DNA of 64,000 nucleotides. Origin: Streptacidiphilus anmyonensis (lineage in GTDB: Bacteria > Actinomycetota > Actinomycetes > Streptomycetales > Streptomycetaceae). Both the position numbers and the translations under genes were made by a program. Of the stretch, positions 1 through 64,000 are shown piece after piece. The stretch is from positions 273,349 to 337,348 of the forward strand of contig NZ_BBPQ01000002.1 of the NCBI RefSeq assembly GCF_000787855.1. Direction: 5' to 3'. How positions within the stretch are numbered: the first letter of the stretch is position 1; each line of letters starts with the position of its first letter. The notes below the pieces were generated by a model. It had not been told where the DNA came from. It did no database searches and saw only the letters and a list, made by a program, of their open reading frames with translations.

Positions 1-2
1 GC

Positions 3-230
3 CGCACGCCCATCACCAGCGGCTACCGCCCGCAGTTCTACCTGCGGACCGGTGACGTCGTCGGCGACGTGCTGCTGCCGGACGGCGTCGGGGTCGCGCT
101 GCCGGGCGAGACGGTGGAGCTGACGGTGACGCTCGGTCAGGCCGTGCCGCTGGAGCCGGGGCTCGGCTTCGCGGTCCGCGAGGGCGGCCGCACCGTCGCC
201 GCGGGCGCGGTCGCGGAGATCGTCGAGTAG
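3..230 (+). CDS. tuf: Elongation factor Tu, C-terminal end only (divergent tuf paralogue)
   Basis: The gene enters from the left edge; only the last 75 codons are present, ending in TAG. The peptide is EF-Tu domain III: it contains YRPQFYLRT near its start and REGGRTVAAG close to the end, matching the YRPQFYFRT and REGGRTVGAG blocks of bacterial EF-Tu. EF-Tu delivers aminoacyl-tRNA to the ribosome. Several positions between these blocks differ from the usual actinobacterial EF-Tu, for example RTPITSG where a HTPFFNN-like stretch is typical. I therefore infer a secondary copy of the tuf2/tuf3 kind rather than the main str-operon tuf1. A strong hairpin follows at once. Confidence 0.85.
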   Translation, partial: RTPITSGYRPQFYLRTGDVVGDVLLPDGVGVALPGETVELTVTLGQAVPLEPGLGFAVREGGRTVAAGAVAEIVE

Positions 231-256
231 CGCGGCTCGAAGGGCGCGTCACGCAC

Positions 257-297
257 GTGCAGGCCGGACAGTGCGAACAGCGCTGTCCGGCCTGCAC
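257..297 (+). terminator. Rho-independent-type terminator of the tuf gene
   Basis: A perfect 15-bp inverted repeat, GTGCAGGCCGGACAG at 257-271 against 283-297, encloses an 11-nt loop. It begins 27 bp after the tuf stop codon. There is no strong U tract, which is common for actinobacterial terminators. Confidence 0.8.
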
Positions 298-642
298 GGA
301 GCACTCGGCCGCACGGGCTCGTATCCCCCGATCCGAGCCCGTGCGGCGGCGTTCCGACGCCCCGGAGCGTGCACCGAGCTTCCGGCGATCCCCCGCCTCG
401 GTGCCATGGCGACGTCGGGGCACGCCCATGCCCCCGTCTGGCCGGCCGACGCTCCCCCCGGACCGTCGGCCGGGCCGATGACGCAATATTCCCCGCACAC
501 GCCAACGGATCACCAACAGCCCACACGCCCGGATGCGAAACCGCAGTTGGGCGCGGGTCGGCCGCAGTCGAACCGGACTGTTAGCATCCTTCGCGCCTCC
601 CGTTGCGCGCACCAGGTCGCCGGGCGAGGTGAGGGGTGGGAG
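298..642 (+). promoter_or_regulatory. Gene-free leader of the SARP regulator
   Basis: These 345 bp between the tuf terminator and the regulator hold no credible gene: the forward frame open here is only the upstream extension of the regulator frame and has no ribosome site. A slightly A/T-richer patch with TAGCAT at 582-587 could be a -10 element about 55 nt before the start codon, but no matching -35 is visible. The ribosome site GAGGGG at 631-636 sits 6 nt before the ATG. Confidence 0.35.
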
Positions 643-3600
643 ATGCGATTCGGGCTGCTCGGGCCGCTCATGGTCGAGGGTGCGGCGGGCACAGTGCCGC
701 TGACCTCGCCCAAGGGGAGGCTGCTGCTCGGCGCGCTGCTGCTGCGCGCCAACGAGACAGTGCCGACGCACGGCCTGCTCGACGCGCTGTGGGGCGACGC
801 CGTGCCGCCGACCGCGCGCGCCTCGCTGCAGAACCACGTCGCCCGGCTGCGCGGCCTGTTCGGCCCGGCCGAGCAGGACCGCGTCCGCACCACCGCCTCC
901 GGCTACCTGATCCGGGTCGAGCGGGGCGAGTTGGACCTCGAGGAGTTCCAACGCCGCGCCGAGGGCGCCCGCCTGGCCCGGCTCGACCGCGACTGGGAGG
1001 CCGTCAGCCGCGAGGCCGCGGCCGCCCTGCGGCTGTGGCGCGGACGGCTGTTGGAGGACCTCCCGTCGCTCGCCGAGGCGGAGGCCGCCGACACCTTCCA
1101 GCACGCGCTGGAGAACTCCCGGCTCCAGCTGCGCTCCTGGCGGGCCGCCGCCGAGCTGCGCTCGGGCCGCCACCACGACCTCATCCCGGAACTGACCAGC
1201 TGGGCCGCGGAGCACCCGCTGGCGGAGGAGCTCCAACGCCACCTGATGACCGCGCTGCTGCGCGACGGCCGCCGGCCGGAGTCGCTCGACGTGTACGGCC
1301 GCCTGCGGCTGCGCCTGAGCGAGGAGTTGGGCGTCGACCCGGGCGCGGCCGTGCAGGAGGTCTACCTCCAGGCCCTCGCCGAGGACGCCCCGGCTGCTCC
1401 GGACACGCCGACGGCCTCCGCGGCGAAGACCGACCGGCCTCCGGCGACCCCTCCCGCGAGGTGCCAACTCCCCGCCGAGGCCCGCGCGTTCACCGGACGT
1501 GAGGCGGAGGTCGAGCGGCTCCTCGACTGCGCGCGCCAGGCCGTGGACGGGGACGAGACCGGCTGGGCCGTGGTCGCCGCCGTCGACGGCATGGCCGGGG
1601 TCGGCAAGTCGGCCCTGGCCGTCCACGTCGCACAGCAGGTGCGCGCGGACTTCCCCGACGGCCAGCTCTTCCTCGACCTGCGCGGCTGGACCCCCAACGC
1701 CGCGCCGATGAGCACCGCGGAGGCCCTCGACGCGCTGCTGCGCTCGCTCGACGTGCCGCCGCAGACGATCTCCAAGGACCCGGCCGAGCGCGCCGTCCAG
1801 CTCCGCGACCGCCTCGCCGGGACCCGGACGCTGATCGTCCTCGACAACGCGCTCAGCAGCGCCCAGATCCGGCCCCTGCTCCCGGCCTCCTCCCGCTGCC
1901 TGGTGCTGGTGACCAGCCGCAAACGACTCACCGGGCTGGACGACTCGCACGCCGTGTCGCTGCGCGTGCTGAGCGAACCCGACGCGTTGACGCTGCTGCG
2001 CCGCGTCGCCGGAGCGCAGCGGGTACCGGCGGAGCAGCCCGAGGCGCGAGAACTGGCCGAGCTCTGCGGCTTCGTGCCGCTGGCCCTGCGGATCGCCGCC
2101 GCGCAGCTGCGCCGACGCCGCTCCCTGCGGCTGACGGACCTGGTGGAGCGCCTGCGCGACGAACACCACCGACTCCCCCGGCTCGACCAGCTGGACGGCT
2201 CCGACGCGGACGGGCCGGCCCCGGACGGCCCGGCCGCGGACAGCCCGGCCGCGGACGGCCCGGCCGTGGACCGCCCCGCCGTGGACCGCCCCGCTGCGGA
2301 CGACCCCGTCCCCTCGGCCTTGCCCGTCCCGTCGGACCTTTCCGCGGCGGCGGACGCCTCGGAGGCGCCGGAGGACCGGGGGCTCAGCGCGGTGTTCGCG
2401 ACCTCGTTCACCGCCCTGCCCGCCGCCGAACAGCGTCTCCTCACGCTGCTCGCCCTCATTCCCGGCGCCGACGTCGACGCCACCGCGGCCGGGGCCCTGC
2501 TCGGCGAGGACGCCTTCGCCACCGAGCAGTCACTCGACTCGCTGCTCGACCAGAACCTGCTGATCCAGCACGTCCCCGGCCGCTACGGCTTCCACGACCT
2601 GATCCGGCTGTACTGCCGCGAGCCGCGCCGGTGGGAGGCGGACGAACACCAGGCGGCGCTCGACCGACTGCTCGCCCACTACGTGCGCAGCGCCGAGCGG
2701 GCCGCCGTGCTGCTGCGCCGCTCGCCCCGCGCGGTGGCGGCGACCGGCGGGGACGTCGGGGGCATCGGGGGCGCACCGGAGTGGGACGAGGAGTCGGCCC
2801 TGGCCTGGATGCGCGCCGAGCGCGAGAACCTGCTGGCCTCGGCGCGGTCCGCCGTCGCAGGCGACGCCGCCGACCCCGTCGTCGACGGCCGGTCGGTCCG
2901 CCGTCGCGGCGGCGGCATCGCCCTGGCCCTGGCCCTGGCGCCGCTGCTGCACCAGGAGGGCCCGCTGCCCGACGCCGCGGAGCTGCTGCGGCAGTGCGCG
3001 GAAGCCGCGCACGCCTCGGGTGACCGGCTCGGCCAGGCCGAGTGCCTCACCGAGCTGGGCCGCATCCACATGCAGCGCGGCGACTTCGCCGACGCGCGGC
3101 GGGCCCACCAGGAGTCGCTCGCCCTCTACCGCGCCCTGGGTTCGCAGTTGGGCGAGGCGAACGCGATCTACGAGAGCGGCTCGGTGCACATCTACCGTGG
3201 CGACTACGCGGCCGCCGCCCCGCTGCTGGAGCAGTGCCTCGGGCTCTACCGCGAGATCGGCAGCGAGCTGGGCCAGGCCAACACGCTCTTCCAGCTCGGC
3301 CGCGCCTACCGCCTCACCGGCGACCTCGCGCGGGGCGGCGAGCGCGGCGAACGCGCCCTGCGGCTCTACGCCGCCCTGGGCAAGCGCTGGGGCGAGGGTC
3401 ACGTCCTGTGCGATCTGGCGCGCGTACGCCAGCTGAGCGGCGAGATGCGCGCGGCGGTCGACCTGGGCGAGCAGGCCCTCGCCGCGTTCCGCGCGATCGA
3501 CAACCAGCTCGGCGAGGCCATCGCGTGCCAGACGCTCGGACGTGTCCACCGGGACCTCGGTGAGCTGGCGGCGGCGACGGACCTCTTCGAACGGGCGCTG

Positions 3601-4158
3601 CGCCTGTTCCGGGCCATGGCGGTGGAGTCGGCGGTCGCCCGCTCGCAGTGGGACCTCGGCCGGGTCCGCTTCGCCGCCGGCGACTTCGAGTCCGCGGCCG
3701 CGTTGCAGGAGCAGTCCCTGGCCATCTTCCAGACCACGGGCAACCGCAACGGACAGGCCAACGCCCGCCACGACCTCGGCCGGGCCCGGCACGCGCTGGG
3801 CCGCACGACGGAGGCGGCGGACCTGCTGACCCAGGCGCGGGCCCTCTTCCAGGACCTCGGCGACCCGCACGGCGAGGCGGAGGTCCTCAACAGCACGGGC
3901 GCGCTGCGCTCCGACGTCTCCGGCCCGGAGGCGGCCCTGCCCTGCTACGAGGAGGCGCGACGCCTGGCCCGCCGCGTCCCCAGCCCCCTGGAGGAGGCCC
4001 GCGCCCTGGAGGGCCTGGGCCGCGCGCACGCCGCGCTGGGCGGTCCGTCCGAGGCGGCCGCGGAGCTGCGGGAGGCCGCCGCGCTCTACCGACGCATCGG
4101 CGCGACGGAGGCGGCGGAAGCGGCGGAGACGCTGTTCGCCACGCTGCCCGCGCTGTAG
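643..4158 (+). CDS. SARP-type transcriptional activator with NB-ARC ATPase and TPR domains
   Basis: 1171 residues from ATG 643, preceded by GAGGGG. Residues about 1-250 form the OmpR-like winged helix plus bacterial transcriptional activation domain typical of SARPs, starting MRFGLLGPLMVEG. A STAND/NB-ARC nucleotide-binding domain follows, with the P-loop GMAGVGKSA at about 316-324 and a Walker B-like TLIVLDNA near 400. A long Asp/Pro/Ala-rich repetitive linker lies at about 520-560. From about 770 to the end are repeated TPR units (motifs such as LGQAECLTELGRI). Proteins of this build (AfsR type) usually activate secondary-metabolite genes, with the ATPase/TPR part gating activity. No biosynthetic cluster adjoins it here, so the target is unknown. 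Confidence 0.9.
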   Translation: MRFGLLGPLMVEGAAGTVPLTSPKGRLLLGALLLRANETVPTHGLLDALWGDAVPPTARASLQNHVARLRGLFGPAEQDRVRTTASGYLIRVERGELDLEEFQRRAEGARLARLDRDWEAVSREAAAALRLWRGRLLEDLPSLAEAEAADTFQHALENSRLQLRSWRAAAELRSGRHHDLIPELTSWAAEHPLAEELQRHLMTALLRDGRRPESLDVYGRLRLRLSEELGVDPGAAVQEVYLQALAEDAPAAPDTPTASAAKTDRPPATPPARCQLPAEARAFTGREAEVERLLDCARQAVDGDETGWAVVAAVDGMAGVGKSALAVHVAQQVRADFPDGQLFLDLRGWTPNAAPMSTAEALDALLRSLDVPPQTISKDPAERAVQLRDRLAGTRTLIVLDNALSSAQIRPLLPASSRCLVLVTSRKRLTGLDDSHAVSLRVLSEPDALTLLRRVAGAQRVPAEQPEARELAELCGFVPLALRIAAAQLRRRRSLRLTDLVERLRDEHHRLPRLDQLDGSDADGPAPDGPAADSPAADGPAVDRPAVDRPAADDPVPSALPVPSDLSAAADASEAPEDRGLSAVFATSFTALPAAEQRLLTLLALIPGADVDATAAGALLGEDAFATEQSLDSLLDQNLLIQHVPGRYGFHDLIRLYCREPRRWEADEHQAALDRLLAHYVRSAERAAVLLRRSPRAVAATGGDVGGIGGAPEWDEESALAWMRAERENLLASARSAVAGDAADPVVDGRSVRRRGGGIALALALAPLLHQEGPLPDAAELLRQCAEAAHASGDRLGQAECLTELGRIHMQRGDFADARRAHQESLALYRALGSQLGEANAIYESGSVHIYRGDYAAAAPLLEQCLGLYREIGSELGQANTLFQLGRAYRLTGDLARGGERGERALRLYAALGKRWGEGHVLCDLARVRQLSGEMRAAVDLGEQALAAFRAIDNQLGEAIACQTLGRVHRDLGELAAATDLFERALRLFRAMAVESAVARSQWDLGRVRFAAGDFESAAALQEQSLAIFQTTGNRNGQANARHDLGRARHALGRTTEAADLLTQARALFQDLGDPHGEAEVLNSTGALRSDVSGPEAALPCYEEARRLARRVPSPLEEARALEGLGRAHAALGGPSEAAAELREAAALYRRIGATEAAEAAETLFATLPAL

Positions 4159-4396
4159 GCGCGCAGGAGCAGGCGCACCGCCTCGGCCACCCCACAGACC
4201 CGAGGCTCCGACCCGTCCCGCGACGCAACCGCGTGCGGGCGGCAGGCACGTCCTCGGGGGCAGGCTTCCAAGCGCGGCCCGCGGCCCCAGCCGCGTGTGG
4301 CCGACCCGCCCTGCGGAGGCGGTGCCCCCAGCGCCGAAGGCGGAGGCTGTCGAACCGGCGACGCCCCACGGCGCCCGGACGCGCCTCTGCGGGGCC

Positions 4397-4849
4397 TCAG
4401 CTCAGGGTCGCGACGAGCTTGCCGTTCTGGACGGCGACCGGAATGGAGGGGAGGGCCGTCTGGGCCGGGCCCTGGGCGACCGAGCCGTCGGTGGTCTTGA
4501 ACTGGCTGCCGTGGCAGGGGCAGGTGATCAGGCCGTTGTCGACGCCGTCGACCACGCAGCCCGCGTGGGTGCAGATCGCGCTGAACGCCTTGAACGTGCC
4601 CGCGCTCGGCTGGGTGACGACGACCTGCTGGTCGCGGTAGACCTTGCCGCCGCCGACCGGCACGTCGCTGGTCGGGCCGAGGGTGACCGGGCCCTTCTGG
4701 GCCGACGCCGAGGACGACCCGCCGCAGGCGGACAGCACGGCCACTCCGGCGCCCGCGATCCCGACGGCCGCCGCGCCGCGCAGCAGCTGGCGACGGCAGC
4801 AACCCGCCGTCTCGGTGCCCGTCGCGGGGTTTGCAGACTCACTGTTCAC
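4397..4849 (-). CDS. Rieske [2Fe-2S] lipoprotein
   Basis: 150 residues from GTG 4849; GAGGAGA lies upstream at a slightly long spacing. The N-terminus carries a twin-arginine-like CCRRQLLRG, a hydrophobic stretch and a lipobox LSAC near residue 40, so it should be exported (probably by Tat) and lipid-anchored outside the membrane. The C-terminal Rieske domain has both cluster-binding boxes, CTHAGC and CPCHGSQF, giving the Cys/His pairs for a 2Fe-2S centre. It resembles the stand-alone Rieske proteins of streptomycetes rather than QcrA of the bc1 complex, which is much longer. Its electron partner is not evident. It lies downstream of nothing obvious and runs convergent to the SARP gene. Confidence 0.9.
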   Translation of the reverse strand: MNSESANPATGTETAGCCRRQLLRGAAAVGIAGAGVAVLSACGGSSSASAQKGPVTLGPTSDVPVGGGKVYRDQQVVVTQPSAGTFKAFSAICTHAGCVVDGVDNGLITCPCHGSQFKTTDGSVAQGPAQTALPSIPVAVQNGKLVATLS

Positions 4850-4976
4850 GGCGGCGGGGTCTCCTCAGGCTCGGACGGCCCCCGCCCTCGCGGGGAACCG
4901 CCCACCACCCTATGCGGCAGGGCTGTGAACAAGCTCAGGGCCCCGCCGCCGGCACCCGCCTCCGGTGTGCCCTCGG

Positions 4977-7895
<2,919 letters not shown>

Positions 7896-8091
7896 GCTAC
7901 TGCGCCCTTCAAAAGCGGATGAACGGGGGGAACCAGTCAAGACAAGGGTAATGGGATCACGTGTTCGATTTTTCAGGCAATCGACCGTGTTCGCCCGAAC
8001 GGATGAAACGCTAGCGCGTGGAACACTCCGCTCGTGGGAACGACGGACAAGTGCTCCGAGTCACGACCGAACCGGTTCTGGGGGACATCCT

Positions 8092-8826
8092 TTGAGCATC
8101 GCACCCGCCACTGACATTCCCGTCCTGGCCGCCGCGACGGCCCGACTGCTGGCCACCGTCGACGGCATGCGCGAGGAGCAGCTGGCCGAACCCTCGCTGC
8201 TCCCGGGCTGGACGCGGGGCCACGTCCTGGCCCACCTCGCCCGCAACGCGGACGGACTGCTGAACCTGCTCACCGGCGCCCGCACGGGTGTGCCGACGCC
8301 GATGTACGCGAGCCCGGAGGCCCGCGAGCACGACATCGAGGCGGGCGCGAAGCGCTCGCTCGCCGAGCACGCCGCCGACCTGCGCGCGAGCGCGGCGCGC
8401 TTCGACGCGGCGGTCGCCGCGATGCCGGAGGCCGCCTGGGCAGTCGAGGTCCCGCACCGGCTCGGCGCGTTCCCCGCGGCCGGGGTGCCGGCCCGGCGGA
8501 TCCAGGAGGTCGAGTACCACCACGTCGACCTCGGCCTGCCGGACGCCTACGCGCCGGACGACTGGCCGGAGGCCTTCGTGCGGGAGCAGCTGACGCGGGT
8601 GAGCGCGCAGTTCGCCGGGCATCCGGACCTGCCGCACCTGGTCCTGGTCGACTCCGCGACGGGCGGGGCGCACGCGTCCGGCGCGGAACGCGGCTCCGCC
8701 GCACGCGAACTCACCGTGCGCGGCACGGGCCCGGCCCTGCTGGCCTGGCTGACCGGCCGCTCCGACGGGCACGACCTCGACGTGGACCCGAAGACCGTCC
8801 TGCCGCCCCTCCCGCCGCTAGGCTGA
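8092..8826 (+). CDS. Maleylpyruvate isomerase family (mycothiol-dependent, DinB-fold) protein
   Basis: 244 residues, chosen from TTG 8092 because GGGGGAC lies 7 nt upstream and SIAPATDIPVLAAATARLL aligns with family N-termini. The N-terminal half is a DinB-like four-helix bundle with LLPGWTRGHVLAHLARNADG, whose His contributes to the metal site, and EVEYHHVDLG supplies further metal-ligand His/Glu. The C-terminal domain resembles the SCP2-like domain of MDMPI. Characterised members isomerise maleylpyruvate using mycothiol; many actinobacterial paralogues have unknown mycothiol-dependent substrates. It ends 4 bp before the metallo-hydrolase gene, suggesting a shared transcript and perhaps a shared thiol-detoxification role. 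Confidence 0.85.
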   Translation: MSIAPATDIPVLAAATARLLATVDGMREEQLAEPSLLPGWTRGHVLAHLARNADGLLNLLTGARTGVPTPMYASPEAREHDIEAGAKRSLAEHAADLRASAARFDAAVAAMPEAAWAVEVPHRLGAFPAAGVPARRIQEVEYHHVDLGLPDAYAPDDWPEAFVREQLTRVSAQFAGHPDLPHLVLVDSATGGAHASGAERGSAARELTVRGTGPALLAWLTGRSDGHDLDVDPKTVLPPLPPLG

Positions 8827-8830
8827 TCCC

Positions 8831-9484
8831 ATGACGTACCACGGAGCGGTGAAGGTCGGCGGGACGCCCGACGTCCGGGAGTTGGCCCACCTGGTGATCA
8901 CCAAGATCGCCGTCGGTCCCATGAACAACAACGCCTACCTGCTGCGCTGCCGCGCCACCGACGAGCAGCTGCTGATCGACGCCGCCGCGGACGCGCCGGT
9001 GCTCCAGGAGACGATCGGGGACAGCCTCGCCACCGTGGTCACCACGCATCGGCACCAGGACCACTGGAACGCCCTCGCCGACGTCGTCCGCGCCACCGGC
9101 GCGCGGACGGCGGCCGGCCGCATCGACGCCGACGGCATCCCGGTCCCGACCGACCTGCTGCTGGACGACGGCGACACGCTGCGCGTCGGCGAGGTCCCGC
9201 TGACCGTCCGCCACCTGGTCGGCCACACCCCGGGTGCGATCGTCCTGCTCTACGACGACCCGCAGGGACACCCCCACCTGTTCACCGGCGACTGCCTCTT
9301 CCCGGGCGGCGTCGGCAACACCTGGGGCGACCCGGCCGCGTTCCGCAGCCTCTTCCACGACGTCAGCACCAAGCTCTTCGAGCCGCTCCCGGACGAGACC
9401 TGGGTCTACCCCGGCCACGGCGACGACACCACGCTCGGCGCGGAGCGCCCCCACCTGCCCGAGTGGGAGGCCCGGGGCTGGTGA
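8831..9484 (+). CDS. Metallo-beta-lactamase-fold hydrolase (glyoxalase II-like)
   Basis: 217 residues from ATG 8831. The diagnostic HxHxDH motif is present as THRHQDHW near residue 75, followed by GHTPGAIVLL (third metal His), TGDCLFPGG (bridging Asp) and YPGHGDDTTLG (last His). This is a complete two-zinc site of the glyoxalase II / persulfide dioxygenase branch. The substrate is likely a thioester or other thiol conjugate. The gene follows the MDMPI-like gene by 4 bp, and its TGA overlaps the GTG of the small downstream gene. Confidence 0.88.
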   Translation: MTYHGAVKVGGTPDVRELAHLVITKIAVGPMNNNAYLLRCRATDEQLLIDAAADAPVLQETIGDSLATVVTTHRHQDHWNALADVVRATGARTAAGRIDADGIPVPTDLLLDDGDTLRVGEVPLTVRHLVGHTPGAIVLLYDDPQGHPHLFTGDCLFPGGVGNTWGDPAAFRSLFHDVSTKLFEPLPDETWVYPGHGDDTTLGAERPHLPEWEARGW

Positions 9485-9714
9485 GCGACGCGAGCGACGC
9501 CGCGAGCGCCCTCGCCAAGCTCGGCGCGCACCCGGGCCTGTGCCTGGGCTGCGCGCACAGGCTGCTGAACGAGACCAGGCGCGGGACGGCCTACCTGCGC
9601 TGCGGCCGTGCGGCGACCGACCCGGGGCTGCCGCGTTATCCGCGGCTTCCGGTGCGCGAATGTCACGGCTTCGCGGCGGCGGAAGATCAGGCTCCGCAGG
9701 CTCTCGACAAATGA
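9481..9714 (+). CDS. Small Cys-rich protein, possible zinc binder
   Basis: 77 residues from GTG 9481, which overlaps the TGA of the upstream hydrolase (GTGA), so translation is probably coupled. It has CLGCAHR, then CGRA and ECHGF: four Cys plus His spaced as a small zinc-ribbon-like fold. No signal peptide or membrane segment is visible. The strict coupling and sensible codon pattern argue it is real. I recognise it only as a short conserved actinobacterial hypothetical; no function can be assigned. It is the third gene of the MDMPI / hydrolase unit and is followed by a hairpin terminator. Confidence 0.7.
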   Translation: MSDASDAASALAKLGAHPGLCLGCAHRLLNETRRGTAYLRCGRAATDPGLPRYPRLPVRECHGFAAAEDQAPQALDK

Positions 9715-9743
9715 TCATCCACCGTGCAGGATTGCTCCCGCCT

Positions 9744-9780
9744 GCCCGTCCGCGCCATTCCCCCGTTGCCGCGGACGGGC
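9744..9780 (+). terminator. Hairpin terminator after the MDMPI / hydrolase / Cys-rich unit
   Basis: An 11-bp perfect stem, GCCCGTCCGCG at 744-754 against 770-780 of the 9 kb block, with a 15-nt loop, begins 30 bp after the stop of the small Cys-rich gene. Confidence 0.6.
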
Positions 9781-9896
9781 GGCGCTGTCTTCCCTGACGG
9801 GTCGTCCGCGCGCCCCTCGACCTCCCGCGAACTCCTGGGCTCCTGTCGGCCGGGAACTGGCACAATGACGCGCCGAGGATCAAGGAGGGGTGGGGG

Positions 9897-10865
9897 ATGG
9901 GACGTTTGCAGGACTGGCGGGCGCGGCAGCGGTTGGCGTCCGACCTGGCGGCGAAGGTGCTGGGGACACAGCCGTACTTCGACGCCGGGCGACAGGCCGA
10001 GATGGTCCACCCCATGCGGGCGTGGCTGGACCAGGCCGTGGCCGGGCTGGGCGCCGAGCACGACGTGACGCTGGAGCTGCGCTACCGCCTCGCCGCCGCA
10101 CTGCGCGCGACGGGGGACCTCGCGGAGTCGGGTCGGCAGGCCGCCGCCGTCGTGGCCGCCCGCGAGCGGCTCGGCACCAGCCAGACGCTTCAGCAGGCAT
10201 GGGTGCTGCACGCCGACGCGCTCGACAACCAGGGCCACCACGACGAGGCCGCCGAGGCCTGGGGCGCGCTCGGCCAGCTGGCCAGGAACCTCATCGAACG
10301 CGGTGACCTGGTCCGGATCTGCGGCGCGCAGCGCGCCGCCGCCCTGTGTCACGCCGAGCGCTTCGCCGAGGCGGAGGCGGAGGGCCACCGGCTGCTCCAG
10401 TCCGCCGCGGCCCAGACGGGTCCGGCGGGCGTGTCCGTCCGGCTCTCGGGGCTGATCCTGCTCTCCGTCGCCCTGACCGGTCAGGGCCGCGCGATGGAGG
10501 CGGAGTCGGCGGCCCGCCAGGGCCTGGTGATCGCCATGTCGGAGAGCGGGTTCGCCGCCACGACCAACGCCCACGTCCTCCACGTGAACCTCGCCGACGC
10601 GCTGAACGCGCAGGGACGCCACCAGGAGGCCCTCGACCTGCTCGCGGTCGCGCCGCGTCCCCCGCGCCTCACCGCGGAGACGGCTGCGGCCACCGCGATC
10701 ACGCAGGCCCGCGCGCTGCTCGCGCAGGGCAGGCGCGAGGAGGCCGTCCAGGTGCTCCGCGCCGTGCTGCCGCAGACCGAACAGTCCCTCGGCGCGCAGC
10801 ACGTGCGCCTCCGCGAACTCCGATCCCTGCTGGGACGGGCGGAACTCAGCGGCTCCCCGCTGTGA
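9897..10865 (+). CDS. Tetratricopeptide-repeat protein
   Basis: 322 residues from ATG 9897 with an excellent ribosome site, AAGGAGGGG. There is no enzyme domain; the whole protein is helical TPR-like sequence, with repeats such as LRYRLAAALRATGDLAES, LHADALDNQGHHDEAAEA and LHVNLADALNAQGRHQEA. No signal peptide or membrane segment is visible, so it is cytoplasmic. Stand-alone TPR proteins like this are frequent in streptomycetes and act as protein-interaction scaffolds, often next to regulators; no partner is evident here. The 3' flank is a tandem-repeat tract shared with the end of the convergent sensor kinase gene. Confidence 0.8.
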   Translation: MGRLQDWRARQRLASDLAAKVLGTQPYFDAGRQAEMVHPMRAWLDQAVAGLGAEHDVTLELRYRLAAALRATGDLAESGRQAAAVVAARERLGTSQTLQQAWVLHADALDNQGHHDEAAEAWGALGQLARNLIERGDLVRICGAQRAAALCHAERFAEAEAEGHRLLQSAAAQTGPAGVSVRLSGLILLSVALTGQGRAMEAESAARQGLVIAMSESGFAATTNAHVLHVNLADALNAQGRHQEALDLLAVAPRPPRLTAETAAATAITQARALLAQGRREEAVQVLRAVLPQTEQSLGAQHVRLRELRSLLGRAELSGSPL

Positions 10866-10901
10866 CTTTCCCGCCGTCGGCCGCCCGGTGCCGCCGGACC
10901 G

Positions 10902-10980
10902 GCCGGACGGGCCGGACGGGCCGGACGGGCCGGACCGGCTAGGCGGACTGGACGGGCCGGACCGGCTAGGCGGACTGGAC
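10902..10980. repeat. Tandem repeats spanning the sensor-kinase stop codon
   Basis: Three copies of a 9-bp unit GCCGGACGG (10902-10928) run into a 27-bp unit repeated about twice (10923-10953 is identical to 10950-10980). The TAG stop of the minus-strand kinase (10966-10968) and its last four codons lie inside the second copy, and the same in-frame stop recurs 27 bp further on. Confidence 0.85.
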
Positions 10981-12534
10981 CGACCAGGCCGGCTGGACCG
11001 GCAGGCGGACCTCGAAGGCGGTGCGGCCCGGGACGGACTCGACCGAGACCGTCCCGCCGTGGGCCGTGGTCACCGCGTGCACGATGGCGAGGCCGAGACC
11101 GGTGGAGCCGGTGGCGCGGGAACGGGCGCGGTCCCCGCGGACGAAGCGCTCGAAGACGTGGCCGGTGAGGTGGGCCGGAATGCCGGGGCCGGTGTCGGTG
11201 ACGGTGAGACGGACCGCCTCCGGGACGGCGTCCCGGACGGTGCCCGTGCCAGTGCCCGTGGCGCTGCCCGCGCCGCTGCCCGGGACGGCTTGGAGGGCGA
11301 GCACCACCTGGGTGCCCGGCGGGGTGTGGACGCGCGCGTTGGCGAGGAGGTTGGCCACGACCTGGCGGAGGCGGTCCGCGTCGCCGCGCACGACGAGCGG
11401 GTGCTCGGGGAGTTCCAGCTGCCACTTGTGTTCGGGGCCGACGGCGCGGGCGTCCGTCACGCAGTCGAGGGCGACGCGGGTGAGGTCGACCTCGGCGGAG
11501 GCGAGCGGGCGGCCCGCGTCCAGGCGGGCGAGCAGCAGCAGGTCCTCGACGATCGCGCCCATGCGCTGCGACTCCGCCTCGATCCGGCGCAGCGAGTGCC
11601 GCACCGACTCGGGCGTCGGCTCGGGGCTGCGCAGCGCCAGCTCCGCGTGACCGCGGATCGCGGCCACGGGCGTGCGCAGCTCGTGGCTGGCGTCGGCGGC
11701 GAACTCGCGCAGGCGCTCCTCGACGGCCTGCCGCTGGGCGAGGGCGTCCTCGACGTGACCGAGCATCAGGTTGAGCGCGACGCCGACGCGCCCGACCTCG
11801 GTCTGCGGGTTCTCGTCGGGGACCCGCTCGCGCAGTTCCACCTCGCCACTGGCCAGCGGCAGCGCGCTGACCTGCTCGGCGGTGCGGGTGACCCGCTCCA
11901 GGGGGCGCAGCGCCAACCGGACCCAGAACGTGCCCGCCGCCGCGGTGAGGGCGAACAGCCCGGCGAAGACCAGGAGTTCGACCAGGACCAGTCGGCGGAC
12001 CGTGCTCTCGACCTGGCTCAGCGGCAGGCCCGTGACGAGCGTGCCGCCGCCCTCGCCGCGCTGGGCGACGACGCGGTAGTCCCCCAGCGGCCCGAGGCGT
12101 CTCGTGGTGGGCCCGCCGCCGACCGGGAGGGCCGCGAGGACGGCCTGCACGTGCGCGTCGAGGACGGGATGGTCGCGGGCGCTGCCGCCGACGGCGTCGT
12201 CCGCGTCCCCGTCGACGACCCCGTCGGCCTCTATCCGCCCGCCCCGCAGGGCGACCCCGAGGGTGCCGACGGCCTGGGCCCGGGTGTCGCCGTGCGGGTC
12301 CGTCTGGAGGCTCACGGCGTAGCGGCCGCCGGTCTGGGCGAGCTGCTGGTCGAGCTTGTCGACCAGGAAGCGGTGCAGCTCCGACACGGTGACCAGGCCG
12401 ATCGCGGTGCCGGCCAGCACGAGCAGCGCGAGCAGGCCCGCGACGAGGCGACCGCGCAGCGTGCGCGGCAGCCGCAGGAACCGCGGACGCCTCGGCCTCG
12501 GGAGCGTGGGCCTCAGGCGCGCCCGGGCGGTCAC
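10966..12534 (-). CDS. Two-component sensor histidine kinase
   Basis: 522 residues from ATG 12534. A basic N-terminus precedes TM1 (about 29-52), an extracytoplasmic sensor region (about 53-180) and TM2 (about 182-206). A HAMP linker, HisKA with DASHELRTP (phospho-acceptor His284) and a HATPase_c domain with NLLANA, DTGPGIP and GSTGLGLAIV follow. This is the standard layout of OmpR-partner kinases of the TrcS/MprB kind. It lies 16 bp behind its response regulator in the same operon. The pair is divergent from a flavin electron-transfer operon and may control it, which is an inference from position. The stop codon sits in a tandem repeat. Confidence 0.93.
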   Translation of the reverse strand: MTARARLRPTLPRPRRPRFLRLPRTLRGRLVAGLLALLVLAGTAIGLVTVSELHRFLVDKLDQQLAQTGGRYAVSLQTDPHGDTRAQAVGTLGVALRGGRIEADGVVDGDADDAVGGSARDHPVLDAHVQAVLAALPVGGGPTTRRLGPLGDYRVVAQRGEGGGTLVTGLPLSQVESTVRRLVLVELLVFAGLFALTAAAGTFWVRLALRPLERVTRTAEQVSALPLASGEVELRERVPDENPQTEVGRVGVALNLMLGHVEDALAQRQAVEERLREFAADASHELRTPVAAIRGHAELALRSPEPTPESVRHSLRRIEAESQRMGAIVEDLLLLARLDAGRPLASAEVDLTRVALDCVTDARAVGPEHKWQLELPEHPLVVRGDADRLRQVVANLLANARVHTPPGTQVVLALQAVPGSGAGSATGTGTGTVRDAVPEAVRLTVTDTGPGIPAHLTGHVFERFVRGDRARSRATGSTGLGLAIVHAVTTAHGGTVSVESVPGRTAFEVRLPVQPAWSVQSA

Positions 12535-12550
12535 GCGACGCTCACGGGGC

Positions 12551-13291
12551 TCACGAGTGCGGGGCCTTGATCAGGTAGCCCGCCCCGCGGACGGTGTGGA
12601 TCAGGGGTTCGCGCCCGTGGTCGATCTTCTTGCGCAGGTAGCTGATGTAGAGCTCGACCACATGGGCCTGGCCGCCGAAGTCGTAGGACCAGACCGCGTC
12701 CAGGATCTGCGCCTTGCTCAGCACCCGGCGCGGGTGCCGCAGCAGGTAGCGCAGCAGCGCGTACTCGGTCGGGCTGAGTTCGATCAGTTCGCCGCCCCGC
12801 ACCACCTCGTGGGCGCGCTCGTCGAGGACGAGGTCGGCCAGCGTGAGCACGTCCTCGGTCTCCCCGGGCTGGTCGGAGCCGGGCTCGGAGCCGGCGCCCG
12901 CCGCCCCGGACGCGGGCTGGGCCCGCCGCAGCAGACCGCGCAGCCGGACGACGACCTCCGCCAGGCTGAACGGCTTGGTCACGTAGTCGTCGCCGCCGGC
13001 CGCGATCCCACCGATGCGGTCCTCGACCGCGTCGCGCGCGGTCAGGAAGAGCACGCGCACCTCGGGCTGCTCGGCGTGGACGCGACGCAGCACCTCCAGG
13101 CCGTCGAAGTCGGGCAGCATCACGTCCAGGACGATCGCGTCGGGACGCCACCGGCCCGCGATGGCCACGGCCTCCTCGCCGCTGCCGGCCGCGCGCGTCT
13201 CCCAGCCCTCGTAGTGCAGGGCTCCGCACAGCACCTCGACGAGGTCGGGCTCGTCGTCGACGACGAGGATGCGTCGGGCCGGGGTCGACAT
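12551..13291 (-). CDS. OmpR-family response regulator
   Basis: 246 residues from ATG 13291, chosen because AGGAGA lies just upstream; the open frame extends to 13423 without a better site. The receiver domain has the acidic pair D12-D13, phospho-acceptor D56 (IVLDVMLP) and the TKPF lysine. The C-terminal winged helix begins near residue 150 and contains SPTEYALLRYLL and VRGAGYLIK. It pairs with the adjacent kinase. Its promoter region (13292-13529) is shared with the divergent ferric-reductase operon, making that operon the most likely target. Confidence 0.93.
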   Translation of the reverse strand: MSTPARRILVVDDEPDLVEVLCGALHYEGWETRAAGSGEEAVAIAGRWRPDAIVLDVMLPDFDGLEVLRRVHAEQPEVRVLFLTARDAVEDRIGGIAAGGDDYVTKPFSLAEVVVRLRGLLRRAQPASGAAGAGSEPGSDQPGETEDVLTLADLVLDERAHEVVRGGELIELSPTEYALLRYLLRHPRRVLSKAQILDAVWSYDFGGQAHVVELYISYLRKKIDHGREPLIHTVRGAGYLIKAPHS

Positions 13292-13529
13292 GAGAGTCTC
13301 CTGGGACATGGGGGCCATTGTGGTGCAGTCGGACGAGCTGCCATGAGAATGCAATGAGATCACTCCGGCTGCCGAGCCTGCCGAATTCCACACGAACAGG
13401 CTGCTGACCTGCAGCGATATCACATGATCGGCCCCTTGGTCACGTCTTACTCATAGGGAATTCTGAACCTGCGCTGTCAGGGTTGCTGCCGTACCAACCG
13501 GGACAGTCAGGGACAGAGGGAGCCGCACC
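13292..13529. promoter_or_regulatory. Divergent promoter region: two-component system / flavin operon
   Basis: 238 bp, clearly A/T-richer than its flanks, separate the start codons of the response regulator (minus) and the ferric-reductase-like protein (plus). Short related words such as GAGAATGCAATGAGAT and repeated CAGGG/CAGTCAGGGACAG recur, but I cannot define a response-regulator box or exact promoters by eye. Confidence 0.5.
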
Positions 13530-14912
13530 ATGAGCGCTGTCACGCAGCAGCGCGCCGCACGCACCGGCGCGCACCGCGGCGCCCCCTCCGGCTCACAGGC
13601 CCCGGTGGACACCGTGCCCCGGCTGGTGCTGGCCGCGATCGGCCTCGGCGCCCTCGCGGTGATCGCGATCTGGTGGAAGAACACCCTCGGCGTCGTCGGC
13701 CTCGACCAGTGGCTCACCAACGCGGGCCGGATCACCGGCCTGCTCGCCGGGTACGCGGCGCCGGTCCTGCTGGTGTTGATGGCCCGGATCCCGCTGCTGG
13801 AGCGCGAGGTCGGCGCGGACCGGCTGGCCCGCTGGCACGCCATGGGCGGCCGGTACCTGGTCGGCCTGGTGGCCGCGCACGTGACCACGATCATCTGGGG
13901 CTACGCGCTGACCGCCCACAAGAACGTGGTCGGCGAGGGCGTCACCATGGTGCTCACCTACCCGGACATGCTGAAGGCCACCTTCGGCACGCTGATCCTC
14001 CTCGCCACCGGCTTCTTCTCCGCGCGCGCCGCCCGCAAGCGGCTCGGTTACGAGACCTGGTACTACCTGCATCTCGCCACCTACCTGGCGGTCACCCTCG
14101 GCTTCGCCCACCAGCTCAGCAACGGCGCCGACCTGGGCGAGGGCCCCGAGCGGCTGCTCTGGTACGGGTTGTACCTCGGCACCGCCGGACTGATCGCCTG
14201 GTTCCGGCTGCTGCGCCCGTGGCAGCTCGACCGACGCCACCAGCTGCGCGTCGCCGAGGTCCGCCCGGAGGGACCGGGCACCGTCTCGCTCTTCCTGACC
14301 GGCCGCCACCTGGACGAGCTGGGCGCGGAGGCGGGCCAGTTCTTCCGGCTCCAGTTCCAGGCCAAGGGCCTGCGCTTCGCCGCCAACCCCTACTCGCTCT
14401 CGGCTCCGCCGACCCGCGACTACCTGCGCTTCACGGTCAAGGACCTGGGCGGTCACAGCGCCGCCGTCGCCGGGCTCAGGCCCGGGACCAAGGTCCGCGC
14501 CGAGGGCCCGTACGGGGCGTTCACCGCGCGTCGGCGTCGCTCGCGGCAGGTGCTGCTGCTGGCGGCGGGGGTCGGCATCACCCCGCTGCGCGCCCTCTTC
14601 GAGACCCTGCCGGCCGCGCCCGGCGAGCTGACCCTGCTCTACCGGGCGAGCGCCGAGCAGGAGCTGCTCTTCCGACGCGAGCTGACAGCGATCGCCGAGG
14701 CGCGCGGCGCCCGCCTCCAGTTCCTGGTCGGACGCCGCAGCGAGGTGGGCGATCCGATCCAGCCCACGGTGCTGCGCAACCTGGTCCCCGGCCTGGCCGG
14801 TCACGACGTGTACGTCTGCGGGCCGGAGGCGTTCATGGAGCAGGCCGTCACGGCGCTGCGCCAGGCGCGGGTGCCGCGCCACCACATCCACCACGAGTCC
14901 TTCAGCTTCTGA
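13530..14912 (+). CDS. Ferric-reductase-like transmembrane flavocytochrome
   Basis: 460 residues from ATG 13530 (GAGGGAG upstream). The N-terminal half has about six membrane helices with paired His candidates for heme ligation (RWHAMGGRYLVGLVAAHV and YYLHLATYLAVTLGFAHQ), matching the ferric-reductase transmembrane domain. The C-terminal half is a ferredoxin-reductase-type module: FAD-binding region with NPYSLSAPP and EGPYGAFT, NAD(P)-binding GVGITPLRALFE, and CGPEAFM near the end. It should carry electrons from cytosolic NAD(P)H through FAD and heme to the outer face of the membrane. It is the first gene of a three-gene unit with an FMN-binding protein and ApbE, which are the natural electron acceptor and its maturase. 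Confidence 0.9.
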   Translation: MSAVTQQRAARTGAHRGAPSGSQAPVDTVPRLVLAAIGLGALAVIAIWWKNTLGVVGLDQWLTNAGRITGLLAGYAAPVLLVLMARIPLLEREVGADRLARWHAMGGRYLVGLVAAHVTTIIWGYALTAHKNVVGEGVTMVLTYPDMLKATFGTLILLATGFFSARAARKRLGYETWYYLHLATYLAVTLGFAHQLSNGADLGEGPERLLWYGLYLGTAGLIAWFRLLRPWQLDRRHQLRVAEVRPEGPGTVSLFLTGRHLDELGAEAGQFFRLQFQAKGLRFAANPYSLSAPPTRDYLRFTVKDLGGHSAAVAGLRPGTKVRAEGPYGAFTARRRRSRQVLLLAAGVGITPLRALFETLPAAPGELTLLYRASAEQELLFRRELTAIAEARGARLQFLVGRRSEVGDPIQPTVLRNLVPGLAGHDVYVCGPEAFMEQAVTALRQARVPRHHIHHESFSF

Positions 14913-14955
14913 TCCGCCAGCTTCTGCTCTGCCCCTGCGCTCTCCGGGAGGCCCC

Positions 14956-15489
14956 ATGCGCCGCGCCATCGTCACCACCACCGCCACGGCGGCCGGCGTG
15001 GTCCTGCTGCTGTCCCTCAAGCCCCACGGCGGGCAGTCCGCGTCCGCCCAGGCGCCCGTCATCAGCTCCGGGAGCGACACGAGCAGCACCAGCGGCACGA
15101 GCGACACCGGCGGCACAGGCAGCGCCGGCAACGGCGACGCTTCGTCCACCACCGCGCCGTCCGCCGCTCCCTCCGGCAAGGCGGGCGGGAGCTCCTCGAG
15201 CACGTCGAAGAGCAGCAGTTACACCGGCCAGGCCGTGGACACCCGCTACGGGCCGGTGCAGGTCCGCATCGACGTCAGCGGCGGGAAGATCAGCAAGATC
15301 GACGTGCTCCAGTACCCGGACGGGATGCAGCGCGACCAGGACATCAACAGCTACGCGCTGCCCGTCCTCAACCAGGAGGCGCTCTCCGCGCAGAGTGCCC
15401 AGATCGACGCGGTCTCCGGCGCGACCTACACCAGCGACGGGTACACGCAGTCGTTGCAGAGCGCGCTCGACCAGGCGGGCCTCAAGTGA
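14956..15489 (+). CDS. Exported FMN-binding domain protein
   Basis: 177 residues from ATG 14956. The N-terminus MRRAIVTTTATAAG followed by a hydrophobic stretch is a signal peptide or anchor. Residues about 30-90 are a low-complexity Ser/Thr/Gly spacer, probably in the wall. The C-terminal FMN_bind domain contains DAVSGATYTSDGY; Thr157 in SGAT is the predicted acceptor for covalent FMN, attached by ApbE. The TGA overlaps the GTG of apbE, so maturase and substrate are translationally coupled. It would receive electrons from the preceding flavocytochrome on the extracytoplasmic side. Confidence 0.9.
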   Translation: MRRAIVTTTATAAGVVLLLSLKPHGGQSASAQAPVISSGSDTSSTSGTSDTGGTGSAGNGDASSTTAPSAAPSGKAGGSSSSTSKSSSYTGQAVDTRYGPVQVRIDVSGGKISKIDVLQYPDGMQRDQDINSYALPVLNQEALSAQSAQIDAVSGATYTSDGYTQSLQSALDQAGLK

Positions 15490-16235
15490 TCACCCGCCAC
15501 GCCGAGCAGGTGATGGGCACGGTCTTCTCCTTCGTGGTGCGCGACCCGAGCCCCGCCGTCGACGAGGCGCTGCACGCGGCGGTCGCCCGGCTGCACGCGA
15601 TCGACGCGCGCTTCTCCCCCTACCGGGCGGACAGCGAGGTCAGCCGGATCGCGCACGGCGAGTCGGAGCTCGCTGACGCGAGCCCGGAGCTGGCCGAGGT
15701 GCTGGAGCGCTGCGCGGAGATCGAGGCGCTGACGGACGGCTGGTTCAGCCCCTACCCCGAGGGCCGGCTGGACCCGAGCGGCTGGGTCAAGGGCTGGGCC
15801 GTCGAACAAGTCTGCGCACTGCTGTGCGAGGCCGGGTCGACGGAGCACTGCGTCAACGGCGGCGGCGACGTGCAGTCCGTCGGCGGGCCGTGGCGGATCG
15901 GCGTGGCCGATCCGTTCCGGCCGGGCGCGCTGGCGGCCGTGCTGGCCGGCCGGGACCTGGTCGTGGCCACCTCCGGCACGGCCGAACGCGGCGCGCACAT
16001 CCTCGACCCGCGCACCGGCGAGGCTCCCACCGGACTGCTCTCGCTGACGCTGGTCAGCTCCGGCCCGGCGCGCCTGGCCCGCACCGACGCGTGCGCGACG
16101 GCAGCCTTCGCGATGGGTGCGGAGCAGGGCCTGGCCTGGACCGGGCGGCAGCCCGACCTGGAGGCCCTGGCGATCCTCCCCGACCCGGCCCTGCCGAAGC
16201 GCGCGACCAGCGGGTTCCTGCGCTACGCGGTCTGA
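15486..16235 (+). CDS. apbE: FAD:protein FMN transferase
   Basis: 249 residues from GTG 15486, overlapping the TGA of the FMN-binding gene. It begins ITRHAEQVMGTVFSF, the family's conserved opening, and contains RFSPYRADSEVSRI, the substrate-binding GWVKGWAVEQ and the glycine-rich NGGGDVQSVG. ApbE proteins cleave FAD and attach FMN to a Thr in a DxxSGAT-like site, present in the upstream protein. There is no signal peptide or lipobox, so flavin attachment appears to be cytosolic, before export, or the protein is exported unconventionally. A strong hairpin lies 50 bp downstream. Confidence 0.93.
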   Translation: MITRHAEQVMGTVFSFVVRDPSPAVDEALHAAVARLHAIDARFSPYRADSEVSRIAHGESELADASPELAEVLERCAEIEALTDGWFSPYPEGRLDPSGWVKGWAVEQVCALLCEAGSTEHCVNGGGDVQSVGGPWRIGVADPFRPGALAAVLAGRDLVVATSGTAERGAHILDPRTGEAPTGLLSLTLVSSGPARLARTDACATAAFAMGAEQGLAWTGRQPDLEALAILPDPALPKRATSGFLRYAV

Positions 16236-16285
16236 GCCGACGACGCCGGGGAAGCGGAAAGGCGGGAGGCGTGAGGCGGGAAACG

Positions 16286-16324
16286 ACGACGCCCCGCCCC
16301 GGGCGAACCGGGGCGGGGCGTCGT
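16286..16324. terminator. Bidirectional terminator between apbE and a cold-shock gene
   Basis: A perfect 15-bp stem, ACGACGCCCCGCCCC at 16286-16300 against 16310-16324, with a 9-nt loop, lies between the convergent apbE (plus) and cold-shock (minus) genes. It can serve both. Confidence 0.85.
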
Positions 16325-16350
16325 GCGAGCCGGGACCGTCAGCAGACGGT

Positions 16351-16560
16351 TCAGACGTTGATGATCGTGATGTTCTCGGCCTGCGGGCCCTTCTGGCCCT
16401 GGGTGACGTCGAACTCGACCTTCTGGCCCTCCAGCAGCTCGCGGAAGCCCTGGGCGTTGATGTTCGAGTAGTGAGCGAAGACGTCGGCGCCACCGCCGTC
16501 CTGCTCGATGAAGCCGAAGCCCTTCTCGGCGTTGAACCACTTGACGGTACCGGTCGCCAT
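16351..16560 (-). CDS. Cold-shock domain protein
   Basis: 69 residues from ATG 16560, with GGAGAAAG upstream. The whole protein is one cold-shock domain: [17 protein letters not shown] contains RNP1 (KGFGFI) and DVFAHYSNI is RNP2-like. Such proteins bind single-stranded RNA/DNA and melt structures in mRNA. It is nearly identical to the divergent cold-shock gene starting at 16841; they differ at about six core positions and at the C-terminal tail (NITIINV here). Confidence 0.95.
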
Positions 16561-16840
16561 GATTGTGTCTTTCTCCGTTCTGCGGTCTTGCAAGCCACGA
16601 CCGTACACGCTTGGCGATCACGTCACCACGAAGCACGCCCTACGCCACGCCGAAGAGTGATTCAGACCCATCCTGTAGGCTTGCCGCAGTTGCAGTCGTG
16701 GTTCCCTAAGCTTCACCGCCCGTGGTCCCGATCACGGGCGTTCGTGCTTTCTAAGGTCTCTCCGACCAGGGTGATCATTCCGGCGACCCGGCCAGCGCGC
16801 TCCTGCGTGGGCCGACCAACTCTGGAGAATGGGGAAACCT
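16561..16840. promoter_or_regulatory. Shared upstream region of the two cold-shock genes
   Basis: 280 bp lie between the two divergent cold-shock start codons. The length leaves room for long structured 5' leaders on both transcripts, as is common for csp mRNAs. I see no protein gene and could not fix promoter elements by eye. The plus-strand gene has GGGGA before its ATG. Confidence 0.45.
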
Positions 16841-17047
16841 ATGGCCACCGGTACCGTGAAGTGGTTCAACGCCGAAAAGGGCTACGGCTTCATCGAGCAG
16901 GACGGCGGCGGCGCCGACGTCTTCGCCCACTACTCGAACATCAACTCCCAGGGCTACCGCGAGCTCTTCGAGGGCCAGAAGGTCGAGTTCGAGGTCACCC
17001 AGGGCCCGAAGGGCCCGCAGGCCGAGAACATCGTCCCGCAGAGCTGA
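16841..17047 (+). CDS. Cold-shock domain protein (second copy)
   Basis: 68 residues from ATG 16841; an ATG four codons upstream is possible but lacks a good site. The single cold-shock domain carries KGYGFI and DVFAHYSNI. It differs from the minus-strand paralogue by conservative changes (F/Y, A/S, F/Y, L/F, D/E, Q/P) and ends in NIVPQS. It is probably an RNA chaperone. The head-to-head arrangement suggests an inverted duplication. A terminator follows 19 bp after the stop. Confidence 0.95.
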
Positions 17048-17065
17048 CCTCAGCAGCACGCGCAA

Positions 17066-17102
17066 CAGAGCCCCGCTCCGGCCTGCCCGGTGCGGGGCTC
17101 TG
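17066..17102 (+). terminator. Terminator of the second cold-shock gene
   Basis: An 11-bp perfect stem, CAGAGCCCCGC at 17066-17076 against 17092-17102, has a 15-nt loop and is followed by TCGTGT. Confidence 0.8.
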
Positions 17103-17119
17103 TCGTGTCGCTCAGGCGC

Positions 17120-17248
17120 TCAGTGGCTGGGCTTGCCCTTCGACCTGACGTCGCCCTGGTACTTCAGGCCACCCATCATGAAGATCAACAGCCCGACGGA
17201 GAAGGCCATGACGCCGATCGAGAATGCGATCATCTCGAGGATCTTCAC
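17120..17248 (-). CDS. Small single-pass membrane protein
   Basis: 42 residues from GTG 17248, with AAAGGGG upstream; an upstream ATG at 17305 would add a very basic stretch without a ribosome site. The peptide is KILEMIAFSIGVMAFSVGLL-like: one hydrophobic helix of about 24 residues and a short charged tail ending GKPSH. Function is unknown. It is typical of the tiny conserved membrane proteins found beside regulators and stress genes in streptomycetes. It lies between the cold-shock terminator and the ABC exporter and appears monocistronic. Confidence 0.6.
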   Translation of the reverse strand: MKILEMIAFSIGVMAFSVGLLIFMMGGLKYQGDVRSKGKPSH

Positions 17249-17317
17249 GTTTCGCCCCTTTCGTCCCTGTGGTCTCTTCGGACCATAGGACACCCGGGAC
17301 GGCATGGCCAGTCCGAT

Positions 17318-17376
17318 TCAAGCCGTCCGCTTCAGGCGGGCCCTTCAGCCGTCCGCTTCAGGCAGGCGCTTCAGGC
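17318..17376. repeat. Tandem repeats spanning the ABC permease stop codon
   Basis: A 26-bp unit is repeated: AGCCGTCCGCTTCAGGC at 17321-17337 recurs at 17347-17363, and a third partial copy GCTTCAGGC lies at 17368-17376. The permease TGA (17371-17373 read on minus) lies in the third copy, and the same TGA context recurs in the other copies. Confidence 0.85.
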
Positions 17377-18108
17377 TGTGCGCCGCCGCAGCGTCACCGC
17401 TCCCAGTCCCAGCGCGAGCAGGGTGCAGCCCAGGACGACGACCAGGTCCACCGCGACCGCCCCGCCGAAGCCCGCCTCGGAGGTGAGCCGGTTCATCGCG
17501 TCGACCGCATAGCTGAGCGGCAGCACGTCCGAGACCGCGTGCAGCCAGCCCGCCATGGTGTCGCGCGGCGTGAACAGGCCGCAGAGCAGCAACTGCGGCA
17601 GCAGGAAGGCCGGCATGAACTGGACCGCCTGGAACTCGGTAGCGGCGAAGGCCGAGACGAAGAGACCGAGCGCCATGCCCAGCAGCCCGTCCGCGACCGC
17701 GACCGCGAGCAGCGCCCAACTCGGCCCCGCGATGTCGAGCCCCAGCAGGCCCACCGTCAGCCCGAACGCCAGCAGCCCCTGGAGCAGCGCGACCAGCCCG
17801 AAGGCGAGCGCGTAACCAAGGAGCAGGTCCAGCCTGCCGAGCGGCATCGTCAGCAGCCGCTCCAGCGTCCCGGTGGTGCGTTCGCGCAGTGTCGCGACGG
17901 CCGTCACCAGGAACATCACGACCATCGGGAAGATCCCGAGCAGCGGCGCGCCGAGGCTGTCGAAGACCTCCTGCCGGCCGTCGAAGGCGTACTTCAGCAG
18001 CACGATGAGCAGGCACGGCACCAGCAGCAGCATGGCGACGGTCCGCGGGTCGCTGCGCAGTTGGAGCAGCACGCGGCGGGCGGTGGCGAGGGTCCGGCGG
18101 ATGTTCAT
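17371..18108 (-). CDS. ABC-2 type exporter permease
   Basis: 245 residues from ATG 18108, which overlaps the end of the ATPase gene by 4 bp. It starts MNIRRTLATARRVLLQLRSD and has about six hydrophobic segments, with the ABC2_membrane pattern: TVAMLLLVPCLLIVLL, then the cytoplasmic TLRERTTGTLERLLTMP typical of DrrB/NodJ-like permeases, and QLLLCGLFTPRDTMAGWL near the C-terminus. With the adjacent ATPase it forms a two-gene drug- or lipid-type exporter controlled by the upstream TetR regulator. The substrate cannot be read from sequence. Confidence 0.92.
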   Translation of the reverse strand: MNIRRTLATARRVLLQLRSDPRTVAMLLLVPCLLIVLLKYAFDGRQEVFDSLGAPLLGIFPMVVMFLVTAVATLRERTTGTLERLLTMPLGRLDLLLGYALAFGLVALLQGLLAFGLTVGLLGLDIAGPSWALLAVAVADGLLGMALGLFVSAFAATEFQAVQFMPAFLLPQLLLCGLFTPRDTMAGWLHAVSDVLPLSYAVDAMNRLTSEAGFGGAVAVDLVVVLGCTLLALGLGAVTLRRRTA

Positions 18109-18899
18109 CGTGTGCCCTCCGAGGCGGCCTCGGCGTCTTCGTCCGCACGTGCGTCCATGTGAGCCTCCGCGTGGGCGTCCGTATCGGCGTCCGCGACCAG
18201 CGACAGGAACGCGCCCTCGATGTCCGCGGCGCCGGTCGCGTCGAGCAGGGCCTGCGGGGTGTCGTGGGCCAGAAGCCGCCCCTCGCGCATCAGCAGGAGC
18301 GCGGTGCAGCGTGCGGCCTCGTCCATGACGTGGCTGGAGACCAGCAGTGTCGCGCCGCCCGCGGCGAGCCGGTGGAACAGCTGCCACAGTTCCTGCCGCA
18401 GCACCGGGTCGAGCCCGACGGTCGGCTCGTCGAGCACCAGCAGCTCCGGCGCGCCGAGGAGCGCCGCCGCGAGGGAGACCCGTGCGCGCTGCCCTCCGGA
18501 GAGCCGCCCGACCAGGTCCTTCGCGTGCGGACTCAGCCCGACCTCGTCCAGCACGCGGTCGGGGTCGGTGCGCGGGGCGCCGAGCACCTCGGCGAAGTAG
18601 CGCAGGTTCGCGAGCACGGAGAGGTCGGCGTAGACGGACGGCGCCTGGGTCACGTAGCCGACCCGGTTCCGCAGGGCGGGCGACCCGGCCGGCAGCCCGA
18701 GCACCCGCACCTCCCCGCTCTCGATCCGCTGCACCCCGACGACGCTGCGCAGCAGCGTCGTCTTCCCGCAGCCGCTCGGCCCGAGGAGTCCGGTGACCGA
18801 CCCCCGCGCGACCGTCAGATCGATCCGCTGCAGCACGGGTCTGCCGCCCCGCACGACGCACAGCGCGCGCACGTCGACGGCGGGAGATGAATTCATCAT
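18105..18899 (-). CDS. ABC transporter ATP-binding protein
   Basis: 264 residues from ATG 18899; an adjacent ATG at 18896 is equally possible and no clear ribosome site is visible. One nucleotide-binding domain: Walker A GPSGCGKTT, signature LSGGQRARVSL, Walker B LLVLDEP, H-loop SSHVMDEA. It energises the downstream ABC-2 permease. The last about 30 residues are an unusual Asp/Ala/His/Glu-rich repetitive tail (DADTDAHAEAHMDARADEDA) absent from typical relatives. The gene is 31 bp behind tetR and probably cotranscribed with it. Confidence 0.93.
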   Translation of the reverse strand: MMNSSPAVDVRALCVVRGGRPVLQRIDLTVARGSVTGLLGPSGCGKTTLLRSVVGVQRIESGEVRVLGLPAGSPALRNRVGYVTQAPSVYADLSVLANLRYFAEVLGAPRTDPDRVLDEVGLSPHAKDLVGRLSGGQRARVSLAAALLGAPELLVLDEPTVGLDPVLRQELWQLFHRLAAGGATLLVSSHVMDEAARCTALLLMREGRLLAHDTPQALLDATGAADIEGAFLSLVADADTDAHAEAHMDARADEDAEAASEGTR

Positions 18900-18930
18900 G
18901 TGTTGAGTTTTGCGCGCACAAGGACCGCCG

Positions 18931-19572
18931 TCAACCCACCGGCCCGGCCAGATACCTCTGGAACGTGGGAGCCAGCAGCGGCACCAGCTCCTCCTCCGTC
19001 GCGGAGGCGATCGGCTCCGCACGGATCACGTAGCGGGCCACCGCCAGCCCGATGATCTGGGAGAGCACCAACTCGGCCCGGAGCTCGGGGTGTTCGAGGT
19101 CCAGCTCGGCCGCCAGCCGGGTCACCAGCTCGCGGACCATGAAGTCCCGCAGCAGCGCGGCGATCTGCTCGCTGCCGACAGCGGTCCGCAGCACGGCCAA
19201 CAGCCGGTCGAGGATCTCCGGCTGACCCCAGATCGTGAGCAGGAAGCGCACGAGCCGCTCGCCCATCTGCTCCGGATCGCCGGAGGTGATCAACGGGACG
19301 ACGGTGGCCGGGTCGATCGGGAAGTCGAGCGCGGCGAGGAACAACCGCTCCTTGGAGCCGAAGTAGTGGTGCAGCAGGGCCGCGTCCACCCCGGCCACCC
19401 GCGCGATGCCGCGCATGCTCGCCTTGTCGTAGCCGCGCGCGCCGAACTCCGCCCGAGCGGCCTCCAGCACCGCGCCACGGGTGTCCGCGCCGCCCGGCCG
19501 CCGGCCGGTCCGGCGGGCCGCGGCAGGTCTGGGGGCCGCGGCGGGCAGGGATGCCTCTTCCTTCTCGCTCAT
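18931..19572 (-). CDS. TetR-family repressor of the exporter operon
   Basis: 213 residues from ATG 19572, preceded by GGATGGGGG; an ATG seven codons upstream is less well placed. A Lys/Pro/Ala-rich N-terminal arm precedes the helix-turn-helix at about 45-65 (MRGIARVAGVDAALLHHYFGSKE). The C-terminal ligand domain resembles the streptomycete TetR_C class with SQIIGLAVARYVIR. It heads the operon tetR-ATPase-permease and is divergent from the TauD-like dioxygenase, so it could repress both directions. Confidence 0.9.
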   Translation of the reverse strand: MSEKEEASLPAAAPRPAAARRTGRRPGGADTRGAVLEAARAEFGARGYDKASMRGIARVAGVDAALLHHYFGSKERLFLAALDFPIDPATVVPLITSGDPEQMGERLVRFLLTIWGQPEILDRLLAVLRTAVGSEQIAALLRDFMVRELVTRLAAELDLEHPELRAELVLSQIIGLAVARYVIRAEPIASATEEELVPLLAPTFQRYLAGPVG

Positions 19573-19710
19573 GCCCCCATCCTCTCCGAACATCCTCGCT
19601 GAACATCCTCGCCGAAGCCGTCGGATGATCCTTCATGCACGGGCCATGACTCTGCAACAGGACGGGTCCACGATGTGCTGAAACACGTTCTCGTTGGAAG
19701 GACGAAAGCC
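19573..19710. promoter_or_regulatory. Divergent control region: TetR exporter operon / TauD-like gene
   Basis: 138 bp. It contains a direct repeat GAACATCCTCG (two copies, 14 bp apart, about 19588-19612) and a small palindrome TCATG-N7-CATGA at 19633-19649, both possible repressor sites. The downstream gene has GGAAGG before its ATG. Confidence 0.4.
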
Positions 19711-20673
19711 ATGGCAACGGCGCCAACCCACTTGCAGATCACCCGACTCGGCGGTCGCATCGGTGCCCTCCTGCACGGCGTCAGGCTCGGCGGCGAGCTG
19801 TCCGGCCCGACCGTCGAGGCGATCCGGGCCGCGCTCCACACCCACAAGGTGATCTTCTTCAAGAACCAGCAGCACCTGGACGACGCGAGCCACGAGGACT
19901 TCGCCCGGCTGCTCGGTCAGCCGGTCGGCCACCCGACCGTGCCCGCCGCCGACGGGCGCTACGTGTTCGAGCTCGACGCGACCAAGGGCGTGCGGGCCAA
20001 CAACTGGCACACGGACGTCACCTTCGTCCCCGCCTACCCAGCCGCCTCCATCCTGCGGGCGATCGAGCTGCCGCCCTACGGCGGCGAGACCGTCTGGGCC
20101 AACACGGCCGCCGCCTACCGGTCGCTGCCGCCCGCACTGAAGGTCTTCGCCGAGCACCTGCGCGCCGTCCACACCAACGACTTCGACTACGCCGCCCGGC
20201 TCGGGCTGCGCCCGGAGCTCGCCGAGAATCGCGAGGTGGCCGAGCTGTTCCGGCAGGTGTTCGTCGCGACGGCGTTCAAGACCGAGCACCCGGTGGTGCG
20301 GGTCCACCCGGTGACCGGCGAGAAGACGATCCTGCTCGGCGCCTTCACGCAGAGCCTGGTCGGCTTCTCCAGCGACGACAGCCGGGAGCTGATCGCGCTG
20401 TTCCAGCGCTTCGTCGAGAAGCCCGAGCACACCGTCCGCTGGCGGTGGGAGGTCGGCGACGTCGCGATCTGGGACAACCGCGCCACCCAGCACTACGCCG
20501 TCAACGACTACGGCGACGAGCCGCGCCTGGTCCGCCGGATCACCCTCGACGGAGACGTCCCGGTCGGCGTCGACGGGCAGCCCAGCCGACTGCTGGAGCC
20601 CGCCGATCCGCCGCGCGTCGCCGGGATCGTGCCGGCCGCCGAGCTGGAGCAGCTAGCGCTCCCGCGCGCCTGA
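19711..20673 (+). CDS. TauD/TfdA-family Fe(II)/2-oxoglutarate dioxygenase
   Basis: 320 residues from ATG 19711 (GGAAGG upstream). The iron-binding facial triad is visible: His100 and Asp102 in NWHTDVTF and His261 in [11 protein letters not shown], followed by arginines (LVRRITLDG) that hold 2-oxoglutarate. The fold and length match taurine and alkylsulfate dioxygenases, which release sulfite or an aldehyde from sulfonates/sulfates; the true substrate is unknown. No sulfonate transporter adjoins it. It is divergent from a TetR-controlled exporter. Its 3' end overlaps the convergent terC gene by 21 bp. Confidence 0.9.
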
Positions 20674-21672
20674 CAGTTCCTGCTCGGCCTTCCCCTGCTC
20701 GTCCTCCTTCGCCTCGGTCGCACGCGCCGTCCGGCGCGAGGCGATCAGCGAGGTGACGGTCGTGACGGCCAGCACCCCGACCACGACGGCGAGCGAGAGC
20801 GGCGTGCCGATCTCCGGCGCGCCGTGGACGCCCGCCTCGTGGAGGGCGTGCAGCAGCAGCTTCACGCCGATGAAGCCGAGGATCACGGACAGACCGTAGG
20901 AGAGGTGCACCAGGCGGTCCAGCAGGCCGCCGATGAGGAAGTAGAGCTGGCGCAGGCCCATCAGCGCGAAGGCGTTGGCCGCGAACACGATGTAGGCGTC
21001 CTGCGTCAGCCCGAAGATGGCGGGGATCGAGTCCATCGCGAAGAGCACGTCCGTCGTGCCGATCGCCAGGATCACCAGCAGCATCGGGGTGATCAGCCGG
21101 CGGCCGCCCTCCACGACGGTGAACCGGGTGCCCCGGTAGCCGTCCGTGGTCGGGAAGCGGCGTTCGACGGCGCGGAGCAGCTTGCTCTCCTTGTACTCGT
21201 CGTCCTCCTTGCCTGACCGGGTCTCCTTGATCAGCTTCCAGGCGGTCCAGATCAGGAAGGCGCCGAAGAGGAAGAAGATCCACGAGAAGGAGGCGATGAC
21301 GGCCGCGCCCGCGGCGATGAAGACGGCCCGCAGCACCAGGGCTATCAGCACGCCGATCATCAGCACCCGCTGCTGGAGAACGCGCGGGACGGCGAACTTC
21401 GCCATGATCAGCACGAAGACGAAGAGGTTGTCGACACTGAGCGACTTCTCGGTGATCCACCCGGCCATGAACTGCCCGGCCGGGGCCGAGCCGGAGTGCC
21501 ACCACAGGAAGCCGGCGAAGAGCCCGGCGAGGGCGATCCACACCGCGGACCAAGTGGCCGCCTCGCGCAGTGAGACCTCGTGGGGTTTGCGCGCGCCGAC
21601 GAAGAAGTCGACGGCGATCAGGACGACGAGCACCACGATCGTGGTGACCCACATGGTCAGGGAAACGTCCAT
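20653..21672 (-). CDS. terC: TerC-family integral membrane protein
   Basis: 339 residues from ATG 21672, with GGAGGAG at a normal distance; an upstream in-frame ATG (21726) lies inside the regulatory leader. The protein has about eight membrane segments and the TerC signatures [13 protein letters not shown] and [13 protein letters not shown]-like [13 protein letters not shown], whose paired acidic residues line the presumed cation path. TerC proteins are linked to tellurite resistance and, in several bacteria, to manganese efflux, including loading of exported metalloenzymes. A candidate yybP-ykoY riboswitch precedes the gene, which supports the Mn role. It is the distal gene of the terD-GH16-terC unit. 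Confidence 0.93.
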
Positions 21673-21683
21673 GGACGGTTGCT

Positions 21684-21815
21684 CCTCCGGCAGAAGACAC
21701 GTGTGTCTGCCGGAGGTCTCCTCCACCCGCTCGTCACGAGCCGGGTCGACGCACCCGGACGGTCCGAGGACCGTCGTGATGACGGGAGCGCCGTTTCAGG
21801 GAGTACTCCCCTCCG
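21684..21815 (-). promoter_or_regulatory. Candidate yybP-ykoY (Mn2+) riboswitch controlling terC
   Basis: The leader of terC carries the two conserved boxes of the manganese riboswitch: GGGGAGTA (minus strand, 21811-21804) and GAGACC just before CCTCCGGCAGA (21716-21706). A six-base P1 helix can form between CGGAGG (21815-21810) and CCTCCG (21716-21711). The same CCTCCGGCAGA can instead pair perfectly for 11 bp with TCTGCCGGAGG (21694-21684), which contains the terC ribosome site. The two pairings exclude each other, giving a translational ON switch: metal-stabilised P1 frees the ribosome site. The 5' box lies inside the last codons of the GH16 gene. Confidence 0.75.
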
Positions 21816-22587
21816 CTGGCCCGTCCAGGGTAACAAACGGGTCGGCGGCCCTGTAGACGCGGAGGTAGTCGACCGCGAAGGTGATCGGCGTGCTGCCGCT
21901 CGGCGCCGGGTGGTACCGACCGGCGCAGACGGACAGGTTCAGGATCAGGTAGGCGGACCAGTCCACGCCGACGCCGGTGTCGTCCGAGAAGACCTTGACG
22001 CCGCCCACGTACCAGTCGACCGACTCCTCACCGTAGGTGGTGCCGACGGTGACCCAGCCGCCCGGCTTGATCAGGTTCGCGTCGGTGTAGTAGGTGCCAC
22101 CGCCGCCCACGTGGTTGCTCAGCTCCAGCAGGTTCGGGTTGTCCGGGTGGTACTCGAAGGAGTCGATCTCACCGTCGCCGTCCTTCCAGGTCCACAGCGC
22201 CGGCCAGGCGCCCTGACCGGTCGGCAGTTGCACCCGGGTCTCGATGTGGTCGCCGGTCGTGACCTGGAACCCCTCCTGGGAACCCTCGGTGGTGAGCAGG
22301 CCGGTGGTCCAGGCGCGCCGACCGTTCCGCAGGGTGTGCGAGCCGGGCCGAGCGGTGAAAGTGGCGACGCCGTCGGCGACGGAGACCGCGCTCGGGTCCA
22401 ACCAGTCGAGCTTGTTGTCGTTCGGGTTGTGGTTGCCGTACTCGTACGCCGAGGTGGTGTCACCGACCCAACGGCGGCCCCATGTCAGGGGACTGCTGAA
22501 CTCCTCCGCCCAGATCGGCGCGGGCGGGGTGGCGGGAGTGGACGACGGGGTGGGGCGAAGCGTCGACATGGGCGTGCTCACACTCAC
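21796..22587 (-). CDS. Glycoside hydrolase family 16-like protein without signal peptide
   Basis: 263 residues from GTG 22587, overlapping the terD TGA (GTGA). After a Pro/Thr-rich start it has the beta-jelly-roll of GH16: IWAEEFSSPLTWGRRWVG, then the catalytic box GEIDSFEYH carrying the nucleophile and acid/base glutamates (ExDxxE), and the closing VDYLRVYRA. Family members cleave beta-1,3 or mixed-linkage glucans and galactans and are normally secreted, yet no signal sequence or membrane segment is present here. Embedded between terD and terC it probably acts inside the cell or on a ter-linked polymer. Its last codons (EGSTP) overlap the riboswitch of terC. Confidence 0.88.
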   Translation of the reverse strand: MSVSTPMSTLRPTPSSTPATPPAPIWAEEFSSPLTWGRRWVGDTTSAYEYGNHNPNDNKLDWLDPSAVSVADGVATFTARPGSHTLRNGRRAWTTGLLTTEGSQEGFQVTTGDHIETRVQLPTGQGAWPALWTWKDGDGEIDSFEYHPDNPNLLELSNHVGGGGTYYTDANLIKPGGWVTVGTTYGEESVDWYVGGVKVFSDDTGVGVDWSAYLILNLSVCAGRYHPAPSGSTPITFAVDYLRVYRAADPFVTLDGPAEGSTP

Positions 22588-23141
22588 AAGTGCTTCTCAA
22601 TCACGGGCAGCATCTCCCGGAAGGTCTGCCCGTGGGTCGGCACGCCAATCGCGGTGAGCTCCCACGCGCCCCCCTCGTCCCGGCCGACCTTGGCCAGCAC
22701 CTGGCCGCGGTGCTCACCGCCGCCGCTCAGCGTGAAGCGGGCGAGCTCGGCCCCGGTGCCGTCGTCCACCAGCTCGCAGCGGAAGTGCTGGACCTCGGCG
22801 AAACTCTGGCCGCTGTAGGAGTTCACCGTGAAGACGATCTGCGTGATCCGGTCGGGGACCCGGCCCAGGTCCACCGTGATCGACTCGCTCTCGCCCGTGT
22901 GCCGCACCGAGCCGTCGTTGCTGACCAGGTGCTGGAAGAAGACGACATCGGCCAGGGTGCCGTCGGCGAAGAGCACCGCGGACGCGTCGAGGTCCACCTT
23001 CGGATCGCGCCGACGCGATCCGAAGATGCCCCGGCGCGGCGCGCCCTGCCAGTCGAGATGGAGCCGGATCACCGGCGGGCCGCCCCCCGGGTCCGCGCGG
23101 TCGAGGCGGATGCTCTGGCCCGTGCTCAGACTCACCGACAT
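22584..23141 (-). CDS. terD: TerD-family stress protein
   Basis: 185 residues from ATG 23141, with a GGGGAGGG ribosome site. It matches the TerD / CABP1 domain, with MSVSLSTGQSIRLDR at the start, DLDASAVLF, VFFQHLVSNDGSVRHTGES and the family's IVFTVNSYSGQSF block; the acidic loops bind Ca2+ in homologues. The middle is slightly extended (RRGIFGSRRRDPK). TerD proteins are cytosolic stress proteins tied to tellurite, phage and oxidative resistance, and act with TerC-type membrane partners. It heads the operon terD-GH16-terC. Confidence 0.93.
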   Translation of the reverse strand: MSVSLSTGQSIRLDRADPGGGPPVIRLHLDWQGAPRRGIFGSRRRDPKVDLDASAVLFADGTLADVVFFQHLVSNDGSVRHTGESESITVDLGRVPDRITQIVFTVNSYSGQSFAEVQHFRCELVDDGTGAELARFTLSGGGEHRGQVLAKVGRDEGGAWELTAIGVPTHGQTFREMLPVIEKHL

Positions 23142-23258
23142 GGCTCGGCCCTCCCCTTTGTCGGACGCCCGTGGACCTGTGTCCGTTCCATGCAGCTTCT
23201 ATCGAGCACCATAGGCGCTCGGTCGGAGCTTGGGGTGGAGTAAACGGGCCTCCGTCAC

Positions 23259-25373
23259 TCAGGCGATCCCGGCTTCGCGCATCTGGCGCAACTCCTTCTT
23301 CAGTTCGTTCACCTCGTCGCGCAGCCGCGCGGCCACCTCGAACTGCAATTCGGCCGCCGCCGTGTGCATACGCTCCGTCAGCTCGCCGATCAGTTCGGCC
23401 AGCTCGGCGGCCGGGAGGCTCTTCGCCCCCTTGACGTCCGCCTTGAGTCCGAGCACCGGCACCGCGGCCTTCTGGCCGCGACCGCCGCCTCCGCCCCCGC
23501 TGCCGCGGTAGCCCGTGCTGAGCAGCTCGGCGGTGTCCATGTCCTCGCGGGCGAGGGTGTCCAGGATGTCGCCGATCTTCTTGCGCAGCGGCTGCGGGTC
23601 GATGCCGCGCTCCGCGTTGTACGCCTGCTGGATCTCGCGGCGGCGGTTGGTCTCCGAGATCGCGTGCTCCATGGCCGGGGTGATCCGGTCCGCGTACATG
23701 TGCACCTGGCCGGAGACGTTACGCGCGGCGCGGCCGATCGTCTGGATCAGGGACCGGGGCGAGCGCAGGAAGCCCTCCTTGTCCGCGTCCAGGATCGCGA
23801 CGAGGGAGACCTCGGGCAGGTCGAGGCCCTCACGCAGCAGGTTGATGCCGATCAGCACGTCGTAGTCGCCCGCGCGCAGCTGGCGCAGCAGCTCCACGCG
23901 GCGCAGCGTGTCGACGTCGCTGTGCAGGTAGCGGACCCGGATGCCGAGCTCGAGGAGGTAGTCCGTCAGGTCCTCGGCCATCTTCTTGGTCAGCGTGGTG
24001 ACCAGGACGCGCTCGTCCTTCTCCGTGCGCAGCCGGATCTCGTGGACCAGGTCGTCGATCTGGCCCTCGGTGGGCTTGACCACGATCTCCGGGTCGATCA
24101 GACCCGTCGGGCGGATGATCTGCTCGACGTGGCCGTCGCCGCGGGAGAGCTCGTACTCGCCCGGCGTGGCGGAGAGGTAGACCGTCTGCCCGATGCGCCG
24201 GACGAACTCCTCCCACTTCAGCGGCCGGTTGTCCATCGCCGACGGCAGCCGGAAGCCGTGCTCGACCAGCGAGCGCTTGCGCGAGGCGTCGCCCTCGTAC
24301 ATCGCGCCGATCTGCGGCACGGTCACGTGCGACTCGTCGATGACCAGGAGGAAGTCCTCCGGGAAGAAGTCCATCAGGGTGTTCGGCGCGCTGCCGGCGG
24401 TACGGCCGTCGATGTGGCGGGAGTAGTTCTCGATGCCGGAGCAGGTGCCGATCTGACGCATCATCTCGATGTCGTACGTCGTGCGCATGCGCAGCCGCTG
24501 GGCCTCCAGCAGCTTGCCCTGCTTCTCCAGCCTGGCGAGGGTCTCCTCCAGCTCCGTCTCGATCCCGGCGATGGCGCGTTCCATCCGCTCCGGGCCGGCG
24601 ACGTAGTGGGAGGCCGGGAAGACGTGGACCGTCTCGTCCTCGCTGATCACCTCGCCGGTGAGCGGGTGCAGGGTGGAGAGGGCCTCGATCTCGTCGCCGA
24701 ACATCTCGATCCGGATCGCGAGCTCCTCGTAGACCGGGAAGATCTCGATCGTGTCCCCGCGGACGCGGAAGGTGCCGCGAGTGAAGGCCACGTCGTTGCG
24801 GTTGTACTGGATCTCGACGAACCGGCGCAGCAGCGCGTCCCGGTCGATCTCGTCGCCGACCTTGAGCTGGACCATGCGGTCCGCGTACTCCTGCGGCGTA
24901 CCGAGGCCGTAGATGCAGGAGACGGAGGCGACCACGACCACGTCGCGCCGGGTGAGCAGCGAGTTGGTGGCCGAGTGGCGCAGCCGCTCGACCTCCTCGT
25001 TGATCGAGGAGTCCTTCTCGATGTAGGTGTCCGTCTGCGCGATGTACGCCTCGGGCTGGTAGTAGTCGTAGTACGAGACGAAGTACTCGACCGCGTTGTT
25101 CGGCAGCAGCTCGCGGAACTCGTTCGCCAGCTGGGCGGCGAGCGTCTTGTTCGGCGCCATGACGAGCGTGGGGCGCTGCAGCTTCTCGATCATCCACGCC
25201 GCGGTGGCGGACTTGCCCGTGCCCGTCGCGCCGAGCAGGACCACGTCCTTCTCGCCCGCGCGGATTCGGCGCTCCAGCTCCGCGATGGCGGTGGGCTGGT
25301 CGCCGTTGGGCTGGTAGGGACTGACGACCTCGAAGGGCGCCACGGACCGCTGAAGCTCGGTGATGGGTCTCAC
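23259..25373 (-). CDS. uvrB: Excinuclease ABC subunit B
   Basis: 704 residues from GTG 25373, because [21 protein letters not shown] is the conserved N-terminus; the frame extends further to a TTG at 25403. UvrB is the helicase-like core that verifies DNA damage and loads UvrC. Helicase motif [11 protein letters not shown], the beta-hairpin region [15 protein letters not shown] box [10 protein letters not shown], motif [11 protein letters not shown] and QTIGRAARN are all intact. After a glycine-rich linker the C-terminal UVR domain ([19 protein letters not shown]) for UvrC binding is present. It appears monocistronic. Confidence 0.97.
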
Positions 25374-25456
25374 GCCACCAACCGTACGACCCGCCACTGA
25401 CAAACGGCCGCGAAATGGGGAGGCGGCCCCCTCGACAGCGCTGGCAGCATCCCGTC

Positions 25457-26248
25457 ATGAGTGTGCATCCCGACATCATCGAGTTCTACACCGACGCCTA
25501 CGACGAGTCGGACCGTCTCCATCGCAGCGCGGCCGGACGCGCCGAGCGGCTGCGGACGCTCGAGCTGCTGGCCCGCCATCTGCCGCCGGCCCCGGCCCGC
25601 GTCCTCGACATCGGCGGCGGCCCCGGCGTGCACGCGGCGGAGCTGGCCGCGCGCGGCTACCGGGTGACGCTGCTGGACCCGGTCCCCCGCCATGTCGACC
25701 AGGCCTCCCGCCACGGGTCCTTCACCGCGTTGCCCGGAGACGCGCGGGCGCTGCCGCAGGACGAGGACTCGTGCGACGCGGCGCTGCTGCTCGGCCCGCT
25801 CTACCACCTGACGGAGCGGTCGGACCGGATCAGGGCGCTGCGGGAGGCGCATCGCGTCGTCCGACCAGGCGGCGTGATCATGGCCGCGGTGATCTCCCGC
25901 CACGCCCCGCTGCTGGACCTGTCCGCGCGCGGCCGGATCACGACCGACGAGCGGGCGCAGGAGCTTGCCGCGGAGCTGGCTGAGACCGGCGTCAACGACC
26001 CGCGGTCGGGCTTCACCGTCGCCTACTTCCACACGGCGGCGGAGCTGCGCGAGGAGTGGCGGGACGCGGGACTCGGCGAGGCATCGTTGTACGGCATCGA
26101 GGGGCCGCTCTGGCCGCTGCTGGTCTCGGGGCTGGTCGAGGACCGCGACGACCTCGTCGCGACCGCGATCCGCACCGCCCGGGTCACGGAGCAGGACCCG
26201 GAGATGATCGCGTCGAGCGCCCACATCATGGCCGTGGGCCGGATCTAG
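25457..26248 (+). CDS. Class I SAM-dependent methyltransferase
   Basis: 263 residues from ATG 25457. Motif I is VLDIGGGPGVHAAEL (about 54-68), followed by the acidic end of strand 2 (TLLDPVPRHVDQA), motif II-like SCDAALLLGPLYHL, and REAHRVVRPGGVIMAAV. This is the Methyltransf_11/25 small-molecule or protein methyltransferase fold; the substrate is unknown. The 3' end overlaps the convergent nitroreductase remnant by 4 bp. The gene is divergent from uvrB with an 83-bp gap. Confidence 0.85.
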   Translation: MSVHPDIIEFYTDAYDESDRLHRSAAGRAERLRTLELLARHLPPAPARVLDIGGGPGVHAAELAARGYRVTLLDPVPRHVDQASRHGSFTALPGDARALPQDEDSCDAALLLGPLYHLTERSDRIRALREAHRVVRPGGVIMAAVISRHAPLLDLSARGRITTDERAQELAAELAETGVNDPRSGFTVAYFHTAAELREEWRDAGLGEASLYGIEGPLWPLLVSGLVEDRDDLVATAIRTARVTEQDPEMIASSAHIMAVGRI

Positions 26249-26783
26249 CCTTCCGTGACCGCCCGGAAGGGCGCCGTGACCAGATCGGCGACGCTGCGAC
26301 GCCCCCGTGCCACGGACGGCTCGTCGACCGCGCGGCCGACGGCGAGCATCGAGACGATCTCCCAGCCGGGTGCCGGCCGCAGCTCGGCGGTGAGCCCGTC
26401 CAGGTCGAAGGCCCGGAACTGGTGGGCGGCGAGACCCAGCGCCTGCGCCTGGACGGTGAGGTGGGCGACGGCCTGGCCCAGGTCGTAGTCGGCGAACTCG
26501 GAGTACGCGATCCCCGGCTCGTCGACCCAGCGCCGGGTCAGGTCACGACCAGCAGACCGGCGTCGAGTGCCCAGCGCGCGGAGCTGCGCGCGAGGTGGGG
26601 GACCATCCGGTCGTGGTCGAGCTCCCCCGGCCGGGCCGGGAGGAAGCCCCACGGCTGGGCGTTCCCGGCGGACGGCGCCCACCGTGCCGCTTCGAGCAGC
26701 AGCTCCAGCGCCTCGTCGTCGACCGCACAGGCGGGATCGAACTTGTCCGGGCTGAAGCGCGCGGCCAGCAGCGGGTGGATCAA
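26245..26783 (-). pseudogene. Nitroreductase-family gene, frameshifted
   Basis: Two minus-strand frames together make one nitroreductase of about 179 residues. The N-terminal part starts at TTG 26783, overlapping the zapE TGA (TTGA), and reads IHPLLAARFSPDKFDP and LLEAARWAPSAGNAQPW, the FMN-binding opening of the family, then stops at 26538 after DAGLLVVT. The C-terminal part (WVDEPGIAYSEFADYDLGQA, then LAAHQFRAFD and IVSMLAVGRA) continues in a frame that requires a one-base loss near 26535-26560. The family normally has one uninterrupted reading frame. This is either a recent pseudogene or a sequence error; programmed frameshifting is unlikely, as no slippery heptamer is apparent. Confidence 0.8.
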
Positions 26784-27844
26784 CTCGCGGCGGCTATCTG
26801 CCGGCTGTCGCGCGCGAGCGCGACCAGGCGGGAGATGGCGCGGAAGTACTTCTTCTTGTACCCCCCGTTCAGCATCTCCTCGCTGAATATGGAGTCGAAC
26901 GCGGTGCCGGAGGCGACGACCGGCAGCTCGCGGTCGTACATCCGGTCCGCCAGGACCACCAGGCGCAGCGCCGTGCTCTGGTCCGGGACGGCCGTGACGT
27001 CGCGCAGGAAGACGGCGTCGACGCCGTCGAGGAGCGCGCCGTAGCGGGAGGGGTGGACCTCGGAGAGGTGGGTCAGCAGCCGGTCGAAGTCGTCCAGGGA
27101 CGCGCCGGCGCCGTAGGAGCCGGCCAGGTCGGTGACCTGGCTGTCGCTGTACGGCGGCGGGGCCTCGGGGAGGCCGCGGTGGCGGTAGTCCTGGCCGTCG
27201 ATGCGCAGGCTGCGGAAGCGGGAGGCCAGGCCCTGGATCTCGCGCATGAAGTCGGAGGCGGCGAACCGGCCCTCGCCGAGCTTGCCGGGCAGGGTGTTGG
27301 AGGTGGCCGCGAGCTTGACGCCGGCCTCGGCGAGGCGGGTCAGCAGGGTGGAGACCAGGACGGTGTCGCCCGGGTCGTCGAGTTCGAACTCGTCTATGCA
27401 CAGCAGCGTGTGCCCGGAGAGCGCCTGCACGGCCTGCTGGAAGCCCAGCGCGCCGACGAGGTTGGTGAGCTCGACGAAGGTGCCGAACGCCTTGGGACCG
27501 GGGGTGGCGTGCCACAGGGACGCGAGCAGGTGGGTCTTGCCGACGCCGTAGCCGCCGTCGAGGTAGACCCCGCCCGGGCCGGCGGGCGTCGCAGGCTGCG
27601 CGGAGCGGCCGAACCAGCGCTTCTTCGCGGGCTTGGCGGAGGCGCCGTCCCGTGCGGTGAGGCCCGAGGCGAAGGTCTCCAGCACCCGGACGGCCTCGGC
27701 CTGGCTGGGCTGCCGCTGGTCCGGGATGTAGGTGCTGAAGCGCGCCTGCTGGAAGCGGGGCGGCGGGACCATCTCGGCGATCAGCCGCTCCGCGGCGACG
27801 ACGGGTCGACGCTCGGCAAGGGCTATGGGAGGCACAGGCGACAC
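26780..27844 (-). CDS. zapE: AFG1-like ATPase (cell-division protein ZapE)
   Basis: 354 residues from GTG 27844; an ATG at 27889 is in frame but would abut the divergent GTG 27890 with no room for signals. Walker A is YLDGGYGVGKTHLL, Walker B CIDEFELDDPGDT, sensor TSNTLPGKLGEGRF, and an arginine-rich SRFRSLRIDGQDYRHRG follows, all hallmarks of the AFG1/ZapE family. ZapE acts on Z-ring dynamics in E. coli, and AFG1 in mitochondrial protein quality control; the role in actinomycetes is not settled. It is cotranscribed with the nitroreductase remnant through a TTGA overlap. Confidence 0.85.
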   Translation of the reverse strand: MSPVPPIALAERRPVVAAERLIAEMVPPPRFQQARFSTYIPDQRQPSQAEAVRVLETFASGLTARDGASAKPAKKRWFGRSAQPATPAGPGGVYLDGGYGVGKTHLLASLWHATPGPKAFGTFVELTNLVGALGFQQAVQALSGHTLLCIDEFELDDPGDTVLVSTLLTRLAEAGVKLAATSNTLPGKLGEGRFAASDFMREIQGLASRFRSLRIDGQDYRHRGLPEAPPPYSDSQVTDLAGSYGAGASLDDFDRLLTHLSEVHPSRYGALLDGVDAVFLRDVTAVPDQSTALRLVVLADRMYDRELPVVASGTAFDSIFSEEMLNGGYKKKYFRAISRLVALARDSRQIAAAS

Positions 27845-27889
27845 GAGTCCCAAGGGTACGGTCCTCGGGGGCGTGGAAGACTGCCCCAT

Positions 27890-28714
27890 GTGCGCAGACT
27901 GCTTCCGTACGCCCCGGATGTGACGGACTTCACCTCCAGACCGGGCCAGAACGAGACCGCACCGGCCGGTGCCGACGCGGACCGGTGGAGCCTCGCGGCG
28001 CTCGCCGACGCGTACGCGTACCCCGCCGAGGTCGTCGACGCCGGCCGCCCGTGGCTGCGGGCGAACATGGTCAGCAGCCTCGACGGCGCCGCCCGGCTGG
28101 ACGGGCTCTCGGAGGGCCTCTCCTCCCCCGCCGACAAGCGGATCTTCGGCGTGCTGCGGGCGCTCGCGGACGTCGTCCTGGTCGGCGCGCAGACCGTCCG
28201 GGCGGAGGGCTACCGCCCGGCCATGGCCCGCGCCGAGTTCGCCGCGGAGCGCGCGGCGCGCGGCCAGGGGCCGGCGCCGGTGATCGCGGTGGTCAGCCGG
28301 AGCCTGGAGTTGGACCTCGATCTGCCGCTCTTCACCTCGCCGCGGGTGCCGACCGTCGTGGTGACGGCGGAGGCGGCGCCGGCCGACGCGTTGGCCGCGA
28401 CGCGGCGGGTCTCGGACGTCGTGGTCGCCGGGGAGGAGCAGGTCGACATCGGCCGGGCCACCGCCGCGCTCGCCGAGCGGGGCTGGACGCGGCAGCTGAC
28501 CGAGGGCGGCCCCCGACTCCTGGGTCAGCTCGCCGAGGCGGACCGTCTCGACGAACTCTGTCTGACCCTCGCACCCCTGCTCGCGGCCGGTGACGCACCC
28601 CGGATCGCCCACGGCGCGAAGTCGATCGCCCAGCGCATGGAGCTGGTCGGGCTGCTGGAGGAGAAAGGTTTCCTCTTCGCTCGCTACACCCGTAGCGTGA
28701 AGATTGCGCAATAA
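27890..28714 (+). CDS. RibD C-terminal domain (dihydrofolate-reductase-like) pyrimidine reductase
   Basis: 274 residues from GTG 27890, with GGAAG upstream. It matches stand-alone RibD_C proteins: WLRANMVSSLDGAARLDG, RIFGVLRALADVVLVGAQTVRAEGY, and the closing EGGPRLLGQLAEADRLDELCLTL. The fold reduces the ribosyl group of a pyrimidine intermediate in riboflavin or F420/folate-type pathways with NADPH. There is no deaminase domain, so it is not full RibD. No other riboflavin gene is adjacent. The gene is divergent from zapE with almost no gap. Confidence 0.85.
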   Translation: MRRLLPYAPDVTDFTSRPGQNETAPAGADADRWSLAALADAYAYPAEVVDAGRPWLRANMVSSLDGAARLDGLSEGLSSPADKRIFGVLRALADVVLVGAQTVRAEGYRPAMARAEFAAERAARGQGPAPVIAVVSRSLELDLDLPLFTSPRVPTVVVTAEAAPADALAATRRVSDVVVAGEEQVDIGRATAALAERGWTRQLTEGGPRLLGQLAEADRLDELCLTLAPLLAAGDAPRIAHGAKSIAQRMELVGLLEEKGFLFARYTRSVKIAQ

Positions 28715-28845
28715 CGGAGGGATTGCCTCCGGATATTGCGGGAGGATGCAGAAGCAGCGCACAGCGGCACGCCGGGCAGCACGCCATGGCGGGCCGTGGC
28801 GGTTGGACGACAGGTTCTCCGGCTGACGAGGGAAGAAGGACTCAC

Positions 28846-29316
28846 GTGTTCACTACCGTTCTGTTGATCGAGAAGGCGCTGTCGGACGCCGACGTCGAGC
28901 TGGTCACCACGCTCCATGCCGACGAGAACGTCTTCTTCCACGTGGTGATGCAGCCGCGCGGCAAGCAGGACGAGTTTCTGCGCGCGATCGACGACGTGGC
29001 GTTCGGCTACCTGGAACAGGCGGCCAAGGAGCGGGAGGAGCCGCACGGGCAGGCGGCGCTGAGCGCCGCCGACGCGGCGCTCGAGCACACGTTGCGCGCG
29101 CTGCGGCACGCCGGGGCGGCCGGCGCGGAGGGCGCGGTGGTGGACCACAACCCGCTGGAGGGCCTCCAGGACCTGGTCAAGGAGGTCTCCGCGGACGAGG
29201 TGATCGTGCTGGCCGCTCCGCACTGGGTCGAGGGCCTCTTCCACCGCGACTGGGCCTCACAGGCCCGGCACAAGGTGGGCGTCCCGGTGCTCCAGCTCTT
29301 CTCCCAGCAGGACTAG
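28846..29316 (+). CDS. UspA-like conserved protein
   Basis: 156 residues from GTG 28846, with GAAGGA upstream (an upstream frame start lacks a site). The protein opens FTTVLLIEKALSDADVELV and closes with ADEVIVLAAPHWVEGLFHRDWASQARHKVGVPVLQLF, a pattern like the ATP-binding C-terminus of universal stress (HUP) proteins, but the canonical GX2GX9G nucleotide loop is not evident. It is cytoplasmic. It is a conserved streptomycete hypothetical; the function is unknown. It stands alone between the RibD_C gene and murC. Confidence 0.7.
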   Translation: MFTTVLLIEKALSDADVELVTTLHADENVFFHVVMQPRGKQDEFLRAIDDVAFGYLEQAAKEREEPHGQAALSAADAALEHTLRALRHAGAAGAEGAVVDHNPLEGLQDLVKEVSADEVIVLAAPHWVEGLFHRDWASQARHKVGVPVLQLFSQQD

Positions 29317-29572
29317 TGCCGCGCCCCGCGTGGGCAACCCGACCGAGGAGGACGGCCGATCGAGGAGGACGGCCTCGTCCGCCCGGGATCCGACCGCCCA
29401 GGGCCCGGCTTGTCGGGCCCGCGCTGGGCGCGCCTCCCGGCCGAAGGCCGGGGGGAGCCGCACATCGGCGGCTCCGCCGCGCAGCTGAAGTGCCTGGCGG
29501 GCGCCTCGCCCTGGATGCGGCAGAATCGAGGCGACCGCCCGTCGTCGACGCGAGCAATCGGAGCCCGACACC
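29317..29572 (+). promoter_or_regulatory. murC leader with hairpins
   Basis: 256 bp without a gene. A direct repeat GAGGAGGACGGCC occurs twice near 29343-29370. Two hairpin-forming stretches follow, GGGCCC-N8-GGGCCC near 29401-29420 and CTCCCGGCC-GAA-GGCCGGGGGG near 29433-29456. They probably terminate the upstream gene; murC promoter elements must lie downstream of them. Confidence 0.4.
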
Positions 29573-30970
29573 ATGAACGCCTCGTCCGCGCCCCTAGGCG
29601 CCCCGCACTTCATCGGCATCGGGGGCGCCGGCATGTCCGGGCTCGCCAAGATCCTCGCGCTGCGCGGGGCGCAGGTCTCCGGCAGCGACGCCAAGGAGTC
29701 GACCGTCGTGCTGGCCCTGCGCCAGCTCGGCGCGGAGGTGCACGTCGGCCACGCCGCCGAGAACGTGCCGGCCGGCGCCAGTGCCATCGTCGTCTCCAGC
29801 GCGATCCGCGAGGACAACCCGGAGATCGCCGAGGCCCGCCGTCGCGGCCTGCCGATCGTGCACCGCTCCGACGCGCTGGCCGCGTTGATGGAGGGCCGCC
29901 GGGCGCTGGCCGTCGCCGGCACGCACGGCAAGACCACGACGACGAGCATGCTGGCGGTCAGCCTCACCGCCCTCGGCCTCGACCCGTCCTTCGCCATCGG
30001 CGGCGACCTGAACGAGCCCGGCAGCAACGCCCACCACGGCGCCGGCGAGATCTTCGTCGCCGAGGCGGACGAGAGCGACCGCAGCTTCCAGAAGTACACG
30101 CCCGAGGTCGCCATCGTCCTCAACGTGGAGCTGGACCACCACGCCAACTACGCCTCCATGGACGAGATCTACGAGTCCTTCGAGGCCTTCTGCGACCGGA
30201 TCACGCCGGGCGGCACGCTGGTCGTCGACATCGACCACGCGGGTGCGGCCGAGCTGGCCTCGCGGGTCTCCGGGCGCCACTTCGACATCGTGAAGGTCGG
30301 CGAGGCCGAGCCCGCGGACTTCTGGATCCGCAAGATCACTCCGCGCGGGATGACCAGCGAGGTCACCGTCGAGTTCGACGGCGGGCACGAGTACACCTTC
30401 ACCGTCAACGTCCCGGGCCGTCACTACGCGCACAACGCCGTCGCCGCGCTGGCCGCGGGCGTCAAGCTCGGCGTCCCGGCGGCGGAGCTGGCCCCGGCGC
30501 TCAGCACCTACCAGGGCGTGCGCCGTCGCCTCCAGCTGAAGGGCGAGTCCGCCGGCGTCCAGGTGATCGACTCCTACGCGCACCACCCGACCGAGATCGC
30601 GGCCGACCTCCAGGCGATCCGTGAGGCCGCGGGCGAGGGCCGGGTCGTCGTGGTCTTCCAGCCGCACCTCTTCAGCCGCACGCGGGAGCTCGGTCTGGAG
30701 ATGGGCGAGGCGCTGTCGCTGGCCGACCAGGTCGTGGTGCTGGACGTCTACCCGGCCCGCGAGGACCCGATCCCGGGCATCACCAGCGAGATCGTCATCG
30801 AGGCGGCCCGCGCCAAGGGCACGGACGTCCAGGGCTCCCACTCGCTCGCGGCGGTCCCGGACCTCGTCGCGGGAATCGCGAAGCCGGGTGACCTCGTTCT
30901 CACCATGGGCGCCGGGGACGTCACCTTCCTCGGTCCGGAGATCCTCTCCCGCCTGGACACCCTCGGCTGA
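29573..30970 (+). CDS. murC: UDP-N-acetylmuramate--L-alanine ligase
   Basis: 465 residues from ATG 29573. MurC adds L-alanine to UDP-MurNAc, the first peptide step of peptidoglycan synthesis in the cytosol. The N-terminal Rossmann domain has HFIGIGGAGMSGLAKI, the central ATPase domain AGTHGKTTTTSML and AEADESDRSF, and the C-terminal domain SYAHHPTEI and FQPHLFSRT. It is complete and of normal length. As is usual in Streptomyces, it lies away from the main mur/fts cluster. msrB follows after 16 bp. Confidence 0.97.
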   Translation: MNASSAPLGAPHFIGIGGAGMSGLAKILALRGAQVSGSDAKESTVVLALRQLGAEVHVGHAAENVPAGASAIVVSSAIREDNPEIAEARRRGLPIVHRSDALAALMEGRRALAVAGTHGKTTTTSMLAVSLTALGLDPSFAIGGDLNEPGSNAHHGAGEIFVAEADESDRSFQKYTPEVAIVLNVELDHHANYASMDEIYESFEAFCDRITPGGTLVVDIDHAGAAELASRVSGRHFDIVKVGEAEPADFWIRKITPRGMTSEVTVEFDGGHEYTFTVNVPGRHYAHNAVAALAAGVKLGVPAAELAPALSTYQGVRRRLQLKGESAGVQVIDSYAHHPTEIAADLQAIREAAGEGRVVVVFQPHLFSRTRELGLEMGEALSLADQVVVLDVYPAREDPIPGITSEIVIEAARAKGTDVQGSHSLAAVPDLVAGIAKPGDLVLTMGAGDVTFLGPEILSRLDTLG

Positions 30971-30986
30971 CCGAAGGAGCGCGATC

Positions 30987-31394
30987 ATGGGCTACGAGAT
31001 CGAGAAGACCGACGCGGAGTGGCGCGGCGAGCTGACGCCCGCCGAGTACGCGGTGCTGCGCGAGGCCGGCACCGAGCGCCCCTTCGTGGGTGAGTACACC
31101 GACACCAAGACGGTGGGCGTCTACTCCTGCCGCGCCTGCGGCAACGAGCTGTTCAGCTCGGAGACCAAGTTCGACTCGCACTGCGGCTGGCCCAGCTACT
31201 TCGCGCCGCTGGCCGAGGACCGGGTGCAGTACATCCAGGACGACAGCCACGGGATGAACCGGGTCGAGGTGCGCTGCGCGAAGTGCGGCTCGCACCTGGG
31301 CCACGTCTTCGAGGGCGAGGGCTACGGCACCCCGACCGACCAGCGGTACTGCATCAACTCCATCTCGCTGAAGCTCCGCCCCGCGGACGCGTGA
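30987..31394 (+). CDS. msrB: Peptide-methionine (R)-S-oxide reductase
   Basis: 135 residues from ATG 30987 (AAGGAG upstream). MsrB reduces methionine-R-sulfoxide in proteins with thioredoxin. Zinc-binding CRAC and CAKC pairs, SHCGWPSYF, SHLGHVF and the catalytic Cys in RYCINSISL are all present. It lies 16 bp behind murC and is probably cotranscribed with it. A double hairpin terminator follows. Confidence 0.97.
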   Translation: MGYEIEKTDAEWRGELTPAEYAVLREAGTERPFVGEYTDTKTVGVYSCRACGNELFSSETKFDSHCGWPSYFAPLAEDRVQYIQDDSHGMNRVEVRCAKCGSHLGHVFEGEGYGTPTDQRYCINSISLKLRPADA

Positions 31395-31402
31395 CGGCCG
31401 AG

Positions 31403-31451
31403 ACCCGGCGGGCCGAGCCCGCCGGGTGAGTCCCCGGGCGCGAGCCCGGGG
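31403..31451. terminator. Double hairpin between msrB and the acyltransferase gene
   Basis: First stem: ACCCGGCGGGC at 31403-31413 against 31417-31427, 11 bp with a 3-nt loop. Second stem: CCCCGGGC at 31432-31439 against 31444-31451, 8 bp. They lie between convergent genes and can end both transcripts. Confidence 0.75.
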
Positions 31452-31454
31452 GGC

Positions 31455-32642
31455 TCAGGAGCCGCTGCCGAGATGGCCGTTCGCGCGGACCTGGGCGAAG
31501 GAGCGCGCCATGCCGCGCTTGAGCAGCGGGCCGAGCGGGCGCTCCACCAGCCGGTGCAGCAGCCACGCCGTCACCAGCATGACGCCGAGCGAGACGGCCA
31601 CCGTCGCGTAGGGCGGCAGGTGCGGGCTGAGCCGGTTGATGATCTCGAACCCGATCTCCTGGTGCACCAGGTAGAGGGGGTAGGTGAGGGTGCCCGCCAC
31701 GGTGAGCCAGCGCCACCGCACCCCGTTCATGGCACCCAGCGCTATCGCCCCGACCAGGGCGAAGGAGAGGGTGATCACCACGGCCGCGACCCGCCACGAC
31801 AGCGGACGCTCCGCGCCGCCCGAGTTCGTCTGGACCATCGACTGGATCCGGTCCAGCGACATCAGCCAGCAGAACCCGACCATGCCGAAGAGCAGCAGGT
31901 TGGGACCGTACTTGTGGATCAGGAAGAACGCGATCCCGGCGATGAAGTACCAGGAGTAGTCGGCCTGGACGAGGTTGCTCAGCAGCGGGAAGTTCGAGCC
32001 GATCGCGATGATCGAGGCGAAGCCCCAGATGCCGCAGAAGGCGAGCACCCGGCGGTAGGTCAGGCCGAAGGCGGCCAGGACGCCGAAGAGCACGTAGAAG
32101 CAGAGCTCGATCCAGAGCGTCCAGTAGACCTGGTCGATGTTGGACTGGCCGACGGGGGACGGCACCATCGTCAGGTTGGTCAGCACCCGCACCAGCGTCG
32201 GCTTGTGCGGGTCGACGCCCCAGCGCTGGGGTGCGAAGTAGAGCACGGCCGAGGTCAGCAGCACGGCGACCCAGAAGGCCGGGAAGAGCCGGGTCACCCG
32301 TGAGGTGACGAACTCACCGACCGAGCGGCCCCAGCAGGTCATGCAGATGACGAAGCCGCTGATCAGGAAGAAGAGTTCGACCCCCAGCCAGCCGTAGGCG
32401 CCGATCGCGGAGCCCACCGGCATCAGCCGACCGGTCTTGCCGTGCCATATCTGCGGCCAGTGCTGGACTCCCATCCAGTGCCAGGAGAGGACGGCGAGGG
32501 CCGCGACGAGGCGTAGCCCGTCCAGAACGGCGAGGCGGGGACGTGCCGTACCGGGGCCTGGGGTGGCGGCCTTCGGTGCGGCAGTGGCGGTCGGCTGGTC
32601 CAGGAGGGTGCTGGTCACGACGGTCTTTTCGGTGGGGAACAC
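31455..32642 (-). CDS. Acyltransferase family 3 membrane protein
   Basis: 395 residues from GTG 32642; a second GTG eight codons in is also possible. The sequence has about ten membrane segments and the AT3 signatures: the catalytic His region LSWHWMGVQHW, VELFFLISGFVICM, and SRVTRLFPAFW. Members O-acylate sugars, glycans or small molecules at the membrane (OafA-like). The last segments include YPLYLVHQEIGFEI, also typical. No neighbouring cell-envelope cluster identifies the substrate. It reads convergently with msrB. Confidence 0.9.
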   Translation of the reverse strand: MFPTEKTVVTSTLLDQPTATAAPKAATPGPGTARPRLAVLDGLRLVAALAVLSWHWMGVQHWPQIWHGKTGRLMPVGSAIGAYGWLGVELFFLISGFVICMTCWGRSVGEFVTSRVTRLFPAFWVAVLLTSAVLYFAPQRWGVDPHKPTLVRVLTNLTMVPSPVGQSNIDQVYWTLWIELCFYVLFGVLAAFGLTYRRVLAFCGIWGFASIIAIGSNFPLLSNLVQADYSWYFIAGIAFFLIHKYGPNLLLFGMVGFCWLMSLDRIQSMVQTNSGGAERPLSWRVAAVVITLSFALVGAIALGAMNGVRWRWLTVAGTLTYPLYLVHQEIGFEIINRLSPHLPPYATVAVSLGVMLVTAWLLHRLVERPLGPLLKRGMARSFAQVRANGHLGSGS

Positions 32643-32735
32643 TGCCCGGCGACCCTACCCAGACACCTGTCCGATAATCCATATGCGGAACCATGCATTC
32701 ACAGGGTCGACACAGCTCGGCAACCCGCCCGAGGG

Positions 32736-33545
32736 TCAGCGGCTGAGCGGCATGGTCATCGTCGGCTTGACCGGGTTGGCGTCCGGCCGGACCTTGCTGA
32801 CCGCCGTGCCGAGCGCGAAGAACTCGACCCCGTGCTCGCCCCAGTAGCGGAAGTCGTCGACGAAGGTCCCGACGATGCCGTCCGCGCCCAGCTGCTGGCC
32901 CTCGTACTGCATCCGGGCCATCGCCAGCTCGCGCGCGTCGTAGAGGGCCTGCGTGAACTGCGGCATCTCCGCGTTCTGCCCGACCTGGGAGAGCGTCTGC
33001 CGCAGGGTCTGGTGGGCCACGTGGTAGACGCAGTTGCCGAGCACGAGCCGGCGCGGCAGCCAGCCGTGCTCCCAGAGCGTCCAGAAGTCCTGGCCGGAGA
33101 GGCTGGTGGTGAACGGCTTTCCGTTCGGGGCGCGGTAGTTGGCGCCGTCGGTGGCCTTGACCGCGGTGCCCACCGCGATGAACTCGACGACGTCCGCGAG
33201 GAATCCGTAGTTCATCGGGCGCAGCTCGACGCCGATGACCCCGTCCGCGCCGAGCTGGGCGGCCTCCGCCTCCATGCGGGCCATGGCCAGTTCGCGCACG
33301 TTGTACATGGCCTGGGTGAGGACCCCCAGCTCCTGGCTGACCTTCCAGTTCCCGTACTGGACGCCGACGTGGTAGACGCTGGTGCCCATCACCATGCCCA
33401 GCGGCTCGAAGCCGGACTCGGTGACCAGCACGAACTCGTTGACCGACAGGTCGGAGGTGAAGCAGGGACGGCCCTGCCGCGAGCCGTCGAGACGGCCGCG
33501 TGCGATCTCGGAGACCTGGACCTGCTGATACCCGGGCGTGCTCAT
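32736..33545 (-). CDS. YbjQ-like (heavy-metal-binding domain) duplicated protein
   Basis: 269 residues from ATG 33545, with GGGGGAGG upstream. The protein contains two tandem YbjQ/UPF0145-type modules: the first has LGADGVIGVELRPM and VVEFIAVGTAV (about 97-130), the second LGADGIVGTFVDDF and GVEFFALGTAV (about 220-253). Each has the conserved ARMEAEAAQLGADG-like helix. The family folds as a small pentamer-forming domain annotated as heavy-metal-binding; the biochemical role is unsettled. It is divergent from the XRE-ImmA regulator, and its promoter lies within the 95-bp region carrying that regulator's likely operator. Confidence 0.8.
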   Translation of the reverse strand: MSTPGYQQVQVSEIARGRLDGSRQGRPCFTSDLSVNEFVLVTESGFEPLGMVMGTSVYHVGVQYGNWKVSQELGVLTQAMYNVRELAMARMEAEAAQLGADGVIGVELRPMNYGFLADVVEFIAVGTAVKATDGANYRAPNGKPFTTSLSGQDFWTLWEHGWLPRRLVLGNCVYHVAHQTLRQTLSQVGQNAEMPQFTQALYDARELAMARMQYEGQQLGADGIVGTFVDDFRYWGEHGVEFFALGTAVSKVRPDANPVKPTMTMPLSR

Positions 33546-33605
33546 GGCCGCCTCCCCCTTCGGTCACGGGCCTCGGCGCGGCCCTTCGGGGGAACGGTAG
33601 CAGCG

Positions 33606-33630
33606 TTGCGATTCTCGCAATACGGCCGTA
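33606..33630. promoter_or_regulatory. Operator-like palindromes upstream of the XRE-ImmA gene
   Basis: A perfect inverted repeat TTGCGA-TTC-TCGCAA (33606-33620) is followed directly by a 10-bp palindrome TACGGCCGTA (33621-33630), ending 10 bp before the start codon of the XRE-family gene. The position over the promoter suggests autoregulation and possibly control of the divergent YbjQ-like gene. Confidence 0.65.
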
Positions 33631-33640
33631 CCGTGGGGGT

Positions 33641-34786
33641 ATGGACGAATCCGTCTCCGGGCGGGTACGCGAGGTGATCCGGGCGGCAGGCCTGAGCCAG
33701 GCCGCCTTCGCCGCGCGCACGGGAATCACGCCCGACAAGCTCTCCAAGTCCCTCGGCGGCGTCCGCCGCTTCAGCTCGCTCGACCTCGCGCTCATCGCGG
33801 AGACGGCCGAGGTCAGCGTCGACTGGCTGCTCACCGGTCGGCGGCAGCCCCCGGCCGGCGTCGCCGCGCGCGGCGACGCCGGCGCACACGGCCCGAGCCT
33901 CAGCGAACGCGCCGAGCGGTTCACCGCCGCCTACGACGTGCTCGAACTACTGGGCCGCGCACCCGCTTTGCCCGCGCTGCCGGTGGTGCCCCCGGTCGGC
34001 GACCCGGACGAGCAGGGCGAACTGCTCGCGGCCGACGCGGGCGCCCGGATCCGCGCGGAGGCCGATGCGGAGCCCGCCCTGCTCGCCACCGGCGACCTGC
34101 TCTCGGTCTGCGAACACACCTTCGGCGTGGACTTCGCCGTGACCGAACTGCCCGCCGCCGTCGACGGATTCGCCTGGCAGGAGGAGGGCTTCCGGCTAGC
34201 CCTGGCCCGGCGCGACGAGCGCTGGACCAGGCAGCGCTTCACCCTCGCCCACGAGCTCGGCCACCTGCTCGCCGGGGACGCCGTCGAGCCGCTGGCCGAG
34301 TCCCCCGTGGCGCCGGGCCGCCAGGCGGAACCGGACGAGGTGCGCGCCAACGCCTTCGCCGCGGCACTGCTGCTGCCCGAAGCGGAGGTCCGCGAGGCCG
34401 CCGCCACGCTCGACTTCGCCGAGCTGGTGGTCCGCTTCCGGGTCTCGCCCAGCGCGCTCGCCGCGCGGCTGCGCCGGCTCGGCATGATCGGCCCGACCGA
34501 GCAGGCCAGGCTCCGGCGGCGCACCACCGCCGCCTGCCACCTGGCGGCCGCCGCCATGGACGCCTACCTGCGGGAGGCCGCCCTCGCCGCCGCGGAACGC
34601 CCGCCGGCGCGTCTCGCCGACGGCCTCTGGTCCGCCTTCGAGGCGGGCGAGACGACACTGCGTCCGCTCGCCGCCCTGCTCGGCATGGCCCCCGGCGAGC
34701 TGGAGGGCCGGCTGGCGACGTCCGACGCCGGGCCGAACCCCTCGGAACCCCGCGCCGACGAGGGGGAGTTGGTCTACCAACCATGA
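33641..34786 (+). CDS. XRE-family regulator fused to ImmA/IrrE metallopeptidase domain
   Basis: 381 residues from ATG 33641 (GGGGG nearby). Residues 5-65 are an XRE/Cro helix-turn-helix (LSQAAFAARTGITPDKLSKS). After a spacer, residues about 150-290 form a zinc peptidase of the ImmA/IrrE (COG2856) type with HELGH at 204-208 and the following DEVRANAFAAALLLPE. Such proteins cleave or inactivate a partner repressor, or sense stress, and are commonly paired with a toxin-like gene. Here the ATGA overlap at 34783 couples it to a PIN-domain protein, suggesting a toxin-antitoxin-like unit. Its likely operator lies just upstream and a terminator follows the pair. Confidence 0.92.
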   Translation: MDESVSGRVREVIRAAGLSQAAFAARTGITPDKLSKSLGGVRRFSSLDLALIAETAEVSVDWLLTGRRQPPAGVAARGDAGAHGPSLSERAERFTAAYDVLELLGRAPALPALPVVPPVGDPDEQGELLAADAGARIRAEADAEPALLATGDLLSVCEHTFGVDFAVTELPAAVDGFAWQEEGFRLALARRDERWTRQRFTLAHELGHLLAGDAVEPLAESPVAPGRQAEPDEVRANAFAAALLLPEAEVREAAATLDFAELVVRFRVSPSALAARLRRLGMIGPTEQARLRRRTTAACHLAAAAMDAYLREAALAAAERPPARLADGLWSAFEAGETTLRPLAALLGMAPGELEGRLATSDAGPNPSEPRADEGELVYQP

Positions 34787-35352
34787 CCGGCCGGACCCAG
34801 TGGTGGTTCCCCGACAACACGGTGCTCTGCAACTTCGCGGCCGTCGACCGACTGCCGCTGCTGGAGAAGGTGCTCGACGGGAGAGGCCGCTGGTCCGAGG
34901 CGGTCGCCCGGGAGTCCGGGCTCTCCGCCCGCCGGCTGCCGCCGCTGACCGGCCTGGTCGACCGCGGCTCCCTGGGCGAGCCGATCGAGGTCACCGACAT
35001 GGACGTCCGCGCCGAGGTGGAACGCCTGCGCCGGGCCGTCTTCGGCGGCGACCGACGTCGTCCCACCCAGCATCTCGGCGAGGCCGAGACGCTCGCGCTG
35101 ATCACCAGGGATCCGGAGTTCCGCCGCTCCGTGTGGATCTCCGACGACCGCGACGCCGCGCGCTACGCCCGCCGCCGCGGCATCACCACCCTGGAGACCT
35201 ACGATCTCGTCGCCGCAGCCGTCCGCGAGCGGCTGGTCACCCCCGCCGAGGCCCACGAACTGCTGCACCGGATGACGGAGACGGGCCGCCACCTGCACCG
35301 AACAAGTTCGGGGCCGGAGGAGTTCGGCGCCGGACCATTTCCGCACAGGTGA
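34783..35352 (+). CDS. PIN-domain protein coupled to the XRE-ImmA regulator
   Basis: 189 residues from ATG 34783, overlapping the upstream TGA. The features are those of a PIN ribonuclease: Asp11 in WFPDNTVLCNF, the mid-domain acidic HLGEAETLAL (Glu100/Glu102) and WISDDRDAARYARRRGI (Asp121-Asp124), then a strand ITTLETYDL. The order and spacing fit a VapC-like Mg2+-dependent nuclease or DUF3368-type protein. The C-terminal about 40 residues are extra. It would be the effector (toxin-like) half of the pair. I infer this from fold and coupling; the target RNA is unknown. Confidence 0.75.
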   Translation: MTGRTQWWFPDNTVLCNFAAVDRLPLLEKVLDGRGRWSEAVARESGLSARRLPPLTGLVDRGSLGEPIEVTDMDVRAEVERLRRAVFGGDRRRPTQHLGEAETLALITRDPEFRRSVWISDDRDAARYARRRGITTLETYDLVAAAVRERLVTPAEAHELLHRMTETGRHLHRTSSGPEEFGAGPFPHR

Positions 35353-35428
35353 GGAAAGCTCAAATCTAGCTCTGAGAATGAGGTCCGGCTCTTCCCGGCG
35401 AACGGCCCAGCCGACATGCTCTCCCCAT

Positions 35429-35469
35429 GGAGCCAGGTGCGGGGGACCTGGCTCCTTCCCTCTTTCTTT
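35429..35469 (+). terminator. Intrinsic terminator after the XRE-ImmA/PIN pair
   Basis: A perfect 10-bp stem GGAGCCAGGT (35429-35438) pairs with 35446-35455 around a 7-nt loop and is followed by a pyrimidine run TTCCCTCTTTCTTT. It lies between the PIN gene and the next ribosome site and isolates the two units. Confidence 0.85.
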
Positions 35470-35484
35470 GGAGGAGGTGTCCGG

Positions 35485-36048
35485 ATGAGCCTCGATCCAC
35501 TGTTGGTCGCCGCGGCGGTCGTCGTCGGTCCGGCGGCCGGGCTGCTCCTGTGGACCAGCTCCCGATCCAGGGGCAGCGCCCGAGCCTTTCGCGCCGCCAG
35601 GCGGCTGCTCGGCGGCTCGGTGCTGCTGACGCTGCTGCTGGCGGCGGTCGCCACCTTCCGCTGGTCGGACGCCACGATGGGCGCGACCACGACCGGTGCG
35701 AGCGTGCCGCTGCCGGGCGCACCCGGGCCCGCTGCCGGGGTGCCGCCGCTGGCCGGCTTCGTCGCCTTGGCCGCGCTGGCCGGGGTCGCGCGGGTCGTGG
35801 CCGCGCGCCGACGGCATGACGTCGGATCACGGTTGCATATCCGTCGACCTGCGCATCTTGAGCAACAGACGCCACTCGGGTTGGTTGGCGGACATGCCGT
35901 ACCTGTTCCTGGTGCCCGCGGTGCTGCTCGCGGCCCTGTCGTCGCTCCGCCTGTGCCGCCTGGCCGCGGCGAGCGACCCGCTCCCGGGCCTCGGCCCGGA
36001 GGCGCTCCTGCTGCCGCCCGGCGCGTCGGCGCCGAGCACGCCGTCTGA
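35485..36048 (+). CDS. Hypothetical membrane protein, 3' end uncertain
   Basis: 187 residues from ATG 35485, with a very strong GGAGGAGG site. The first about 115 residues look real: a start MSLDPLLVAAAVVVGPAAGLLL with one membrane helix, a second at about 42-58 and a third at about 90-108, then RRRH. The remaining about 75 residues are Pro/Arg-rich, read through a lower-GC stretch (about 35815-35893), and overlap the next gene by 155 bp in a different frame. The original stop was probably lost. Function is unknown. Confidence 0.55.
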   Translation: MSLDPLLVAAAVVVGPAAGLLLWTSSRSRGSARAFRAARRLLGGSVLLTLLLAAVATFRWSDATMGATTTGASVPLPGAPGPAAGVPPLAGFVALAALAGVARVVAARRRHDVGSRLHIRRPAHLEQQTPLGLVGGHAVPVPGARGAARGPVVAPPVPPGRGERPAPGPRPGGAPAAARRVGAEHAV

Positions 36049-36784
36049 GTCGTTCCTGCGTGAGCTGCGCCCGTCGGCGCCGCGCCCGCCCGCGCCCGTC
36101 GAGGCGGCGTACCTGGCGGGCGGACCGCGCCGGGTCGTGGACGTGACGCTGATCGACATGACCGGGCGCGGCCTGCTCCACCTCGCCCACACCGGCTGGA
36201 CCTCGGTGGCCCGTCCGCTCCCCGACACGGAACTGGAGTCGGAGGTCCTCGCCGCGCTCGGCCCCGAGGGCCAGCGCCGCACCGACGAGGTCCGCGGCGA
36301 GGTCGCCGCCGGTCCGGCCGTCGCCGCGCTCGCCCGCTCCCTGGCCGACCTCGGGCTCGCCGTCCCTCCCGGCGCACGGGCGGCGCTCGCCGAGGCGGTC
36401 GCGGGCGTGCGGTTCGCGTTCCTGGCCACGCTCGGCCTCGGGGCCACGGCACTGGCCCTCATCGGCGCCCGCGACCTCGTGTCCGGGGCACACGAGGGCC
36501 TGCTGACCCCGGCGGCCTGGTTCGTGCTGCCGCTGGTGCTGACCGGCGGCACGCTGCTGATGGCCCGCGCCGAGTTCGCCCCGGTCACGCCCTGGGCGGC
36601 CCCGGCCGGTCAGGAGCTCCTGCACGCGCTCCGCCCGCGCCGCCGGGCACTCCACCACGCGGCGGACCCGCTGTCGGCGGTCGTCCTGCGCGGGCCCGCG
36701 GCCATCCGTGACCCGCGGCTGCGTGCCGCGCTGACGGTGCGTCCACGGACGCGTCAGGGGCGCGGGGAGACCCCGCGCCCCTGA
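35894..36784 (+). CDS. TIGR04222-like membrane protein
   Basis: 296 residues from ATG 35894; an ATG at about 35818 is in frame but less likely. A first membrane segment (PYLFLVPAVLLAALSSLRL) is followed by the characteristic EAAYLAGGPRRVVDVTLIDM region and further membrane segments (about 180-200 and 210-232), the layout of the TIGR04222 family of actinobacterial membrane proteins of unknown function. The last codons (QGRGETPRP and TGA) are encoded by a palindromic repeat core that also forms a hairpin. It is the second gene after the PIN terminator. Confidence 0.7.
   Translation: MPYLFLVPAVLLAALSSLRLCRLAAASDPLPGLGPEALLLPPGASAPSTPSESFLRELRPSAPRPPAPVEAAYLAGGPRRVVDVTLIDMTGRGLLHLAHTGWTSVARPLPDTELESEVLAALGPEGQRRTDEVRGEVAAGPAVAALARSLADLGLAVPPGARAALAEAVAGVRFAFLATLGLGATALALIGARDLVSGAHEGLLTPAAWFVLPLVLTGGTLLMARAEFAPVTPWAAPAGQELLHALRPRRRALHHAADPLSAVVLRGPAAIRDPRLRAALTVRPRTRQGRGETPRP
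36754..36784. repeat. Bare REP-like hairpin containing a stop codon
   Basis: A perfect 14-bp stem TCAGGGGCGCGGGG (36754-36767) pairs with 36771-36784 around the loop AGA. The arms match those of the longer repeat elements at 43309 and 51789. The stem supplies the last codons and the TGA of the TIGR04222-like gene and may act as its terminator. Confidence 0.8.
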
Positions 36785-36815
36785 GGCGAGTGATGCCGCC
36801 GGACGGGCCCGTCAG

Positions 36816-36856
36816 GCGGGACCGTCAGAGCGGACCGTCGGAGCGGACCGTCAGGC
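36816..36856. repeat. Tandem 13-bp repeats spanning the hemQ stop codon
   Basis: Three copies of a 13-bp unit of the form GCGGACCGTCNGA/G run from 36816 to 36856. The hemQ TGA (36851-36853 read on minus) lies in the last copy. Confidence 0.8.
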
Positions 36857-37567
36857 GAGACCGGCGACGAGCTCGCCGATCGGGCGACGGCGGCCCGTGT
36901 AGAACGGGACCTCCTCGCGGACGTGCAGGCGGGCGCGGCTCGCGCGCAGGTGGCGCATGAGGTCGACGATGCGGTACAGCTCGTCCGCCTCGAAGGCGAG
37001 CAGCCACTCGTAGTCGCCCAGGGCGAAGGACGCGACCGTGTTGGCGCGGACGTCCGGGTAGCCGCGCGCCATCTTGCCGTGCTCGGCCAGCATCTCGCGG
37101 CGCTCGGCGTCCTCCAGCAGGTACCAGTCGTACGAGCGCACGAAGGGGTACACGCAGATGTAGCCGCGCGGCGTCTCGTCCGCGAGGAACGCCGGGATGT
37201 GCGACTTGTTGAACTCCGCCGGGCGGTGCAGGGCCATGTTCGACCAGACCGGCTCCATGCGGCGGCCGAGCTCCGTGCGACGGAAGAGGTTGTACGCCTC
37301 CTGCAGGTTGTCGCTGTCGCCGGAGTGCCACCAGATCATGAGGTCGGCGTCGGCGCGCAGGCCGGAGACGTCGTAGGTGCCGCGCACGGTGACGTCCTTC
37401 TCGGCGAGCTGCGCGAACAGCTCCTCGACCTCGGTGGCCATCGCGGCGCGGTCGTCCGGCAGCGCGTCCTTGAGGCGGAAGACCGACCACAGGGTGTAGC
37501 GGATGACGTCGTTCAGCTCGCGAGCCTTCGGCTTCGCCTTATCGGTGTCAGTGTGCTGGTCACTCAT
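36851..37567 (-). CDS. hemQ: Coproheme decarboxylase (HemQ/ChdC)
   Basis: 238 residues from ATG 37567 (GGGAGA upstream). HemQ oxidatively removes two propionates of iron-coproporphyrin to give protoheme, the last step of the coproporphyrin-dependent heme route of Gram-positive bacteria. It has the chlorite-dismutase fold: [14 protein letters not shown], catalytic Tyr140 in [11 protein letters not shown], and the proximal heme ligand His163 in EHGKMARGY. The gene lies 20 bp behind hemY in the same operon. The stop codon is inside a tandem repeat. Confidence 0.95.
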
Positions 37568-37587
37568 GGGGTCATTGTCTCCCTTGC

Positions 37588-39042
37588 TCACTCGGCTCCG
37601 GACACCAGGTCCTTCGTCACCGCGGCCGCCGCACGCCAGCCGTCCGCGACGCAGGCCGGGATGCCGACGCCGTGGTAGGCCGCGCCGCACAGCGCCAGGC
37701 CGGGCAGCGCGGCGACGGCCGCCTCGATGCGGGCGACGCGCTGCGGGTGTCCGACGGGGTACTGCGGCAGTCCCGCACGCCAGCGGGTCACCGCGTGCGC
37801 GTACGGCGTCGCTGTGATGCCCGCCGCCTCGCGCAGGTCCGCGCGGGAGAGGGCGACGAGTTCGGCGTCGTCGAGGTCCAGCACCGCCTCCTCGCCCTGG
37901 CGGCCCAGCGAGGTGCGCAGCACGAAACGGTCGGGGGCGGCCTTGTCGAGCCAACCCCACTTGTTGCTGGAGAAGGTGGACGCCTTGATCGCGCGGCCGT
38001 CGACCGGCGGGACCAGGAAGCCGCTGCCGGGCAGCGGACCGAGATCGGCGCGGCGGTAGGCGAGGGTGACCAGCGCCATCCCCGCGTACTCGACCTCGCC
38101 GAGCTCCGCGGCCGCGCCGGGCGCGAGCTCGGCGAGCAGCCGCGCCGCGACCGGCGCGGGGACGGCCAGCACCACGGCGTCGGCGGTCAGCACCCCGCCT
38201 CCCTCGGTGACGACGGTCCAACCGTCCGCGGTGCGGCGCAGTGCGGCGACGGGCGTGTCGGTGCGCAGCTCGGCCCCGGCGGCACGGCAGGCGTCCGCGA
38301 CCGCGCCGGGCAGGCGCCCGATGCCGCCGTCGATGCCGGTGAAGACGGGGGCGGGGTCGGGGTTCTTCGCCACGGCCGCCAGGGCGGCGTGCACGCCCTC
38401 GATCGCGGAACGCTCGCGCCGGGCGATGGCCAGCAACTGCGGCACGGCCGCGCTCAACGAGATCGCGTCGGCGTGGCCGGCGTAGACGCCGCCGAGCAGC
38501 GGCTCGACCAGCCGGTCCACGACCTCGCGGCCCAGCCGCGCGGCCACGTACTCCCCGACGCCGATGTCCTCGCCGATCTCGGTGCGCGGCAGCGTCTCGT
38601 CCTCGGCGGCACGGGCCAGGCCCTCGGGCGAGAGCACGCCGGTGGCGGCGAGCGCGTCGAGATCGCCGGGGACGCCCATCAGGTGGCCCGTGGGCATCGG
38701 GCGCAGCTCGCCGCGGGTCCAGATCGACGCCTTGGCGGTGGTCGGCGGCTGCAGCGCGTCGCCGAGGCCGACGGCCCGCGCCAGCGTGATCGCCTCCGGG
38801 CGGCGGGCCAGCATCGACTCCGCACCCAGGTCCACGCCGACCCCGCCGACCTCACCCGAGAGCAGTTTGCCGCCGAACCGCGGCGAGGCCTCCAGCAGGG
38901 TGACGCGCGCCCGCTCCGTCCCGTCGACGATCCCGCGCAGCCGCGCGGCGGCCGCGAGGCCGGCGATCCCGCCGCCGATCACCAGGACGTGCGGAAGGGC
39001 TCCGGTCGGGCTGCCGGAGGGGGCGGGCGTCGTGCTGTGCAT
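37588..39042 (-). CDS. hemY: Coproporphyrinogen III oxidase (HemY/CgoX type)
   Basis: 484 residues from ATG 39042 with GAGGGAC upstream. The N-terminal FAD-binding Rossmann motif [15 protein letters not shown], then [13 protein letters not shown] and [16 protein letters not shown], are diagnostic of the HemG/HemY flavoprotein family; the C-terminus has the usual [16 protein letters not shown]. It oxidises coproporphyrinogen to coproporphyrin in the Gram-positive route, whose later step HemQ is encoded next. Annotations often call it protoporphyrinogen oxidase (hemG). It is cytosolic or peripheral to the membrane. Confidence 0.94.
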
Positions 39043-39188
39043 GTCCCTCACTCTCGCACACCCCGTCCGCGCCGCCGACCGCGGCCGGGTCTCAACCCTT
39101 TCGTTACCGCCTTGTTGACACAGAGTCGGGAACCCGCGGGCTGTCCGGGGCATCCAATGCGCGAGTACGTGACGAGGGGAGCGGACAC

Positions 39189-40211
39189 ATGCGAACGAGG
39201 GACCACAGACGCAGGCTCGGGATCTCCGTGGCCACCGGATTCCTGGCGGCGGGCCTGGCACTGACCGGCTGTTCGGCGTCCAGCGGCAGCGACAGCAGTG
39301 CGGCGGGCGCGCCGCGCGCCGCGGCGGGGGCGGCGGGATCGGGGGCAGGCGGGTCGCAGGCCCAACCGAAGAGCGGCACGGCGGGAAGCGCACCGTCCTC
39401 CGCGCCCTCGCCCGGAGCGACGGGCGCGGCGGCGGCGAACCGGTCGGTGATCTACAGCGGCGAGATCCAGCTGCGGTCCGCGCACGTCGACGCGGCGGTC
39501 CAACAGACGCAGACGCTGGTCCGGTCGGTCGGCGGCTACATCGACTCCGAGCAGGTCGGAGACGCCACGACGATGCCGTGGAACGGCGGCGTGGCCGCCG
39601 ACTCCGGGACACCCCAGCCCGCGCCGCTCGCCCCGCCGTCCGCGGCGTCGGGCGAGGCGGCGGTCCTGGAGCTGCGCGTCCCGTCCGCGTCCTACGACGC
39701 GGTCTTCACCCAGCTCTCCGCGCTGGGCACGGTGCTGGCGCGCGAGCGCTCCAGCCAGGACGTCACCGAGCAGGTCGTCGACCTGAACGCCCGCGTCACC
39801 AGCGAGAAGGCCAGCCTCGACCGGCTCGACGCGTTGATGAAGCAGGCCGGCTCGCTGAACGACATGCTCACCCTGGAGCAGGCGGTGACCCAGCGGGAGT
39901 CCGATCTCAACTCCCTGGAATCCCAGGTCGCGTCCCTGCAGAGCCAGGTCGCGATGTCGACCGTGACGGTCGAGCTCTTCCAGACGGCGGCCCCGCCGGC
40001 GGCCAAGCCGAAGCCCTCCGGCGCGTGGGGCGCGGCCGGCCACGCACTGGCCGCGGGCTGGCACGGCCTCTATCTCGTGGGCCGGGGCCTGCTGGTGGCC
40101 GTCTCGGCCAGCCTCCCCTTCCTGCTGCCGCTCGCCCTGGTCGGCTACGCCGTCTACCGGCTCTCGCGCCGCCGCCGGAAGGCCCAGGCACACGAAGAGC
40201 ACGAAGAGTAG
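39189..40211 (+). CDS. DUF4349 lipoprotein
   Basis: 340 residues from ATG 39189. The signal peptide ends in the lipobox LTGC (about residue 28), followed by a long Ser/Ala/Gly-rich spacer. The DUF4349 domain starts near RSVIYSGEIQLRSAHVDAA and includes VVDLNARVTSEKASLDRL and a coiled-coil stretch with VTQRESDLNSLESQVASLQS. A C-terminal membrane helix (about 300-322) and a basic tail end the protein. It is an envelope protein of unknown function. It lies between hemY and hemE on the opposite strand; a functional tie to heme is not established. Confidence 0.88.
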   Translation: MRTRDHRRRLGISVATGFLAAGLALTGCSASSGSDSSAAGAPRAAAGAAGSGAGGSQAQPKSGTAGSAPSSAPSPGATGAAAANRSVIYSGEIQLRSAHVDAAVQQTQTLVRSVGGYIDSEQVGDATTMPWNGGVAADSGTPQPAPLAPPSAASGEAAVLELRVPSASYDAVFTQLSALGTVLARERSSQDVTEQVVDLNARVTSEKASLDRLDALMKQAGSLNDMLTLEQAVTQRESDLNSLESQVASLQSQVAMSTVTVELFQTAAPPAAKPKPSGAWGAAGHALAAGWHGLYLVGRGLLVAVSASLPFLLPLALVGYAVYRLSRRRRKAQAHEEHEE

Positions 40212-40227
40212 GAGACAGACGAGGAGT

Positions 40228-40256
40228 GGCACAGCCCAGCGACGCGGGGCTGTGCC
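40228..40256 (+). terminator. Terminator of the DUF4349 gene
   Basis: A 10-bp perfect stem GGCACAGCCC (40228-40237) pairs with 40247-40256 around a 9-nt loop, 17 bp after the stop codon. Confidence 0.7.
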
Positions 40257-40270
40257 GACATGCGGCTGCG

Positions 40271-40366
40271 CCGCGGGGCGCGGGCAACCACCCGGCCGGG
40301 ATGGCCCTGCTCGCGCGGAGACTCCCCACACACGGTGGCTTGTCGCGCCGTTCCCCTCGCCCGCGG
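40271..40366 (+). repeat. Interspersed palindromic element, copy 1
   Basis: About 96 bp with imperfect terminal arms (CCGCGGGGCGCGGGCAAC against the complement of GTTCCCCTCGCCCGCGG) and two internal boxes, GGATGGCCC-like GGGATGGCCC and GTGGCTTGTCGCGC. It shares this build with the elements at 43309 and 51789. It lies between the convergent DUF4349 and hemE genes. Confidence 0.8.
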
Positions 40367-40375
40367 ATCCCGCAG

Positions 40376-41446
40376 CTACCGCTGCGTCTGCTCGTGCACG
40401 TAGGCCGTGAGGCGGGTGAGGGCGTCCGGGTTGGTGGTCGGGTGGACGCCGTGGCCGAGGTTGAAGATGTGGCCGCGGCCGGAGGCCTTCGCGGAGGCGA
40501 GGACCTCGTCCGTCTTCGCGCGGACGGCGAACTCGGGGGCGAACAGGACCGTCGGGTCCAGATTGCCCTGCAGCGCCTTGCCGCCGGCGACCCGGCGGGC
40601 CGCCTCCTCCAGCGGGACGCGCCAGTCCACGCCGACCACGTCCGCACCGGCCTCGCCCATCAGGCCCAGCAGCTCGCCGGTGCCCACGCCGAAGTGGATC
40701 CGCGGGACGCCGTACGAGGCGACCTCCGCGAAGACCTTCTGCGAGGCCGGCATCACCGAGCGCCGGTAGTCGTCCGGCGCCAGCCCGCCCGCCCAGGAGT
40801 CGAAGAGCTGGACGGCCGAGGCCCCAGCCTCGATCTGCACCTTGAGGAAGCCCGCCGTGATGACCGCGAGGCGGTCGACCAGCTCGGCCCAGAGCTCCGG
40901 GTCGCCGTACATGATGGCCTTGGTGTTCTCGTACGTGCGCGACGGGCCGCCCTCGACGAGGTAGCTGGCCAGCGTGTACGGCGCGCCGGCGAAGCCGATC
41001 AGCGGGGTGCTGCCGAGCTCGGCGACGAGCATGCCGACGGCCTCGGTGACGTAGGGGACGTCGGAGGGCTCCAGCGGGCGCAGCTGCGCGAGGTCCTCGC
41101 GGGTGCGCACGGGGTGGGCGATGACGGGGCCGACGCCGGGCTTGATGTCGAGGTCGACGCCGATGGCCTTGAGCGGCACCACAATGTCGCTGTAGTAGAC
41201 GGCCGCGTCCACGCCGTGCCGGCGGACCGGCTGCAGGGTGATCTCCTTGACCAGCTCCGGCATCATGCAGGAGTCCAGCATCGCGATGCCCTCGCGGACC
41301 TTGCGGAACTCCGGGAGCGAACGGCCCGCCTGGCGCATGAACCAGACCGGGGTGTGCGGAACCTCCTCCCCACGGCAGGCGCGCATGAACGCGGAGTCGT
41401 ACGTGGGGCTGCTCTGGCCGATCGGGCCGCTCTCGCTCTGGGTCAC
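40376..41446 (-). CDS. hemE: Uroporphyrinogen decarboxylase
   Basis: 356 residues from GTG 41446; a longer frame upstream lacks support. HemE decarboxylates the four acetate groups of uroporphyrinogen III to give coproporphyrinogen III, the substrate of the HemY encoded nearby. Conserved blocks PVWFMRQAGRSLPEFR, YSDIVVPLKAIG, GFAGAPYTLASYLVEGG and NLGHGVHP near the end are present. It is separated from hemY-hemQ by the opposite-strand DUF4349 gene and so is probably transcribed on its own. A long palindrome lies just upstream. Confidence 0.96.
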   Translation of the reverse strand: MTQSESGPIGQSSPTYDSAFMRACRGEEVPHTPVWFMRQAGRSLPEFRKVREGIAMLDSCMMPELVKEITLQPVRRHGVDAAVYYSDIVVPLKAIGVDLDIKPGVGPVIAHPVRTREDLAQLRPLEPSDVPYVTEAVGMLVAELGSTPLIGFAGAPYTLASYLVEGGPSRTYENTKAIMYGDPELWAELVDRLAVITAGFLKVQIEAGASAVQLFDSWAGGLAPDDYRRSVMPASQKVFAEVASYGVPRIHFGVGTGELLGLMGEAGADVVGVDWRVPLEEAARRVAGGKALQGNLDPTVLFAPEFAVRAKTDEVLASAKASGRGHIFNLGHGVHPTTNPDALTRLTAYVHEQTQR

Positions 41447-41480
41447 CCTGAAATCTTCGCACGCTCGAAGCGGGCGTCTT

Positions 41481-41511
41481 CCGTGGTGTCTGCGCTGCGC
41501 GGACACCACGG
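41481..41511. promoter_or_regulatory. Inverted repeat between hemE and the DUF3000 gene
   Basis: A 10-bp perfect inverted repeat CCGTGGTGTC (41481-41490) with 41502-41511, around an 11-nt centre that is itself nearly palindromic. It lies between two divergent start codons (41446 minus, 41529 plus) and is a candidate operator for one or both. Confidence 0.45.
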
Positions 41512-41528
41512 GCGCATAGTCTTCCGGC

Positions 41529-42236
41529 ATGGCTGGGGTGAGCGGCGGAAAGCCGAGGTACGAGGGCGGTTCCGGGTTCGGTGACGGGGCGTCGGGGGAG
41601 CACTCGTTCCCCGAGCCGTTCCGTGCGGCCGTGACCGAGCTGCTCGGCACCCGGATGCGCCCGGAGATCACGCTGGGGAACACCCCTGCGCCGCGCCGTC
41701 TCGCGCCCTACGCCTACGCGCTGACCGCGACCGTGGAGTCCGACGGCGAGGAGCTGGCCGACGGCCGGCTGGTGCTGCTGCACGACCCGGCCGGGCACGA
41801 GGCCTGGCGGGGCGAGTTCCGGCTGGTCTCGCTGACGCAGTCGGAGCTGGAGCGCGAGATCGCGGACGACCCGCTGCTCGCCGAGGTCGGCTGGTCCTGG
41901 CTGACGGACGCGCTGGAGCAGTTCGGCTGCGGCTACACCGAGCCCAGCGGCACGGTCTCGCGCGCCTACTCGCAGTACTTCGGCGCGATCGCGGAGCGTC
42001 CCTCCAGTACGGAGATCGAGATCCGTGCGTCCTGGACGCCGGTCCCGCACGGTGACGGCTCGCTCGACCTGGGCGCGCACCTGCGTGCGTGGGGCGAGCT
42101 GCTGTGCCAGTGCGCGGGCCTGCCGCCGTCACCGCTGCCGCTGCCGGCTCCGGGCGCACCGTCACCGACCGCGCCCTCGCAGGTGAGCAGCGTCGTGCCG
42201 ATGCCGACGCGCCGCCAGCCGCGCGGCGGGGCGTGA
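41529..42236 (+). CDS. DUF3000 protein
   Basis: 235 residues from ATG 41529. The family-specific core runs PFRAAVTELLGTRMRPEITL to WSWLTDALEQFGCGYTEPSGTVS, followed by a Pro-rich tail. DUF3000 proteins are universal in streptomycetes, cytosolic and of unknown function. Its place between hemE and the response regulator is the same as I remember for other Streptomyces chromosomes. Confidence 0.88.
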   Translation: MAGVSGGKPRYEGGSGFGDGASGEHSFPEPFRAAVTELLGTRMRPEITLGNTPAPRRLAPYAYALTATVESDGEELADGRLVLLHDPAGHEAWRGEFRLVSLTQSELEREIADDPLLAEVGWSWLTDALEQFGCGYTEPSGTVSRAYSQYFGAIAERPSSTEIEIRASWTPVPHGDGSLDLGAHLRAWGELLCQCAGLPPSPLPLPAPGAPSPTAPSQVSSVVPMPTRRQPRGGA

Positions 42237-42516
42237 GACGGCACCCGGTCCGCCCGTCGTTTACTCGCGCCGATCAGGTGAAGGTTCGTCAGCTTCGGCG
42301 TACGCTGGGGTATCCGATTTCGGACATTTGGGTCACATGTTCGGCGTGTCGACCGCTTTTGATCACTTTCGGGTGACTTAGGCTCAATCAGGCTGAACAA
42401 AGTATCCGAACTGCCCGATTTGCCCCTCACTCAATCGTGATCATTCGCTAAAGCCGGGCACCGATGGTGCCGAAGCAGACAGTGACCCTTTCCCGGCACC
42501 TCATACAGGAGGCCTG
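42237..42516 (+). promoter_or_regulatory. Long, relatively A/T-rich leader of the atypical response regulator
   Basis: 280 bp with clearly lower GC than its surroundings and no gene. TTGATC-like and TAGGCT-like words occur near 42359-42384 but at a spacing too short for a standard promoter, so I leave elements unassigned. AGGAGG precedes the GTG at 42517. Confidence 0.4.
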
Positions 42517-43245
42517 GTGTCCGTTCTCCTTGAGCACCCCGCAAACCTGGTCGCCTACCGTCCGACGAAGCCCACCGCCATGGTGGTCATCGCGGACCCG
42601 CGCGTTCGCTCCACGGTCACCCGGCACCTCTGGGCCCTCGGCGTGCGCGACGTGATCGAGGCCTCCTCTCTCGCCGAGGCCCGGCCACGGGTCGGCACCC
42701 CCCGTGACATCTGTGTCGCCGACGTCCACCTCCCGGACGGCTCCGGCCTCGCCATCCTGGCCGAGACCCGCGCCGCGGGCTGGCCCAACGGCCTCGCGCT
42801 CTCCGCCGCCGACGACATCGGCGCGGTCCGCAGCGCGCTCGCCAGCGGGGTCAAGGGCTACGTCGTGACCGGCACCCGCGTCGGCAACGGCGTCCCGCAG
42901 CGCCCCGGCATGAACGGCGTCCCCGCGCTGCGTCCGGGCCTGCCGGGCTCGGCGTCGCACCTGCGGCGCCCCGGCATGCAGATGCCGCCCGGCGCCGGAG
43001 GCGTCCCGGGCTCCGCCCCGACCCAGGGCCAGCCCGCGCCGCAGGCGTACCGCGAGCTCTCCGGCCGCGAGGTCGAGGTGCTGCGTCTCGTCGCGGAGGG
43101 GCAGTCCAACAAGGCGATCGGCGTCGCGATGGGGCTCTCGGCCCTGACGGTCAAGTCCCACCTGGCCCGCATCGCCCGCAAGCTCGGCACGGGCGACCGC
43201 GCGGGCATGGTCGCGGTGGCGCTCCGGACCGGCATCATCCACTGA
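42517..43245 (+). CDS. Atypical LuxR/NarL-type response regulator
   Basis: 242 residues from GTG 42517 with AGGAGG. The N-terminal receiver-like domain has VVIADPRVRSTV where typical regulators have a DD acidic pair, then VADVHLPDGSGL (putative Asp) and GVKGYV (Lys). Residues about 128-172 are a Gly/Pro/Met-rich linker. The C-terminal LuxR helix-turn-helix is intact: LSGREVEVLRLVAEGQSNKAIG and LTVKSHLARI. The missing acidic partner suggests phosphorylation-independent control. There is no kinase gene nearby, so it is an orphan. RNase D and the fatty-acid oxidation genes follow on the same strand. Confidence 0.88.
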   Translation: MSVLLEHPANLVAYRPTKPTAMVVIADPRVRSTVTRHLWALGVRDVIEASSLAEARPRVGTPRDICVADVHLPDGSGLAILAETRAAGWPNGLALSAADDIGAVRSALASGVKGYVVTGTRVGNGVPQRPGMNGVPALRPGLPGSASHLRRPGMQMPPGAGGVPGSAPTQGQPAPQAYRELSGREVEVLRLVAEGQSNKAIGVAMGLSALTVKSHLARIARKLGTGDRAGMVAVALRTGIIH

Positions 43246-43308
43246 GACATCCGCTGAGACCGCCCCTCCCCGGAGGGAACGTTTCGGCGAGGCTCAGGCC
43301 GCACCCTC

Positions 43309-43412
43309 CAGGGGCGCGGGGAACTGCGCGAGAAACCACTGATGTGCGGATGGCCCGCTGTTTCGGGACCCCCCGCCCACGGTGGCTTGTCGCGCAGTCG
43401 CCCGTGCCCCTG
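43309..43412 (+). repeat. Interspersed palindromic element, copy 2
   Basis: 104 bp delimited by CAGGGGCGCGGGGAACTGCG and its imperfect complement ending GCCCGTGCCCCTG, with internal boxes GCGGATGGCCC and GTGGCTTGTCGCGC. It lies between the response regulator and RNase D, in the direction of transcription. Confidence 0.85.
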
Positions 43413-43462
43413 TTGCCTCGCACCGGAAGGTCATCACCCACCTACGGGCGTAGTCTTTGTTC

Positions 43463-44821
43463 GTGACCGACGCCCGCGAAGACGCCATCGACCAAGCAAG
43501 CAGCGATGCCCCCGGGCCGACGGTCGCCGTTCCCCTGCTCGAACCGAGCGAGGGCATCCCGCCCGTCATCGCGGACGCCGACGCGCTCGCGGACGTCGTC
43601 GCCCGCTTCGCGCGCGGGCACGGGCCCGTGGCGATCGACGCCGAGCGGGCCTCGGGCTACCGGTACGGGCAGCGGGCGTACCTCGTGCAGCTGCGCCGCG
43701 AGGGTTCCGGCAGCACGCTGATCGATCCGATCGCCTGTCCGGACCTCTCCGCGCTCGGGGCCGTGCTGGCCGACACCGAGTGGGTGCTGCACGCCGCCAA
43801 CCAGGACCTCCCCTGCCTCGCCGAGCTCGGCATGCGGCCGGCCCGGCTCTTCGACACCGAGCTCGCCGGACGCCTCGCGGGCTTCCCGCGGGTGGGCCTC
43901 GGGCCGATGGTGGAGAACGTGCTCGGGCTGAGCCTGGAGAAGGGCCACTCCGCCGTCGACTGGTCGACCCGCCCCCTCCCCGAGCCGTGGCTGCGCTACG
44001 CCGCGCTCGACGTCGAGGTGCTGGTCGAGCTGCGTGACGCGCTGGAGCAGGAGCTGAGCGACCAGGGCAAGCTCGAGTGGGGGCGGCAGGAGTTCGCCGC
44101 CATCGTCGCCGCTCCCCCGCCCGCACCGCGGGTCGATCCGTGGCGGCGGACGTCCGGCGTGCACAAGATCCGCAGGCGTCGTCAGCTGGCGGCCGTCCGG
44201 GAGCTGTGGCAGCTGCGGGACCGGCTGGCGCGCGAGCGCGACGTCTCCCCCGGGCGCGTCCTCTCCGACGCCGCGATCGTCGCGGCCGCGCTCGCGATGC
44301 CCTCGTCCATCGCCGGGCTGCAGGCCGTACCGGGTTTCGGTCCGCGCATGCACCGCCGGGCGCTGGAGCAGTGGATAGCCGCGATCGAGGTCGCCCGCAC
44401 GCTGCCCGAGCTCCAACTGCCGACGGCCACCGCCGCGCACGAGGGACCGCCGCCGCCGCGCGCCTGGGCCGACAAGGACCCGCTGGCCGCCGCCCGGCTC
44501 TCCGCCGCCCGCGCCGCCGTGACCTCGCTCGCGGAGCGGCTGCACCTGCCGCAGGAGAACCTGGTCACCCCCGAGCTGGTGCGACGCCTCGCGTGGACGC
44601 CCCCGTCCCGGGTCACCGACGGATCGGTCGCGGACGCGCTCGCCGCGCTGGGCGCGCGTCCCTGGCAGATAGAGCAGGTCTCGCCGGTCATCGCCCGCGC
44701 CTTCGTGACCGCCCGGGTGAGCCCGAACGGCGCCACCGCGAGCCCCACCACAGACCCCGCCACAGACCCCGCCACGGGCCCCACCGCGAACGCCTCCGCG
44801 AGTGCCGCCGCGGCGGAGTGA
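43463..44821 (+). CDS. rnd: Ribonuclease D
   Basis: 452 residues from GTG 43463 (a TTG two codons upstream is in frame). The DEDD exonuclease core is visible: VAIDAERASG, HAANQDLPCLAE and the Y-x-x-x-D box RYAALDVEVL, followed by an HRDC domain (about 205-290, LWQLRDRLARERDVSPGRVL). RNase D trims 3' ends of tRNA and other stable RNAs. The last about 25 residues are a low-complexity Pro/Thr/Ala repeat (DPATDPATGP). The gene follows a palindromic element and precedes the fad operon by 182 bp. Confidence 0.92.
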   Translation: MTDAREDAIDQASSDAPGPTVAVPLLEPSEGIPPVIADADALADVVARFARGHGPVAIDAERASGYRYGQRAYLVQLRREGSGSTLIDPIACPDLSALGAVLADTEWVLHAANQDLPCLAELGMRPARLFDTELAGRLAGFPRVGLGPMVENVLGLSLEKGHSAVDWSTRPLPEPWLRYAALDVEVLVELRDALEQELSDQGKLEWGRQEFAAIVAAPPPAPRVDPWRRTSGVHKIRRRRQLAAVRELWQLRDRLARERDVSPGRVLSDAAIVAAALAMPSSIAGLQAVPGFGPRMHRRALEQWIAAIEVARTLPELQLPTATAAHEGPPPPRAWADKDPLAAARLSAARAAVTSLAERLHLPQENLVTPELVRRLAWTPPSRVTDGSVADALAALGARPWQIEQVSPVIARAFVTARVSPNGATASPTTDPATDPATGPTANASASAAAAE

Positions 44822-45003
44822 CCCACGGCTCATCCCTCCCCTCCTTGGCGCGTTGGTTACCGGCGGGTAGCATCACTCTCGGGACGTCGCAGTCGCGAGC
44901 CGCAGTCGTGAGCTTGTCGTGAGCCTCTGCCGCCGTCGGCTGCCCCGTTCCCCTGTGACCACACCGTGCCCGCTGCGAACGGGCGCTTGGGAGGAGAGCC
45001 ACC

Positions 45004-46227
45004 GTGCCTCGTACCGCGAGGGACGTCGTCTTCGTCGACGGCGTCCGCACCCCCTTCGGCAAGGCCGGCCCCAAGGGCATCTACGCCGAGACCCGCGCCG
45101 ACGACCTGGTGATCAAGGCGATCCGGGAGCTGCTGCGCCGGAACCCGAACCTGGACCCGGCCCTCGTGGACGAGGTCGCCATCGCCGCCACCACGCAGAT
45201 CGGCGACCAGGGCCTGACCCTGGGCCGCTCCGCGTCGCTGCTGGCGGGCCTGCCCAAGACCGTCCCGGGCTACTCCATCGACCGCATGTGCGCCGGCGCG
45301 ATGACCGCCGTGACGTCCGTCGCCGGCGGCATCGCCATGGGCGCCCTCGACATCGCCGTCGCCGGCGGCGTCGAGCACATGGGCCGCCACCCCATGGGTG
45401 AGGGCGTCGACCCCAACCCGCGCTTCCTCTCCGAGAAGCTGGTCGACGAGTCCGCCCTGTTCATGGGCATGACGGCGGAGAACCTGCACGACCGGTTCCC
45501 GCACCTGACCAAGGAGCGCTGCGACGCCTACGCCGTCCGCAGCCAGGAGAAGGCCGCCAAGGCCTACGCCGACAACAACATCCAGCCCGACCTGGTGCCG
45601 GTCGCCGTCCGCCGCACCAACCCTGACGGCGGCGAGACCGGCTGGGGCCTGGCCACCGCCGACGAGCCGATGCGCCCGGGCACCACGCTGGAGTCGCTGA
45701 CGGGCCTGAAGACCCCGTTCCGCCCGCACGGCCGGATCACCGCCGGCAACGCGGCCGGTCTCAACGACGGCGCCACCGCCTCCCTGATCGCCGCCGAGGA
45801 CGTCGCGCGCGAGCTGGGCCTGCCGGTCAAGATGCGCATGGTCTCCTACGCCTTCGTCGGCGTGGAGCCCGAGGTCATGGGCATCGGCCCGGTCCCGGCG
45901 ACCGAGAAGGCGCTGGCCAAGGCCGGTCTGACGATCGACGACATCGGCGCGTTCGAGATCAACGAGGCCTTCGCCATCCAGGTCCTGTCCATGCTGGACC
46001 ACTTCGGCATCGCGGACGACGACGAGCGGGTCAACCCGTACGGCGGCGCGATCGCCTTCGGCCACCCGCTGGCCTCCTCCGGCGTGCGCCTGATGACGCA
46101 GCTGGCCCGCCGCTTCGAGCAGCGTCCGGACGTCCGTTACGGCCTCACCTCCATGTGCATCGGCATGGGCATGGGCGCGACGGTCATCTGGGAGAACCCG
46201 CACTTCGACGGTAACGAGGCCAAGTGA
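45004..46227 (+). CDS. fadA: Acetyl-CoA acyltransferase (thiolase)
   Basis: 407 residues from GTG 45004 with GGAGGAG. Thiolase cleaves 3-ketoacyl-CoA to acetyl-CoA and a shortened acyl-CoA, the last step of beta-oxidation. The nucleophilic Cys96 lies in DRMCAGAM; the NEAFA, GHPLASSG and C-terminal Cys box MCIGMGMGATV are present. Its stop overlaps the start of fadB by one base, giving the usual alpha/beta multienzyme pair. Confidence 0.96.
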   Translation: MPRTARDVVFVDGVRTPFGKAGPKGIYAETRADDLVIKAIRELLRRNPNLDPALVDEVAIAATTQIGDQGLTLGRSASLLAGLPKTVPGYSIDRMCAGAMTAVTSVAGGIAMGALDIAVAGGVEHMGRHPMGEGVDPNPRFLSEKLVDESALFMGMTAENLHDRFPHLTKERCDAYAVRSQEKAAKAYADNNIQPDLVPVAVRRTNPDGGETGWGLATADEPMRPGTTLESLTGLKTPFRPHGRITAGNAAGLNDGATASLIAAEDVARELGLPVKMRMVSYAFVGVEPEVMGIGPVPATEKALAKAGLTIDDIGAFEINEAFAIQVLSMLDHFGIADDDERVNPYGGAIAFGHPLASSGVRLMTQLARRFEQRPDVRYGLTSMCIGMGMGATVIWENPHFDGNEAK

Positions 46228-48356
46228 TGACCACCACCACCGAGATGCTGCTCAAGGCTCACGAGCTGTTCCCGGACGAGGTCGTGACGACCGCTCACGT
46301 GCGTCACCTCGACCTGCCGCTGGGCGCCGGCCGCTTCGCGCTGATCACCCTGGACAACGGCTTCGACCACACCAAGCCGACCACCTTCGGCCCCGGCTCG
46401 CTGGCCAAGCTGAACGAGGCGCTGGACCAGGTCGAGCGTGAGGCCGCGGCCGGCGAGATCGTCGCCGTCGGCATCACCGGCAAGCCGTTCATCTTCGCGG
46501 TCGGCGCCGACCTCAAGGGCGTCGAGGTGCTGAAGGAGCACAGCGACGCGCTGGCCATCGGCAAGGGCGGCCACGACGTCTTCAAGCGGATCGCGGCCCT
46601 GCCCGTCCCGTCCTTCGCCTTCTACAACGGCGCGGCGATGGGCGGCGGCGTCGAGGTCGGCCTGCACTGCACCTACCGCACCGTCAGCTCGGGCCTGCCG
46701 GCCTTCTCGCTGCCGGAGTGCTTCCTGGGCCTGGTCCCGGGCTGGGGCGGCTGCACGCTGCTGCCGAACCTGATCGGCGCGGGCAAGGCCGTCCAGGTCA
46801 TCATCGAGAACTCGATGGCCCAGAACAAGCAGCTCAAGGGCAAGCAGGTCTTCGAGCTGGGCATCGCCGACGCGATCTTCGAGCCGGCCGACTTCGTCGA
46901 GCAGTCGCTGCTGTGGACCGCCAAGGTCCTGACGGGTGCGGTGACGGTCGAGCGTCCGGAGATCGACCGCGGCCAGGCCTGGGACGACGCCGTGGCCTGG
47001 GGCCGCGCGGTCGTCGACGGCAAGGTCCACGGCGCGGCTCCGGCCCCCTACCGGGCGCTGGACATCATCGCCCAGGTCAAGGACGGCGACCTGCAGGCCG
47101 GCTTCGACGCCGAGGACGCGGCGCTGGCCGACCTGATCATGGGCGGCGAGCTGCGGTCCGGCATCTACGCCTTCAACCTGGTCCAGAAGCGCGGCAAGCG
47201 CCCGGCAGGCGCGCCGGACAAGTCGCTGGCCCGCCCGGTCACCAAGGTCGGCGTCGTCGGCGCGGGCCTGATGGCCTCGCAGCTGGCGCTGCTCTTCGCC
47301 CGTCGTCTCCAGGTGCCGGTCGTCCTCACGGACATCGACCAGGAGCGCATCGACAAGGGCGTCGGCTACGTCCACGGCGAGATCGACAAGCTGCTCGCCA
47401 AGGGCCGCGTCAACGGCGACAACGCGAACCGCCTCAAGGCCCTCGTCACCGGCTCGCTCGACAAGGCCGCCGCCTTCGGCGACGCGGACTTCGTCATCGA
47501 GGCCGTCTTCGAGGAGATGGGCGTCAAGCAGCAGGTCTTCGCCGAGGTCGAGGCCGTGGTCTCGCCCACCTGCATCCTGGCGACCAACACCTCCTCGCTG
47601 TCCGTCAGCGAGATGGCGTCGAAGCTGGAGCACCCCGAGCGGGTCGTCGGCTTCCACTTCTTCAACCCGGTCGCGGTCCTGCCGCTGCTGGAGATCGTCC
47701 GCGGCGAGAAGACGGACGACGCGTCGCTCGCGACCGCGTTCGGCGTCGCGAAGAAGCTGAAGAAGACCGCGGTTCTCGTGAAGGACGCCCCGGCGTTCGT
47801 CGTGAACCGGATTCTCACCCGCTTCATGGGTGAGATCCAGCAGATCATCGACGAGGGCACCCCGATCGCCGTCGCCGAGAAGGGCGTCGAGCCGCTCGGC
47901 CTGCCGATGTCCCCGATCGTGCTGCTGGAGCTGGTCGGCCCGGCCATCGCCCTGCACGTGTCGGAGACCCTGCACACCGCCTTCCCGGAGCGCTTCTTCG
48001 TCTCCGAGAACCTGGCCCGCGTGGTCCAGGCCGGCAAGCGCGGCTTCTACACCTGGGCCTCGGGCCAGCAGGAGCTGGACCCCGAGGTCGTCGCGCTGCT
48101 CCAGGTCGGCGACAAGGTCCTCACCGAGGAGCAGGTCCGCGACCGGGCGCTGGACGCCGTCGCCCAGGAGATCCAGCTCATGCTGGACGAGGGCGTCGTC
48201 GCCGAGGCGCAGGACATCGACCTCTGCCTGATCACGGGCGCGGGCTGGCCGTTCCACCTGGGCGGCATCACCCCGTACCTGGACCGCGAGGGCGTCTCCG
48301 AGCGCGTCAACGGCAAGCGCTTCCTCGCCCAGGGCGTCGCGAGCGTCCCGGCGTGA
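46227..48356 (+). CDS. fadB: Multifunctional fatty-acid oxidation complex (enoyl-CoA hydratase / 3-hydroxyacyl-CoA dehydrogenase)
   Basis: 709 residues from ATG 46227 (GTG 46224 is one codon upstream). The N-terminal crotonase domain (about 1-190) has the oxyanion-hole sequences FAVGADLKG and NGAAMGGGVEVGL. The central Rossmann domain begins VGVVGAGLMASQLA near 342, with IEAVFEE and the NPVAVLPLLEIV block, and the C-terminal dehydrogenase domains include DAPAFVVNRILTRF. It performs the hydration and NAD-dependent oxidation steps before the adjacent thiolase. A very strong terminator follows. Confidence 0.95.
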   Translation: MTTTTEMLLKAHELFPDEVVTTAHVRHLDLPLGAGRFALITLDNGFDHTKPTTFGPGSLAKLNEALDQVEREAAAGEIVAVGITGKPFIFAVGADLKGVEVLKEHSDALAIGKGGHDVFKRIAALPVPSFAFYNGAAMGGGVEVGLHCTYRTVSSGLPAFSLPECFLGLVPGWGGCTLLPNLIGAGKAVQVIIENSMAQNKQLKGKQVFELGIADAIFEPADFVEQSLLWTAKVLTGAVTVERPEIDRGQAWDDAVAWGRAVVDGKVHGAAPAPYRALDIIAQVKDGDLQAGFDAEDAALADLIMGGELRSGIYAFNLVQKRGKRPAGAPDKSLARPVTKVGVVGAGLMASQLALLFARRLQVPVVLTDIDQERIDKGVGYVHGEIDKLLAKGRVNGDNANRLKALVTGSLDKAAAFGDADFVIEAVFEEMGVKQQVFAEVEAVVSPTCILATNTSSLSVSEMASKLEHPERVVGFHFFNPVAVLPLLEIVRGEKTDDASLATAFGVAKKLKKTAVLVKDAPAFVVNRILTRFMGEIQQIIDEGTPIAVAEKGVEPLGLPMSPIVLLELVGPAIALHVSETLHTAFPERFFVSENLARVVQAGKRGFYTWASGQQELDPEVVALLQVGDKVLTEEQVRDRALDAVAQEIQLMLDEGVVAEAQDIDLCLITGAGWPFHLGGITPYLDREGVSERVNGKRFLAQGVASVPA

Positions 48357-48373
48357 GGCAGTAGCTGACGCAG

Positions 48374-48416
48374 AAGGGCGGCTTCCCCGAGATCTCCTCT
48401 CGGGGAAGCCGCCCTT
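48374..48416 (+). terminator. Terminator of the fadAB operon
   Basis: A perfect 18-bp stem AAGGGCGGCTTCCCCGAG (48374-48391) pairs with 48399-48416 around a 7-nt loop, followed by TCGCTTTCCCTCCC. Confidence 0.92.
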
Positions 48417-48623
48417 TCGCTTTCCCTCCCACCGACCCACCACCCGCCCGCCGCCCGCCTCCGGGAGGGCCCCAAGCCCCGCAGGGCTCCGCACCGCACG
48501 GACGCCGTGCTCCGCAGGAGCCGCGCCACGCGCCGGACGGGAGGCCGGGCACCGCGCGCACGAGGCGCGTCCGCGCCCGGCCCGCAGGGCCTCGACCCGC
48601 CGGCACGCCTCCGCAGGAGTCGC

Positions 48624-48733
48624 TCCGCGGGCCGGACGGCAGCCACGGCTGACCACCACCCCCGGAAGGGCCAGACACGCGCGCAAGACGTGAGCGAGCC
48701 CGGCCCGCGACGGCCGCGAGCGCCCCGCAGGGC
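48624..48733. repeat. 110-bp exact direct repeat, copy A
   Basis: Identical to 48936-49045 (offset 312 bp), beginning TCCGCGGGCCGGACGGCAGC and ending GCGCCCCGCAGGGC. The bases before the repeat are also similar, one mismatch away. Confidence 0.95.
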
Positions 48734-48935
48734 TCCGCACCGGACGGACGCCGTGCTCCGCAGCAGCCGCGACGCGCGCCGGACGGGATGGACGTGACTC
48801 GCCACCAGCCCTGCAGGGGCCTGCTAGCGCAGGCGAGTTGTGGACGGGCAGGGTCCGCGCGGGGTCGGGAGTCCCGCCGACGGCCACGAGCGCCCCGCAA
48901 GGCCTCGACTCACCGGCACGCTCCGCAGAAGTCGA

Positions 48936-49045
48936 TCCGCGGGCCGGACGGCAGCCACGGCTGACCACCACCCCCGGAAGGGCCAGACACGCGCGCAAGA
49001 CGTGAGCGAGCCCGGCCCGCGACGGCCGCGAGCGCCCCGCAGGGC
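48936..49045. repeat. 110-bp exact direct repeat, copy B
   Basis: Same as 48624-48733. The perfect identity between copies, against diverged flanking repeats, suggests recent duplication or gene conversion. Confidence 0.95.
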
Positions 49046-49354
49046 CTCGACCGGCCGGCACGCTCCGCAGGAGCCGCGCCATGCGCGGTACGGGAGGCCC
49101 GTGGCCAGCCACCAGCCCCGGAGGGGCCGGAGACACGCGGGCGGCCCGGCCGAGGAGGGGATCCCTTGTCCTGGGCCGGGCGGAGAGCCCGGAGGGCGGC
49201 TCGGCTCGGGGGACGCCGGTCGAGAGCCGCAGGGTGAGGTGCTTCGGCCGGGGGCGGGGTGGGCTGGTGGCCTGGGACGGCGCAGGCCCCGGCCGGGAGG
49301 GCCGGGGCCTGCGGAGGCCGGTGTGCCCCCGGGAGGGGGCGTGGGGCGCTCGGG

Positions 49355-50293
49355 TCAGGGGGTGACCGAGGCCGACGGGGAGGTGGTGGCCGTCGGCTTC
49401 TTCTTGTCCTTCGCCGCCTTCGCCTTCGGGCTCGCCGAGGCGCTCGGGGTCAGCGGCGCCGTCGGCGTCGGGGTCGCGCCGTTGGTGACGGCGATGGACG
49501 GCAGGTCGCCCGAGACCGGCGTGGCCGAGACCGCCGCGGCCAGGACGCGGTCCTGCAGCTGCTGCGGGGTCAGCGACTGCGACGCGGAGACGATCGTCGT
49601 CGCGTTCGCGTTGCCGGCCGCGGCGTCAGCCGCGCTCTGCATCTGCAGGACCGGGGCCGCGCCCAGGTTCAGCGCGGTGAACGCCTTCGTGGAGTCCTGC
49701 ACCCAGACGTTGTGGTCGCCGTTGTTCACGCAGGCGCGGAACACGTCGGTGTCCAGGCCCTTGACCTTCTTGGCCAGCAGGATGAGGCCGCTCTTCGACG
49801 CGAACGCGTCGTCCGACTCGGCCGGCTGGTGGTTCAGCAGGACCGCGCGGTAGTCGGCGAACTTCTTGTCGTCCAGCGCGCAGCCGAGCGCGTTGCCCGC
49901 GTCGAGCGAGCCGCTGCCGCCCTGGGTGGCGTCCACACCGGCGGTCTCGTGGTAGTAGACGTTGGCCACGCCGGAGGAGACGAGCTGGCGCAGCGTCGCG
50001 CCGTAGGTGTTCTCGAAGGCCAGCGTCGCGGGGTCGCGCAGGTCCTCGTAGACGGTCAGGGTGACGGCCGCGTGGCCGTACTCGGGAACGGCCAGCGCGG
50101 GGGTGCCGACCGCACCGGCCGGAGGCGCCAGCTGCGTGGCCTTGTCGGCCCGCACCACGGATCCGATCAGGCCCGCGACCACGAAGATCGCGACGACCAC
50201 ACCGCCGGCCACGAGCCAGCGTCGCCACGGCGTCTTGCGAACAGACGCTCCCGCCTGCTGCGGGTTGTTGTCCGTGGAGCTCTTCACTTCCAC
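49355..50293 (-). CDS. DsbA/thioredoxin-fold membrane protein lacking the CxxC
   Basis: 312 residues from GTG 50293 (GAGGA upstream). A membrane helix (about 25-48, WLVAGGVVVAIFVVAGLIG) anchors it; the rest is outside. The domain matches the actinobacterial DsbA-like family: VYEDLRDPATLAFENTYGA occupies the place of the usual VYEDFxCPxCxxFE, so both redox cysteines are replaced (DPAT). A GAAPVLQM segment is in the place of the cis-Pro loop. The tail is Pro/Thr/Lys/Ala-rich. It is unlikely to be an oxidoreductase; a binding or scaffolding role in the envelope is my inference. Confidence 0.75.
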   Translation of the reverse strand: MEVKSSTDNNPQQAGASVRKTPWRRWLVAGGVVVAIFVVAGLIGSVVRADKATQLAPPAGAVGTPALAVPEYGHAAVTLTVYEDLRDPATLAFENTYGATLRQLVSSGVANVYYHETAGVDATQGGSGSLDAGNALGCALDDKKFADYRAVLLNHQPAESDDAFASKSGLILLAKKVKGLDTDVFRACVNNGDHNVWVQDSTKAFTALNLGAAPVLQMQSAADAAAGNANATTIVSASQSLTPQQLQDRVLAAAVSATPVSGDLPSIAVTNGATPTPTAPLTPSASASPKAKAAKDKKKPTATTSPSASVTP

Positions 50294-50405
50294 CTGTCCT
50301 CGACTACTCGGTCCGTGCTGTGTATCCGACTGGCCTACTGCCCAGTTCGGCGGACGGGGGTCAGCCTCTCATGCGAACGTGTGAAGGCTTCAACTGGATC
50401 ATGGG

Positions 50406-51785
50406 TCAACGCCCTCGCAACCGGTAGATCACAGCGCCGCCCGAGGTCCCGACCCGTTCGTAGCGGGCCGCGAGCAGATCCCGGATCGGCGGGACGGCCG
50501 CAGGGGCGTACGGAGCGCCCTGGGAGTCGTCCACGACGAGGGCCGGCGGGTGCTCCTCCACCTCCCGTTCGAACGTCGTCCAGGAGCCCGCCACGGCCTT
50601 CTGCACGCCCACGCCCTTGCCGCCCCGGCCGCCGGCGAAGTTGGTGAGCAGTCCCGCGGTCAGGTAACGGCTCGCGGGGGCCCGGTCGGCGAGCCAGTAG
50701 ATCTCCGGGTGCATGCCCCAGACCAGCACGCGCTGCCCGGCGCTGGTGTCGGCGTCGACGGCCTGCGCGACGGTCCGCACGCGCGTCACCGGCTGCGTGG
50801 AGGCCGTCAGGCCGAGGGCGACGAAGACGGCGGCGGCGACCGCCGTCCAGGCGAGGGCGAACCGGGCCCGGCGCGGTTCGGCCGTGCGGTGCAGGGCCCC
50901 CGCGCACAGCAGCGCCAGCGGCGGGACGAGCTGGAGGTAGTAGTGCCCGAAGAAGTGGAAGCCGACGGCGACGCCGACGGCGGACCCGGCGAGCCACAGC
51001 CACACGTCGGCGTCCTCGCGGAGCGAGACGCGCAGATGGCGGGCGAGCAGGACCAGCGCGGGGACGGCGGCGGCGAGCATGATCCCGGCGTTTCCGGCGG
51101 CCCGTCCGAGCGCGGTGGCCCAGGCCCCGTCGAGCGAGGCGTAGTCGCCGGAGCCGGAGACGACCCAGAAGAGGAAGTCCCGCGGCCCCGTCAGCAGGGC
51201 GAGGGCGGCCACCGGAACGACGAAACCGGCAAGCAGCCGCAGGACCGCGCCGGGGCGCCGGTCGTCGCGCCACAGCAGGTAGAGCGCCGGGAGCAGGACC
51301 ACTCCCCCGGTCTGCTTGACCATCGCGGCGAGGGCGGCGGCGAGCCCCGCACCGGCCCACCGCTTGCGGTCGGCGCACCAGAACGCGGCGGCCGTGGCGG
51401 GCAGCATGAAGACCTCGAAGGTCGCCGCCTGGGTGTCCTCCGGCGCGAGCGCGACGCTGAGCAGGACCGTGAACAGCCCCGCGACCGTCCCCGCGGCGCC
51501 GCCCCAGCGGCGGCGGGCGACGGCGGCGGTGAACAGCGCTGTCGCGAGGCAGGCCAGGACCGCGAGCACCCGCAGCGGCCACAGCGAGTCCGAGCCGAGC
51601 AGCGCGAACGCGCCCTGGTAGAGCCACGGCAGCAGCGGCGGCTTGCGGTCCACGACGTCGACGTAGAGCGTCCCGCCGTGCGCCAGCATCCGCGCCTCGG
51701 TGGCGAGGTAGCCCTCGTCGGGGTTCCAGAAGGGTCGGAGGAACGACGGCAGATGGACCAGGAGGGCGACCAGGGCGAGTGGCAC
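50406..51785 (-). CDS. GT39-type membrane glycosyltransferase (ArnT/PMT-like)
   Basis: 459 residues from GTG 51785, where VPLALVALLVHLPSF starts the first membrane segment. About ten membrane helices are visible. The acidic motif FWNPDEGYLATEAR between the first two helices is the lipid-sugar transferase signature (DE), and RKPPLLPWLY is the second loop. It transfers sugars from polyprenyl phosphate donors to envelope acceptors. The reading frame continues upstream to GTG 51929 through a palindromic element whose translation (ARFPAPLTW) is not protein-like, so the true start is uncertain. Confidence 0.82.
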   Translation of the reverse strand: MPLALVALLVHLPSFLRPFWNPDEGYLATEARMLAHGGTLYVDVVDRKPPLLPWLYQGAFALLGSDSLWPLRVLAVLACLATALFTAAVARRRWGGAAGTVAGLFTVLLSVALAPEDTQAATFEVFMLPATAAAFWCADRKRWAGAGLAAALAAMVKQTGGVVLLPALYLLWRDDRRPGAVLRLLAGFVVPVAALALLTGPRDFLFWVVSGSGDYASLDGAWATALGRAAGNAGIMLAAAVPALVLLARHLRVSLREDADVWLWLAGSAVGVAVGFHFFGHYYLQLVPPLALLCAGALHRTAEPRRARFALAWTAVAAAVFVALGLTASTQPVTRVRTVAQAVDADTSAGQRVLVWGMHPEIYWLADRAPASRYLTAGLLTNFAGGRGGKGVGVQKAVAGSWTTFEREVEEHPPALVVDDSQGAPYAPAAVPPIRDLLAARYERVGTSGGAVIYRLRGR

Positions 51786-51788
51786 CCA

Positions 51789-51923
51789 CGTCAGGGGCGC
51801 GGGGAACCGCGCGACAAGCCACGCAGGGTGGTGGGTCCCCGAACGAACAGGGCCATCCGCACCGGGTGGTTGCTCGTGCCCCGCGGCGGAGCCGCTGATC
51901 GGCTCCGCCTCGCGCCCCTGACG
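51789..51923 (-). repeat. Interspersed palindromic element, copy 3
   Basis: 135 bp with arms CGTCAGGGGCGCGGGGAA and their complement ending GCGCCCCTGACG, plus an internal GGCTCCGCC palindrome insertion. Read on minus it contains GCAACCACCCGGTGCGGATG and GTGGCTTGTCGCGCG, the same boxes as copies 1 and 2. It lies between dxs and the GT39 gene and reaches within 4 bp of the GTG at 51785. Confidence 0.85.
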
Positions 51924-51938
51924 GTGCAACTACAACAC

Positions 51939-53840
51939 CTACAACACCGTCGCGGGGTCCAGGGAGACCTTGGCGACCAGGGCGGCGGCCTTCTCGGCGA
52001 CGCCGTCGGCGGTGAGGCCGATCGCGTTCAGGATCTCGTCCCGGGTCGCGTGGTCCAGGAACTCCTGCGGGATCCCCAGATCCCGCAGCGGGACGTCCAC
52101 GCCCGCGTCGCGCAGGGCCTGCGCGATCGTCGCGCCGACTCCGCCGACGCGGCCGTTGTCCTCGACCGTCACCACGGCCCGGTGCCGGGCCGCGAGCGGC
52201 GCGAGCTCGGGGTCGACGGGCTTGACCCAGCGGGGGTCGACCACCGTCGCGGCGATGCCCTGCGCGGCGAGCTTCTCCGCCGCGTCGAGGCAGGTCTGCG
52301 CCATCGCGCCGACCGAGACGATGAGGACGTCCGCGTCGGCGCCGTCGACGCTGCCGTCGCGCAGCACGTCCATGCCGCCGACCCGGGCGACAGCGGCGAC
52401 CGCGGGGCCGACGTTGCCCTTGCTGTAGCGGACGACCGTGGGCGCGTCCTCGACGGCGACGGCCTCGCGCAGTTGTGCGCGCAGCTGGTCCGCGTCGCGC
52501 GGAGCGGCCAGGCGCAGGCCGGGGACGACCTGAAGGATCGACATGTCCCACATGCCGTTGTGGGAGGCGCCGTCCGAGCCGGTCACACCGGCTCGGTCGA
52601 GTACGAACGTCACGCCGCACTTGTGCAGCGCGACGTCCATCAGCACCTGGTCGAAGGCCCGGTTGAGGAAGGTCGCGTAGACGGCGACGACCGGGTGCAG
52701 GCCGCCCGTGGCGAGGCCGGCGGCCGAGACCGCGGCGTGCTGCTCGGCGATGCCGACGTCGTAGATGCGGTCCGGGAACTCCTTGGCGAAGGGCGCCAGG
52801 CCGACCGGGTGGAGCATGGCGGCGGTGATGCCGACCACGTCCTTGCGCTCGCGGCCGATGGCGACCATCTCCTCGCCGAAGACGGAGGTCCAGTCCTGAC
52901 CCGCCGTCTTCACCGGGAGGCCGGTGTCGGGGTGGATGACGGGGACCGCGTGGAAGCGGTCCTCCTCGTTCTGCTCGGCGGCGCGGTAGCCGCGGCCCTT
53001 CTGGGTGAGGCAGTGCACGATGACCGGCCCGCCGAAGCCCTTGGCCCGCTTGAGCGCCGACTCCAGCGCCGAGACGTCGTGGCCGTCGATCGGGCCGACG
53101 TACTTCAGGCCCAGATCCTCGAACATGCCCTGCGGGGCGATGAAGTCCTTCAGGCCCTTCTTGGCGCCGTGCAGCGTCTCGAACAGCGACTGGCCCACCA
53201 CCGGGGTGCGCTGGAGCGCGTCCTTGCCCCAGGACAGGAAGCGCTCGTAGCCCTGGGTGGTGCGCAGCGTGGCGAGGTGGTTGGCCAGGCCGCCGATGGT
53301 GGGCGAGTAGGAGCGCTCGTTGTCGTTGACGACGATGATGACCGGCCGGTCGCTCTCGGCGATGTTGTTGAGCGCCTCCCAGGCCATGCCGCCGGTCAGC
53401 GCGCCGTCGCCGATGACGGCGACGACCGTGCGGTCGTCGTGGCCGAGCTGCTGGTTGGCCTTGGCCAGGCCGTCGGCGTAGCCGAGGACCGTGGAGGCGT
53501 GCGAGTTCTCGATCACGTCGTGCTCGGACTCGGCGCGCGACGGGTAGCCGGACAGGCCGCCCTTGCTGCGCAGCCGGCTGAAGTCCTGACGACCGGTGAG
53601 GATCTTGTGGACGTAGGACTGGTGCCCGGTGTCGAAGAGGATCCGGTCCTTCGGCGACTCGAAGACGCGGTGCAGCGCGATCGTCAGCTCGACGACGCCG
53701 AGGTTGGGGCCGAGGTGGCCACCCGTCTTCGAGACCTCCTCGACCAGGAAGCCCCGGATCTCCTCGGCCAGCACGGCCAGCTGTCCCGGGCTGAGACGGT
53801 CCAGATCGCGCGGTCCCCGAATGCGGGTCAGCAGGGCCAC
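51939..53840 (-). CDS. dxs: 1-deoxy-D-xylulose-5-phosphate synthase
   Basis: 633 residues from GTG 53840 (GAGGAGG 8 nt upstream). DXS joins pyruvate and glyceraldehyde-3-phosphate with thiamine diphosphate, the first step of the non-mevalonate isoprenoid route. TPP-binding [16 protein letters not shown], the transketolase-type central domain (DIGITAEQHA-like [15 protein letters not shown]) and [12 protein letters not shown] are present. It is probably cotranscribed with the downstream glycosyltransferase, separated by the palindromic element. Confidence 0.97.
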
Positions 53841-54126
53841 CCGTTCCTCCTCAATCTCTGTCCGGCGCCAGGCGTCTTCGCCCGGCGCCCTCTCCCACCC
53901 GGGCGGCCGTGGACGCCCAAGTCCGCTCAGTCTAGTTGTCCTCTGCACGCGCGCGACCGCCCGGCACCGGAGCGGTATCGGTGCCGGGCGGTCATTTTGC
54001 GTTCCGTCAGCCCCGTGACCGGCTCTCCCCCTCAAGAGAGCCGACCACGTTGCGGAGGGCCGACGGCGTTTCGCGCGTCCTTTCGGGGGATGCCCGCCGT
54101 GCGGGCGATCCCCCGGGCGGGACGCG
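53841..54126. other. Intergenic region between xylH and dxs
   Basis: 286 bp without a gene. Besides the 15-bp hairpin it holds a near-perfect hairpin GGGGATNCCCGC with its complement near 54082-54115, and GGGACGCG-N5-CGCGTCCC at 54119-54136, which overlaps the xylH stop. Any dxs promoter should lie in 53841-53940; TCTAGTTGTCC near 53930 is a weak candidate. Confidence 0.5.
53955..53993. terminator. Terminator downstream of xylFGH
   Basis: A perfect 15-bp stem GACCGCCCGGCACCG (53955-53969) pairs with 53979-53993 around a 9-nt loop. Confidence 0.75.
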
Positions 54127-55395
54127 TCAGGCGCGTCCCGAGGACTTCTGGGTGCGCCGGGACAGCGAGTCCACGACCACGGCGGCGAGCAGCACGCCAC
54201 CGGTGATCATGTACTGGATGTCCAGGGTCAGGCCGAGCATGTAGAGACCGGCGTTGATCGACTCGATCACCAGCATGCCGAGCAGCGCGGACCAGACGCG
54301 GCCGCGCCCGCCGAACAGCGAGGTGCCGCCGATGACGGCCGCGGCGATGGCCATCATCAGGTTGTTCGGGTCCGCACCGGCCTGGCCGGCCGCGTTGGTG
54401 GTGCCGGCGATGGCCAGACCGCCGAGCGCGGCGAAGGTGCCGGAGATGGCGTAGACCGAGATCCGGATGGCCGGGACGGAGATGCCGGCGCGGCGGCTCG
54501 CCTCGATGTTGCCACCGACGGCGAAGATCTTGCGGCCGTAGGAGGTGCGGCGCAGCACGAAGTCACAGACGATCAGCAGCGCCAGGAAGATCACCAGCGC
54601 GTTCGGCACGCCGCTGGCCTGGTTCAGCACGTAGGCCGCGCCGAAGGCGCCGATGGCCAGCAGCACCGCGCGCAGCACGATCTCGCTGGTCGGGCGGAAC
54701 GGGACGCCGGCCTTGCGGCGGCGCGCCTGCTCGCTGAGGCTGCCGAACAGCAGCGAGGCGACCGCGAGCACGGCCAGGACGTAGCCGCCGGAGATGTCCC
54801 CGCCGAGGAAGTAGGAGTTCCCGGACAGGAAGTGGTTCAGGCCCTTGTCGTCCAGGTTGATGGTGCCGGTGGAGCCGAGGAGCCACAGCATCACGCCCTG
54901 CCAGGCCAGGAAGCCGGCGAGGGTGACGACGAAGGCGGGCACGCCGATCTTGGCGAAGATGAAGCCGTGCAGCGCGCCGATGGCGGCGCCGGTCAGCAGC
55001 GTGAGCAGCACCGACAGCCACGGGTCGACGTGCTCGTTGACCGAGAGCACGGCGTAGACGGCGGCGGCCAGGCCGCTGACGGCGCCGACCGAGAGGTCGA
55101 TCTCGCCCAGCAGCAGCACGAAGACCAGGCCGACGGCCAGCAGACCGATGCCGACCATGTAGTAGGCGATGAACTCGGCCGTCGACGCGGCGAAGTACTT
55201 GCCGTCGTTGAGGCTGAAGACGGCCCAGATGACGATCAGACCGACGACGACCGGCAGCGAGCCGAGGTCGCCGCCGCGGACCTTGCGCACGAACTCGCTG
55301 ACGTAGCCGGAAAGGCCGGACTCGCGCTGGAGCAGCCGCGGGTCGACGGCCGGGCTCGACGCGGGGGGCGGGGTGGTCTTGGTGTCGTTGCTCAC
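54127..55395 (-). CDS. xylH: Xylose-type sugar ABC transporter permease
   Basis: 422 residues from ATG 55395, overlapping the end of xylG by 4 bp. It belongs to the ribose/xylose permease family (BPD_transp_2) with about ten membrane segments; [40 protein letters not shown] and [20 protein letters not shown] are diagnostic. Pro-rich, basic cytosolic ends frame it. It forms the channel for the XylF-bound sugar. Length and order match XylH of Streptomyces. Confidence 0.93.
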
Positions 55396-56171
55396 TTCGC
55401 GGCCTCCGCCGTGCGCGCCGCGCGCCGGGTCACCGCGTTCTCGGTGGCGCCGGTGATGGCGGCGATGATGGTCTCCTGCGTGGTCTGCTGCACCGGGAAG
55501 GTTCCGTTGTTCCTTCCGAGGCGCAGGACCGCGACGGTGTCCGCGACGGCGCGGACGTCGGCCATGTTGTGGCTGATCAGGATGACGCCGAGGCCGCGCT
55601 CACGCAGCCGCTCGACCAGGTCGAGGACCTGGGCGGTCTGCTCGACGCCGAGGGCGGCGGTCGGCTCGTCCAGGATGACGACCTTCGGCTCGCCGATCAG
55701 CGAGCGGGCGATCGCCACGACCTGGCGCTGACCACCCGACAGCGAGGCGATCGGGATGCGGACGGACGGGATGCGGATGGACAGGGTGTCCAGCAGCTCC
55801 CGCGCCCTCTGCTCCATGGCCACCTCGTCGAGGGTGCCGCGGCGCTTCAACTCACGCCCCAGGAACAGGTTGTTGACGACGTCCAGGTTGTCGCAGAGGG
55901 CGAGGTCCTGGTAGACGGTCGCGACGCCGAGGTGCTGGGCGTCCTGCGGCCGGTTGATCTGGACCGGGCGTCCCTCCCACTCGATCTGGCCGTCATCGAT
56001 GGGGTGCACTCCGGCGATCGTCTTGACCAGGGTGGACTTACCGGCGCCGTTGTCACCGACCAGCGCCACCACCTCTCCGGCGTGGACCTCCAGCTCGACG
56101 TCGGTCAGCGCCTGGACGGCGCCGAACCGCTTGGAGACTCCGCGCAACGCCAGTACGGGCGCGCTTGTCAC
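55392..56171 (-). CDS. xylG: Sugar ABC transporter ATP-binding protein
   Basis: 259 residues from GTG 56171 (GGAGAAGGAG upstream). Walker A GDNGAGKSTLVKT, signature LSGGQRQVVAIAR, Walker B VVILDEPTAALG and SHNMADVRAVAD are present. It has a single nucleotide-binding domain, whereas most CUT2 ATPases (XylG, RbsA, MglA of enterobacteria) are fused doubles of about 500 residues; the short form is, as I remember, usual for streptomycete XylG. It works with XylH and XylF. Confidence 0.92.
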   Translation of the reverse strand: MTSAPVLALRGVSKRFGAVQALTDVELEVHAGEVVALVGDNGAGKSTLVKTIAGVHPIDDGQIEWEGRPVQINRPQDAQHLGVATVYQDLALCDNLDVVNNLFLGRELKRRGTLDEVAMEQRARELLDTLSIRIPSVRIPIASLSGGQRQVVAIARSLIGEPKVVILDEPTAALGVEQTAQVLDLVERLRERGLGVILISHNMADVRAVADTVAVLRLGRNNGTFPVQQTTQETIIAAITGATENAVTRRAARTAEAAK

Positions 56172-56273
56172 GTGAACCAACTCCTTCTCCCCGTCCGGTG
56201 CCTCGGACGGGATGCCGCGCCAGCCCTGGCGCCTGCGAGGTCGTGCGTAAAGCCTTGAATGGAATGTCCCGCG

Positions 56274-56308
56274 TCCGCCCGCACACGGGAATCCCGTGTG
56301 CGGGCGGA
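56274..56308 (-). terminator. Long hairpin between xylF and xylG
   Basis: A 17-bp perfect inverted repeat TCCGCCCGCACACGGGA (56274-56290) with 56292-56308 forms a near-continuous stem-loop 32 bp after the xylF stop. In sugar transport operons such an intercistronic hairpin usually stabilises or partly terminates the transcript so that more binding protein than ATPase is made. Confidence 0.7.
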
Positions 56309-56339
56309 TATCTGACGGACCGTCTGGACTGCGTCCGGA

Positions 56340-57443
56340 CTACTGCAGGCCGGCGGCCTTGCAGGCGGTGGCGAAGTCCGAGGTGCAGATCTGCGCGACG
56401 GTGTAGAGGCCGTCGGTGATGACGGTGTCCTTGATGTTCGCCTTGGTCAGCAGGACCGGGGTGAGCAGGTCGGACGGGACCGTGTTGCCGGAGAGGCTGG
56501 TCTTGGTGGCGGTGGCGACCGAGCTGATGGACTGGCCGTTCAGCAGGTCGACGGCCAGCGTGGCGGCCGCCTCGGCCTCCGGCTTGTACGCCTTGTAGAC
56601 CGTGTACGCCTGGGTGCCGGCCACGATGCGCTGCACCGCGTCGAGCTGGGCGTCCTGGCCACCGATCGGGGCGTTGACGCCCGCGTTCTTCATCGAGGTG
56701 ACGATACCGGCGGCCATGCCGTCGTTGGCGGAGTAGACGCCCGCGACGTTCTTCGCACCGAGCTGGTTGAAGGCGGCGGTGGCCTTCTGCGCGGCGACGT
56801 CGGGCTTCCACAGGCCCGAGGCGTCGTAGGCGATGTCCACCTTGCCGGCGACGGCGGTGGTGAAGCCCTTCTTGAAGTCGGCGGCGTTCGGGTCGGCCGA
56901 GTCGCCGTCGATCTCCACGACCTTGGCGGACGGGGTGGCGGCGGAGCCCATGGCGGTGAGCAGGCCCTGGCCCTGGAGCTCACCGACCTTCTCGTTGTCG
57001 AACGAGACGTAGGCGTCGACCGGGCCCTGGGCCAGGCGGTCGTAGGCGACGACCTTGATGCCCTTGTCGTGCGCGGCCTGCACGGAGGACTTGATCTGGG
57101 CCGAGTCCTGGGCGTCGACCACGATGACCTTGACGCCCTGGTTGATCATCGTCTGGACCTGCTGCGCCTGGGTCTGGGCGCTGCCGGCGGCGTTGGCGTA
57201 GTCGACGGTGACGTTCGGGGCCAGGGCCTTGACCTTGGCCTCGAACAGCGGCTTGTCGAACTGCTCGTACCGGGTGGTGGTGTTCTCGGGGAGCAGCAGG
57301 CCGATGGCCTGGGAGCCGCCTGCGGCGGAGCTGGAAGAAGAAGAGCTGGCGTTGCTGCTGCCGGCCTTGCCACAAGCGGCCAGGCCGAGCGCGATGGAAA
57401 CGGCGGTGGTTACCACGACCGTGCGGCGCAGAGTGCTGTTCAT
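56340..57443 (-). CDS. xylF: Xylose-type sugar-binding lipoprotein
   Basis: 367 residues from ATG 57443, AGGGAGG upstream. The signal peptide MNSTLRRTVVVTTAVSIALG ends at the lipobox LAAC; a Ser-rich linker follows. The periplasmic-binding-protein fold (Peripla_BP_4) begins AIGLLLPENTTTRYEQFDKP and includes GVKVIVVDAQDSAQIKSSV and GVYSANDGMAAGI. It captures the sugar outside the membrane for XylGH. The operon xylF-xylG-xylH lies just downstream of the ROK regulator gene, transcribed in the same direction. Confidence 0.94.
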   Translation of the reverse strand: MNSTLRRTVVVTTAVSIALGLAACGKAGSSNASSSSSSSAAGGSQAIGLLLPENTTTRYEQFDKPLFEAKVKALAPNVTVDYANAAGSAQTQAQQVQTMINQGVKVIVVDAQDSAQIKSSVQAAHDKGIKVVAYDRLAQGPVDAYVSFDNEKVGELQGQGLLTAMGSAATPSAKVVEIDGDSADPNAADFKKGFTTAVAGKVDIAYDASGLWKPDVAAQKATAAFNQLGAKNVAGVYSANDGMAAGIVTSMKNAGVNAPIGGQDAQLDAVQRIVAGTQAYTVYKAYKPEAEAAATLAVDLLNGQSISSVATATKTSLSGNTVPSDLLTPVLLTKANIKDTVITDGLYTVAQICTSDFATACKAAGLQ

Positions 57444-57473
57444 CGTTTGGGGTGCCTCCCTGACGCGGTCGCC

Positions 57474-57501
57474 ACACTGCGACCGAGGTGTGAGGAGTCA
57501 A
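57474..57501 (-). promoter_or_regulatory. Possible xylF promoter
   Basis: On the minus strand TTGACT (57501-57496) and CAGTGT (57479-57474) are 16 bp apart, a usable -35/-10 for the main sigma factor, about 30 nt before the ATG. A clearly A/T-rich patch, TTTAATTATTGAC, lies just upstream (about 57523-57535) where a repressor could sit. Confidence 0.4.
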
Positions 57502-57611
57502 CCCCGCACTCCCAGCTGGCGTCAATAATTAAAGTCGATGAACAGGCGATCCGAATCCATTCGTTATCTTCCTGAAGGCATGGCGGCAACCAAGCCCCCG
57601 GAATGCGGACA

Positions 57612-58790
57612 TCACCCCGTGGGCAATGCGTTGGAATCGCCCATTTCGGACATGACCAACGCCAAGGCTCCAAGAACCTCGGCCCTTCCGCCCAGCGTTC
57701 CGGGCACGACCGACAGTTGCCGCGCGGCGCTCGGGATGGCGTAGCGGGCCACGGACTCCCTTATCGGGTCGAGCACCAGGTCCCCCGCCTCGGCCAGATC
57801 GCCACCGAGGATGACCCGGCGCGGGTTCAGCAGGTTGCAGAGGTTGGCGACGCCGGTGCCGATCTGCCGGCCGGCGTCCGCGATCACCCGGCGGCAGCCG
57901 AGGTCGCCGCGCTGGGCCAGCTGCACCACCTTGGGCATGCTGAGGTCCGCGCCGTGGCTCTGCTGCAGCAGCGCCAGGATGTGGCGGGCGCTGACGAACG
58001 TCTCCAGGCAGCCGCGGTTGCCGCAGCGGCAGACCGGGCCCGCCTCGTCCAGGGTGATGTGCCCGATCTCGCCCGCCGTGCCGCCGGGCCCCCGGTAGAT
58101 CTGCCCGGCGATCACCAGACCGGCGCCGACACCGCTGGACACCTTGATGTAGGCGAGGTCCGAGAGCCCGCGGCCGGCGCCCCAGACCAGCTCGCCCAGC
58201 GCGCCCAGGTTCGCGTCGTTGTCGACGAGCACCGCCATGCCGAGGCGACGGGAGAGCTCCTGCGCCGGCGCGATGCCCGTCCAGCCCGGCAGGATCGCGG
58301 TCGAGCCGAGCGCGCCGGTCTCCACGTCGATCGGGCCGGGGACGCCGAGGCCGACGCCGATGACCTTCTCGGCGGGGAATCCGGTCTGCTCCAGCAGCCG
58401 CGCGACCAACTGCTCCGCGCGGCCGAAGCCCTGGTCGGCGGAGGCGTCGGTGTCGATCGGCTCGCTCTCCTCCGCCAGCACCCGGTGGGCCAGGTTGCCG
58501 ATGGCCACCCGCAGGTGGGAGTGACCGAAGTCGACGCCGACGACGATGCCCGCGTCCGCGCTGAGCGACACGCTGCGGGCGCGGCGCCCGCCCGAGGAGG
58601 TGGGCGTGACCACCACCGTCCCCGCCTCGCTGAGCTCACGGACGATGTTGGAGACCGTCGCGGCGGAGAGCCCCGTGCTCCGCGCGATCTCGGCCTGGGT
58701 CAGCGATCCGGCCATCCGGACAGCCCGGAGCACACGCTCCAGGTTGGCCCGGTGCAGCGACGACTGTGAACCCGGCGTTTCCACGGACAT
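57612..58790 (-). CDS. rok7B7: ROK-family transcriptional regulator of the xyl operon
   Basis: 392 residues from ATG 58790 (GGAGG upstream). The N-terminal winged helix is SLTQAEIARSTGLSAATVSNIVREL; the ROK kinase-like domain has GVDFGHSHLRVAIGNL (phosphate-1 loop), GLGVPGPIDVETG, DNDANLGALGE and the zinc motif CRCGNRGCLETF. Sugar kinase activity is generally absent in ROK regulators with the helix-turn-helix. Its position beside xylFGH matches Rok7B7 of S. coelicolor, which represses xylose transport and affects carbon catabolite control and antibiotic production; I base the name on this synteny. Confidence 0.82.
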   Translation of the reverse strand: MSVETPGSQSSLHRANLERVLRAVRMAGSLTQAEIARSTGLSAATVSNIVRELSEAGTVVVTPTSSGGRRARSVSLSADAGIVVGVDFGHSHLRVAIGNLAHRVLAEESEPIDTDASADQGFGRAEQLVARLLEQTGFPAEKVIGVGLGVPGPIDVETGALGSTAILPGWTGIAPAQELSRRLGMAVLVDNDANLGALGELVWGAGRGLSDLAYIKVSSGVGAGLVIAGQIYRGPGGTAGEIGHITLDEAGPVCRCGNRGCLETFVSARHILALLQQSHGADLSMPKVVQLAQRGDLGCRRVIADAGRQIGTGVANLCNLLNPRRVILGGDLAEAGDLVLDPIRESVARYAIPSAARQLSVVPGTLGGRAEVLGALALVMSEMGDSNALPTG

Positions 58791-59017
58791 GATCGATCCA
58801 TCCTCCCCGCGCCCTTGCGGCGGAGACCCGTTCGCGGCCTGGTTTCGGCCTTGAATACAACTTCTGAACTTCAAGCAGAGCCAATGGGATGAAGTCGTGT
58901 CAAGGCTGAAGGGAAAGAGATGCCCGAAACGTTGCGGAAGCGCGTCGGCGCTGACCCGAGCGGCACGAGCGAGGGCGAAGGCAAGCGCTGCCTTCGGGCG
59001 GCCGGTCAGGACGGCCG
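58791..59017 (-). promoter_or_regulatory. Leader of the ROK regulator with an inverted repeat
   Basis: 227 bp without a gene. CTTGAA-N14-TTCAAG (58850-58875) with an internal repeated ACTTC could be an autoregulatory site; the word GCCTTGAAT also occurs upstream of xylG near 56252. Confidence 0.4.
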
Positions 59018-59662
59018 TCAGGAGCGGGCGAAGTCCGGCTCGTCCAGACCGCTCACCCGGGTGGGCCGCCCGAGCAGCGCCACCTCCCGGAACTGCCACA
59101 ACAGCGCGCCGGTCGGCGCGTGCACGACCATGGTGCGGCGCAGCGGCATCTGGAGCAGCCGACCGCCGTCGGGCGTCTCCCGCCAGCGCGGCACGTCCGG
59201 GTCGCAGAGCCGGGCGAGCGGGACGCGGTGCAGCGAGTGCACCTCGCGCGGGCAGCGGCGCAGCCGCGCGGGCGGCGCGTCGAGCAGGACCACGACCGGG
59301 GTGATCACGAAGCCCGTGCCCGCGACGTAGTCGTCCAGCAGGCCGGCCACGGCGGAGGCAGGGGCCTCGACGCCGGTCTCCTCGGCCAGTTCGCGCAGGG
59401 CGGTCTCCGCGGAGCCCTCCCCCGGCTCGACCCTGCCGCCGGGCAGCGCCCACTGCCCGGCGTTGCGGCCCTTGGCCGCACGTTTGATCATCAGCAGCTG
59501 CGGGCCGGTCGGCGACGGCAGCACACAGACCGCGACGGCCGCCGCACGCCCGCCCGCGGTCACGGCCGAACGGCGCGGGAAGGCGGCCAGGTTGCGGCGG
59601 ATCGTGTCGTGGTCGACGCCCGGCTGCGGCGGCAGCGGCGGCGTGGTGGCGTCCGGGCTCAC
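59018..59662 (-). CDS. Nudix hydrolase
   Basis: 214 residues from GTG 59662, overlapping the TetR TGA (GTGA). The Nudix box is complete: GGRVEPGEGSAETALRELAEETGVE fits GX5EX7REUXEEXGU, so the metal-binding glutamates are intact. The region before it, QLLMIKRAAKGRNAGQWALP, is typical. CoA-pyrophosphatase-like or NADH-pyrophosphatase-like activity on a nucleoside diphosphate derivative is probable; neighbouring acyl-CoA genes make CoA or acyl-CoA attractive. It is cotranscribed with tetR. Confidence 0.88.
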   Translation of the reverse strand: MSPDATTPPLPPQPGVDHDTIRRNLAAFPRRSAVTAGGRAAAVAVCVLPSPTGPQLLMIKRAAKGRNAGQWALPGGRVEPGEGSAETALRELAEETGVEAPASAVAGLLDDYVAGTGFVITPVVVLLDAPPARLRRCPREVHSLHRVPLARLCDPDVPRWRETPDGGRLLQMPLRRTMVVHAPTGALLWQFREVALLGRPTRVSGLDEPDFARS

Positions 59663-60270
59663 GCGGGTTCCGGGGAGGTGCGCCGCTCGACGAGCAGCTC
59701 GCGCTGGACGTAGCCGATCAGCAGCTCCCGCATCACCGAGACGGTCATGCCGGGGCGACCGGTCAGCACCTGGATCGCCGCGCCGTCCGTGAGCGCGGTC
59801 AGGTGCACGGCCAGCTCCTCGGGCGACACGTCGGTCCGGAAGACGCCCTGCCGCTGGCCGCGCCGGACGATCCGCACCACGGTCTCGTGCCAGCGGGCGT
59901 AGAACTCGTTGTGCGCGGGCCGGAACTCGGGCCGCACCACGGCCTCCGCCCAGTACTGGAGCCAGATCGACCACTCGTCGCGCACCCGGCCCATCCGGGG
60001 CAGCTGCATGTCGATCAGCTTGAGCAGCCGCTCGTGGGCGTCGTCGATGCCGCGCAGCTCCCGGCTCTGCCGGACGAACGCCTGCTCGACGCAGTACTTC
60101 AGCGCCTGCGTCAGCACGTCGTCCTTGCCGGGGAAGTAGTAGTGCACCGTGCCCGTGCTGGTGCCGCACACCTTGGCGATGTCGCTGATCCGCACGGCGT
60201 GGAAGCCGCGCTCGGCGATCAGCTGCCAGGTGGCCTCCAGGATCGCTCCGCGCCGGTCCTCGTCCGTCAT
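59659..60270 (-). CDS. TetR-family regulator divergent from the hydroxyacyl-CoA dehydrogenase
   Basis: 203 residues from ATG 60270 (AGTAGG 8 nt upstream); an ATG at 60279 would add three residues. The helix-turn-helix is VRISDIAKVCGTSTGTVHYYFPGKDD at about 26-51. The C-terminal domain is of the TetR_C_6-like class (EWSIWLQYWAEAV, LTALTDGAAIQVL). It faces repeated copies of a palindromic site in the divergent promoter and is probably autoregulated while repressing the dehydrogenase operon. An acyl-CoA ligand is a reasonable guess. Confidence 0.9.
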   Translation of the reverse strand: MTDEDRRGAILEATWQLIAERGFHAVRISDIAKVCGTSTGTVHYYFPGKDDVLTQALKYCVEQAFVRQSRELRGIDDAHERLLKLIDMQLPRMGRVRDEWSIWLQYWAEAVVRPEFRPAHNEFYARWHETVVRIVRRGQRQGVFRTDVSPEELAVHLTALTDGAAIQVLTGRPGMTVSVMRELLIGYVQRELLVERRTSPEPA

Positions 60271-60282
60271 GGAGGTCATCCT

Positions 60283-60366
60283 ACTGACGCATCAGTCAGA
60301 GACAAGACCTTGACGCTGACGGCCCGAAGAGGGCTAACTGACGCATCAGTCAGACGCATCAGCCAG
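60283..60366. promoter_or_regulatory. Repeated TetR operator-like sites
   Basis: The 17-mer ACTGACGCATCAGTCAG, an inverted repeat CTGAC-N6-GTCAG, occurs identically at 60283-60299 and 60337-60353; a third, imperfect copy (CAGACGCATCAGCCAG) is at 60351-60366. They fill the 125-bp region between the divergent tetR and hydroxyacyl-CoA dehydrogenase genes. Confidence 0.85.
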
Positions 60367-60395
60367 ACAGAGACTCGTTCGCTCGGAGGCCTGAG

Positions 60396-61307
60396 ATGAA
60401 CCAACCCGTCCACCGCGTCGGAGTCGTCGGCGCCGGACTGATGGGCTCCGGCATCGCCGAGGTCTGCGCCCGCGCCGGGCTCGACGTCCTGGTCTTCGAG
60501 ATCGACGCGCAGGCGCTGGCCGCCGGACGCGAGCGCGTCGAGCGTTCGCTCGCCCGCGCGGTCCGCGGGGGCAGGCTCGGCGGGCCGGAGCGGGACAAGG
60601 CGCTCGGCCGCCTGCGCTGGACCACGGACCTGTCCGACTTCGCCGACCGGGAGCTGGTGCTCGAGGCGGTCGCCGAGTCCGAGCGGATCAAGACCGAGGT
60701 CTTCGCGCGGCTGGACCGCGTGGTCGAGGATCCGGACGCGATCCTCGCCTCGAACAGCTCCTCCATTCCCATGGTCAAGCTCGCGACGGCGACCTCCCGG
60801 CCGGACCGGGTGATCGGCGTCCACTTCTTCAATCCCGTGCCGGTCCTGCCGCTGGTCGAGCTCGTGCCCTCGCTCCTCACCGCGGAGCGGACGGCTGAGC
60901 GCGCCGAGGCGTTCGTCACCGGCGTCCTCGGCAAGCGCGTGATCCGCGCCGGCGACCGGGCGGGTTTCGTGGTCAACGCGCTGCTCGTGCCCTACCTGCT
61001 CTCGGCGATCCGGATGCTGGAGTCCGGCTTCGCCTCCGCGGCGGACATCGACCAGGGCATGGTGCAGGGCTGCGCCCACCCGCTGGGCCCGCTGGCCCTC
61101 GCCGACCTGATCGGGCTCGACACGGTGCAGGCGATCGCCGAGTCGATGTACCAGGAGTACAAGGAGCCGCTGTACTCGCCGCCGCCGCTGCTGGCGCGGA
61201 TGGTGCAGGCGGGTCTGCTGGGCCGCAAGTCCGGCCGCGGCTTCCACGACTACGCCGCGGCAGCCGGGGCAGCCGGGGTGGCCGAGGTGGCCGTCCAGAC
61301 AACGTGA
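60396..61307 (+). CDS. 3-hydroxyacyl-CoA (3-hydroxybutyryl-CoA) dehydrogenase
   Basis: 303 residues from ATG 60396 (GGAGG upstream). The N-terminal NAD-binding VGVVGAGLMGSGIAEVCARAG and LEAVAESERIKTEVF, with NSSSIP and HFFNPVPVLPLVELV (His-Glu catalytic pair), and the C-terminal domain RAGFVVNALLVPYLLSA define the family. It oxidises short 3-hydroxyacyl-CoA in butyrate or branched/aromatic acid catabolism. The C-terminus is a low-complexity AAAGAAGVAEVAV encoded by repeats. A TetR gene follows 57 bp downstream on the same strand. Confidence 0.92.
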   Translation: MNQPVHRVGVVGAGLMGSGIAEVCARAGLDVLVFEIDAQALAAGRERVERSLARAVRGGRLGGPERDKALGRLRWTTDLSDFADRELVLEAVAESERIKTEVFARLDRVVEDPDAILASNSSSIPMVKLATATSRPDRVIGVHFFNPVPVLPLVELVPSLLTAERTAERAEAFVTGVLGKRVIRAGDRAGFVVNALLVPYLLSAIRMLESGFASAADIDQGMVQGCAHPLGPLALADLIGLDTVQAIAESMYQEYKEPLYSPPPLLARMVQAGLLGRKSGRGFHDYAAAAGAAGVAEVAVQTT

Positions 61308-61320
61308 GAAGAACTCACGT
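61302..61320. promoter_or_regulatory. Inverted repeat before the second TetR gene
   Basis: ACGTGAG-AAGAA-CTCACGT, a perfect 7-bp inverted repeat, overlaps the stop codon of the dehydrogenase gene and lies 44 bp before the ATG at 61364. It may be an operator for that TetR; a terminator role is less likely given the short stem. Confidence 0.5.
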
Positions 61321-61363
61321 TAGTGACTCGCCAAGGCCGCACCCGATCGGGCAGAGTGAGGCC

Positions 61364-62002
61364 ATGCACGTTCCCGCGCCATCCGAAGGCAGCGTCCGTC
61401 GCCGGCCCGTGCAGCGGCGCAGTCAGGAACGCTTCGACCGCATCCTGGACGCCACCGCGCGCCTGCTCGACGAGGTCGGCTACACCGCGCTGACCACCAA
61501 GGAGGTCGCCCGGCGCGCGGAGGTCCCGATCGGCACGCTCTACCAGTTCTTCCCCGGCATCGACGGACTGCTGGGCGCGCTCGCCGAACGCAACCTCGAA
61601 CACTTCATGGACCGGCTGACCCGGCGCATGGAGGCCGAGCGGCCCTCCGACATCGCGACCATGGTCGACCTCGCGGTCGAGGAGTACGTGGCCATGCACC
61701 GCGCCGTGCCCGGCTTCGGCGTCGTCGACTTCGGCGCGGTCGGCCGCGAGGACGCGCAGAGCGTGCACCTGCTCGACTCCGTCCTGGAGAACAACGCCGC
61801 GGTCGCGGACCGCCTCTGGGCCCTCCTCGGCGACCTCATCGGCGGCGAGGACCGCGCGGCCGCGCGGATCTCCCTCCAGGTCGCCCTGGAGTGCGCGGAC
61901 GCGGTCCTGCGCCTGGCCTTCCGCCAGGACGCGGAGGGCGACCCGGTGCTCATCGCCGAATGCAAGAAGCTCCTGCGCGGCTACCTGACCGAGCCGGACT
62001 GA
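61364..62002 (+). CDS. TetR-family regulator
   Basis: 212 residues from ATG 61364 (GAGTGAGG upstream). The N-terminus is basic (VRRRPVQRRSQERFDRILDA); the helix-turn-helix is LTTKEVARRAEVPIGTLYQFF. The C-terminal domain belongs to the actinobacterial TetR_C class with VPGFGVVDFGAVGREDAQS. It is probably a local regulator; whether it controls the preceding dehydrogenase gene or itself through the inverted repeat just upstream is open. Its 3' end runs into a short tandem repeat shared with the convergent LLM gene. Confidence 0.9.
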   Translation: MHVPAPSEGSVRRRPVQRRSQERFDRILDATARLLDEVGYTALTTKEVARRAEVPIGTLYQFFPGIDGLLGALAERNLEHFMDRLTRRMEAERPSDIATMVDLAVEEYVAMHRAVPGFGVVDFGAVGREDAQSVHLLDSVLENNAAVADRLWALLGDLIGGEDRAAARISLQVALECADAVLRLAFRQDAEGDPVLIAECKKLLRGYLTEPD

Positions 62003-62011
62003 CCGCTCGAG

Positions 62012-62051
62012 CGCGTCGTGTCGCGTCGCGGCACGTCGCGGCGCGTCGCTC
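62012..62051. repeat. 10-bp tandem repeats spanning the LLM-oxidoreductase stop codon
   Basis: Four copies of a 10-bp unit close to CGCGTCGCGG run from 62012 to 62051 between two convergent genes. The TGA of the minus-strand gene (62050-62052) is at the edge of the last copy. Confidence 0.8.
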
Positions 62052-63039
62052 AGGGGCGGATCCGCGGCATCACCTCGTCCGTGAACAGGCGCAGGCTCTC
62101 CCAGCCCGCCTCCACCGGCATACCACCGCACATCGGATGCAGCAGCAGGGTGCCCATCGGGCCCTCCGCGGCGGCGACGGCCACGCACTCGTCCGGGGTC
62201 AGGCAGCAGTAGACGCCCTCCGCGCGGAGCTGGTCGACCGTCAGCGCCTGCGTCGCGACCGCCGAGCGGATGTCGGGCGTCTGCCAGGAGGCGTAGGTTC
62301 GGGCCTCGTGCAGGAAGTGCTCGCCGTACCGCGCCCAGGCGCGGTCCGGGTCCTCGGTGCAGTGGACCATGCGGGTGCGCTCCGGCGGCAGCAGGACGAA
62401 GCCCTCGTGCCAGTCCGCCGCGGCGGCCAACGACTCGTAGTAGTCGACCAACTCGGGAAGGTAGGCGGCCGTGAACAGCGGCAGCCGCAGCCGCACGGCG
62501 CGCCGCGCCGCGGCCTTGGACGAGCCGCCGACGATCAGCGGCGGCTGCGGCGCGGTCAGCGGCGGCGGAGTCAGTCGCACCGTGCGGCCCCGGTACTCGA
62601 ACTCCTCCCCGGACCAGGCGGCGACCAGTGCGGCCAGCACCTCGTCCTGGATCCGCCCGCGCTGCTTCCACTCGACGCCCATCAGCTCGTACTCGGCCGG
62701 CCGGTAGCCGAGCCCGGCGACCGTGGTGACCCGCCCGCCGCTGAGGTGGTCCAGCACGACGAGCTCCTCGGCCAGCCGCAACGGGTCGTACAGCGGCGTG
62801 ATCAGCGCGCACAGCATCAGCGGGATGCGGCTGGTGGCCCCCGCGATCGCCGCCGCGGTGGCGATCGGCGCGGGACTCCAGCCGTCGGCCACGCCGTGGT
62901 GCTCCTCCAGCGTGACCAGGTCGAAGCCGTGCGCCTCGGCATGGACGGCCATCTCGACGGTGGCACGGTAGCGGGCGGCGACGTCCTTGCGATCCAGGCC
63001 GGGCGCGACCTGGTTGAAGCGCAGCGTGGTGACCGTCAC
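62050..63039 (-). CDS. LLM-class (luciferase-like) flavin or F420 oxidoreductase
   Basis: 329 residues from GTG 63039 (GGAAGGGACG upstream). It has the TIM-barrel start TLRFNQVAPGLDRKD, then FDLVTLEEHHGVADGWSPAP, TSRIPLMLCALITPLYDPLRLAEELVVLD and SGGRVTTVAGLGYRPAEYELMG, the signatures of the luciferase-like family using FMNH2 or F420. The substrate is unknown. No partner reductase is adjacent. It stands alone on the minus strand. Confidence 0.9.
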   Translation of the reverse strand: MTVTTLRFNQVAPGLDRKDVAARYRATVEMAVHAEAHGFDLVTLEEHHGVADGWSPAPIATAAAIAGATSRIPLMLCALITPLYDPLRLAEELVVLDHLSGGRVTTVAGLGYRPAEYELMGVEWKQRGRIQDEVLAALVAAWSGEEFEYRGRTVRLTPPPLTAPQPPLIVGGSSKAAARRAVRLRLPLFTAAYLPELVDYYESLAAAADWHEGFVLLPPERTRMVHCTEDPDRAWARYGEHFLHEARTYASWQTPDIRSAVATQALTVDQLRAEGVYCCLTPDECVAVAAAEGPMGTLLLHPMCGGMPVEAGWESLRLFTDEVMPRIRP

Positions 63040-63144
63040 GGGCTCGTCCCTTCCGGCGCCGACAGCTGACACGGCGTCAGCTCTCGCTCCCGGCATGGGT
63101 ACCACCGCCCGCACGAGAGAACAAGCGTCAGTACGGCCCCGCCG

Positions 63145-63516
63145 TCAGAGCTTGGGAACCCAGCGCACGCCCGACAACGCGTCCTCCACCAGCTGCACCT
63201 GCCGGGCCAGGACGCTCAGGCGGGCGCCCTCCTCCGCATAGGCGCGCAGGCGCTCCTCGATGGCGTGCGGCTCGAAGTGGTCCGCGAGCTCCACGCGCGC
63301 ACGCGAGTACGCGGACCGGGCGACCTGAAGGGACCCGTCGGTGAGGTAGCGGACGTCCCGGGCGAGCATCAGCGGGTGCTTGTAGAGCACGTGGTACCGC
63401 CGCCACTCCCCCGGGACCTGGTCGTAGAGCCACCTGCGCGCAGACTCCTCCCAGCCAGGGCTGCCGGGGGGCTGCACGCGCTCCGGCCAGCCGGGAGGGA
63501 CGGGCGAGGTGTTCAC
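63145..63516 (-). CDS. Conserved hypothetical protein (leaderless candidate)
   Basis: 123 residues from GTG 63516. The sequence begins NTSPVPPGWPERVQPPG and has a conserved-looking core WLYDQVPGEWRRYHVLYKHP, then helical LARDVRYLTDGSLQVARSAYSRARVEL ending in VRWVPKL. No signal peptide, membrane segment or known domain is visible. I recognise only that similar short proteins occur in streptomycetes. A good -10, TATACT, lies 6 nt before the GTG, so the mRNA may start at or near the start codon. Confidence 0.72.
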   Translation of the reverse strand: MNTSPVPPGWPERVQPPGSPGWEESARRWLYDQVPGEWRRYHVLYKHPLMLARDVRYLTDGSLQVARSAYSRARVELADHFEPHAIEERLRAYAEEGARLSVLARQVQLVEDALSGVRWVPKL

Positions 63517-63522
63517 TCCACC

Positions 63523-63551
63523 AGTATAGGAACAGATTTTCGATTTTCGAG
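63523..63551 (-). promoter_or_regulatory. Promoter with TATACT -10 next to the start codon
   Basis: TATACT on the minus strand (63528-63523) is 6 nt from GTG 63516. A weak -35 such as CTCGAA lies 17 bp upstream (63551-63546) within repeated TCGAAAA words. Transcription should begin within a base or two of the GTG, giving a leaderless mRNA. Confidence 0.5.
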
Positions 63552-63576
63552 CCAGTAGATCACCCGCTCGCCACGC

Positions 63577-63614
63577 CGACTCCCGGGGGTGGTGCCTGCA
63601 CCACCCCGAAGTCG
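63577..63614. terminator. Extended hairpin between divergent genes
   Basis: A 9-bp stem GGGGTGGTG (63586-63594) with a CCTG loop pairs with 63599-63607 and is flanked by CGACT (63577-63581) and AGTCG (63610-63614), lengthening the stem. It lies in a divergent promoter region, so an operator is as likely as a terminator. Confidence 0.45.
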
Positions 63615-63700
63615 GGTCCGGACGCCAGCGACGTGCGCCCCCGGGTCCGGAAGGCTGGTCGGCGTCCGAAGGGGACGGCACGAGGGCATCGGGAGGGCAT

Positions 63701-64000
63701 GTGCTGACGTTCAGGGGAGCTTCACGGGCAGGTGGCCGGGCGGTATCGGTCGCCACCGCGGCGGCTGTGGCCGTGGCCGTGGCCGCTGCGGTGGCTCCCG
63801 CGGCTGTGGCGACTCCGACCGTGGCGGCGACCGGCGACGCCGCGACCGGCTTCGGTCCGCCGGATGCTGCTGCGCTCCAGGCCTCGATCAGCGGCCTTCC
63901 GAACCCGGTCATCACCGGATCACTGGTCGACGTCGACGGCACGGACGGCAGCTGGAACGGCGTCTCCGGTCTCGGCGACGTGGCCAGGGGCACCGCTCCC
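63701..64000 (+). CDS. Exported serine hydrolase (beta-lactamase / D-Ala-D-Ala carboxypeptidase family), N-terminal part
   Basis: 100 codons from GTG 63701 (GGGAGGG upstream) run off the right edge. A basic start (LTFRGASRAGGRA) leads into a very Ala/Val-rich signal peptide (VSVATAAAVAVAVAAAVAPA) encoded by a GTGGCC repeat. The mature part begins LQASISGLPNPVITGSLVDV and DGTDGSWNGVSGLGDVARG, typical of the beta-lactamase-superfamily serine hydrolases before their catalytic SxxK, which lies outside the window. It would act on the envelope or outside the cell. Confidence 0.72.
   Translation, partial: MLTFRGASRAGGRAVSVATAAAVAVAVAAAVAPAAVATPTVAATGDAATGFGPPDAAALQASISGLPNPVITGSLVDVDGTDGSWNGVSGLGDVARGTAP

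What the first reader, a model, noticed from the sequence alone, without database searches (positions are those of the whole stretch)
21684..21815. Candidate manganese (yybP-ykoY) riboswitch inside an operon, with a readable translational switch
Read from sequence: conserved GGGGAGTA and GAGACC boxes, a 6-bp P1 (CGGAGG/CCTCCG) and a competing perfect 11-bp stem that hides the terC ribosome site. The two pairings share the same CCTCCG bases, so only one can form. Known: yybP-ykoY RNAs sense Mn2+ and often precede TerC-family genes. Unusual here: the first conserved box lies in the last codons of the upstream GH16 gene, so a coding sequence and an aptamer are superimposed.
Basis: partly seen in the sequence, partly recalled or inferred. 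Interest (0 to 1): 0.75.

Follow-up and report, generated by a model that had tools for sequence, protein, structure and literature searches.

The report
Manganese riboswitch controlling terC
A stretch of messenger RNA just before a metal-transport gene is very probably a manganese sensor of a well-known type that opens the gene's ribosome site when manganese is plentiful; the standard database model overlooks it here and in related genomes sampled, and also overlooks a well-studied E. coli example.

Summary
Window 21817-21684 (minus strand) is a yybP-ykoY-type (alx-type) Mn2+ riboswitch leader of a TerC/Alx-family gene. Rfam's RF00080 model gives no match. It also gives none (E <= 1) for the E. 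coli K-12 alx leader, a reported Mn2+ riboswitch, so that negative carries little weight.

A model built only from actinobacterial leaders finds E. coli alx (51.5 bits, E 3e-10). Both boxes stand before terC in 69 of 91 loci. The structure covaries, and P1, switch and ribosome-site strands change together. Loops L1 and L3 fit the solved Mn2+ site.

Two side claims fail. The overlap with the GH16-like gene is seen only here, through a lost stop codon. A conserved -10 box suggests the leader has its own promoter.

Beyond the finding: RF00080 passes its cut-off in 0 of 296 class genomes, R1 hits 186 (E <= 0.01). The genome has a second aptamer before a GDT1-family gene. Bulge L3 splits by gene: UCA-type in 48 of 48 terC rows, ACAYRCY in 23 of 23 GDT1 rows. 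Ligand and direction are inferred. A yybP element was already reported in Streptomyces coelicolor, as attenuation, so a purely translational switch is not certain.

The parts
21827..21835 (-). Extended -10-like element TGTTACCCT (-10 = TACCCT 21832-21827), inside the 3' end of the GH16-like ORF
   Evidence: TANNNT starting 19-24 nt before GGAGTA in 66 of 69 leaders, against at most 7 of 69 in 39 background windows between -290 and -57 (sequences). Promoter function is inferred from comparison; the sigma-70 consensus scan found no promoter here.
21810..21815 (-). P1 (P1.1) 5' strand CGGAGG
   Evidence: Pairs with 21716-21711; 100% of cells paired in A1, and 4 of 6 pairs change on both sides in A2
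21804..21809 (-). L1 5' strand GGAGUA (with P1, the GGGGAGUA box)
   Evidence: GGAGTA in 40 of 40 class-wide R1 hits read. In A1 it is invariant by selection, because the 69 rows were picked by this motif. Corresponds to the sarcin-ricin-like L1 loop of the solved structures (PMC6754395, passages).
21800..21803 (-). P1.2 5' strand CUCC (partner 21724-21721 GGAG)
   Evidence: First pair U-A 20, C-G 19, G-C 3 of 53 in A2, 11 unpaired
21747..21793 (-). P3 arm: P3.1 CGGCGC/GCGUCG and CCCG/CGGG, bulge L3, P3.2 GACGGUC-CUCG-GACCGUC
   Evidence: Same arm in the free minimum-energy fold and in the comparative structure
21776..21782 (-). L3 bulge UCAUCAC (7 nt); third residue A21780 corresponds to the Mn2+-contacting adenosine (A41 L. 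lactis / A48 X. oryzae)
   Evidence: UCANNAC in 69 of 69 rows of A1, which were not picked by L3; solved L3 sequences from PMC6754395
21725..21746 (-). P4 hairpin ACCCG-G-CUCG-UGA-CGAG-CGGGU
   Evidence: 5 of 5 modelled pairs change on both sides in A2, 97.4% of cells paired
21717..21724 (-). P1.2 3' strand GGAG (21724-21721) and L1 3' strand GAGA (21720-21717), first part of the GAGACC box
   Evidence: GAGACC in 36 of 40 class-wide R1 hits read; L162, L169, L180, L181 differ
21706..21716 (-). Switch strand CCUCCGGCAGA: first 6 nt form P1 with 21815-21810, all 11 nt form the anti-Shine-Dalgarno stem
   Evidence: Co-variation with both partners: 0 of 2000 permutations reach the observed mean for either pairing
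21684..21694 (-). Ribosome-site strand UCUGCCGGAGG (Shine-Dalgarno GGAGG 21688-21684)
   Evidence: Perfect 11-bp stem with the switch strand; matched changes in relatives
20653..21672 (-). terC/alx-family gene (339 aa, ATG at 21672)
   Evidence: Pfam TerC 175.1 bits; NCBIfam TIGR03718 R_switched_Alx 388.9 bits, cut-off 246.4
21796..22587 (-). Upstream GH16-like ORF; its last 7 codons (stop included) overlap the aptamer in this genome only among the loci searched, after loss of the stop that relatives have
   Evidence: (EglC 67 bits, cut-off 700)

Best explanation
The leader 21817-21684 (minus) is an alx-type yybP-ykoY Mn2+ riboswitch that controls, mainly at translation, a TerC/Alx-family membrane protein. 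Transcription starts from the leader's own promoter, just before P1. Without Mn2+ the strand 21716-21706 pairs with 21694-21684 and buries the ribosome site. When cytosolic Mn2+ is high, L1 (GGAGUA/GAGA) docks on bulge L3 (UCAUCAC), with Mn2+ held by phosphates and the third L3 residue. P1 then captures CCUCCG, the ribosome site is freed, and TerC is made. Shown by sequence: the anatomy, the exclusive pairings, their co-variation, the gene, and homology to the E. coli alx leader. Inferred: Mn2+ as ligand, ON direction, translational level, the transcription start, and docking geometry.
For: Conservation: 69 of 91 terC loci carry both boxes. Covariation: A1, 15 of 31 pairs change on both sides against 7.3 (sd 1.4) in shuffles, 0 of 500. 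A2, 25 of 31 pairs, 94.4% of cells paired against 74.6% in shuffles and at most 51.0% for slid partners (A2 is fitted to the model, so it leans towards it). Switch: over 36 distinct leaders the strict Watson-Crick stem with the ribosome-site region averages 7.03 against 4.93 permuted, with P1 4.86 against 3.88, 0 of 2000 each. L009, L012 and L013 differ from the rest in all three strands together, possibly one inherited event. Loops: L1 and L3 agree with solved aptamers. Homology: R2, built only from actinobacterial leaders, finds E. coli K-12 alx at 51.5 bits, E 3.3e-10, and RF00080-detectable leaders such as L100 (39.4 bits). Target: TIGR03718 'R_switched_Alx'. Specificity: of 40 R1 hits picked by hand across the class, 35 precede terC, 3 GDT1, 2 other genes. 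No terminator-like site in 20400-22000.
Against: RF00080 gives no match. In 12 of 81 close terC loci the aptamer boxes are absent. P1-forming folds cost about 10.5 kcal/mol over the ensemble without ligand, so Mn2+ docking or co-transcriptional folding must pay for it. In S. coelicolor a yybP element before SCO2347 (an integral membrane protein) is shown as an example of active riboswitching by attenuation (PMC4681348, figure-legend passage), which points to an effect on transcripts; whether SCO2347 is a terC orthologue was not tested. R2 does not hit E. coli mntP at E <= 5, nor L104, and hits L103 and L106 only weakly (E 0.31, 0.088). P2, part of the four-way junction of solved aptamers, is missing here. 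L1 invariance in A1 is by selection. No binding or expression data exist for this locus.
Confidence: 0.87

Rival explanations
1. The same Mn2+ riboswitch, but working mainly on transcripts: premature termination (for example Rho-dependent) or decay of the leader when the ribosome site is closed, rather than translation alone.
For: In S. coelicolor a yybP element before SCO2347 is presented as active riboswitching by attenuation, from RNA-seq (PMC4681348, passages).
Against: No terminator-like site in 20400-22000. The switch strand co-varies with the ribosome-site strand, which an attenuator would not need.
Confidence: 0.2
2. A structured leader of the same shape that senses something other than, or in addition to, Mn2+: alkaline pH as reported for E. 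coli alx, or Ca2+ as reported for a Streptococcus member.
For: The alx riboswitch is reported to respond to alkaline shock as well as Mn2+ (PMC9603457, passages). A streptococcal yybP-ykoY aptamer is said to bind Ca2+ more tightly than Mn2+, although Mn2+ activates it more (PMC9495176, passages). The element here is of the alx subtype.
Against: The third L3 residue, which contacts Mn2+ in solved structures, is A in 69 of 69 rows of A1. The second aptamer of the genome stands before a GDT1 cation/proton antiporter, a family linked to Mn2+ export (PMC13274385).
Confidence: 0.2
3. Only a conserved anti-Shine-Dalgarno hairpin (for example a thermosensor), with the boxes present for another reason.
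For: The 11-bp hairpin is part of the free fold at almost no cost (0.16 kcal/mol).
Against: The aptamer part covaries independently of the hairpin in P1.2, P3.1, P3.2 and P4. The P1 strand changes together with the switch strand.
Confidence: 0.04
4. The boxes are coding constraint of the GH16-like gene, so the aptamer resemblance is chance.
For: GGGGAGTA lies in the last codons of that ORF in the window.
Against: The same boxes occur before terC at loci where tblastn finds no GH16-like gene. Relatives that have the gene stop before the boxes.
Confidence: 0.01

Closest known systems
E. coli alx riboswitch (yybP-ykoY class, before a TerC-family gene)
   Same: Found by the actinobacterial model R2 over all 103 positions (51.5 bits). 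Same L1, same L3 subtype (UCAUUAC against UCAUCAC). The window's TerC belongs to TIGR03718 'R_switched_Alx'. alx responds to Mn2+ and alkaline shock (PMC9603457 passages).
   Different: Different phylum; much longer insertion in the arm before GAGACC; expression platform not compared here.
E. coli mntP and X. oryzae aptamers (yybP-ykoY, ACAUACU-type L3)
   Same: Same L1 box and a 7-nt L3 bulge with A as third residue. E. coli mntP is reported to switch translation on with Mn2+ (PMC9603457 passage).
   Different: L3 is ACAUACU instead of UCANNAC. R2 does not detect mntP at E <= 5; RF00080 does, at 41.6 bits, below its cut-off.
L. lactis yybP-ykoY aptamer (solved structure)
   Same: L3 UCAAUUC is of the same UCA type as the window's UCAUCAC (L3 sequence from PMC6754395 passage).
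   Different: Four-way junction; sequence not fetched or searched here.
Streptomyces coelicolor yybP element before SCO2347
   Same: A yybP-ykoY element reported in a streptomycete before an integral membrane protein gene (PMC4681348, passage; yybP-ykoY detection in Corynebacterium and Streptomyces RNA-seq is also stated in PMC8164766, passage).
   Different: Described as attenuation; sequence not compared, and identity of SCO2347 with terC or GDT1 not tested.
Corynebacterium glutamicum cg2157 (terC) yybP-ykoY leader
   Same: Actinobacterial terC leader listed as RF00080, 49.13 bits, with an observed RNA-seq leader (PMC3890552, table passage).
   Different: With the present RF00080 model C. 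glutamicum does not ring at E <= 0.01 (controls), only at E <= 10 (control).
Rfam RF03067 terC RNA
   Same: Also sits before an alx homologue (Rhizobium gallicum, 58.3 bits).
   Different: Different family; no match in 21600-21900 at E <= 10.

Membership tests
yybP-ykoY Mn2+ riboswitch class | L1 internal loop: GG-GGAGUA on one strand, GAGA-CC on the other, closing P1 | tested here: met
   Window 21811-21804 and 21720-21715. GGAGTA in 40 of 40 and GAGACC in 36 of 40 class-wide R1 hits; R1 was trained on rows picked by these motifs.
yybP-ykoY Mn2+ riboswitch class | 7-nt L3 bulge in the P3 arm with the Mn2+-contacting A at position 3 | tested here: met
   UCAUCAC 21782-21776; position 3 is A in all 53 rows of A2 and all 20 of A3 and in 69 of 69 of A1; free fold gives the same bulge
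yybP-ykoY Mn2+ riboswitch class | Legs P1/P1.2 and P3.1/P3.2 plus P4, supported by covariation | tested here: met
yybP-ykoY Mn2+ riboswitch class | P2 helix / four-way junction of solved aptamers | tested here: not met
   No P2 in the window; L014, L016 and L017 have an extra hairpin there. Not treated as defining, because a three-way junction is reported for a streptococcal member (PMC9495176 passage).
yybP-ykoY Mn2+ riboswitch class | Homology to a member reported to respond to Mn2+ | tested here: met
   R2 finds the E. coli alx leader at 51.5 bits, E 3.3e-10, out of sample; it does not find mntP at E <= 5
yybP-ykoY Mn2+ riboswitch class | Stands before a Mn2+/metal homeostasis gene | tested here: met
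   TerC, TIGR03718 R_switched_Alx 388.9 bits, cut-off 246.4
yybP-ykoY Mn2+ riboswitch class | Selective Mn2+ binding and gene activation | not testable with these tools
   Needs probing, ITC or a reporter
Rfam RF00080 (the model as an operational test) | Match at or above 45 bits | tested here: not met
   No match. E. coli alx (none at E <= 1) and mntP (41.6 bits) fail the same test, so the model is not a sufficient test of the class. The controls list E. coli as ringing and two unnamed control genomes as over the cut-off; which place rings was not shown, and could not check it.
Rfam RF03067 terC RNA | Match to the covariance model | tested here: not met
   None at E <= 10 in 21600-21900

The most novel reading that the evidence does not exclude
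Mn2+ riboswitches come in two sensor subtypes, distinguished by the L3 bulge around the Mn2+-contacting adenosine (UCANNAC and ACAYRCY), which are assigned by gene: the first to TerC/Alx proteins, the second to exporters (GDT1/MneA, MntP). Bacteria that carry one of each, such as the window's genome and E. coli, would run a two-setting manganese response with different Mn2+ thresholds or pH dependence. The UCANNAC subtype is largely invisible to the current Rfam model, so many actinobacterial Mn2+ riboswitches would go unannotated by it.
Probability: 0.35. Interest if true: 0.62.

Novelty: new member of a known kind. Interest (0 to 1): 0.4.

Why it matters
The locus itself is a new, clear member of a known riboswitch class. 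Its wider value is threefold. First, the current Rfam model passes its cut-off in 0 of 296 sampled class genomes, while the model built here hits 186 of 296 at E <= 0.01. Manganese control in streptomycetes and many other actinobacteria is therefore likely under-annotated by the present RF00080, although yybP elements in Corynebacterium and Streptomyces were reported earlier. Second, a single natural genome holds two aptamers with different L3 bulges before different Mn2+-linked genes, a ready-made pair for testing how RNA sets its metal threshold. Third, the matched changes of three strands (P1, switch, ribosome site) are evolutionary evidence for the proposed switch.

Tried and rejected
RF00080 as the deciding test was rejected, because it gives nothing for E. 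coli alx at E <= 1 and scores mntP under its cut-off (one search had already returned no gathering hit for the mntP leader). The weak cmscan matches at 21600-21900 (mir-187, Flavivirus_DB, SAH, Flavi_ISFV_xrRNA) were rejected as chance: all lie far below their gathering scores.

The GH16/aptamer superposition as a functional arrangement was rejected. L004-L008 carry the same gene with a stop before the aptamer, and the window has lost that stop. The single-hit tblastn alignments run across stop codons in some relatives, so the stop positions were read.

Transcription read-through from terD/GH16 as the only source of terC mRNA was judged unnecessary because of the conserved -10 box, but it is not excluded. 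The consensus promoter scan found nothing, so the promoter claim rests on comparison alone; the stretch -56 to -25, which holds other conserved T-rich motifs, was left out of the background. The MAFFT alignment A1 misplaces a column of P3.1/P3.2 between Streptacidiphilus and Streptomyces types; leaders were therefore re-aligned with a covariance model (A2).

Limits of the counts. The 69 rows of A1 were picked by exact GGAGTA and GAGACC, so L1 invariance there is circular; L3 was not used for picking. The 40 downstream genes were chosen by hand from the R1 list. The 30 GDT1 loci are the best-scoring ones. R1 missed at least two genomes that RF00080 hit at E <= 0.01 (G311, G508).

The cross-phylum check of the L3/gene rule is small: E. 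coli alx and mntP, and a Vitreoscilla plasmid GDT1 leader (ACACACU). A Rhizobium alx homologue has a different RNA, RF03067. That Rhizobium locus, a Rhodococcus GDT1 locus and a Pseudomonas ter operon gave no R2 match. L. lactis (UCAAUUC, PMC6754395) is of the UCA type; by recall its gene is a P-type ATPase, not terC, which would be an exception outside actinobacteria.

Literature: listings; passages only of PMC6754395, PMC3890552, PMC3766115, PMC9495176, PMC9603457, PMC13274385, PMC10550928, PMC8164766 and PMC4681348 (of PMC6754395 and PMC13274385 also the abstract). In these I saw no statement of the L3/gene split and none on Streptacidiphilus. Papers not held: (among them the two 2015 founding papers and a 2011 S. 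coelicolor RNA-seq paper that may list the element).

Full report
WHAT WAS CHECKED. The minus strand of 21500-22000 was read. GGGGAGTA is at 21811-21804 and GAGACC at 21720-21715. CGGAGG 21815-21810 can pair with CCTCCG 21716-21711, and 21716-21706 forms a perfect 11-bp stem with 21694-21684, which holds the GGAGG of a gene starting at ATG 21672. That gene encodes a TerC protein (Pfam TerC 175.1 bits; NCBIfam TIGR03718 'R_switched_Alx' 388.9 bits, cut-off 246.4). The leader folds better than shuffles (z -3.43, 1 of 200), and its minimum-energy fold already contains the P3 arm, P4 and the anti-ribosome-site stem. The nearest named relatives by TerC are Streptacidiphilus species (up to 91% identity); the window's genome itself is unnamed.

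RFAM IS NEGATIVE. No match to any family at gathering score in the window, and no RF00080 match at E <= 10 in 21600-21900. In the own genome RF00080 rings only weakly, at two other places (E 0.073 and 2.4).

RELATIVES. terC loci were collected from 61 genomes (60 with TerC, 30 loci kept) and from a genome-contig scan (67 loci). After removing six duplicates, 91 loci were inspected: 69, the window's own included, carry both boxes 60-160 nt apart before terC, 22 do not. Of those 22, 12 lie among the 81 close loci (L003-L089 less duplicates) and 10 among the distant ones. Three distant ones (L090, L092, L094; Conexibacter and Solirubrobacterales by record title) nevertheless match the models.

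STRUCTURE. The 69 aptamers were aligned (A1, 66 distinct). Because they were picked by exact GGAGTA and GAGACC, those bases are invariant by selection. RNAalifold alone predicts 22 pairs, 10 with double changes. A 31-pair structure gives 92.0% paired cells and 15 pairs with double changes, against 87.8% and 7.3 in shuffles, 0 of 500 for each measure. Model R1 was built from A1. It scores the window at 98.2 bits, E 1.3e-18; the next window hits are chance (E >= 1.6). A wider alignment A2 (53 leaders from many families) gives 94.4% paired cells and 25 of 31 pairs with double changes. The covariation score is 0.569 against 0.208 in shuffles and at most 0.131 for slid partners. A2 was fitted to the model and so leans towards it; the shuffles and slides are the controls.

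THE SWITCH. Across 36 distinct combinations the strand after GAGA pairs with the ribosome-site region by 7.03 bases on average (permuted 4.93) and with the P1 strand by 4.86 (permuted 3.88). No permutation of 2000 reached either value. L009, L012 and L013 carry the same change in all three strands (CGAAGG / CCTTCG / CGAAGG), possibly one event. L158, L161 and L166 use CGAGG / CCTCGAAC / TTCGAGG in the same way. Some loci fit poorly (L149, L174, L180). Without ligand the hairpin state is favoured: forcing P1 costs 10.5 kcal/mol, forcing the hairpin 0.16 (the energy model has no tertiary contacts). There is no terminator-like site in 20400-22000. The mechanism is therefore most likely translational, OFF without ligand and ON with it. 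Level, direction and ligand follow from anatomy and class, not from a measurement here. Against a purely translational reading, a yybP element before SCO2347 of S. coelicolor is shown as active riboswitching by attenuation (PMC4681348, figure-legend passage).

THE METAL SITE. In the solved aptamers Mn2+ is held between L1 and L3, by phosphates and N7 of an invariable adenosine, third residue of a 7-nt L3 (ACA48UACU in X. oryzae, UCA41AUUC in L. lactis); L1 is sarcin-ricin-like and its A10 contacts P3.1 (PMC6754395, passages read). The window has GGAGUA/GAGA and a 7-nt bulge UCAUCAC, which fits.

HOMOLOGY TO A REPORTED MEMBER. Model R2, built from A2, i.e. from actinobacterial leaders only, finds the E. 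coli K-12 alx leader at 51.5 bits, E 3.3e-10, over all model positions. It also finds RF00080-detected leaders L100, L101, L102, L105, L107, L108, L109 and L110 at E <= 3.4e-4 and L188-L191 at E <= 4.7e-10; L103 (E 0.31) and L106 (E 0.088) are weak, L104 and E. coli mntP are not found at E <= 5. RF00080 behaves the other way round in E. coli: mntP 41.6 bits (cut-off 45), no alx at E <= 1. Its control rings in E. coli at E <= 0.01 without showing where; I could not search the whole E. coli record. E. coli alx and mntP are described as Mn2+-responsive riboswitches in PMC9603457 (passages). The negative Rfam result is thus best read as a limit of the model.

DISTRIBUTION. In a draw of 296 class genomes R1 matches 186 at E <= 0.01. 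In a draw of the same size, with the same handles as far as listed, RF00080 matches 11 at E <= 0.01 and none over its cut-off; at least two of those 11 (G311, G508) were missed by R1. In a phylum sample RF00080 gave 10 of 246, one over the cut-off. In the family, R2 matches 46 of 61 genomes, 32 of them at two or more places. I took 40 of the R1 class hits, chosen by hand for diversity of families and for genomes with several hits, and read the gene downstream. 35 are TerC, 3 GDT1, 1 a PGPGW membrane protein, 1 a protein without a Pfam match. GGAGTA is present in 40 of these 40, GAGACC in 36.

SECOND APTAMER. The own genome holds two R2 matches at E <= 0.01: the window's, and C117:81601-81713 (L116 9714-9602). 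The second lies before a GDT1-family gene (Pfam PF01169, 124.3 bits) and overlaps the weak RF00080 match. Of the 30 best-scoring GDT1 loci from 79 class genomes, 19 have an R2 match.

L3 SPLIT. L3 is ACAYRCY in 23 of 23 GDT1-linked aptamers (20 rows of A3, L116 included, plus L148, L160, L182). Among 48 TerC-linked rows of A2 it is UCANNAC in 47 and UCAUCUC in one. In the 69 rows of A1, picked through TerC and the boxes but not through L3, it is UCANNAC in 69; 13 A2 rows, the window's included, come from these same loci. The two A2 rows with other genes (L149, L165) are UCANNAC. E. coli follows the same split: alx UCAUUAC and mntP ACAUACU. The rows are related by descent, so these are not independent counts.

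PROMOTER AND UPSTREAM GENE. 66 of 69 leaders have TANNNT starting 19-24 nt before GGAGTA; 39 background windows between -290 and -57 hold at most 7. In the window it is TGTTACCCT. The exceptions are L009, L012 and L013. In L004-L008 it stops before the aptamer (TAC or TAT, then CAC or CGC, then TGA), whereas the window reads TAC-AGG-GCC and has 18 sense codons after that TAC before TGA 21798-21796. The label GH16 is itself weak: EglC 67 bits against a cut-off of 700.

WHAT IS KNOWN. yybP-ykoY leaders before terC are known: C. glutamicum cg2157 was listed with RF00080 and an observed leader (PMC3890552, table passage). A yybP element is in print for S. coelicolor (PMC4681348; also mentioned for Corynebacterium and Streptomyces in PMC8164766). 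A survey counts the class as present in more than 75% of its taxonomic groups (PMC3766115, passages). TerC proteins are linked to Mn2+ efflux and to metalation of exported enzymes (PMC10550928, passages). The present element is therefore a new member of a known kind. What I did not see in the listings and passages named in Tried and rejected is the L3/gene split.

Noticed in passing
L116 9714-9602 (G000 C117:81601-81713), minus: Second Mn2+-riboswitch-like aptamer of the same genome, before a GDT1/UPF0016-family gene, with the other L3 type (ACAUACU).
   Followed up: yes
A1, A2 and A3 alignments; L192 (E. coli alx), L111 (E. coli mntP), L224 (Vitreoscilla): L3 bulge type follows the downstream gene: UCA-type with TerC/Alx, ACAYRCY with GDT1 and MntP.
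   Followed up: partly
L192 1374-1502 and Rfam RF00080: RF00080 of release 15 does not detect the E. coli alx leader at E <= 1 and scores mntP under its own cut-off.
   Followed up: partly
L019, L021, L026, L032, upstream of terC: terC loci without the aptamer boxes keep a similar promoter, with the start codon about 7 nt after the -10 box, so the mRNA may be leaderless: riboswitch loss coupled to leaderless translation.
   Followed up: no
L030 and L031, upstream of terC: Possible remnants: P1-like and ribosome-site strands are present while the aptamer core is missing.
   Followed up: no
Streptomyces terC promoters, for example L054, about 30-75 nt before GGAGTA: A recurring double motif (TTTGG...TTTACC, then TTTACC with the -10 box about 17 nt on) that may be an operator as well as the -35 region.
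   Followed up: no
L165 101-570: Aptamer of the UCA type before a small PGPGW membrane protein (PF09656) instead of terC.
   Followed up: partly
L149 101-1126: Strong R1 hit (86.1 bits) before a 283-aa protein with no Pfam match.
   Followed up: partly
L090, L092, L094: Conexibacter/Solirubrobacterales terC leaders with a divergent L1 (GGGAAGUA and AAACC instead of GGGGAGUA and GAGACC).
   Followed up: no
window 22587-21796: GH16-like ORF that has lost the stop found in relatives, so that it now crosses the terC promoter region and the first part of the aptamer.
   Followed up: yes
window 23141-22584: A TerD-domain gene lies upstream of the GH16-like ORF. A TerD homologue also lies upstream of terC in many relatives, 52-113 nt before the boxes in some loci and about 2 kb away in Streptomyces loci.
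   Followed up: no
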